27,961 nt of DNA from IMG/VR virus record IMGVR_UViG_3300046167_000561, positions 1-27,961 of that record. The stretch is one strand, 5' to 3'. Each line of letters starts with the position of its first letter. Position 1 is the stretch's first letter. Both the position numbers and the translations under genes were made by a program. The notes below the pieces were generated by a model. That model made no database searches. It was not told where the DNA came from and worked only from the letters and a program-made list of their open reading frames with translations. Source of the stretch: a virus. Of the stretch, positions 1-27,961 are shown one piece after another.

Positions 1-1
1 T

Positions 2-3000
2 ATGGAAGAGCCGGATCAGATTATTGCTCGTATGTCGTTCATGGGTAACGATAATGCTTTAGATGCACGTAAGCGTCCGTTGTCTCGTCATATGTTACCG
101 ACACTAGCAGATAAGTCTACTATGCCTTTGATTCGGGTGCAGTCAATGAGTGCTGCGCTGATGAAGCAAGCAGACGCAAAAGGTATGCCCTTGATTGACG
201 TGCACATCCGTGACTTGATTGATGTTAAGGGGTACTATGGAGAGCAGTTGCAATACGCTGTAGAGAAGGAGTTGGATATGATTCAAAGCCAGCGTGTAAA
301 TGGGGTAGATGCAAAATTCGTTCTGTTCCCAGAGCTGAATACTCTGTTGCCTGAAGGCATGATTACAACTAAGAAGCGTACGGAATTGCATGCTAAAGCA
401 GCTGCAAATATTGAAGCAGAACTTCAAACAGACTTTACCTATGTTATGCAACAGCTTGAGGACGAAGCCTATGAGCTGACGAAGAATGGGGCTATCGGTA
501 AAGTTAAGTTTTTCAATAAAAACAATACTGCTTTTGTTAAAACGCATATCGGAGAGCAAAATGCTGGCGTATCTCCACAGGGGGGTCTTGCACTCTTTGC
601 AGCTAAGTATGTAGCAGAATCACGTGCTGTTAATGCACAGAGTATGCTAGCGTTCGCTGGTAGCACTGAAGCATTCCTAAAGATTGACAATGGGGCGATC
701 AACACAGGTAAAACTATTGACAACATTGGTAAGCGTTTGGCGGGTTTGATTGCTCCGGGTAATGCTATTCCGTTGATGACTCTACCTAACGGTAAGAGTA
801 ATGAAAACATTAACATTCTCGTACTGCAAGACAAGGTACACGAGGCTGAACACCTTGATTACTTGCGTAAGATTGGAGTACCAGAAAGTGAAATTAAAAG
901 CAAGTACTCTAAGATTGAAGCAGCAGATGCCGCTGAGTATGTCACTGCAGAGGAGCATCTAGGCATTCTGCTAGCTCAGGGTAAAATGTCGGAGGAGGAG
1001 TACAATGGTATTCTACCAAAGGTCAAGTCTGGGACAAAACTGGATGTAGACGAGCTGTCCTGGTTCCAACCCATGAAGCCGGTAAATGTAGAGCGTGGGG
1101 CCAACGGTGTAATGAACTACATCAAGAGTGCGCAGTTCCCGTTGTTGCCGGAGTTTACCAAAGGCACGGAGCTAGATAAGCTGCGTAAGGTGATGGAGGA
1201 GAAAAACATTGATCGTGCTATCCACAAGACTGCATATAAGGTCGGGTCACACAATATGCCTGGTATCAACATTTATGCTGAAGATGGCAAGATTGAGATT
1301 CCAGAGGATATCAAGGACGGGCAGGCGGTATTGAGCCGTCGCGGTATGCGAATCCAGCAGGAGGTGCCGGTGAGTCGTAGCAAGGAAAAAATCCATGGCT
1401 CGCAGGTTGCAAAGCTTGTATTGGCAAACATTGCACGTGAGGAGATTGACGGCTTTACCGTTAATGGCGTGAAGATGAATGGTAAGCAGGCGGGTGAGCA
1501 TTACCTGGCTGCACGGAAAGAAGAGCGTATGGTACGGCGTCAAATCTTTGCAGATAACTATGGCTTTGATGTTACAAATAGTGGGGGCAACGTTAGAATT
1601 GAGTACACTGATGAAGTAAAGCCAAAGTTGGCTGAGCGCATTATCGAAGAGGCGCAGTCTCGTGGCTACGATGTTGCAGAGATTTCACACTTGCGTTTAG
1701 ATCTTAAGAAGAATAGGTTCCGTACACCACTGTGGGCTAGCATTAGTGAGGAGCGAGTCAACAACCTGTTGCAGGCTATCTACCGTAAAGAGGTAATTGA
1801 AAGTAAAATTGCTGGATTTGCAGGACCTATTGCTCCGGCTATAGGCCTGAGCTACGGCGAGATTTCTGATATGAAAAAGAGCGGTATCGTATGGGTTGGC
1901 GATAAGTTTGATGGTAAGAAACTTCGTGTGGGGGTTGAGGGTAAGCCTGATCAAATCTTGATGCCTTGGAAGTTTAAAGGGCAGCTGCAAAAGTTTATTG
2001 ACCCGAAGACAAAACGACTTGATATGGCTAAGGTGCCAGAAGAGTTGTTGCAGGTCTTTGCCTACCGTATCCCTAATCAGAAGAAGGCATCAAGCGGCAG
2101 CTTTGAGATCGTCGGATTCTTGCCAGACTCTATGGGTGATACTCTAATTGTTCCAGACGAATTGGTCGGTCGTATCGGACAAGACTTCGATATCGATAAG
2201 ATGTTCGGTATGATGTATACGCACCGTCTCGACAAAAAAACGGGCAACCTGGCTATTGTACGTGAAGGCGAGAAGCTGCAAGACCGTTTGGCTGCAGCAC
2301 GTAATCGACAGATTGATGTGTACCATGCGAGTATGCGCAATCCGAATAAGGATGTGCAGAAAGAAATTCACACACCAGTGAGTAACGGCTACAGTGAGAC
2401 GCTTGCATTCCATCTCAAAGGAACTAACGAGCGTATGTCGCCTTTGAGTATCCGTCACAATGTAAGAGCAGCTATTGGTGCTAGTAGTGCTAAGAGTGCG
2501 ATCGGTGTGATGGCAAATGCAAACGTCGTTCACACGCAGATGGAAATGGTCAATGCCAATGCGCATTACATGAAGACTGTTCAGGACGGTGATGGCAATA
2601 TTATTACTGTGCCGCAGGTTGTACGTATTGCAGAAGATGTAGACGTAGAAGGTCCAGAGGTTAACCAGCTGGCTAAGCTGGGCAAGCGAGATATTCTTGA
2701 TAAAAACTTTTTGTTAGAATATCCTGGAGGTGTAGAGTCTGGTACGGTTCAAGACCAGTTCAGTCGATTGCTTAACCACGCGGTTGATAATGCGAATGAT
2801 CAGCTGCTAGAAAAGCTTGGCATCGATAAGTACACGTATCCGTTCTGGGTGCATATGACGAACATGGGTTATAACATGGAGACCATATCTATGATGGTGC
2901 GTCAGCCTGAGGTTCGTGAAGCGATTGCTGTACAGCGCCGATTTACCGCTGTAAGCAACAACGGGTACTTTGACCTGATAGAGCATCTCCAAGGCAAAAT

Positions 3001-6000
3001 TGAGGTAGCCCGGGAGGGGTACAAGGAGACGTACGGGTCTGAGGCAAAGGTAAAAAGTACTATGGCTAAAACAGTATTGGCTTCCCGTGCTGGTATTCGT
3101 AGTATGGAGGTAGATGCTCAAGTAGAAGCACAGCACAATATTAAAGTGTTGGAAGCTTTTAAGACTCTTGCAGAGGTTGAACGTAGCTACCATACGTTGT
3201 TGCCGGCATTGAAGATGGATACGCAGTCGCCCAAGAATCGCGGAGAGTTTTTCTTCAAGATGGAGAGGGCACGAGTGTACCGCGAGTACCATAAACACAG
3301 AGATAGTGAAACGTATGAAGGACCCCGTTACTCCATTACGTTTGACACGTTTGGCTCTAGTACAGGAACATCAATGTTTTTGGACTCATTTATGTCTTCT
3401 AGTGTGTCTGGTCTCGGATTTAAAGATGCGTTTGATACAAACGAGGCAGTATTGCAGTTGCCTGGAGAGCATTTGGAAGGGACACGGTTTGGAGAGTCTT
3501 TGATTAAGGCGGAAGGTATGCTGGGCCAAGAGTTTCAAACGGAGTACTTCAAGGGTCTTCGTTCCTACTTAGCTGCGGAGTGGGTAGAGCAGCGTACTGG
3601 TAAGAGTGCGCGTACGTTACGTCGGGAGTTGGCTGTAATCCAGGAAACTTCTATGGCACGTAAGTATTCTACTATTATGCAGAATCACTCGGAACTGCGT
3701 AACAATCTGTTTCTTAAGCATTTGCAGGCATTTGACCTGGCACCTAATAAGGAAAAGCTGCATACGGTAGAGTTCCAAGGGGATCGTACAATCAATGTAT
3801 CGCCTGAGCAGTTGCACTCTGCGTTCTTGGCGTTAGCTCGTCACGACAATGCAGCGGTGCGAGACTTTGCTACAGATCTTGTACACTATGACTTGGTGAT
3901 GCGTGGTACTCTAGGTTCTAAAAGCTTTGGTAAGTACATTCCTGGAGAGATGCTTCAGATGATGGGCATCCAAGACCAGTACGACCCAAACCAAGCTCGG
4001 TTCCAGCGGGGTATGGCGGAGGGCAAGAATAAGGAGATGCACCGTCAGATTATTCAGCATAACCCTAAGATTGCTCCGGTGGTTGAGGTTGATAAGCCTT
4101 CGGGATACCGACACATTGAGCATTTAGTAGTGTTTCAACAAACCAATAAAAACGTATCAGTCGGATTTGTACGTGACACAGGTGGCAGACTGTATGAAAT
4201 AGTGGGTGTAAATGACGCCGGTGAGGTAAAAGCTAGAGGTGTAGCGGTTGCTCAGAATACTTACCTCTATAATCTGTATAGCAGTCAGGAAGAGCTGACT
4301 AACTCTCATGAGTTTTCTGAGCATTATAAAGAGAATAATCTTCCACCACCACCTGTAGAGGAAGAAGTTCCTGCTGGAGAGGCTGAGGTTGTAAGTGAAG
4401 AGCCAAGACCTGTGGTTGCTGAAACCGAAGCTACTGTAAAGCCTGAGGAAGTAGCGAAGAAGCCGCTGGAAGGCACAATGTCTTTTGATGAGGCTGTTGC
4501 AGCTATGGGCGGAGAAAATAATGTTTTGTTACAGCGGCTCATGATTATGAATGAGAAGTTGCCTGCTGGTAATAAAGTCCAGGTGGTATTCCGTGAAGGC
4601 GGACACCATAAGTACAACGCTGGGGTCATTACAATAAACTCTAAGAAGGCAAGTCCTGGACGATTGGCACATGAAATGGTTCACCATATGAGTCGTATAG
4701 GTGTAAACATGTCGCAGAATAAAGAGAATCGTCAGCGTTTGACGAAGGTCTATGATCAAGTAACAAAAGATTCGGCTTTGGCGTCTCGCTTTGGGCTAAC
4801 AACTGCAGATATTGGACGTCTTCAAAGAGGCTATAAAGCAATGCAGAATCTGAAGAGTTTGGATGAAGACTCGTCTGCAATGGTGGATGTTACCTTTATG
4901 ATGAAAACTCTTCAATCAAATGGAGCAGCAAGGGGATTGCTCAACCTGGAAGAGTTTATTGCAGAGTCTATGACGAATCCAGACTTCGCGGCTGTACTCA
5001 ATGAAATTAAGGTTAGCCCGAACAAAACATTGCTGGAGCGGGTGTATGAAATCATTGCGGATATCATCAATACACTGAATACAGAGGTATTAGGAGATCC
5101 AATTCAATTAAGTAAAGACTCAGCACTGGCAGAGGTATCTGCTGCAGCGTATGCGATGATGGAAACGACAGCAGAAGGCTTGTCAAACATCAAAGAGAAT
5201 GGTGCGGGTAGTCAAATGGAGTTGTTTAGTGTCGTAATACCTGAAGGTGTCGAGGATGAAGTTCTTAAGGCAACGGACGCAGAAGTACTTAAGCAGTACA
5301 AGAAGCGTCGTATTGCAGAATTTGAGGAACTTCGCGCACGTTTTGGGGAAAGCCCTAAGGTGGTAGCCGACATCAATAAGCGTATTCTGCAGGAGCGTAT
5401 GGAGTTGATGGCGCTGGAGGATAAAGATGATGATAGTGTAAGCGCCATGATACTACTGGATATGGCGGATCGCGAGCTAAAGGATGTTGATGAAGTGGTC
5501 AGGAATGTCCGTAAGGCAACGACACGTGATTCACGTCATGCCTATGCACATGCACGTCTGCAAAACGCACAGGCGGTCATTGACTTTTATAGCAAGGGTC
5601 GTAAGCTATTGGATACTAAAGGTCTTACACGTGGGGAGATAGGACGCTTGCAGGGTGCTGCAAGTCAGTTGCAAGATGATTGGTTGGACGTGAGTGCGGA
5701 GATTCTTCAGAACTATGCTCGTGCTCGGTACAAGGGTACGGAGTTAGAGAAGCTTATTGAGGGGGACACTTTCCGTAAGATGAAAGATATTGGGGCATTG
5801 AACTCTTTATTCTTGGATGCGAGCCGTGTGGGTCGTGTAGAGTTAAGCTACTTAGATGGTGTGGTACGTGATGCTGCACAGGCTCAGCGTGCTGAGTGGG
5901 TGGCTCGTAACGAGGTATTTCAAGAAAAGAGTGCTGCCTTTAAAGAGACTGCCTTCTTTAAGAAGTATAAGTGGTCTGGTATGGTTAAGGGTACTGAGGA

Positions 6001-6979
6001 CAATCAGACGAATGAGCTGATCGGTCCTATCTCGCGGGAGTGGGACATTGAGATAAAGCAGCGTCGTGATGAAGCATTTAGTAGTAAGAAGCACGGGCCT
6101 TTCAAAGCTTGGATGAAAAAGAATACGGTGACGGTAAACATGCGACTCTACGACCTTGATGGTGATACTGCGGTGCGCCGTAAAGATCCTAAGATTGAGT
6201 TGGAGCTGGAGAAGAAGTTGGGCAAGGCGGCTGCACGTGAGTTAATGTCACAGCAAGATCGTTTGTCGCAACTGTATCTAGATAACCGTCGTGCTGCATT
6301 CGATATGATTGAGGCAAACAACCTGGCTGTTAAGCATCCTAAGCTGAAAGCGGAATGGGTTAAAAAGAATGGATTCGCAAATGAGTATAGCGAGTACACA
6401 TATCGTATGCCAGCCCGTTTTATTAATGGTAAAGAAACCAAGTGGCATGATTCTCGCTTTAATGAGATGCAGAAAGAGCCTGCTGCTATGGAGTTCTATA
6501 CTATGTATCGTGAGCAGATGCGGGAGATGACTGCTACGTTGCCACGTCATGAAATGACGCGGAAACAAATTGCACTGATGGAGCAAGGCCTGTTTATTCC
6601 TGCAGTACAGCGGAAGCTAACGGATCAGTTTTGGAAGAAGGATAATAAGCGGCAGGAACTTACTGATGCTATGTACTCTTCTTTAACTACTAGGATTGAA
6701 GACAGTTTGGCAAAGTCCATTGACCCGGTCACTGGTGAAGTTCGTCGGAATCTGCCTACATACTTTGTGCAAGAGATTAAGAACAAGGCACAGATGGAGT
6801 ATGACCTCGATAAAAACTTCGCGGCATTCTCTATGATGGCTACTACTTATAAGCATAAGAACCTGGTAGAAGATGAGGTCCGTATGATCGAAGCTGTTTT
6901 AGGTGAGGTAGGTATTACCCATCAGAATGGTATGGGTCAGAAGATTCTGAATAAAGCCTGGAGCTGTTATGAGCAGTAA
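2..6979 (+). CDS. Giant virion protein, RNA-polymerase-like with metallopeptidase domain (5'-partial, frame-broken at 3' end)
   Basis: At least 2,325 codons; the first codons look mid-protein, so the true start lies left of the window. Around residues 690-740 the order R-x-P, then F, G, I, P and finally D728-F-D-I-D732 followed by K-M matches the beta'-type double-psi barrel of multisubunit RNA polymerases, whose metal-binding signature is DFDGD. Giant virion-packaged polymerases of crAss-like phages are the best known parallel. A proline/glutamate-rich linker starts near residue 1448. It is followed by a zincin-like domain with H1557-E-M-V-H1561 and a downstream E-E-F-I-A-E segment (E1651, E1655) that can supply the third ligand. 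The rest is charged and helical. Translation stops at 6977-6979, but matching sequence continues in other frames to 8509. Likely roles, by inference: early transcription from the virion and/or ejection, with a possible self-processing peptidase. It could also be a general ejection 'polyvalent' protein with a degenerate polymerase fold. Confidence 0.8.
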   Translation: MEEPDQIIARMSFMGNDNALDARKRPLSRHMLPTLADKSTMPLIRVQSMSAALMKQADAKGMPLIDVHIRDLIDVKGYYGEQLQYAVEKELDMIQSQRVNGVDAKFVLFPELNTLLPEGMITTKKRTELHAKAAANIEAELQTDFTYVMQQLEDEAYELTKNGAIGKVKFFNKNNTAFVKTHIGEQNAGVSPQGGLALFAAKYVAESRAVNAQSMLAFAGSTEAFLKIDNGAINTGKTIDNIGKRLAGLIAPGNAIPLMTLPNGKSNENINILVLQDKVHEAEHLDYLRKIGVPESEIKSKYSKIEAADAAEYVTAEEHLGILLAQGKMSEEEYNGILPKVKSGTKLDVDELSWFQPMKPVNVERGANGVMNYIKSAQFPLLPEFTKGTELDKLRKVMEEKNIDRAIHKTAYKVGSHNMPGINIYAEDGKIEIPEDIKDGQAVLSRRGMRIQQEVPVSRSKEKIHGSQVAKLVLANIAREEIDGFTVNGVKMNGKQAGEHYLAARKEERMVRRQIFADNYGFDVTNSGGNVRIEYTDEVKPKLAERIIEEAQSRGYDVAEISHLRLDLKKNRFRTPLWASISEERVNNLLQAIYRKEVIESKIAGFAGPIAPAIGLSYGEISDMKKSGIVWVGDKFDGKKLRVGVEGKPDQILMPWKFKGQLQKFIDPKTKRLDMAKVPEELLQVFAYRIPNQKKASSGSFEIVGFLPDSMGDTLIVPDELVGRIGQDFDIDKMFGMMYTHRLDKKTGNLAIVREGEKLQDRLAAARNRQIDVYHASMRNPNKDVQKEIHTPVSNGYSETLAFHLKGTNERMSPLSIRHNVRAAIGASSAKSAIGVMANANVVHTQMEMVNANAHYMKTVQDGDGNIITVPQVVRIAEDVDVEGPEVNQLAKLGKRDILDKNFLLEYPGGVESGTVQDQFSRLLNHAVDNANDQLLEKLGIDKYTYPFWVHMTNMGYNMETISMMVRQPEVREAIAVQRRFTAVSNNGYFDLIEHLQGKIEVAREGYKETYGSEAKVKSTMAKTVLASRAGIRSMEVDAQVEAQHNIKVLEAFKTLAEVERSYHTLLPALKMDTQSPKNRGEFFFKMERARVYREYHKHRDSETYEGPRYSITFDTFGSSTGTSMFLDSFMSSSVSGLGFKDAFDTNEAVLQLPGEHLEGTRFGESLIKAEGMLGQEFQTEYFKGLRSYLAAEWVEQRTGKSARTLRRELAVIQETSMARKYSTIMQNHSELRNNLFLKHLQAFDLAPNKEKLHTVEFQGDRTINVSPEQLHSAFLALARHDNAAVRDFATDLVHYDLVMRGTLGSKSFGKYIPGEMLQMMGIQDQYDPNQARFQRGMAEGKNKEMHRQIIQHNPKIAPVVEVDKPSGYRHIEHLVVFQQTNKNVSVGFVRDTGGRLYEIVGVNDAGEVKARGVAVAQNTYLYNLYSSQEELTNSHEFSEHYKENNLPPPPVEEEVPAGEAEVVSEEPRPVVAETEATVKPEEVAKKPLEGTMSFDEAVAAMGGENNVLLQRLMIMNEKLPAGNKVQVVFREGGHHKYNAGVITINSKKASPGRLAHEMVHHMSRIGVNMSQNKENRQRLTKVYDQVTKDSALASRFGLTTADIGRLQRGYKAMQNLKSLDEDSSAMVDVTFMMKTLQSNGAARGLLNLEEFIAESMTNPDFAAVLNEIKVSPNKTLLERVYEIIADIINTLNTEVLGDPIQLSKDSALAEVSAAAYAMMETTAEGLSNIKENGAGSQMELFSVVIPEGVEDEVLKATDAEVLKQYKKRRIAEFEELRARFGESPKVVADINKRILQERMELMALEDKDDDSVSAMILLDMADRELKDVDEVVRNVRKATTRDSRHAYAHARLQNAQAVIDFYSKGRKLLDTKGLTRGEIGRLQGAASQLQDDWLDVSAEILQNYARARYKGTELEKLIEGDTFRKMKDIGALNSLFLDASRVGRVELSYLDGVVRDAAQAQRAEWVARNEVFQEKSAAFKETAFFKKYKWSGMVKGTEDNQTNELIGPISREWDIEIKQRRDEAFSSKKHGPFKAWMKKNTVTVNMRLYDLDGDTAVRRKDPKIELELEKKLGKAAARELMSQQDRLSQLYLDNRRAAFDMIEANNLAVKHPKLKAEWVKKNGFANEYSEYTYRMPARFINGKETKWHDSRFNEMQKEPAAMEFYTMYREQMREMTATLPRHEMTRKQIALMEQGLFIPAVQRKLTDQFWKKDNKRQELTDAMYSSLTTRIEDSLAKSIDPVTGEVRRNLPTYFVQEIKNKAQMEYDLDKNFAAFSMMATTYKHKNLVEDEVRMIEAVLGEVGITHQNGMGQKILNKAWSCYEQ

Positions 6980-7196
6980 CACAGCAGTCTGCTCGAGGTA
7001 ATGTAGGCAGAAGTGTGCGAGCCTGTTATGGACAGCTTCTACGGTCGTCGCAGTAACCTAGAGGGTAAGGTGCTAGTTTGGTACAAAGAAAGCACGTACT
7101 GAAGCTGAAAAGAATCGTGAGGCATCTATCAAGCGTGGCCTTGAGCAGCTTGAAGAGGACCAGCGCACGGGTGCTATCCCGAAAACGATTGTATGA
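6955..7196 (+). other. Frame-broken segment joining pieces of the giant virion protein
   Basis: No single frame is open here, yet successive frames each give protein-like sequence that joins smoothly. From about 6958 GAVMSSNTAV is read in one frame. From 6991 ARGNVGRSVRA follows in the next, then MDSFYGRRSNLEGKVL from 7028, then FGTKKARTEAEKNREA from 7077 up to a stop at 7194. Each step is a shift of one extra base, near 6957, 6990, 7022, 7076 and 7182-7185 (AAAA run). Removing one base at each place gives one continuous reading frame into the next fragment. No separate gene is supported here. Sequencing insertions are the simplest explanation. Confidence 0.6.
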
Positions 7197-7881
7197 AGAG
7201 CAGAAGGCACAGCTTGAAAAAGACTTAAGCAATGTCGGTAGTAAGTATGATGCTGCTAAGGTGATTCGAACCTTTGTGCAGTACATGCAAATGAAAGGCA
7301 TGGCTTGGAACATTCCTGCTGCACAGGTAAACGCAGTCTTCGGTACAATGCAGGTAATGAAACACGCAGCCGGGCGACGTGACTTCGATGAGTCGGATGC
7401 ACGTAAGGCGTTTGGTATCATGATGCACAGTACGATGAACATGCTGACCTTGAATACTGGGGCAACAAAGACTGCAACTGCAGGTAAACTACAGGGGCTG
7501 ATGACTAACCTAAACCTCTTGAAAGACTTCACAGAGATAGAGTTTGATACATCTAAGGCAGATGTATTGGGTAATAAGCGTAAGGGTCGGGACAAGCTGC
7601 GGATGTATGAAATCCAACGCAGCTCGGAATACTTTACCTATGGGCATACAATGGTATCTCACTTGCTAAATGTTAAGGTTGATGGGGTGTCATTATTTGA
7701 AGCTACAGATGAAAACGGTATTATTCAGTTAGAGGGGTATCGTCCTGGAGAAGCAAAGTTTGTAGAGCTAGCAAACCGGTTAGATCAAATTAACAAGCGT
7801 ATCCACGGTAACTATGACCCGAATAGTATCATGCCTATCAAGCAGAACTCTGCTTGGTCCAATGCTGATGCAGTTCCGTAG
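7078..7881 (+). CDS. Fragment of giant virion protein (middle of C-terminal region)
   Basis: This open frame has no convincing start of its own. Meaningful protein begins at about 7192 (YEEQKAQLEKDL...), and the part before that is the wrong frame of the preceding segment. The product is helical and charged, with a DAAKVIRTFVQYMQMKGMAW stretch typical of the long helical tails of phage ejection proteins. It ends at a stop at 7879-7881. The neighbouring frame takes over at about 7859, where removing one C of a CC pair gives AWSMLMQFRSWLPEG. I therefore read it as an internal piece of the gene that starts left of the window and ends at 8509, not as an independent gene. Confidence 0.6.
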   Translation: MVQRKHVLKLKRIVRHLSSVALSSLKRTSARVLSRKRLYEEQKAQLEKDLSNVGSKYDAAKVIRTFVQYMQMKGMAWNIPAAQVNAVFGTMQVMKHAAGRRDFDESDARKAFGIMMHSTMNMLTLNTGATKTATAGKLQGLMTNLNLLKDFTEIEFDTSKADVLGNKRKGRDKLRMYEIQRSSEYFTYGHTMVSHLLNVKVDGVSLFEATDENGIIQLEGYRPGEAKFVELANRLDQINKRIHGNYDPNSIMPIKQNSAWSNADAVP

Positions 7882-8509
7882 CTGGTTACCAGAAGGTTTT
7901 GCAACGCGCTATGAGAGTGAACGCTTTGACCCACTTCTGAATCGGCAGGTTAAGGGAAGCATTCGTACTGTCCTGATGGAAGGGTCGGTAAGCGAACGTT
8001 TGCGTAAATTGACTGATGTTGCACTCGTGTCTGTCCCGCTTATCGGAGCAAGAAAAGACTTGCAAGGGTACACCGAAGTTGACGAAGAAAATGTCCGCAA
8101 GTTCGCGGCATCGGTACGTCAGATGATGTGGGTGTATCTTTTGATTTTAGCTCTACGCGCTATGAAAGATGACGAAGACGATGAAGAAGTGCGATACTTA
8201 TTTAACTATGGGTTAAATTTGTCGTCCCGCATTGACAACGATTTAAAGTTCTTTGGTCAAGTGGGGGCACAGCGTCGTATCGTACAAGATATTTTACCAA
8301 TTACTAAAGTTGCAGAAGATATCGAAAGGTTTGGGGGGTCGGTAATTGATACTATGATGGGTGAGGGTACAATCCCTACAGGCGTATATGCTGGAGAGTC
8401 AAAGCTCTGGCTACGTGGAAGTAAGTTGATTCCGCATACTGAAGCATATCAGCGGATCGTACGAAACTTTATCTCAGGAAATGAAATAATACTACCTGAT
8501 GCGACATAA
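7814..8509 (+). CDS. Fragment of giant virion protein (C-terminal end)
   Basis: The real sequence begins near 7860 with LMQFRSWLPEGFATRYESER, a pattern I associate with the C-terminal region of giant phage ejection/polyvalent proteins. The 15 or so codons after the first ATG are out of frame with it. One hydrophobic stretch (MMWVYLLILAL) is followed by an acidic DDEDDEE cluster. The final part is mixed helical and ends at 8507-8509. The stop overlaps the ATG of the secreted-protein gene by 11 bases, so the two genes are probably translationally coupled. With six single-base corrections the whole gene from position 2 would be about 2,833 codons plus the missing 5' part. Confidence 0.65.
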   Translation: MTRIVSCLSSRTLLGPMLMQFRSWLPEGFATRYESERFDPLLNRQVKGSIRTVLMEGSVSERLRKLTDVALVSVPLIGARKDLQGYTEVDEENVRKFAASVRQMMWVYLLILALRAMKDDEDDEEVRYLFNYGLNLSSRIDNDLKFFGQVGAQRRIVQDILPITKVAEDIERFGGSVIDTMMGEGTIPTGVYAGESKLWLRGSKLIPHTEAYQRIVRNFISGNEIILPDAT

Positions 8510-8984
8510 AACAATCTTGAAAACGCTTAGCCTACTTTGGTTAAGCGTTTTTCTTTCGTATAATAATAATGCTCAATGCGACGTGTCTATTACGGGAGTC
8601 GACGTCAATACCTATGAGGTTACGATTGAGGTTATTAATTCTATTGGTTGTACAGCAAACGGTCCCGGCGGAGTAGACGGCGCGGTAACTATGCTGCAGA
8701 TAGGCTATCACTTACCAGAACCAGTAGATATTAATAATGCGGTGGTAGATTTAGCCACGCTTCCTGACGGTCCATGCAGCCCACAGTGGGTAGCAAATGG
8801 TTATAACCTAGGAATGGTAGATGGCAACTACTCTGGTTGGTGGTATAGCCCTAGCGTGTCAGTCACTTTCGATTCTGATTTAATGGGAGATGGTCTAGAG
8901 ACGGGCGATGAGGTTGTAATTCCCTTTGAATCCGCCAGGCGATTACGTAGCGTACCCTTATCCATTAGCCGAGTGTGGGGATGA
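8499..8984 (+). CDS. Secreted T9SS-sorted phage protein, N-terminal fragment
   Basis: The start ATG overlaps the end of the giant virion gene. Residues 1-26 form a classic signal peptide: basic MRHK, hydrophobic LSLLWLSVFL, then a polar N-rich stretch with AQ before C27, a common Bacteroidota signal-peptidase site. The mature part is cysteine-containing beta-type sequence (NSIGCTANGPGG, CSPQWV, NYSGWWYSPSVSVTFDSDL), similar in style to extracellular adhesin domains. After VVIPFE the frame becomes meaningless (SARRLRS...). The adjacent frame continues sensibly as NPPGDYVAYPYPLAEC, so one extra base lies near 8925-8931. Repaired, the full gene runs 8499-10338 and encodes about 611 residues. Confidence 0.7.
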   Translation: MRHKTILKTLSLLWLSVFLSYNNNAQCDVSITGVDVNTYEVTIEVINSIGCTANGPGGVDGAVTMLQIGYHLPEPVDINNAVVDLATLPDGPCSPQWVANGYNLGMVDGNYSGWWYSPSVSVTFDSDLMGDGLETGDEVVIPFESARRLRSVPLSISRVWG

Positions 8985-9462
8985 CTTGATTGATTACTGG
9001 GTGTCTGAAGGTGAGTGCATTGAGTTTGTAGTGTGGCAACTCAACTACGGCTCCACCTGGCACACAGCTAATGGGGGTTGGGCTGAAAGCTTAAATGGTT
9101 ATGTACCTGATCCATCCACCTACCAGGATCAGAACTGCAACAACTCTTGGTACATGTGCCGAGATGAAAATCCTGGACCGCCTGTAGCTAACTCTGATAA
9201 TGAATGTTTGCCTATAGGTCCAGATGCCGAGATTATTAATGTAGTAATTACTACAGGTTGTATAGGCGATATGCCGTTCTACAATATCGAATATGTAGTA
9301 ATTAATAATGGGGACGAGCCGATTACAGAGTACTGTATAGAAATATGGAATGAAGACTACTATGTCTGCTTTGATTCCGATCTATTTGGTGCTTATGAGA
9401 TTCCGCCTGGTGAAGGGCAAACGTTTACTACCCCTTTCTTTGAAATGGACGGGACCGGGTAA
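8926..9462 (+). CDS. Secreted T9SS-sorted phage protein, middle fragment
   Basis: This open frame continues the preceding fragment. It has no signal peptide, and the ATG at 8926 lies upstream of the junction. The product is acidic and rich in W, Y, N and C (CIEFVVWQLNYGSTWH, YQDQNCNNSWYMCRDENPGPP), then holds an Ig/CARDB-like stretch (IINVVITTGCIGDMPFYNIE, then VVINNGDEPITEYCIEIWNE). That resembles extracellular beta-sandwich repeats found before sorting domains in Bacteroidota surface proteins; the fold assignment is my inference. The frame ends at a stop in ACCGGGTAA. Dropping one G of the GGG run at 9457-9459 gives DGTGNLFVISVDS and joins the next fragment. Confidence 0.65.
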   Translation: MNPPGDYVAYPYPLAECGDDLIDYWVSEGECIEFVVWQLNYGSTWHTANGGWAESLNGYVPDPSTYQDQNCNNSWYMCRDENPGPPVANSDNECLPIGPDAEIINVVITTGCIGDMPFYNIEYVVINNGDEPITEYCIEIWNEDYYVCFDSDLFGAYEIPPGEGQTFTTPFFEMDGTG

Positions 9463-10276
9463 CCTCTTTGTTATTAGCGTCGATAGTGTAAATGATGAAA
9501 TTATTACAGGAAATAATAATGAAACTGTTTGGCTGCCGGAGATACCAGAGTGCCCAGTAGAATGTGTGCCAGATACAATAGAGATACTTACTACACTATA
9601 CGAGTTTGATACGCTATTCGTAGCGATGTATGATACGATTATAGAATACATAGAGTTGCCTCAAGACACAATTGTTATGTTAGAGGTTGATACTTTAATA
9701 GAGTACGTCGAGCTGCCTCCTGACACCGTAATGATTGTCGAGCTAGATACCGTCTACTGGGAATACTACTTCTATGATACTGTTTATGTAGACGTAATAG
9801 ATACAATCTATATTAATGTTTTAGATACTGTAGTCATTACCGAAACAGATGTACAGTACGTGTACATTACAGATACTCTAGAAGTGCCGGTAACAGACAC
9901 TCTTTATATTACAGATGTAGATACTCTTATGCAAGAGGTTCTCGTGTATGAATACATCTATAGTACGGACACGATTTATGATGTGGTATACAACGATGTG
10001 CTAGTTGATTGCAGCACGGGCTTGCCTTGTGAGAATGGGTTTACGGGAACGGACTGTCGTTCAGTATTTGTTCCGAATGCTTTCTCTCCTAATAACGATG
10101 GCATTAACGATACTTTTTACGCAGCGTCAGAGTCTTACGACTGCTGGCTAGAGTGGCAGCTGATTGTGTATAACCGATGGGGTGATGTCGTATGGTCTTC
10201 AACCGACCCTAACATTCAGTGGTATGGGCAGATTGTCAACGAATGGCAAGCGATGGTGTATATATTTGGACCTTAA
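9350..10276 (+). CDS. Secreted T9SS-sorted phage protein, DT-repeat stalk and start of sorting domain
   Basis: True coding sequence starts at about 9461 (NLFVISVDS...); the preceding codons are the wrong frame. From about 9570 to 10000 the product repeats a D-T-hydrophobic pattern (FDTLFV, YDTIIEY, LDTVYW, YDTVYVD, IDTIYIN, LDTVVIT, TDTLYIT), a stalk-like beta repeat. A cysteine cluster (CSTGLPCENGFTGTDC) follows. Then comes SVFVPNAFSPNNDGINDTF, the unmistakable opening of the T9SS type-B (gliding-motility-associated) C-terminal domain, and VYNRWGDVVW. The frame stops at 10276. The end of the domain (SDGVYIWTLRARG, then LLDGSVTLFR and a stop at 10336-10338) is read in another frame from about 10249, and two single-base removals near 10240 and 10248 restore the join. 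Confidence 0.75.
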   Translation: MKTTMSALIPIYLVLMRFRLVKGKRLLPLSLKWTGPGNLFVISVDSVNDEIITGNNNETVWLPEIPECPVECVPDTIEILTTLYEFDTLFVAMYDTIIEYIELPQDTIVMLEVDTLIEYVELPPDTVMIVELDTVYWEYYFYDTVYVDVIDTIYINVLDTVVITETDVQYVYITDTLEVPVTDTLYITDVDTLMQEVLVYEYIYSTDTIYDVVYNDVLVDCSTGLPCENGFTGTDCRSVFVPNAFSPNNDGINDTFYAASESYDCWLEWQLIVYNRWGDVVWSSTDPNIQWYGQIVNEWQAMVYIFGP

Positions 10277-10338
10277 GAGCGCGAGGTCTTGCGGGTAATA
10301 CCCTACTATTAGACGGTTCAGTTACACTCTTTAGATAA
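10249..10338 (+). other. Out-of-frame C-terminal end of the T9SS sorting domain
   Basis: In this frame the sequence reads SDGVYIWTLRARG, and then a segment ending in DGSVTLFR and TAA. This is the expected last strand pair of a gliding-motility-associated C-terminal domain (consensus DGVYxW ... GxVTLxR). It lies directly after the upstream fragment that carries the first part of the domain but in a different frame. No start codon or independent gene is implied. Confidence 0.65.
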
Positions 10339-10390
10339 TTATGTAACCTAAAGACAGGGCTGGCCGTTAAATAGATAAATCCAGCATGTC

Positions 10391-10615
10391 ATGGAGAAAT
10401 ACCACCAAGTAGTAAAAGCCGTAGTATCCAAAGACTTTAAGTTCATGCATATTGACGCGGGTATCAGTGATCGAGGTCTTCAACGCATCTTTACGGAGAC
10501 AAGCGATGAAGAATTAGCGCATGTTTTTCTCTACCCTATTATTGATAAGGTAGTGCGCAGCGAGTTCAGGGACCTCGAGGATACTGCCCTGACGATAAAG
10601 ATTACCTGGGTTTAA
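10391..10615 (+). CDS. Hypothetical protein, 74 aa
   Basis: A small, balanced, folded-looking protein with alternating helical and strand stretches and no signal peptide or membrane segment. It starts with ATG 52 bases after the repaired end of the secreted-protein gene and ends 4 bases before the convergent co-chaperonin stop, so it is the last gene of the plus-strand module. I do not recognise the family. No Shine-Dalgarno motif is visible upstream, which is normal for Bacteroidota. The ORF is short, but its composition is protein-like and no better minus-strand alternative exists here. Confidence 0.55.
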   Translation: MEKYHQVVKAVVSKDFKFMHIDAGISDRGLQRIFTETSDEELAHVFLYPIIDKVVRSEFRDLEDTALTIKITWV

Positions 10616-10619
10616 TACC

Positions 10620-10898
10620 CTACTCTGCCGGAGGGTTGGGAACGCGTCCGCAAATCATGTGCTCAGAAATAAGCACATGGTTTTCACCGTCGATAGGAAT
10701 AATTAAACCTTTCGATTCGGGATGCACCATTACTACGTCTCCAACTTGTACAGTCCGGCACTCAGGGCCGACTGCTAATACAGGTAAGACGTAGGAAGGG
10801 GTCAAGTTATCCTGCTGTGTGAGGATGATGCCTGACTTAGTTTTCTTCTCTTTTTCGTGTGGAAGAATCACGTAGTTGTGCGTAGGAATAAAATTCAT
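10620..10898 (-). CDS. groES: GroES-like co-chaperonin (Cpn10)
   Basis: Ninety-two residues against about 97 for bacterial GroES. The early PTHNYVILPHE strand corresponds to the GroES 'DRVLVKP' strand. A flexible-loop region KKTKSGIILTQQ retains the hydrophobic IIL tripeptide that contacts GroEL. The core then gives VLAVGPEC and VQVGDVVMV, and the chain finishes with ISEHMICGRV, as in Cpn10 proteins. Phage co-chaperonins cap the host GroEL chamber, usually to help fold the major capsid protein; that role here is inferred. No GroEL is present, so the host's would be used. It is the last gene of the minus-strand module, convergent with the virion module. Confidence 0.85.
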   Translation of the reverse strand: MNFIPTHNYVILPHEKEKKTKSGIILTQQDNLTPSYVLPVLAVGPECRTVQVGDVVMVHPESKGLIIPIDGENHVLISEHMICGRVPNPPAE

Positions 10899-10909
10899 TA
10901 CTGATAATT

Positions 10910-11045
10910 TTAGCGTCCTTGCCCTCGATAAGATTTCTTATAGAGCTTAGAGCTGGTACTTTTCGATGTCTTTGTTTTAGCGTGTACACCGGGGACGCTT
11001 GACACTTTGCTTATGAGCATACGTGTTAGTCATATTCTTTGCCAT
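10910..11045 (-). CDS. Small basic GVHAKTKTSK-type protein, about 44 aa, frame-split
   Basis: The frame starts at ATG (11045) as MAKNMTNTYAHKQSVKRP and runs into a stop after an out-of-frame RCTR. One base on, the sequence reads GVHAKTKTSKSTSSKLYKK then SYRGQGR and a stop at 10910-10912. This lysine/serine-rich ending is a pattern I recognise from small proteins of Bacteroidota phages. Removing one base from the GGGG run (plus strand 10991-10994) joins the halves into RPGVHAKTK, giving 45 codons including the stop. The protein is strongly basic, so nucleic-acid binding is plausible, but its function is unknown. It lies between tRNA-Leu and the co-chaperonin gene, 11 bases upstream of the latter. 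Confidence 0.65.
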
Positions 11046-11058
11046 ACTGCAAATATAG

Positions 11059-11144
11059 TAGCTGAGGCGGGACTCGAACCCGCACGACCTGTTCAGATCA
11101 ACAGATTTTAAGTCTGTCGTGTCTACCAATTCCACCACTCAGCC
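11059..11144 (-). tRNA. tRNA-Leu (UAA)
   Basis: The minus strand folds as a class II tRNA. The acceptor is GGCTGAG pairing with CTCAGCT (one G-U) with discriminator A at 11059. The D-arm region GTGGAATTGGTAGACAC is typical of tRNA-Leu. The anticodon arm is ACAGA-CTTAAAA-TCTGT with anticodon TAA. A long variable arm follows, then T-arm GCGGG-TTCGAGT-CCCGC. CCA is not encoded (CTA follows), so host maturation is needed. It lies between the uracil-DNA glycosylase and the small basic protein on the same strand and probably comes from the same transcript. It would decode UUA/UUG leucine codons. Confidence 0.93.
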
Positions 11145-11151
11145 AACCAGG

Positions 11152-11838
11152 TTACCAATCTATTGCTTTGGAACCATGTTGTATTAGAAAGTTATTTGCT
11201 TTCTGAAAATGCCCGCAACCAAAGTACCCAGCCTTGCCACCAGCGTACACTTCGGCAGCTGGGTGCGGTGCTTTAAGGACTAATTGATTGGGCATAGTAA
11301 AGAAACTCTCGTATTCTTGAGCAGCTTTACCCCATAGCATAATAACTAGGGGTTCTTCAGACTCGCGAAAGTTGAGAGCATTTAAAGAAGCTGCAATGAA
11401 CTTCTCCCATCCCCAGCCGTGATGAGACTTAGGTGCGCCTGCATCTACGGTAAGGATTGTATTAAGAAGAAGGACGCCCTGCTCAGCCCAATGGCTAAGG
11501 TTGCCTCCCTCTTTCTTTAACGGACCAACGCTGCCTTTAATCTCCTTTTGGATGTTACGTAAAGACGGGTTGATTTTAGGACTGTCGCCTACATCAAATG
11601 CTAGACCAGTAGCGACCCCATCATGGTAGGGGTCTTGACCTAGGATAAGTACGCGGGCGTCATTCAGAGGTGTGTCTCGGTACGCTCTGAAGATGTTCTT
11701 GCCAGCAGGGTAAACAGTACCAAACGTATAGCAGACCCCCAATTTTTCTTTGAGAGTCTGCATATACTTTGATTCGAATTCAGCATCTAAATGCTTAGCC
11801 CATTGTTTACCTACGGCGTGTTCATAGGTTGTCACCAT
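11152..11838 (-). CDS. ung: Uracil-DNA glycosylase (family 1)
   Basis: Removes uracil from DNA, leaving an abasic site. The 228-residue length is normal for family 1. Residues 67-72 are GQDPYH, with D69 the expected catalytic water-activating aspartate. LLLNTILTV (123-131) is the uracil-pocket asparagine strand. PHPAAEVYAGG (191-201) takes the place of the usual HPSPLSAxRG minor-groove/leucine-intercalation loop, keeping H192 but with SPLS replaced. The residues between conform to the family (NPSLRNI, W-x-x-QGVLLLN, H-HGWGWE, LWGKAAQ). It overlaps the upstream nuclease gene by 17 bases. Phage UDGs usually serve repair of dUTP incorporation. The altered loop suggests shifted intercalation, but the identification is secure. 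Confidence 0.95.
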   Translation of the reverse strand: MVTTYEHAVGKQWAKHLDAEFESKYMQTLKEKLGVCYTFGTVYPAGKNIFRAYRDTPLNDARVLILGQDPYHDGVATGLAFDVGDSPKINPSLRNIQKEIKGSVGPLKKEGGNLSHWAEQGVLLLNTILTVDAGAPKSHHGWGWEKFIAASLNALNFRESEEPLVIMLWGKAAQEYESFFTMPNQLVLKAPHPAAEVYAGGKAGYFGCGHFQKANNFLIQHGSKAIDW

Positions 11839-12835
11839 CGGGGAATACTAGATTTTGGATCATGCCCATCTGAGTCTCCATAGAGTTACCCCAGTTATTA
11901 CGAGCTAAGTGAAAAGCAATCCGGTCAAGATGTGCTTCGTATTCTTTCATTCCCTGCACCAGATAACTTTCGTCAATCTTAAAGACCTCCGCAGGGTACT
12001 CTTTATTTGTTTGTACTGCAACAATATAAGATTCCGTTACCTCATACCCAGGGTATGCTGTCTCTAAACACATGCGATAGTATGCAAGTTGACGGTGGTA
12101 GTGGTACATTCCAACCGTCTCTTCGAACCGGCCCAAAGCTTTAGCCGTAGTCTTTAAATCAACTAAAGTGATAGACTTGTTCTTATGGTCAAATAAGATG
12201 CGGTCTATCTTTGCTTTAATAGGAACATTGATAAGCTGGTCGTTTTCTGCAGGCCATTCTAGGTCAAACGTAATCTCAGTCTCAGCCATTGCTTCATCGA
12301 ATTTGCCGAAGCCGTCTTTACAGATCAGCTCATTAGCAACTTCATGCATCTTAATAGATTCTATGCAGCCTTGGACGGTGTGATATGTAGCAGGGTCGAC
12401 AATCATTTTGCCAGCGCTTGTACAGATACACTTCCAATAATCATTGCCGTCCTTTAAGATACGGTTGATTTTAGTTTGGAGTCCATTACTCTTGTAGAAG
12501 TCTGCAGGTATCACAGCTTCCCAAGTATCGTTCTGGATAGACTCTAACTCAGTGATAGGAACCTCGTCTGCATCAATGTTACTGTAGAGCCTATTGTACA
12601 AAGAGTCAATGATGTCCTGAGTTTTAGGACCGGGTACATTCTCTGGTACAATGTCTAGCTTTCCAGGTTCTAGCAGCTCTTCATGGATGAGTGTACCAAT
12701 CTCAAAAGATTTGGATGACTTCTGTTCTAGTTGCCCATCAAGGAATTTCCGGAAGAGGCGGGGATTACCCCCGCTCTCCGGATCAATATAGTTTAGTGAG
12801 CTGTTACTCACTGCTTTAATTTCAAAATAGCTCAT
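11822..12835 (-). CDS. PD-(D/E)XK nuclease, RecB/exonuclease VIII-like
   Basis: A 337-residue protein of the phage exonuclease type that resects double-stranded DNA ends for recombination. The N-terminus reads S-x-L-x-Y, then PRLFRKFLDGQ and FEIGTLIHEELLEP (H51), the typical opening of PDDEXK exonucleases. The catalytic core is IKAKIDRILFD (D211) followed by ITLVDLKTT (D226-x-K228) and a Q-L-A-Y-Y-R helix (Q249, Y252-Y253) that normally completes the active site. It overlaps UDG by 17 bases and the GATase-GGCT gene by 4, placing it in the same transcript as the Sak4, NinB and RusA recombination genes. Whether it acts as a processive exonuclease or a Cas4/RecB-like enzyme cannot be told from sequence alone. 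Confidence 0.85.
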   Translation of the reverse strand: MSYFEIKAVSNSSLNYIDPESGGNPRLFRKFLDGQLEQKSSKSFEIGTLIHEELLEPGKLDIVPENVPGPKTQDIIDSLYNRLYSNIDADEVPITELESIQNDTWEAVIPADFYKSNGLQTKINRILKDGNDYWKCICTSAGKMIVDPATYHTVQGCIESIKMHEVANELICKDGFGKFDEAMAETEITFDLEWPAENDQLINVPIKAKIDRILFDHKNKSITLVDLKTTAKALGRFEETVGMYHYHRQLAYYRMCLETAYPGYEVTESYIVAVQTNKEYPAEVFKIDESYLVQGMKEYEAHLDRIAFHLARNNWGNSMETQMGMIQNLVFPDGDNL

Positions 12836-13893
12836 GTGAAAAGCGTAAGTTGTTTAGATGTGATCTCCTTGTATTCTTCGTCAGTAAGGTACTCATCTGT
12901 CGTAAGATTAAACCACATGTTCTCTCCTTTATCCCAGATGAAATCGAATCCGGCTTCACTGTTATGGTAGTCACCGTAGTCTTCTAACTCGTCAAACACA
13001 GAGCTTCTATACAAAGAACTTGTAGTCGGTTTCCTGTACTTGCCGAAGTCATCGTAAAAGCGCATACCTTCTACATCTACGGTATCATTAAAGTATAGCC
13101 AAGCTGTAACTACGACACCATTGTCTAGCTTAACCTTTATCTCTTTACGCTCGTACCATTCAGGATGGTTCTCCAAGCGATCGACCTCTTTAAGAGTCTC
13201 GTCGTTTACAGCGTATACTTCTACAGTTAGGTTGTTACCGTCTTCTCTATGACCGGAAGCAACATACGGAATGCCTTCACACACCATAGCATACTGATCA
13301 ATGGTAATGCCGCTATCTAGAAGACGAGCATCACTAAGAAGCCGGTGATTGCCAAAGCCTTTACGCAATGTGCCATACACCGCAATCAAGTGAGGCTTGT
13401 CAATTACGTTTGGCTTGCTATAGTACACGCCGTCTTTTTCGTGCCACTTGCCAATACGGTTAACGTAGACCTTGCCTGCTTTACTCATACGGGTATAGAC
13501 AAAGCGACTATCAGTAAGAGATAGGATATCCTTCCATGTTTGCCAGGGAGATTTACGCAAGGTCTCTGCCACGAAACGAGTGTCAGACTTCTTTATATCC
13601 CATGTATGAGGTACTTGTACAGTACCGTTATGGAATAGCCAGTTGTGTTCATTGACTTGAACTGGGTGCGTATTCGCTAGGTTAGTCTCTCCCATTGTTG
13701 TTAGGCGAGAGTGGAAGATATACGGACGCTCAGACTGTAGCCAGTCCTGAGCTTCTGCAATGTTCATAGTACGGTAGATGTTACCGTCGTCTAGGGTTTG
13801 GATACCGAATCCGTGGGGGTTGTATGCCAGCGCTTGGGCGGCAATAGAGGGATCAAGCTTCCCGGTTTGCTTCTTGACTATAATCACACACAT
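12832..13893 (-). CDS. Class II glutamine amidotransferase fused to gamma-glutamylcyclotransferase (GGCT/AIG2)
   Basis: Two domains in one 353-residue chain. Residues 1-160 form an Ntn-type class II glutaminase: Cys2 becomes the N-terminal nucleophile after Met removal, with HGFGI (27-31), FHSRLTTMG (60-68), FHNGTV (87-92) and S103-D-T. Residues 168-290 are a GGCT/AIG2 domain with AVYGTLRKGFGNHRLL (171-186) and a downstream LENHPEWYER containing E241, the probable catalytic glutamate. A variable acidic tail follows. The gene overlaps the amidoligase gene by 41 bases. Comparative genomics of amidoligases has noted such enzymes next to glutaminase and AIG2-like partners. By inference, the glutaminase frees ammonia and the GGCT cleaves or remodels gamma-glutamyl amides. 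The substrate is unknown. Confidence 0.85.
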   Translation of the reverse strand: MCVIIVKKQTGKLDPSIAAQALAYNPHGFGIQTLDDGNIYRTMNIAEAQDWLQSERPYIFHSRLTTMGETNLANTHPVQVNEHNWLFHNGTVQVPHTWDIKKSDTRFVAETLRKSPWQTWKDILSLTDSRFVYTRMSKAGKVYVNRIGKWHEKDGVYYSKPNVIDKPHLIAVYGTLRKGFGNHRLLSDARLLDSGITIDQYAMVCEGIPYVASGHREDGNNLTVEVYAVNDETLKEVDRLENHPEWYERKEIKVKLDNGVVVTAWLYFNDTVDVEGMRFYDDFGKYRKPTTSSLYRSSVFDELEDYGDYHNSEAGFDFIWDKGENMWFNLTTDEYLTDEEYKEITSKQLTLFT

Positions 13894-14803
13894 CGAGAGT
13901 GAGTTGTTTTAAATTTGACTTAACCGTAGGGTCGGGTTGGACAATGAGTCTGTTCCTTACTCCGGTTGGAATTAGAGTGCGCACCTTACTGTAGGCTACC
14001 CACTCGATTGATTCTACTGCAAAGGCTTTGCTATATGCAGCAGCAAGCATGACTTTCTCGCCATACTTCTTTTTGTACAAGCTGTAGATATGCCCGCCCA
14101 ATTCTGTATTGATATCGAGCAAGTCCTTGTATACCGTATCCCAAGAAAGATCGTCGTATTTCTCTGTGGTAAAGAGGATACGTAAGAGCTTTACTCGCCA
14201 TTCTAGCTGCTTGAGATTCTTGATAGCACTGAAGATTCTAATCTCCATACGATCGGAATGCCCAAGGTTAATAGCGTTGTATCGCTCAGAATAATCGTTC
14301 TTAGTATAGAACTTAGAGTAGCCCCTGCGCTTAGCCCGCTTAGGGTACAAAGCATAAAGGAGCGGGATAATCTGAGCAGCCTTATCAATATACCACTGAG
14401 GACTAGCGTCGTGTTTAGAGATGGTAATGTGCCCACCGCACTGAAAGTTTACGCTTGAGTGGATGAGGTAATTAAGTACAGGCTCACTAAGGTGTTGCTT
14501 GTATACATCATTCTCTAGATTGTAGATAGGGCTGATAATCTCAAAGCCATGCATGCCCAGGGAGCCGTCACGTTCTGCACGCCAAGAGTGAGGAAGGTAT
14601 TCTTCTCTGCACCCTTGGTATAGCTGACAGATATGTTTACCAGCTAGATCTTCTTTCTCTGCCTCGATACCAAAGCGATACTTTGTGCGTGGGCTAGTCT
14701 CCCACATAGCGCTAACAGAGTGGTACCCATATAAGTCTCCGTGACTAAAAGGGGCGTCTTCCATTAACGTCTCATACATGTCTACTTTTACTTCGGTTGA
14801 CAT
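13853..14803 (-). CDS. Amidoligase (COOH-NH2 ligase, glutamine-synthetase-like fold)
   Basis: The 316-residue protein carries the Amidoligase_2 motif series in order: FGIEAEKE (44-51; E47, E49), ERDGSL followed by HGFEIISP (77-92), CGGHI (122-126), RYNAINL (174-180; N176) and MEIRIF (186-191; E187, R189). These are the ATP/Mg- and substrate-binding positions of glutamate-cysteine-ligase-like enzymes that form amide bonds. The second histidine often seen after GGHI is a threonine here. It overlaps its 3' neighbour (the GATase-GGCT fusion) by 41 bases and its 5' neighbour by 16, implying coordinated production. Likely reaction: ATP-dependent ligation of an amine or ammonia to a carboxylate on a peptide, protein or wall fragment. 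The target is not deducible from sequence. Confidence 0.85.
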   Translation of the reverse strand: MSTEVKVDMYETLMEDAPFSHGDLYGYHSVSAMWETSPRTKYRFGIEAEKEDLAGKHICQLYQGCREEYLPHSWRAERDGSLGMHGFEIISPIYNLENDVYKQHLSEPVLNYLIHSSVNFQCGGHITISKHDASPQWYIDKAAQIIPLLYALYPKRAKRRGYSKFYTKNDYSERYNAINLGHSDRMEIRIFSAIKNLKQLEWRVKLLRILFTTEKYDDLSWDTVYKDLLDINTELGGHIYSLYKKKYGEKVMLAAAYSKAFAVESIEWVAYSKVRTLIPTGVRNRLIVQPDPTVKSNLKQLTLDVCDYSQEANREA

Positions 14804-15003
14804 GGCGTATCCATATTATCAAAATCGTTTACTGACTGAAATACTTTTATGATAAGTACTTCTACATCTACATCTCCGTTGCGGTAGAGTTTGACTGCAT
14901 GGGATACATCTCTCATACATTTTTGTGCGTATTCTAATTCCGGCGCACCAGCCGTCATACCACTAGAAATTTCCTCGTGGTAGTGCTCTTTTAACTTGCC
15001 CAT
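14788..15003 (-). CDS. Hypothetical protein, 71 aa
   Basis: A short, mostly helical, soluble protein with no motif I recognise. It starts at ATG two bases after the NinB-like gene's stop codon and overlaps the amidoligase start by 16 bases, so it is embedded in the operon and almost certainly translated. The position between recombination genes and the amidoligase cassette does not by itself reveal a role. Confidence 0.65.
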   Translation of the reverse strand: MGKLKEHYHEEISSGMTAGAPELEYAQKCMRDVSHAVKLYRNGDVDVEVLIIKVFQSVNDFDNMDTPCQPK

Positions 15004-15004
15004 T

Positions 15005-15460
15005 TTATATGGAATAAAGGTGTGAAGGGTCTGGTATATCCAGACTTAGATTCTCGACAGCCCACTGTCGAATGTTGTCTATGTAAAGCTTGAACTCTTT
15101 AGTAGACATATCTTTAGTGGACTTCTTGGTCAGTGCAATAACGCGTCCTGTTTCAGGATGGTAGAGTTCTTCTTTAGCGAAGAGTTCTTTCATCACTTCG
15201 TGGACGATATCGCGTGTTAGATTGCCGGTTCTACCAGTGACTAAGTCGCCTGCTTGGTATCCGGATGATTCAAGTTCTTCTCGAATCATGTACAGCAGTG
15301 TGCCCCAGTAGTATCTATTCTGGGGATTACTGCGTAGTCGTACACTGTTGATTGTTACTTCAACGTCGTGTCCTTCGAGCTTACGTAGCTCGTTGTGAAA
15401 TTGAAGATCTTCATACGGGACTAGTATCCCGTCTTTAATCTTCCCTGTAATATGAATCAT
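15005..15460 (-). CDS. NinB/Orf-like recombination mediator
   Basis: The 151-residue protein contains RSNPQNRYYWGTLLYMI (residues 42-58), the diagnostic segment of the NinB (lambda Orf) family (pattern R-S-x-x-Q-N-x-x-Y-W). Its later part, with a THEL-like MSTKEFKLYIDNIRQWA helix, resembles the C-terminal portion of such proteins. Lambda Orf binds single-stranded DNA and loads recombinase in place of host RecFOR. It overlaps the RusA-like resolvase by 4 bases (ATGA type), and NinB and RusA-type genes are often adjacent in phages. This supports a joint recombination role. Confidence 0.75.
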   Translation of the reverse strand: MIHITGKIKDGILVPYEDLQFHNELRKLEGHDVEVTINSVRLRSNPQNRYYWGTLLYMIREELESSGYQAGDLVTGRTGNLTRDIVHEVMKELFAKEELYHPETGRVIALTKKSTKDMSTKEFKLYIDNIRQWAVENLSLDIPDPSHLYSI

Positions 15461-16047
15461 ACATAGAAAAGCGTGTGCTCTCTTGTGTCTGATGTAATAG
15501 TAAATACTAGTTTACGTTCTTCTGTAGTTTCTACTGGAAAGAACTCCATGCTAGCTGCCTTACTAACATACTTGATGTTGTCATCAGGTATGAGTTTTTC
15601 ATTTACGATAAGGTCTTGGAACACCTTGAGGTAGATCCATTTGTTATCTAAATCCCAGTCGGCTTTACCTGCTACATCATACATAGCACAACTGATTTGA
15701 ATTGGAAACTTGTCTTTAGGAATCTTCCGAACCTTCCTAAGGTAAGGGCGGAAAGCATCCTTAATTGCATTAACGACTTTGACTCGCATGACTGGCCTTG
15801 TATTGCCAGCATAGAAGTCTTGCCCGTTAATTTTCTTCATACGCGGGGTGTTTACACTCCTTGCGTTACGAATGATAGGTTGTCCATCATTAGTACATAG
15901 CCTACCCTTCCGGTCATATCCGAAGGTAGGATCTTGGTACTTCTTTGGGATCTTATCCTTACTAGTGTAGTAAGTCGGTCGTCTCCGGTTGCTCATCTTT
16001 ACGTGAGTGATGAACTCCGGAATCGTAATCGTCACGATATGTGCCAT
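15457..16047 (-). CDS. rusA: RusA-like Holliday junction resolvase
   Basis: The 196-residue protein is longer than E. coli RusA (120 aa) because of an N-terminal extension of about 70 residues rich in K, R and Y. The RusA core begins around residue 85 and shows ADWDLDNKWIYLKVFQDLI (129-147; acidic D132 and D134) followed by IPDDNIKYV (153-161; D155/D156). This reproduces the D-x-D-N ... D-D pattern that binds metal and cuts four-way junctions. The N-terminus overlaps the primase gene by 86 bases if the first ATG is used; a second Met at residue 18 would cut the overlap to about 35. It sits beside NinB-like, Sak4-like and PDDEXK genes, so it likely resolves recombination or replication intermediates before packaging. 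Confidence 0.85.
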   Translation of the reverse strand: MAHIVTITIPEFITHVKMSNRRRPTYYTSKDKIPKKYQDPTFGYDRKGRLCTNDGQPIIRNARSVNTPRMKKINGQDFYAGNTRPVMRVKVVNAIKDAFRPYLRKVRKIPKDKFPIQISCAMYDVAGKADWDLDNKWIYLKVFQDLIVNEKLIPDDNIKYVSKAASMEFFPVETTEERKLVFTITSDTREHTLFYV

Positions 16048-17011
16048 ACCATAAAGATATGTGTTTATCTACCTCGCTTCGACCGTGCAGCTGTACTAAG
16101 TCGCTTATATCCTTAGCCTTATAGTCAATGCTGCCGAATCTACCATTGGTTAGAAACATAGGTTCGATGCCATACTTCTTCCGCATGTAGTTTGCCATAG
16201 TCACACCCGCTCGGTCAAAGTCGTAGAGACTTTTGACTATCGGGGCTTCTTCAAGCAAACTTGCAATCCACTCAGAATCAGGGTATACCGTCTCCGATTG
16301 TGGGGCAAAAGCTGTAAAGCCAAACTCATGTAGCACCATGACATCCTTCATACTCTTAGTAATGATAACGCCTCTGCTGATATCACGCGGTACCTGGTAT
16401 CCTTGAACGATGCTGCAGTTACACATAAACCTATTGGTTTTACGTTTCGGGAAATAGATCTTGTACTGATCATCTCCGAAGTCATATGCATATGCAGGGT
16501 CACCTTTCCTATAGGAATAGATACACTTGCCGTTCAACCATGCTGCCTCCAAAGGTGGCACATGGAAATGTAAGAGAGTTGCTTTACTGATGCCGAACTG
16601 AGTCCAGTACTCACGGTCTTCATCGTTAAAGGGTCGTCTCTTAATTTGTATAACAGTTTCTCTGCGTTGGAAAGTAACGAGGTGCGGATAGTCTTTTCGT
16701 TCTACCCGCACCCCGTCAATCAATCCGAAGTCATTTGCAATAATTTCTAGTGCCTCGTGAAAGGAGCAGTTGTAGATATGCATTACAATCTTGAAACAAC
16801 CGCCGCTTAGAAATCCAGCAAAGTCCTTGAATATCAGCGAGCCTTCTTTGTTGTAGAAGAATCCACAGGTTGGGTTCTTATCCTCACGTAGAGGGCTAAG
16901 AAACCTAGTCTTAAGCTTAATGGGCACCTTGAGATAGTGCTGCATTATCTGCTCTTGACTAAGTTCACCTAGGATATAATCTGCACTTAGATCAGGCTTG
17001 AGCTGATACAT
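15962..17011 (-). CDS. DNA primase, DnaG/TOPRIM type
   Basis: The 349-residue protein lacks a helicase domain, unlike T7 gp4. The N-terminal region resembles the primase zinc-finger domain: FLSPLREDKNPTCGFFYN (38-54), then FKDFAGFLSGGCFK (61-74) and a Y-x-x-SFHEALEII helix. Few of the canonical C/H ligands remain, so zinc binding may be lost. The TOPRIM core spans about 214-310: VIITKSMKDVMVL with K219 where DnaG has the catalytic Glu, then LYDFDRAG (D264, D266) and KDISDL. It follows the SSB-like, Sak4 and DnaB genes in transcription order, completing a replisome. It overlaps the SSB-like gene by one base and RusA by 86. Confidence 0.85.
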   Translation of the reverse strand: MYQLKPDLSADYILGELSQEQIMQHYLKVPIKLKTRFLSPLREDKNPTCGFFYNKEGSLIFKDFAGFLSGGCFKIVMHIYNCSFHEALEIIANDFGLIDGVRVERKDYPHLVTFQRRETVIQIKRRPFNDEDREYWTQFGISKATLLHFHVPPLEAAWLNGKCIYSYRKGDPAYAYDFGDDQYKIYFPKRKTNRFMCNCSIVQGYQVPRDISRGVIITKSMKDVMVLHEFGFTAFAPQSETVYPDSEWIASLLEEAPIVKSLYDFDRAGVTMANYMRKKYGIEPMFLTNGRFGSIDYKAKDISDLVQLHGRSEVDKHISLWYGTYRDDYDSGVHHSRKDEQPETTDLLH

Positions 17012-17637
17012 TACCAGGGAGCTGTGTCTTCTGTAGTAGCTGTAGCTTTCTCATTATCAGACCATGCATCGCCACTGCTATCAGGAGCAGCAGCTTCAAC
17101 GATGTCCCACTTAGGGTCAATCACCAAGCGGTTAGGCTCACGCATAGGTTGGATGAATGGCTTGAATGCACGGTTAGGGAACGTGGTGTACTGACTGTTC
17201 TTCTTGTAGACAATCTTAACACGGCAGGGTACCTCAACGTAAGTCTCACCAAGCATCTTGATTACACCGTCTGCAAACTCTTGGAAGTTCTTTGCACGGA
17301 ATACACACTTGTCCTTAGGGATAAAGCATGAAAGGATATGCTTGATGCGTTCACCTTGTGCATCGAACTGCTGCTTGACATACGACTCTGCATCAGCTTG
17401 ACTCTTACCCCAGCCTTTAGCAAGCTCGGTCAATCGGTCAGCGTCAATAGGAAACTCGATATGTGTAAAGCTAGAGCTAGCTGCATCACTAAAGAGAAAC
17501 TTAAGTACATCGTCTCCAGTGCCATCGGCTTTAAGAGATTCATACACTACATCTTTCAGGCTTACATTTTCTGTAATGCCTGCAGGGATACGAGAGCCTC
17601 CGCTTGAGGCTCCTGTCTGTTCATCAAATCCGTACAT
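17011..17637 (-). CDS. Putative single-stranded DNA-binding protein
   Basis: A 208-residue soluble protein with beta-rich central sequence (KCVFRAKNFQEF, YVEVPCRVKIVYKK, RLVIDPKWDIV) and a flexible C-terminal tail (about 182-208) rich in D, E, S and T that ends in APW. An acidic tail with an aromatic tip is the hallmark of SSB-type proteins, which recruit partners through it. The gene abuts the Sak4 ATPase (one-base junction) and the primase (ATG/stop overlap), exactly where phage recombination systems keep their SSB. The fold is not recognisable by eye, so this is a context- and tail-based inference. Another Sak4 partner of unknown fold is the alternative. Confidence 0.5.
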   Translation of the reverse strand: MYGFDEQTGASSGGSRIPAGITENVSLKDVVYESLKADGTGDDVLKFLFSDAASSSFTHIEFPIDADRLTELAKGWGKSQADAESYVKQQFDAQGERIKHILSCFIPKDKCVFRAKNFQEFADGVIKMLGETYVEVPCRVKIVYKKNSQYTTFPNRAFKPFIQPMREPNRLVIDPKWDIVEAAAPDSSGDAWSDNEKATATTEDTAPW

Positions 17638-18323
17638 TATTTAATTGTATCAGGGTATACTGTGTCCCACTTCAATTCAATCAACTGACCTGCAAGGGTA
17701 GGGACACGACACCCTGCATCAGTATTAACTCCGGTTCTAAAATCTACCATAATCTTATCATCCTCACGAAGGATACGTCCGACACCATCCATGATAGAAC
17801 ACAGATGAGTCTTGAGTTTACCTGTAAGGTTAATCTTCTGTACCTCTACGCCTTCATCATCGTGCCCATCTTTCTGATGTCCTACAATAATGATATGCTT
17901 AGACGCACGTGCAAACTGCTCGACGATAGCGATGACTTGATTACGCATCAATGACCAGCCTTTGCCATGGGGTATGTCACCGATATGCTTCACACTATGT
18001 GCTCTGCATACAGCTTCACCAACCCATGCCTCAATGTGGTCAATGGTATCAAGTACGATAAAGTCGTGAGTACCTGGCTTCTCTTGGAGATAGGTTAAGC
18101 ACTCTTTAAGCTTAGGTAATCCATCAACCACTACGCTTGTAGCTCCCTCACAATATGAGGTGCCACCTACGAGTTGATCTCCGTTGTTGCCCTTGACTTC
18201 GGTGTCGATAATCAAGTGGTTGGGTAACTGTGCTACTGCACTAGTCTTACCCACTTTGGGCTTGCCATAAATAAACAAGCGCTGCGGCGATACTGCCGCT
18301 ACGATTTTCTGTGGTTCAATCAT
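17637..18323 (-). CDS. Sak4-like RecA-family ATPase (phage recombinase)
   Basis: The 228 residues match the compact Sak4 single-strand annealing/RecA-core family. Walker A is GKPKVGKTS (20-28), after RLFIYG. HLIIDTE (36-42) is the second strand typical of the family. Walker B is FIVLDTIDHIE (88-98), and IIIVGHQKDG (144-153) is the sensor strand. No L1/L2-rich RecA extension is present. Sak4 proteins promote single-strand annealing with a cognate SSB, and an SSB-like gene follows immediately downstream. The start overlaps the previous 115-aa gene by 8 bases. Confidence 0.85.
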   Translation of the reverse strand: MIEPQKIVAAVSPQRLFIYGKPKVGKTSAVAQLPNHLIIDTEVKGNNGDQLVGGTSYCEGATSVVVDGLPKLKECLTYLQEKPGTHDFIVLDTIDHIEAWVGEAVCRAHSVKHIGDIPHGKGWSLMRNQVIAIVEQFARASKHIIIVGHQKDGHDDEGVEVQKINLTGKLKTHLCSIMDGVGRILREDDKIMVDFRTGVNTDAGCRVPTLAGQLIELKWDTVYPDTIK

Positions 18324-18663
18324 CGAATACTCCTTCTTCTATTTCTTGAATAACTCCGCCCAAAACCTTTTGAGCGCGTTCTCTAAGATACGAAATAAGC
18401 GTTGGTTCATCAACTACAATCTCATGAGAGTTGGCAGTATAATCCTTTAAGGCTGAGACACTTACGTAGTCATCGCCTATGAACTTTAGAGCTTTATGTT
18501 TACCTAAAACCACAAAGCTGCCACTCCTTCCTTGAGTGTTTCGAATCGTTTCCATACCCCATTCTTCTACGAGTATAGTCCCGATAGGAAAACTCTTAGA
18601 GACCGTAGGGGTTGTCGCGACGTGCTGCCGTATCTCCACTGTCCCAGTCTTCAAAGATTCCAT
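18316..18663 (-). CDS. Hypothetical protein, 115 aa
   Basis: A small soluble protein with a beta-strand region (GTILVEEWGMETI, GRSGSFVVLG, KALKFIGDDYVSVSAL) followed by helices and an acidic end (EIEEGVFDD). I do not recognise it. With the first ATG its 5' end overlaps the DnaB gene by 68 bases; the next ATG (residue 36) would remove the overlap but cut into the beta region. It sits between DnaB helicase and the Sak4 ATPase, which suggests a replication-accessory role without defining one. Confidence 0.65.
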   Translation of the reverse strand: MESLKTGTVEIRQHVATTPTVSKSFPIGTILVEEWGMETIRNTQGRSGSFVVLGKHKALKFIGDDYVSVSALKDYTANSHEIVVDEPTLISYLRERAQKVLGGVIQEIEEGVFDD

Positions 18664-19576
18664 GTCTTAAATTGTTTTTCAGTAGCGTAATGCCTGCCTG
18701 ACCGTGTCGGTTTTTAAGGCAATGCAGTGCTACTAGATTTCTAGTCGGTAGGTTTTTCCTACCGTACGCTTCTAGCCCCAATAGCGAAGGCTGATGGATT
18801 ACCATTACAATATCTGCAGCGTGGTATAGCTGCTTACTGCCATGGATATCAGTCTTCAATGGGTAGTGTAGATTAGGTGAATCGGGATCGCGTCTCTTCT
18901 CTCCCTCTATCTTATCATTGAGCTGAGAGAGTAGAAGAACCATAGCGCCAAAGCGTTTACGGATCTCGATACTAATCTTACCTAGTTCAGCGAGGGTTTG
19001 AATCTCGTTCTCACCAGGCATCGGTGTCACTAGCAAAGTGTGGTCTAGACATATGACGTAGTGACAATCACCATGTGTCTTTATGAACTCTGATACAGTC
19101 TGTGCTATTTGCAATCTGTTGCCAGGCTGCTCGATGAAATAGATAGACGGCTCGTTAATCTGCCGTAGTTTATCTTCAATCATCACACGTTCTGTATCGT
19201 TGAGAGCTGTCGTTGCATGAAGCATACGGTCCAGCGGTACCTCGGCTAAAGAAGAAAGCCTACGCATCAACTCCATCTCTGCAGACATCTCGAATGAGAA
19301 GTGCAGAATCTTAACCGGCTTATCAAATTTATTGTAAGCGGTAGAAGTAAAGTCACGCAGTAGATTGTTCAAGAACATACTCTTACCGTGACCGGATGCA
19401 CCGGCTACTACATAAACCATCCCAAACTGCATACCACCCAGCAGCATCTTGTTGACTTTGTCCCATCGCGTTTTCATCACGGGGATTTTGCCATCCATAT
19501 AGTTGTGAATCGTAGTCTGAGTAGATTCTACGACTGCTGACATAGGGCGTACCTGTAGCTTAGATGATTCGATCAT
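18596..19576 (-). CDS. Replicative DNA helicase, DnaB-type ATPase core
   Basis: The 326-residue chain has the RecA-like C-terminal half of DnaB and only a short leader (about 35 residues) in place of the DnaB N-terminal domain. Motifs: WDKVNKMLLGGMQFGMVYVVAG followed by Walker A GASGHGKS (59-66), FSFEMSAEM (93-101, H1a glutamate), Walker B YVICLDHT (173-180), LLLSQLN (214-220) with Q218, GSKQLYHAADIVMVIHQ (246-262), and KNRHGQAG (288-295), the H4/arginine-finger region. It would unwind the fork as a hexamer. It overlaps the 185-aa winged-helix-like gene by 17 bases, and a loader may be that neighbour. Confidence 0.9.
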   Translation of the reverse strand: MIESSKLQVRPMSAVVESTQTTIHNYMDGKIPVMKTRWDKVNKMLLGGMQFGMVYVVAGASGHGKSMFLNNLLRDFTSTAYNKFDKPVKILHFSFEMSAEMELMRRLSSLAEVPLDRMLHATTALNDTERVMIEDKLRQINEPSIYFIEQPGNRLQIAQTVSEFIKTHGDCHYVICLDHTLLVTPMPGENEIQTLAELGKISIEIRKRFGAMVLLLSQLNDKIEGEKRRDPDSPNLHYPLKTDIHGSKQLYHAADIVMVIHQPSLLGLEAYGRKNLPTRNLVALHCLKNRHGQAGITLLKNNLRHGIFEDWDSGDTAARRDNPYGL

Positions 19577-20117
19577 GTGGTAGGTCTTCTATAGGTGTTT
19601 CTTTCATCATATCCCACAGGTCCACAAAGGACTCTGCTTGTAACCACTTGTCGATACGCATGCTTATAAGCTTACGTTCCTTTGCAAACTTCAAAGCCTT
19701 CATGACTTTGCTGTGGTCGTGCACACTACCAACATGTTTGTGATACCACCTTACCAGTTCTTCTTTGTTAACTGCTTTAGCCGGTATCTTTTTGCCGTCA
19801 ATGGTTATGAACGGGGGGTAAGTCTTCCAGAACTCTTCCCCATCAGTAGTAGACACCGCATAGAAAGCTTTGACAAAAAGATCGGTAACCTCATAGAAGT
19901 CCGCATACTTAGAGTCTTCACTAGGATTAGTGTCTACAATAAACCCTTTCACTTCAAGATCTTCCAAGTATTCTTTAGGGAATATCTGCCCCTCTTGGGC
20001 AATCTTGTAGAGCAGGTCGTGCCGCCGTTCATATATGATTTGGCAGAACAAAACTTGAATCGGACTGATGTCTAGCTTCAGCAGTACATCTACGTACTTA
20101 TCGAGCGGGTACACCAT
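19560..20117 (-). CDS. Hypothetical replication protein, winged-helix-like (possible initiator or helicase loader)
   Basis: The 185 residues begin with a helical region reminiscent of a winged-helix/MarR-like fold (SPIQVLFCQIIYERR, LEDLEVKGFIV, then FYEVTDLFVKAFYAV). The middle segment FWKTYPPFITIDGKKIPAKA and VNKEELVRWYHKHVG resembles the C-terminal part of phage replisome-organiser proteins. The gene overlaps the DnaB gene by 17 bases, the classic position of a loader or initiator. The call is inference from context and general fold; no catalytic motif is visible and no Walker motif is present, so it is not a DnaC-type ATPase loader. Confidence 0.55.
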   Translation of the reverse strand: MVYPLDKYVDVLLKLDISPIQVLFCQIIYERRHDLLYKIAQEGQIFPKEYLEDLEVKGFIVDTNPSEDSKYADFYEVTDLFVKAFYAVSTTDGEEFWKTYPPFITIDGKKIPAKAVNKEELVRWYHKHVGSVHDHSKVMKALKFAKERKLISMRIDKWLQAESFVDLWDMMKETPIEDLPHDRII

Positions 20118-20379
20118 TCTTCATCATAATTACTTGTTCTACATTACGGGCATCAAACAGCTCCTCTTGAATATGTTCTAGAGAAGCTTCTAAATTATAC
20201 TCTTCACTCAGTGACAGCTGGAACTGCCAGGGCTGATCGGCCCACTTCCTCTTGCCAGACTTAACTAGCAATAGGATTTCTGAGTAGAGAGTCGTTGCAC
20301 TTTGTGAGTAGCTCCTTAATGGAGTGGACCCACTGGACATTCGCGGACTTGCTTTGCCGCTTTTTGAGCCATTTTTCAT
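20098..20379 (-). CDS. Small hypothetical protein; true start probably TTG at 20271
   Basis: As an ATG-initiated frame the product is 93 residues, but its first 36 codons lie inside the 3' end of the SF2 helicase gene and look compositionally random (KNGSKSGKASPRMSSG). The remaining part (LVKSGKRKWADQPWQFQLS, then SEEYNLEASLEHIQEELF) looks genuine. A TTG at 20271-20269 overlaps the helicase stop by 11 bases and would give 57 residues, fitting the tight coupling of this operon. The product overlaps the winged-helix-like gene's start by 20 bases. No family recognised. A frameshift in the helicase end is an alternative. Confidence 0.5.
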   Translation of the reverse strand: MKNGSKSGKASPRMSSGSTPLRSYSQSATTLYSEILLLVKSGKRKWADQPWQFQLSLSEEYNLEASLEHIQEELFDARNVEQVIMMKNGVPAR

Positions 20380-21499
20380 CTTGAGTATCTTTCAGATAAA
20401 GATTAATAATTACACCGGTCTTTCCTTCCTGAAATCTAATAGCTCGACCTGTTCGTTGCAAGTCTTGCCGTGGAGTAGAAGTACCGGAGCATACAATAGC
20501 CAGCTCAATACCCTTTACATCAAAGCCCTCGTCTAACGCACGTGCTGTGTGTATCACACGTATGTCTGTTCGAGCATCTGCAAAGGAATCCAACACGTTC
20601 TGGCGAGCGTACTTGGACATTTTAGAATGATATGCTGCACCCCAAGGTTGCGTCTCTTTATTCATTTGTATAGCGAAGTCAACACTCTCGCTAAAAGTGA
20701 TTGTTGGCACATCGAATATCTCAATGAGTTTCTTTGTAGCCTCACGTTTAGTAGCACTCTTGTAGATGAGCTGCTTACGTTTTTGCATGGCACGGTTGAA
20801 AGCACGGGCTTGATTAAGTACCTGCTGTTCGTCCCAACCTGCTAAGTTTCTAGTGAATACTGAGAGGTATTGCCGATCGGTCATACAACGCATCGCTGCG
20901 TGAAACCGGTTGTTAAAGATAGCGAATGCTTTGTAGTAGTCATCCGTTATCAGCTTGTATTCTTTCTCCTCTTTCTCGCCCATGCGTAGACCGAGGTTAA
21001 AGACTTGAAACTGTGATACATAGTTGTTACGCACAGCTTCCCGAAGAGAGATAGTATCTATGACTGGTGCAGCACTAGAGATGATATGAAACCTAGGGTC
21101 TTCATGATCCAGTGTAGCAGTCAAGCCAAGGATATACCGATAGTCGGTACACGCAAAGATACCTCGAAATACATCAGACATATAGTTGTGTATCTCGTCA
21201 AGTATCAACAAGTCACACTCAGTTTGTATTTTAACTGCGCTGTTTATGACTCTAACTGTTGTGTTAGTGATACCCATCTCTTCGATCTGACTCTGCCATT
21301 GGTCTCGCAGATTCTGAGTGGGCACTACCACCAATGCAGTACCTGTAGGTAACCGCATGTTCAAGTCTTGCAGGATAAGCAGAGCAACGTAAGTCTTACC
21401 GAAGCCTGTTACAGCCTCGAGAGTACCACGTCGCCCTGCTTTAGTCCATTTGTCTATGACCTGCTGCTGTCGTTTAAGTCGCCGCTGGTCAATTTTCAT
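20261..21499 (-). CDS. SF2 DNA/RNA helicase (DEAD/DEAH, UvsW/XPB-like)
   Basis: The 412 residues contain the superfamily 2 motif set: Q-x-x-x-x-x-W start (RLKRQQQVIDKW), motif I LEAVTGFGKTYVAL (28-40), Ia VVVPTQNLRDQW (57-68), motif II LLILDEIHN (97-105), motif III GLTATL (125-130), motif IV region ITFSESVDFAIQM, V ARALDEGFDVKG, and VI LQRTGRAIRF. Two RecA-like domains are therefore present. Short SF2 helicases of this kind in phages remodel forks and recombination intermediates or branch-migrate junctions, consistent with the neighbouring resolvase and annealase genes. Overlaps with small genes at both ends indicate translation as part of the operon. Confidence 0.9.
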   Translation of the reverse strand: MKIDQRRLKRQQQVIDKWTKAGRRGTLEAVTGFGKTYVALLILQDLNMRLPTGTALVVVPTQNLRDQWQSQIEEMGITNTTVRVINSAVKIQTECDLLILDEIHNYMSDVFRGIFACTDYRYILGLTATLDHEDPRFHIISSAAPVIDTISLREAVRNNYVSQFQVFNLGLRMGEKEEKEYKLITDDYYKAFAIFNNRFHAAMRCMTDRQYLSVFTRNLAGWDEQQVLNQARAFNRAMQKRKQLIYKSATKREATKKLIEIFDVPTITFSESVDFAIQMNKETQPWGAAYHSKMSKYARQNVLDSFADARTDIRVIHTARALDEGFDVKGIELAIVCSGTSTPRQDLQRTGRAIRFQEGKTGVIINLYLKDTQDEKWLKKRQSKSANVQWVHSIKELLTKCNDSLLRNPIAS

Positions 21500-21957
21500 A
21501 AGCTATAGAAGTATTAATACGTTCTTCGTGTACCCAATCCCATGACTCTCCCCACATTTTACCTTGTGGCATCTCGATAAATGCATGAGCATAGCCGCCA
21601 TCATTGATTTCACATACATCAAAGCGTTCATAAATAAACTGACCTAGTGTGTAGTCATTATCCCTCTCCTACATATACTACCGAATTACGTGTAATTCCA
21701 TCATGCCCTTGCTTTGGTTTAACGAGGTAGTATGTCCCAGGCCCATTTTCACCAGTCTGGTAAATAGGGGGTGCAGATCCGTATTGTTTAGAATACTTTA
21801 CCCCTTGCGGAGTTAAGAAATTAATCTCTTCTATACCTCCGCTGTCACCGCAGCCTTGCCAATGAATATGTACGCCGGGGAAATCACGAGGGCTGACGGA
21901 GTGCGTCTTGTATAAGTCCTCCAATGTGTCGAGGATCTCTCTTGGAATCCGTTCCAT
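21489..21957 (-). CDS. Hypothetical protein with WQGCGDSG motif, probably frame-split (about 155 aa)
   Basis: The first frame (21957-21658, 99 residues) starts at ATG with PREILDTLEDLYK, contains VHIHWQGCGDSGGIEEINF, and stops after YVGEG. One base on, an open frame with no usable ATG near its beginning reads NDYTLGQFIYERFDV then CEINDGGYAHAFIEMPQ, ending at 21489-21491, in overlap with the helicase start. Reducing the run of three C at 21662-21664 (plus strand) to two joins them as VGEDNDYTL, giving 155 residues. The W-x-G-x-GDSG...EI pattern followed by an E-I-N-D-G-G-Y element reminds me of DUF6878-type proteins, but I hold that weakly. Function unknown. Confidence 0.55.
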
Positions 21958-21967
21958 TTTCTTTAAA

Positions 21968-22378
21968 TTAAGCTACTCTTGCTGCTAGTAAAGCAGAATT
22001 GTAGTCGTGTTCTGGGCTAAGGACGTAATGCTGGAATGCTTTTACATTGATGAGCATAAGACCGTCTTCTGATTCGTTTACAACCTGCGCTTCTTCGGCT
22101 TGTAATCGAGTAAGGTATACGTCACTACGTATTACCTCAAGAGCTTCAGGCCAGCCATAGCTTTCTCTAAACTCGTAGAATCTAGCGGCTAATGCTCCTG
22201 CAGAACGGCCTTTACCATGTTCTTTATTCAGATCTAGCACTAGTTGGCGTGTCCCAGAGGAGTGTTCAGGGAGATGGGGCTTTTTATTGTAAAGCTTTGT
22301 AAGGTTCCTCATTTTTACTTCCATTAAAAGCATGAGGTCTTCTTCGTTAGACCAAGTCTTTGAGCTGCTTTGGTTCAT
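21968..22378 (-). CDS. Myb/SANT-like DNA-binding protein, 136 aa
   Basis: The N-terminal 70 residues contain KTWSNEEDLMLLMEV (7-21) followed by GRSAGALAARFYEFR (57-71). The spacing between the tryptophan/EED helix and the second, recognition-type helix, and the S-x-x-A-L-x-x-R-F motif, are characteristic of Myb/SANT-like helix-turn-helix domains in which an insertion separates the helices. The rest is unknown. The first ATG overlaps the previous (DUF6915-like) gene by 32 bases. A regulatory or DNA-binding role is inferred from the fold resemblance. It could instead be a SANT-like accessory domain with no regulatory role. Confidence 0.6.
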   Translation of the reverse strand: MNQSSSKTWSNEEDLMLLMEVKMRNLTKLYNKKPHLPEHSSGTRQLVLDLNKEHGKGRSAGALAARFYEFRESYGWPEALEVIRSDVYLTRLQAEEAQVVNESEDGLMLINVKAFQHYVLSPEHDYNSALLAARVA

Positions 22379-22715
22379 GATGTTCTAATTTTAATTTACG
22401 ACCGGTCATCCAGAACTCTTTTGGGATATCCTTTAGCCAGTCTTGTACTGATGGGACAAAGCCCAAGTCTTCTACGATATGCGTCTCGGCAATGGTCCTA
22501 ACAGGTACCTCCATGCCGTCGCTATTCATTATTGTCTTTCCGAATTTCTCTTCGCAAGCAAATACGCCAAAGCTATGATGACGCAAAGCACGATGTCGAT
22601 GGTCACTAAAAGCAATCTTAGAGCCATCAATCCACTCATGTATAGCCAGATAGTCTTCTGGAATACCACGAAAGCGACGAGTAGTACTAACAGCGTGATG
22701 ATAAGCATGAGCCAT
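22347..22715 (-). CDS. DUF6915-like protein
   Basis: The 122 residues closely follow a known pattern. The start is MAHAYHHAVSTTRRFRG followed by PEDYLAIHEWIDGSK, then DHRHRALRHHSFGVFA, FGKTIMNSDGMEVPVRTIAE, and H-x-x-EDLGFVP with VQDWL. This histidine-rich layout is how I recall DUF6915 proteins, which have no assigned function. The many conserved His and Asp residues (H3, H6, H7, H26, D38, H39, H41, H45, H46) suggest metal binding, which is inference. The start is coupled to the upstream 79-aa gene through a TAATG junction. Confidence 0.7.
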   Translation of the reverse strand: MAHAYHHAVSTTRRFRGIPEDYLAIHEWIDGSKIAFSDHRHRALRHHSFGVFACEEKFGKTIMNSDGMEVPVRTIAETHIVEDLGFVPSVQDWLKDIPKEFWMTGRKLKLEHHEPKQLKDLV

Positions 22716-22954
22716 TATAAATCGAGTATTGTTTCTCTTAGGTCTATCCCTCTTTCTTTAGCAGATTTAACGAGGTCTTTAAAACTAGATCTAAAGAGAA
22801 TGGTTTTCTGAGATTCAACATCCTCTAAGACATATGCAGATAGCTCTCTGTATAGCCGGTACTTACCCCTACGAGGAGCCTCGAGGACTTCCTTGCATAC
22901 TGCTTGGATATCCTCGAGGACTTCTCTGTAAAGGCGGTGCTGCCGTATGTCCAT
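22715..22954 (-). CDS. Hypothetical protein, 79 aa
   Basis: A charged, all-helical small protein. It contains a short internal duplication, EVLEDIQAVCK then EVLEAP, 11 residues apart, reflected in a 13-base direct repeat in the DNA (22879-22891 and 22912-22924). It joins both neighbours by TAATG overlaps (upstream DUF932-like stop, downstream DUF6915-like start), so it is clearly part of the translated operon. No family or function recognised. Confidence 0.65.
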   Translation of the reverse strand: MDIRQHRLYREVLEDIQAVCKEVLEAPRRGKYRLYRELSAYVLEDVESQKTILFRSSFKDLVKSAKERGIDLRETILDL

Positions 22955-23715
22955 TAGTTCAGTGCTTCTGCACTAAGGAACTGGGTAATTTGAGCGTGGG
23001 TCTTAATAGACTCATGTGCTGGAGCACGTTTGGCTGCTTCAGTACAGTTATTGTACAGCTTCCATACAGTGTCATGCATCAGCTTACCCTCTGGAGTCTG
23101 CTCAAACTTCCACAACTCTGAATCATAAACCTCTTTCTTCAAGTCGCTAAGCATACGTGGAGAAAGGATACCGTCGAAGTACATACGTCCGGCTAACTGA
23201 GCCACACGTTGAGGACTAATAGTAGTCTCTTCTGCATTCATCTTGAAGTCCATCAACTTAGTAAAGTTGGTGTGCATCTGATTGACTTGCGTATCGACAG
23301 CGCTATGAATATCATCCCAGATATTACTATGATGCCGGCGTGTAAAGGTTCCTTCATCGCCGATAAACATACCGTTAGAGCATGCCATAACTACACCACC
23401 AGATGCAAAGGATACCTTGCGCATCTTGTTGTAGCTATTCATAAAAGCGAAGACTCGGTTAATACCTGGCGTCTCTTCGCTATTGATATGCAGTTTACAG
23501 GTCATGATCTGACCTTTCAAAGCAGTGTCAAACTCTTCGTCAACTATTGTTAACCCGTGCTGCCTTACTCTTTCTGTCACTACGTCGTACAGCTCTTCGT
23601 TTGCTACCGGACCGTACGTTCTTGTTGCTTGTGGAATTGCTTGTTGAAACAACGCTCTCTTGCACTGCTGGTTTCGCAGTTGCCTTACTCTCAATGACTC
23701 TGTTATTTGGCTCAT
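22954..23715 (-). CDS. DUF932-like phage protein
   Basis: The 253 residues match the DUF932 (phage/plasmid-like) family around the signature INRVFAFMNSYNKMRKVSFASG then VVMACSNGMF (CSNGMF at 112-117): a N-S-x-x-x strand followed by a G-x-x-x-x-C-S-N-G strand. Members are widespread in phages and plasmids and have no settled function. The N-terminal YGPVANEELYDVVTERV segment also looks genuine. With the first ATG, the first 58 codons overlap the previous gene in another frame, an unusually long overlap. A later start is possible but would remove the conserved N-terminal part. Confidence 0.75.
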   Translation of the reverse strand: MSQITESLRVRQLRNQQCKRALFQQAIPQATRTYGPVANEELYDVVTERVRQHGLTIVDEEFDTALKGQIMTCKLHINSEETPGINRVFAFMNSYNKMRKVSFASGGVVMACSNGMFIGDEGTFTRRHHSNIWDDIHSAVDTQVNQMHTNFTKLMDFKMNAEETTISPQRVAQLAGRMYFDGILSPRMLSDLKKEVYDSELWKFEQTPEGKLMHDTVWKLYNNCTEAAKRAPAHESIKTHAQITQFLSAEALN

Positions 23716-23917
23716 TCTGAAGAATTTTAATTGTTGCTGTTACTCTTGTTATTTCTGCTAGCAGTCTATCGTGTTTTTCACTGCTGATCTCGGGGTCGTG
23801 TAAAGAAAACTGTACCAGGCGGTCGAGATAGTCCACCCAGTATAGCATGCGATGGTGTAATGGAAGATGCTCATATCGGTTAAACGAGCTGATTTCATAT
23901 ACTTTCATTTGCTCCAT
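23540..23917 (-). CDS. Hypothetical protein, 125 aa, basic low-complexity tail
   Basis: The first 70 residues are a plausible helical domain (HHRMLYWVDYLDRLVQFSLHD, then SSEKHDRLLAEITRVTATIKIL). The last 50 are a serine, lysine and arginine-rich low-complexity tail ending VRRSDRKSKAARVNNS. The tail is read from DNA that also encodes the start of the DUF932-like protein in another frame (176-base overlap). The 5' end overlaps the polymerase gene by 13 bases, so translation of the N-terminal part is well supported. The tail may be real (nucleic-acid binding) or a by-product of a frameshift that hides an earlier stop. Function unknown. Confidence 0.55.
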   Translation of the reverse strand: MEQMKVYEISSFNRYEHLPLHHRMLYWVDYLDRLVQFSLHDPEISSEKHDRLLAEITRVTATIKILQNEPNNRVIESKATAKPAVQESVVSTSNSTSNKNVRSGSKRRAVRRSDRKSKAARVNNS

Positions 23918-25785
23918 TTGTCTGTGATATCGACCTCGGCTTTAAGTAGGTCATTACCCATGATGTGTTCTGCTGCTTCCTCCATAAGTTCTTTGAGTTT
24001 AGCAGCCCACTCCTCGGCATAATCGCGCGGACATGTCGTATCGATCTGATCGTGTACGGTCATGACGAGTTCTACGGGTATGTTATTATTCTTGATATAG
24101 TCATAGCATAGCACCAGAGCGTGTTTGGTCATGTCAGCAGCAGTACCCTGAATAGGTGTATTTTTACTGACACGCTCGATGCGTCCTTTAGTAGCCATGT
24201 CCATACCTCGTGGCATCCAGTCGTCAAACCATCGGGTACGTCCCCATGGTGCGAATGTTTTGATGTAACCTTGCTTGACACCACTACGAGACATGCCCTC
24301 CAAGAAATCTTTAATCTTGGGGAATGCTTTGAAGTAGTTCTCAATCAAGGTAGAAGCCTCAGACATGGAAATCTCCATAGTCTCTGATAGCTTTTTAGGC
24401 CCCATACCGTAGGCGAGTCCAAAGTTGATACTCTTAACTGCGGTACGTAGCTTTTTATGTTCGGGACAGCTGCACTTCTCAAACCCTTGTTCGAAAGCAC
24501 ACGAGTCTTCAGCGGCATCCTTCCATCGTTCCCCGAACACGAGTGCTGCGCAGACGCTATGCAAATCGTGTCCATTACGGAGAGCATGATTGAAGACCGG
24601 GTCTTTAGATCCGTGAGCTATGATACAAAGCTCTTGAGAAGAGTAGTCAGCAGATACGAATACATGGTCGGGCTTAGTGATGAAACAATTACGATAGCTG
24701 TTATCAGCAGGTATCTGTTGCATGTTAGGCTCTTTGCAAGACACACGGCCCGTACGTTTAATCTGAACGAAGCGCGGGTGAATCTTACCGTCATCATATA
24801 CATGAGCCATGAATGCTTCACCAAAGGAAGAAACCTTCTTACTCATCTCTCGATACTTACGCAGCAGCTTACCTACATTATGTAGAGTAGCTACCTTGAA
24901 GGTATCACGTTCTGATGTACCCATGATACTGTTATCGATGCATTGGAATACACGTAGCGTTTGCATAGGGCTATCCCAATTCATACGTGTACCCATAACC
25001 TCGGAGTCAGCAAGAAACATATCAAGCTGAGAGGCAGGGGTACGTACAGATTCGAATAGAGGGTCAGTGTCGATGATAGTGTTCAGGTCTGACTCGCACT
25101 GAATGGATTGTTGAGCGAGAGCGTCAACCATACCCATCCAAGGCTTGCGGTCAAGAGTGAGGCCGTTGTACTCTATGGTCAAGAAGGCGAGGCATGCTTG
25201 ACACTCGAGGCGAGCGATATGCATTAGCTTGTTCTTCTTGAGCGCAGATATCTGAGCCAGCATAACAGGCTTGAGATACTTGACGTCATCCGCAGCGTAC
25301 TGAAGTTGTCGTTCGGTAAGCTTAAGACCTGCACTGAATGTGGTACGGACGGACTTGTCTAGGCGAACCTGACAGTATCGTTGTACTACAGAGTCCAGAC
25401 CAGCACGTAGGTTAGTACCATTGACGAGTACCTGCTCACACAACATAGTGTCGTAGATAGGTACTTCAATCTGATAACCATGGTACATTAGAAACTTGAG
25501 GTCAAACTTGATGTTATGACCAACCATCATCTTGCATGTATTGAGTGTCTCAAACATACTAGTGAGGTCTTCTTTGTTATAGATGAAGACCCATTGGTCG
25601 TTGGTATCGTGAGCGATTTGTATCGAGAGGATACGGTCGCCCATAAAGTTGAACCCTGTTGTTTCTATGTCTACGAATAGATATACATGATCCCTGAGAG
25701 CTGCCAGTGCAGCATCCCAGGGCATGTATTCATATCCGTCTGTGCATTCCGAATCCTGTGGGTCAGTGGTGACGAGGTAGATCAT
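23905..25785 (-). CDS. polA: DNA polymerase I-type (family A) with 3'-5' exonuclease
   Basis: The 626 residues form a replicative family A polymerase without a 5' nuclease domain. Exonuclease motifs: YLFVDIETTG (D39, E41), GHNIKFDLKF (D95) and YAADDVKYL (Y163, D167), so proofreading should be active. Polymerase motif A is VSADYSSQELCI (D380, with E385 as the sugar steric gate). The O-helix is R447-TAV-K451-SIN-F455-GLA-Y459-G, keeping R, K, F and Y. Motif C is MTVHDQID with D579 followed by Q580 where most family members have HDE. RTGRVSCKEPNMQQIP (345-360) and KNTPIQGTAADM (541-552) are the expected palm/thumb segments. It overlaps the ParB-like gene by 23 bases and would act with the DnaB helicase and primase encoded downstream. 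Confidence 0.95.
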   Translation of the reverse strand: MIYLVTTDPQDSECTDGYEYMPWDAALAALRDHVYLFVDIETTGFNFMGDRILSIQIAHDTNDQWVFIYNKEDLTSMFETLNTCKMMVGHNIKFDLKFLMYHGYQIEVPIYDTMLCEQVLVNGTNLRAGLDSVVQRYCQVRLDKSVRTTFSAGLKLTERQLQYAADDVKYLKPVMLAQISALKKNKLMHIARLECQACLAFLTIEYNGLTLDRKPWMGMVDALAQQSIQCESDLNTIIDTDPLFESVRTPASQLDMFLADSEVMGTRMNWDSPMQTLRVFQCIDNSIMGTSERDTFKVATLHNVGKLLRKYREMSKKVSSFGEAFMAHVYDDGKIHPRFVQIKRTGRVSCKEPNMQQIPADNSYRNCFITKPDHVFVSADYSSQELCIIAHGSKDPVFNHALRNGHDLHSVCAALVFGERWKDAAEDSCAFEQGFEKCSCPEHKKLRTAVKSINFGLAYGMGPKKLSETMEISMSEASTLIENYFKAFPKIKDFLEGMSRSGVKQGYIKTFAPWGRTRWFDDWMPRGMDMATKGRIERVSKNTPIQGTAADMTKHALVLCYDYIKNNNIPVELVMTVHDQIDTTCPRDYAEEWAAKLKELMEEAAEHIMGNDLLKAEVDITDKWSK

Positions 25786-26503
25786 TGACGTTTAGCTTAG
25801 CGCTACGCAAGCCTTTGTTATACCAGTATAGCATATGACGTGCCCAATTACCAGTACCTGATTGCTGTAGTACGGACTCAAAGTTACGTTCTAATGCATA
25901 GAATAATCTTGTTGCATCGAAGTTAGGGTCACGCTGCAGCCACATAATCCCTATGAGTACAGACTTCATAGAGAACATAGGTCGGATTTTAGAGAGACTC
26001 ACGATCTTATCTAAGATGTATGTCTTCTCTTCAGTCATGTCAATTACAAACTGTCCTTTTGTAATAACCAAGGTATGAGTACTAGCTGCTGCATTCTTAT
26101 GTAAGAAGCTGGCAAGAGCAGATAACTTAAGAGGCTTGTACTCTTCAGAGTATTGCTGCAGCATGATATAGTTCTCGTTACCACACTGAGCGTAGTAGTG
26201 AATCCAATCTTGTATCTTCCATTGCCGTTGATGAGAGTTCATCTCAGCAACTAGATTCATAGGAATGGTACGCTTGATATACTTCAGCTTGATTGGAGAC
26301 TCGGCTGTCCGATTAATCAATCTGATTGCTTCGAGTCGGTTCTGACCGTCTACAACTTTCATGGCAGTATTTACAATGATAGGTTGCAGCTGTCCATGTT
26401 CTTGGATAGAGCTAGCTAGCTCTTTAACGTGACGTTTATTTACAACGCGATTACGTGCATCGAATTGAAACTGCTCCAAGTTGGTAGTAGTTTGAATTTT
26501 CAT
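25763..26503 (-). CDS. ParB-like nuclease/CTPase-domain protein
   Basis: The N-terminal 90 residues match the ParB/Srx fold: LEQFQFDARNRVVNKRHVKELASSI, then EHGQLQPIIVN (36-46) and MKVVDGQNRLEAIRLI (49-63). GQNR stands where ParB proteins have GxRR/GQHR. The remaining 150 residues (HQRQWKIQDWIHYYAQ, ...) are helical and unfamiliar. Stand-alone ParB-like proteins in phages often bind DNA or act as nucleases or regulators rather than in partition; no ParA is present here. It overlaps the previous gene by 4 bases and the polymerase by 23. Confidence 0.8.
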   Translation of the reverse strand: MKIQTTTNLEQFQFDARNRVVNKRHVKELASSIQEHGQLQPIIVNTAMKVVDGQNRLEAIRLINRTAESPIKLKYIKRTIPMNLVAEMNSHQRQWKIQDWIHYYAQCGNENYIMLQQYSEEYKPLKLSALASFLHKNAAASTHTLVITKGQFVIDMTEEKTYILDKIVSLSKIRPMFSMKSVLIGIMWLQRDPNFDATRLFYALERNFESVLQQSGTGNWARHMLYWYNKGLRSAKLNVNDLPRHH

Positions 26504-26826
26504 GGTTTAGAAGTTATGGTGATACTAGTCTCAGTCTGTTGAAGCTTGAGCCTGCCAAGGTCAGCTTCTATCTGCATATCATTCAACTCTGCCATAGTGC
26601 AAGACTCACGAGCAGCGAGTTCTTTATGGAGAGTCTTCGTCACTTCACCCAGCGTATCGCCTACCGCAAACATCTTATTGATTTTGTGGTTGTGCTTGGC
26701 TTTACGCATAAGCATGTCGTGAAGAGCAGTCATGAGTTCCACGACATTCATTTTAGATATGTCGTGTTGCTTGCCGTCACGTGTTTGGTATACGGCATTC
26801 GGTGTTTCTGTAGGTACTGATGTCAT
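26500..26826 (-). CDS. Hypothetical protein, 108 aa
   Basis: A helical, charged protein (VVELMTALHDMLMRKAKHN, then TLGEVTKTLHKELAARESC) followed by a short T- and S-rich end. I do not recognise it. It begins just downstream of a strong intrinsic terminator on the same strand (26840-26870), so its transcription depends on terminator read-through or on a promoter in the roughly 50-base gap. Its stop overlaps the ParB-like start by 4 bases. Confidence 0.6.
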   Translation of the reverse strand: MTSVPTETPNAVYQTRDGKQHDISKMNVVELMTALHDMLMRKAKHNHKINKMFAVGDTLGEVTKTLHKELAARESCTMAELNDMQIEADLGRLKLQQTETSITITSKP

Positions 26827-26839
26827 TGTGAAAAGGGGT

Positions 26840-26870
26840 AAAAAAGGAGAGGAGCATTACACTCCCCTCC
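26840..26870 (-). terminator. Intrinsic terminator after the 160-aa early gene
   Basis: Read on the minus strand, GGAGGGGAG pairs with CTCCTCTCC (nine pairs, one G-U) around a 7-base loop and runs directly into six T residues. This is a textbook Rho-independent terminator. It lies between the first gene of the minus-strand module and the rest, so it likely separates a strongly expressed first gene from partial read-through into the replication operon. The TTTTTTACCCC tail ends 14 bases before the next ATG. Confidence 0.8.
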
Positions 26871-26877
26871 TGTAAGA

Positions 26878-27360
26878 TTATAGATTGGCTACGATACCCC
26901 GTGCTGTAGCTACGGGATCGCTTGCTTCCATTGGTACACGCACAGCATCAGCTACGAGTGTACGTCCGCTACGCTCGAATGCTTGTCGGATAGACATATC
27001 GAAGTCAGCAGAATTTGGATTACCTTGCACAAAGCAAGTAGCAGCGTTGCGAGATTCTCCGTTGATGTCATACGGTACAACCTCACGACGTACGATCTGA
27101 CCTTCTACTACCATGCCAGGCTTGGCATGCCAGAGGTAATCAGAAACAGCAGACGAATCATCTTCGTCATAGAGATAAGGCACCTTGTATCCAATGGTGC
27201 GCACGGTCTTCCCTGGGGATAGGACGGTGTGAATTTCTCCAGTAGCAGGATTAGTCCATTCTCCAGAGGTGGCAGTAGTGCCGAGGGTGACGCGCTTGTA
27301 TTCGCGTCCGTTCTTGTCATTGCATACTTCAGTAGCGACGACTTCAATCATGTTACTCAT
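26878..27360 (-). CDS. Unknown early protein, 160 aa (first gene of the minus-strand module)
   Basis: Soluble and beta-rich for its first 110 residues: YKRVTLGTTATSGEW, TVRTIGYKVPYLYD, MVVEGQIVRREVVPYDING. A C-terminal helical piece follows (MSIRQAFERSGRTLVADAV). The alternating strand pattern with GREYKRVTLG and VEGQIVRREV suggests an OB-like fold, as in small DNA-binding proteins, but no catalytic or binding motif is identifiable. The gene is the promoter-proximal member of the module and is followed by an intrinsic terminator (26840-26870), the arrangement expected for an abundant early protein. A single-stranded DNA-binding role is possible; certainty is low. Confidence 0.6.
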   Translation of the reverse strand: MSNMIEVVATEVCNDKNGREYKRVTLGTTATSGEWTNPATGEIHTVLSPGKTVRTIGYKVPYLYDEDDSSAVSDYLWHAKPGMVVEGQIVRREVVPYDINGESRNAATCFVQGNPNSADFDMSIRQAFERSGRTLVADAVRVPMEASDPVATARGIVANL

Positions 27361-27408
27361 GTTGATAGTTATTAAGGGTAAATAAAAAAATATATATCGA
27401 TTTCTAAT
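27361..27408. promoter_or_regulatory. Divergent intergenic region, probable promoter area
   Basis: The 48-base gap between the divergent genes at 27360 (minus) and 27409 (plus) is extremely A/T-rich and contains TAAATAAAAAAATATATATCG. Read on the minus strand it gives TATATATTTTTTTATTTACC, which loosely resembles the Bacteroidota -7 TAnnTTTG element. A purine-rich spacer is normal for Bacteroidota ribosome binding, which lacks a strong Shine-Dalgarno site. It must serve at least one of the two genes, but no exact promoter can be fixed from sequence. Confidence 0.35.
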
Positions 27409-27717
27409 ATGGCACGTAACTCATTAGCTGGTAAGGGCCGCACTTATAAGAAGCGCGGGATGACTGCGAGGAGTATCGCAAAGAAGCGTAAGTATGATGC
27501 TGAATATCAGAAGAAGCGATCCGCTGTAAAGAAGCGCGTGCAGTCCAATAGGGCTAACAGACGCGCTGGTACTTATGGTAATGGTGACGGTAAGGACGCC
27601 AGCCATAAGAAGAACGGCAAGATTGTAATGGAGAAAGCCTCCAAGAATCGAGCACGTAATGGCATGAAGAAAGGACGTAAGCCCTCTCGTAAACGCCGTA
27701 ATACAAAGAAAAAATAA
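27409..27717 (+). CDS. Very basic HNH-like small phage protein, 102 aa
   Basis: About 40 percent of residues are K or R. The central part, RVQSNRANRRAG then GDGKDASHKKNGKIV and EKASKNRARNG, has the layout of degenerate HNH-like phage proteins (D-x-x-H-K, then N-R, H66 and N80-R81). The usual cysteine or histidine metal ligands are lacking, so catalytic nuclease activity is doubtful and nucleic-acid binding is more likely. The C-terminus (KPSRKRRNTKKK) is a polybasic tail. It is transcribed away from the early operon and is followed by a terminator-like hairpin at 27785-27810. Confidence 0.7.
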   Translation: MARNSLAGKGRTYKKRGMTARSIAKKRKYDAEYQKKRSAVKKRVQSNRANRRAGTYGNGDGKDASHKKNGKIVMEKASKNRARNGMKKGRKPSRKRRNTKKK

Positions 27718-27784
27718 CTGTCTTACAAGTGTCGGTGACTCGCTGCTACTTAACAGTCCGAAGACAAGACAGTCTAAAAAGTAA

Positions 27785-27810
27785 GAGGGCCGGCATCCCT
27801 GCCAGCCCTC
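27785..27810. terminator. Bidirectional terminator-like hairpin
   Basis: GAGGGCCGGCA and TGCCAGCCCTC pair over eleven positions with one C-A mismatch around a TCCC loop. The plus strand continues CATCCTTTTA, and the minus strand continues TTACTTTTTAG, so the T-run is better on the minus strand. It lies between the plus-strand basic-protein gene and a small minus-strand ORF, that is, at a convergent junction. The 67 bases before it (27718-27784) show no gene, only an imperfect inverted repeat ACTGTCT...AGACAGT. Confidence 0.55.
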
Positions 27811-27847
27811 CATCCTTTTACAATCCACTGTGTGGAGCTACATTGGG

Positions 27848-27952
27848 TCAAGCTGTAGCTGGCTCGTAGACATAAACTACTTCTATACAGTAGGTACAAT
27901 TGGATACCCACTCTGTCTGCTGTGTGCTGTAATTAACCCTTAATTCTAGCAT
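27848..27952 (-). CDS. Tiny hypothetical ORF, 34 aa (possibly the end of a longer gene)
   Basis: On the minus strand an ATG at 27952 opens MLELRVNYSTQQTEWVSN, which continues to a CTYC pair and EVVYVYEPATA. The stop (TGA) is at 27848-27850. The protein-like composition and the C-x-x-C pair suggest a real short gene, and the frame is also open for the three codons left before the window edge, so it could be the tail of a larger gene beyond it. The hairpin at 27785-27810 lies just downstream on this strand, as expected for a gene end. No family recognised. Confidence 0.4.
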   Translation of the reverse strand: MLELRVNYSTQQTEWVSNCTYCIEVVYVYEPATA

Positions 27953-27961
27953 GACGCTAAT

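Follow-up and report, generated by a model that had tools for sequence, protein, structure and literature searches.

A phage amidoligase and glutaminase-GGCT fusion pair of known kind with conserved clamp-type C-terminal tails

An amidoligase encoded beside a class II glutaminase fused to a GGCT domain is an enzyme pair of known kind; the conserved clamp-type tails that the two proteins carry are new here. The pair lies in IMG/VR record IMGVR_UViG_3300046167_000561, analysed over its 27,961 nucleotides (the window). It likely performs amide-forming chemistry with glutamine and ATP, and its tether to the host beta sliding clamp is plausible. The combined reading, a glutamine-fed, ATP-dependent amide-forming pair that is most likely docked to the beta clamp of its host where DNA is replicated, is favoured here tentatively, with somewhat less than even confidence. 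Genes for amidoligases, glutaminases and GGCT proteins are widespread among phages, and for more than a decade the guess has been that they alter the cell wall.

Results

The window derives, on the capsid evidence, from a crAss-like (Crassvirales) marine phage. The fragment itself holds no capsid gene, and the assignment is made through the major capsid proteins of near relatives G001, G002 and G009, which match the Crass_capsid profile at E=6e-84 or better. The features discussed below are collected in Table 1.

Table 1. Positions of the enzyme pair, its motifs and its neighbour in the window.
Feature	Position	Strand	Evidence
One-chain class II glutaminase (GATase) + GGCT, 353 aa	12832..13893	-	ORF, PF06094, GATase_6, invariant residues
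Class II glutaminase domain with nucleophile Cys2, roughly residues 1-160	13414..13893	-	Cys2, R63, N89, G90, D104 invariant
GGCT/gamma-glutamylamine cyclotransferase domain, residues 170-276; YGTL loop 173-176, catalytic Glu241	13066..13386	-	PF06094, 3jub alignment
Amidoligase of 316 aa, predicted GS/GCL-like fold, a divergent relative of Amidoligase_2 (PF12224)	13853..14803	-	ORF, hhalign chain, Foldseek, active-site residues
Amidoligase motif G45-I-E47-A-E49, metal/ATP-site acidic pair	14657..14671	-	G45, E47, E49 in 65/66 sequences, three amidoligase types
Amidoligase motif E77-R-D79-G-S81	14561..14575	-	D79, S81 in 64/66
Amidoligase motif C122-G-G-H125	14429..14440	-	H125 in 66/66
Amidoligase motif E187-I-R189	14237..14245	-	E187, R189 in 66/66
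QLTLF, fusion residues 348-352, putative beta-sliding-clamp-binding motif	12838..12852	-	18/18 window clade vs 0/49 others
QLTLDV at amidoligase residues 300-305, possibly a weak clamp-binding motif of six residues	13889..13906	-	QLxL(D/N)V conserved
Two-gene overlap, 41 nt	13853..13893	-	Same length, 41 nt, in all pairs of the window clade
PD-(D/E)XK exonuclease (exonuclease VIII-like), neighbour	11822..12835	-	PF12684, PF12705, phrog_412

The GGCT domain of the fusion matches PF06094 over residues 171-276 (E=1.2e-21; 77.9 bits against a cut-off of 22.8), and the YGTL loop and catalytic Glu241 are kept in all 111 covering sequences. Human GGACT (PDB 3jub), a gamma-glutamylamine cyclotransferase that shares the YGTL motif, aligns its catalytic Glu82 with Glu241; GGACT is a stand-alone enzyme, whereas the window GGCT is fused behind a glutaminase. 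Glu225 (in VEVY) was rejected as the catalytic residue on the strength of this pairing; 74 relatives have Asp at that position. The glutaminase domain falls below the Pfam threshold (GATase_6 scores 20.1 bits where the cut-off is 27; E=7e-4), matches phrog_4736 at E=8.6e-6, and is weakly matched by the GlmS glutaminase over fusion residues 58-111. We nevertheless take the domain to be real, because its catalytic Cys and glutamine-site residues are invariant: Cys2 is present in 106 of 106 covering relatives and R63, N89, G90 and D104 in 107 of 107, and T66, G68, N74 and P77 likewise do not vary among the 106-107 that cover them. The PF06094 match and these residues bear out an earlier note on this DNA, which had described a glutaminase fused to a GGCT domain; the AlphaFold model of the fusion (pLDDT 46) was set aside.

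The window amidoligase (P0002) has no Pfam match, PF12224 included; only one of 16 relatives is matched by PF12224, at E=0.068, and the only PHROG match of P0002 is weak (phrog_7469, E=0.003). Given this lack of a family-profile match, it is filed as a divergent relative and not as a PF12224 member. A direct hhalign comparison with the P0009 type, whose namesake protein PF12224 does recognise (E=3.5e-30), is likewise weak (probability 26%), and homology is for this reason argued stepwise through the P0008 type, to which the window type aligns with a probability of 98.5% (E=2.5e-15) and which in turn aligns to the P0009 type with a probability of 85% (E=6.5e-6). Through this chain of profiles, homology to recognised PF12224 members is established. 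Across the three types, the ExE, D.S, E, H and E.R residues are kept in 64-66 of 66 aligned sequences, the conserved positions being G45, E47, E49, D79, S81, E88, H125, R156, E187 and R189. Most of the motif series originally proposed therefore stands (E47/E49, D79/S81, H125, E187/R189), with the exception of N176, which is not conserved across types, and the loss of active-site residues in homologues that had been named as grounds for refutation is not seen, the residues being kept over deep divergence. The AlphaFold model (pLDDT 67) finds glutamine synthetases as all seven of its best PDB matches, with modest Foldseek scores (best E=4.3e-3, TM about 0.3); together with the hhalign chain and the conserved residues, they make a GS-like fold probable.

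Of the 80 genes that encode the glutaminase-GGCT fusion, 75 have an amidoligase nearby; conversely, the fusion is present at each of the 63 amidoligase loci with enough flank. Co-occurrence, which the earlier note had proposed to compare with chance, is thus far above it and near total both ways, and as a pattern of gene content it supports a genuine functional pair. Kept almost without exception across hundreds of uncultured phages, the pairing marks a real, common module, not an occasional passenger. A scan of cellular genomes returned only three near-full-length fusions, all on MAG contigs, two of which look phage-derived. The overlap of the two genes had been given as 41 bases; this figure is exact, both open reading frames lie at their stated positions, on the minus strand, and the length is unchanged in the window clade down to about 45% amidoligase identity. 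Such conservation supports matched production of the two proteins, which the overlap would keep in step.

Each of the 18 nonredundant sequences of the window clade has Q[L/I/Y]x[L/M]F at the C-terminal end of the fusion; elsewhere the count is 0 of 49, and shuffling gives an expectation of 0.04. Its variants (QLTLF, QLSLF, QLDLF, QYELF, QIKMF and QIKLF) keep the clamp consensus and leave x free, and because codon changes at Q, L, L and F within the clade are synonymous, the tail is selected as protein sequence. No other predicted protein of the window or of the relatives G001, G002, G004 and G005 has a C-terminal match to the clamp motif. The docking consensus of beta clamps, QLxLF, is usually C-terminal, and clamps from distant bacteria bind it (PMC4549789, PMC3716654). 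The same short ending occurs in transposases (PMC4549789), which are mobile-element proteins and DNA-cutting enzymes, whereas the window protein is a glutaminase-cyclotransferase. A five-residue motif can also have origins other than clamp docking. The conserved motif was absent from the earlier note, and our literature searches found no report of clamp-docking tails on such an enzyme pair; those on amidoligases in crAss-like phages turned up no relevant paper.

The amidoligase tail is conserved as QLxL(D/N)V, where x is T, V, R or S and the Leu codons vary; in this stretch the AlphaFold model is of low confidence and resembles a disordered region. The motif ends in V, not in L or F, and its last two positions are dictated, since their reading overlaps the next gene. 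In the P0008-type clade, 67 of 70 sequences carry a zinc-ribbon-like CxxC...CxxC tail in place of the clamp motif; because other phage clades keep the pair without the motif, clamp docking cannot be essential to the chemistry. QLDMF at residue 253 of the DNA polymerase was considered and set aside as a second clamp motif: it coincides with the S-x-x-QL stretch conserved between the exonuclease and polymerase domains of family A polymerases, and the relatives with this motif resemble one another too closely to discriminate.

The exonuclease gene overlaps the fusion gene by 4 nt and is a member of the replication/recombination operon, outside the enzyme pair. Profile annotation of the surrounding operon gives an exonuclease VIII-like nuclease, uracil-DNA glycosylase, NinB, RusA, primase, Sak4, DnaB and PolA. 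A bacterial-type clamp gene had no match in the phages searched, while control genomes including Bacteroides matched; the T4-type clamp profile (PF02916) had no match in the controls, and the absence covers the bacterial type only. Since the phages lack a bacterial-type clamp gene, the clamp used would be that of the host. The same absence, the docking consensus and the phage's own PolA, DnaB and primase would also suit a shut-off of host replication, in which the tail would serve chiefly as a competitor for the pocket of the host clamp and the enzyme would modify or merely mask the clamp. Masking alone, however, needs neither two conserved catalytic domains nor an amidoligase, and we regard this explanation as very improbable.

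Discussion

In phages of the phiEco32, LUZ24 and RIO-1 type, genes for an amidoligase, a glutaminase, a GGCT protein and an ATP-grasp enzyme have been published with a putative function in peptidoglycan modification (PMC5498523, PMC3890496). The candidate amide-modification system of the earlier note is consequently supported as a pair but is not new in kind, the cassette having been described (PMC5498523, PMC3890496, PMC10580990). The window pair is a minimal version of it. As in the cassettes of phiEco32, LUZ24, PaP3 and RIO-1 type, amidoligase, class II glutaminase and GGCT occur together in the early/replication region, but PaP3 has glutaminase and GGCT as separate genes, accompanied by an ATP-grasp and a further COOH-NH2 ligase, whereas in the window two genes that overlap by 41 nt encode the amidoligase and the glutaminase-GGCT fusion, both with clamp-type tails. 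The same fusion with an amidoligase upstream is seen in Phage C75C1 (OQ984151) and Caudoviricetes sp. MW202828, at only 37-38% identity to the window fusion, without gene overlap and without a clamp motif; the C75C1 amidoligase is of PF12224 type and that of MW202828 is unannotated with a long N-terminal extension, both unlike the window type. A comparable pairing of ligase and cyclotransferase operates in butirosin synthesis, where a gamma-glutamyl group is added by BtrJ and removed by the GGCT BtrG; BtrJ, unlike the window amidoligase, is an ATP-grasp enzyme that acts on an antibiotic carrier protein, and to our knowledge the BtrJ/BtrG pair has no glutaminase fusion and is not phage-borne.

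The published cassettes provide the case for a change in the cell wall, in which the amidoligase would amidate or cross-link peptidoglycan stem peptides and the GGCT domain remove gamma-glutamyl pieces, altering the surface and blocking superinfection. This role has been proposed for phiEco32-, LUZ24- and RIO-1-like phages, whose cassettes, like the PaP3 operon, share the three activities (PMC5498523, PMC10580990), but the published role is itself an inference. The two further cassette genes searched for were not found: the second COOH-NH2 ligase (PF14395) was not found in the window and 15 related records (possibly fragments), although the PaP3 control matched, and the RimK-type ATP-grasp profile (PF08443) had no match, a weak absence given that it also missed the annotated ATP-grasp of PaP3. 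Peptidoglycan lies outside the cytoplasm, where only its precursors could be reached, and the clamp-docking tail is left unexplained. On this balance we consider a cell-wall role unlikely, if still a serious contender. A role in small-molecule nitrogen metabolism, with the pair acting as auxiliary metabolic genes that make or recycle gamma-glutamyl amides or glutamine-derived ammonia and feed the infected host, agrees with the metabolic character of the GGCT and glutaminase families, with the PHROGs class of the window GGCT (auxiliary metabolic) and with a proposal for Phage-ZRK32 (PMC10945688). Bulk metabolism, however, needs neither a docking tail nor a divergent amidoligase in such strict pairing and overlap, and hosts already produce glutamine and glutamate, which makes such a role improbable.

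In the reading that we favour, the class II glutaminase would use Cys2 to hydrolyse glutamine to ammonia, or pass on its gamma-glutamyl group, as its family and complete residue set suggest. The amidoligase, from its fold and conserved residues, would activate a carboxylate with ATP and join to it ammonia or an amine, and the GGCT domain may take gamma-glutamyl groups off amines as 5-oxoproline, trimming a by-product or a protecting group. The C-terminal Q-L-x-L peptides of both proteins, a perfect QLxLF in the fusion and a weaker form in the amidoligase, would dock the module on the host beta clamp at forks, and a homodimeric clamp, with its two pockets, could hold both enzymes at once. The tether is placed at replication because of the clamp-type tails and the location in a replication/recombination operon. 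Operon location is in itself weak evidence for a role at the fork; phage early genes are grouped anyway. The target would be a replisome protein or newly made phage DNA, and replication-coupled amidation in this specific form, with a clamp-riding pair forming the amide bonds, we hold to be rather unlikely.

The tail and the operon would also accommodate DNA hypermodification at the fork, whereby the amidoligase amidates or decorates a modified phage base and shields the DNA from host nucleases, and class II glutaminases do participate in some phage 7-deazaguanine modifications. For the amidoligase to act, however, the base would have to be carboxylated, and an enzyme for that step was not seen; a thymidylate synthase-type base-modifying enzyme was not found in relatives, and no base-modifying enzyme was recognised among the annotated genes, leaving the unannotated ones. 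We judge hypermodification quite improbable.

Held on the host clamp or not, the window-clade pair offers in its tail motif the first clue from sequence to the place of action of this version, and the clue points away from the usual cell-wall guess. If the tether is true, the search for a substrate would shift from the wall to the replication fork. A clade with a conserved clamp-docking tail makes the question of the target testable, and the minimal two-gene form is the easiest to reconstitute.

Identity of the two proteins

The minus-strand pair in the 27,961-base window comprises a predicted amidoligase and a one-chain glutaminase-GGCT (gamma-glutamyl(amine) cyclotransferase) fusion. The 316-aa protein has no match in a Pfam search, and its assignment as an amidoligase follows from a chain of profile, residue and structural-model evidence. 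In profile-profile comparisons, the window type is linked to its closest deep relatives, the P0008 type (probability 98.5%, E=2.5e-15), which is linked to the P0009 type (E=6.5e-6), and P0009 matches PF12224 at E=3.5e-30. Among 66 sequences of these three types, G45, E47, E49, D79, S81, E88, H125, R156, E187 and R189 are invariant or nearly so; N176, which the earlier note had listed among the amidoligase motifs, is not. The seven top PDB matches of a medium-confidence structural model (pLDDT 67) are all glutamine synthetases, with modest scores. The amidoligase of phage MW202828, an example of the P0008 type, which carries a long N-terminal extension and lies upstream of a glutaminase-GGCT fusion, is still labelled hypothetical.

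The GGCT domain of the 353-aa protein is of Pfam grade (PF06094, E=1.2e-21, residues 171-276), and the class II glutaminase domain preceding it is detected by Pfam below the cut-off only (GATase_6, E=7e-4). Throughout a 112-sequence alignment, Cys2, R63, T66, G68, N74, P77, N89, G90 and D104, together with the YGTL loop and Glu241, are unvarying wherever the region is covered, which upholds the earlier reading of a one-chain glutaminase-GGCT protein. Glu241 aligns with Glu82 of human gamma-glutamylamine cyclotransferase (GGACT), which we take to be catalytic; the 3jud chain carries Gln at exactly this position relative to 3jub, in agreement with that role. P0008-type fusions have Asp in place of the window's Glu225.

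Coordinates of the features discussed (window positions unless stated)
Feature	Position	Strand	Description
Amidoligase gene	13853-14803	minus	316-aa protein
Glutaminase-GGCT fusion gene	12832-13893	minus	353-aa protein
Homologue of 4,910-aa protein of related phage G001	6979-8509		split over three frames, interrupted near 7057-7195 and 7845
Secreted-type protein near the pair	8499-10335		three frames; single 422-aa ORF in G001
GroES-like co-chaperonin	10620-10898		phage-encoded; phrog_3188, E=9e-14
tRNA-Leu (anticodon TAA)	11058-11144		flanked by GroES-like and uracil-DNA glycosylase genes
Uracil-DNA glycosylase family protein	11152-11838		PF03167; operon of the pair, kept in relatives
Conserved function-unassigned genes	20098-23917		several, in replication operon; among the homologues in G001 are DUF6915 (E=8e-42) and a DUF932 protein
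MW202828 amidoligase	L041:6218-7942		annotated hypothetical protein

Conservation of the pair and relation to known cassettes

The pairing of amidoligase and fusion, which the earlier note had suggested setting against chance, exceeds it. At 75 of 80 fusion loci, a same-strand amidoligase is found no further than about 4 kb away (three of the other five loci are at contig edges), and an independent start from P0008-type amidoligases finds the fusion at 63/63 loci whose downstream sequence extends for 5.5 kb or more, counts drawn from partly related phages, so that events are not independent, and from sets gathered through sequence patterns of the two proteins themselves and hence biased to near relatives. 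The fusion also accompanies every window-type amidoligase whose contig continues, and the same partner is kept by three amidoligase types whose divergence requires profile methods. The end of the amidoligase gene lies 41 nt within the fusion gene, an overlap of exactly this length in all window-clade cases, down to about 45% amidoligase identity.

LUZ24/PaP3, phiEco32 and RIO-1-type phages are known to encode an amidoligase together with a second COOH-NH2 ligase, a glutaminase, an ATP-grasp protein and a GGCT; these cassettes have been read, without direct proof, as peptidoglycan modification systems (PMC3890496; PMC5498523). Glutaminase, ATP-grasp and GGCT are among the early products of the phiEco32-like phage SU10 detected by proteomics (PMC4281155), indicating that such cassette genes are expressed. 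The window pair is a variant of this kind of cassette. The PF14395 ligase is absent from the window's version, which also gave no match to a RimK-type ATP-grasp in a weak test that likewise missed the annotated ATP-grasp of PaP3. The annotated phages C75C1 and MW202828 share the glutaminase-GGCT fusion. Among the open-access papers searched, we found no report of a clamp motif on such enzymes or of the pair in crAss-like phages.

Phage, host and genomic setting

The 77-81 kb relatives encode a Crass_capsid major capsid protein (E=6e-84 or better), terminase and portal, which identifies the window as a crAss-like phage fragment. The operon mates of the pair are an exonuclease VIII-like nuclease, uracil-DNA glycosylase, NinB, RusA, primase, Sak4, DnaB helicase and family A polymerase. 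The window's GGCT domain shares 49% identity with a GGCT that stands alone in a Flavobacteriaceae MAG, which fits a Bacteroidota host. The secreted-type protein has a C-terminal FVPNAFSPNNDGINDTF stretch typical of Bacteroidota gliding/secretion C-terminal domains, and its frame splits are probably sequence errors. The breaks in the homologue of the 4,910-aa protein are likely assembly indel errors, since homologues are intact in relatives. No GroEL gene was found in the window alongside the GroES-like gene.

A putative clamp-docking tail and its implications

The fusion protein ends in QLTLFT, matching the published beta-sliding-clamp-binding consensus, QLxLF, usually C-terminal (PMC4549789; PMC3716654), and thus carries a putative docking motif. 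Q[L/I/Y]x[L/M]F occurs within the last 10 residues of 18/18 nonredundant window-clade members (as QLTLF, QLSLF, QLDLF, QYELF, QIKMF or QIKLF) and in 0/49 sequences of other clades, against 0.04 matches expected from shuffled tails, strong statistics for a short motif whose clamp reading arose after the alignment had been viewed. The Gln, both hydrophobic positions and the Phe are kept through synonymous codon changes, whereas the middle residue varies freely, indicating that selection acts on the protein. Among all proteins predicted for the window and four relatives, no other C-terminal motif of this kind occurs. The amidoligase tail, QLxL(D/N)V, in which x is free, is only suggestive, because the overlap forces its last two residues. 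No bacterial clamp domain was found in these phages by a search that did give matches in control bacteria, a Bacteroides among them, so any clamp bound would belong to the host. In 67 of 70 P0008-type relatives, a CxxC...CxxC zinc-ribbon-like tail replaces the motif.

In the proposed mechanism, the most likely reading, the glutaminase domain would supply either ammonia or a gamma-glutamyl group, while the GS-fold ligase would drive amide formation on a carboxylate with ATP, and the GGCT domain would clear gamma-glutamyl amines; family membership and residues support each of these predicted steps. In the window clade, the host clamp probably serves as a tether for the module, which would probably place its substrate at the replication fork, and the zinc-ribbon tails of other clades may represent an alternative targeting of the same chemistry.
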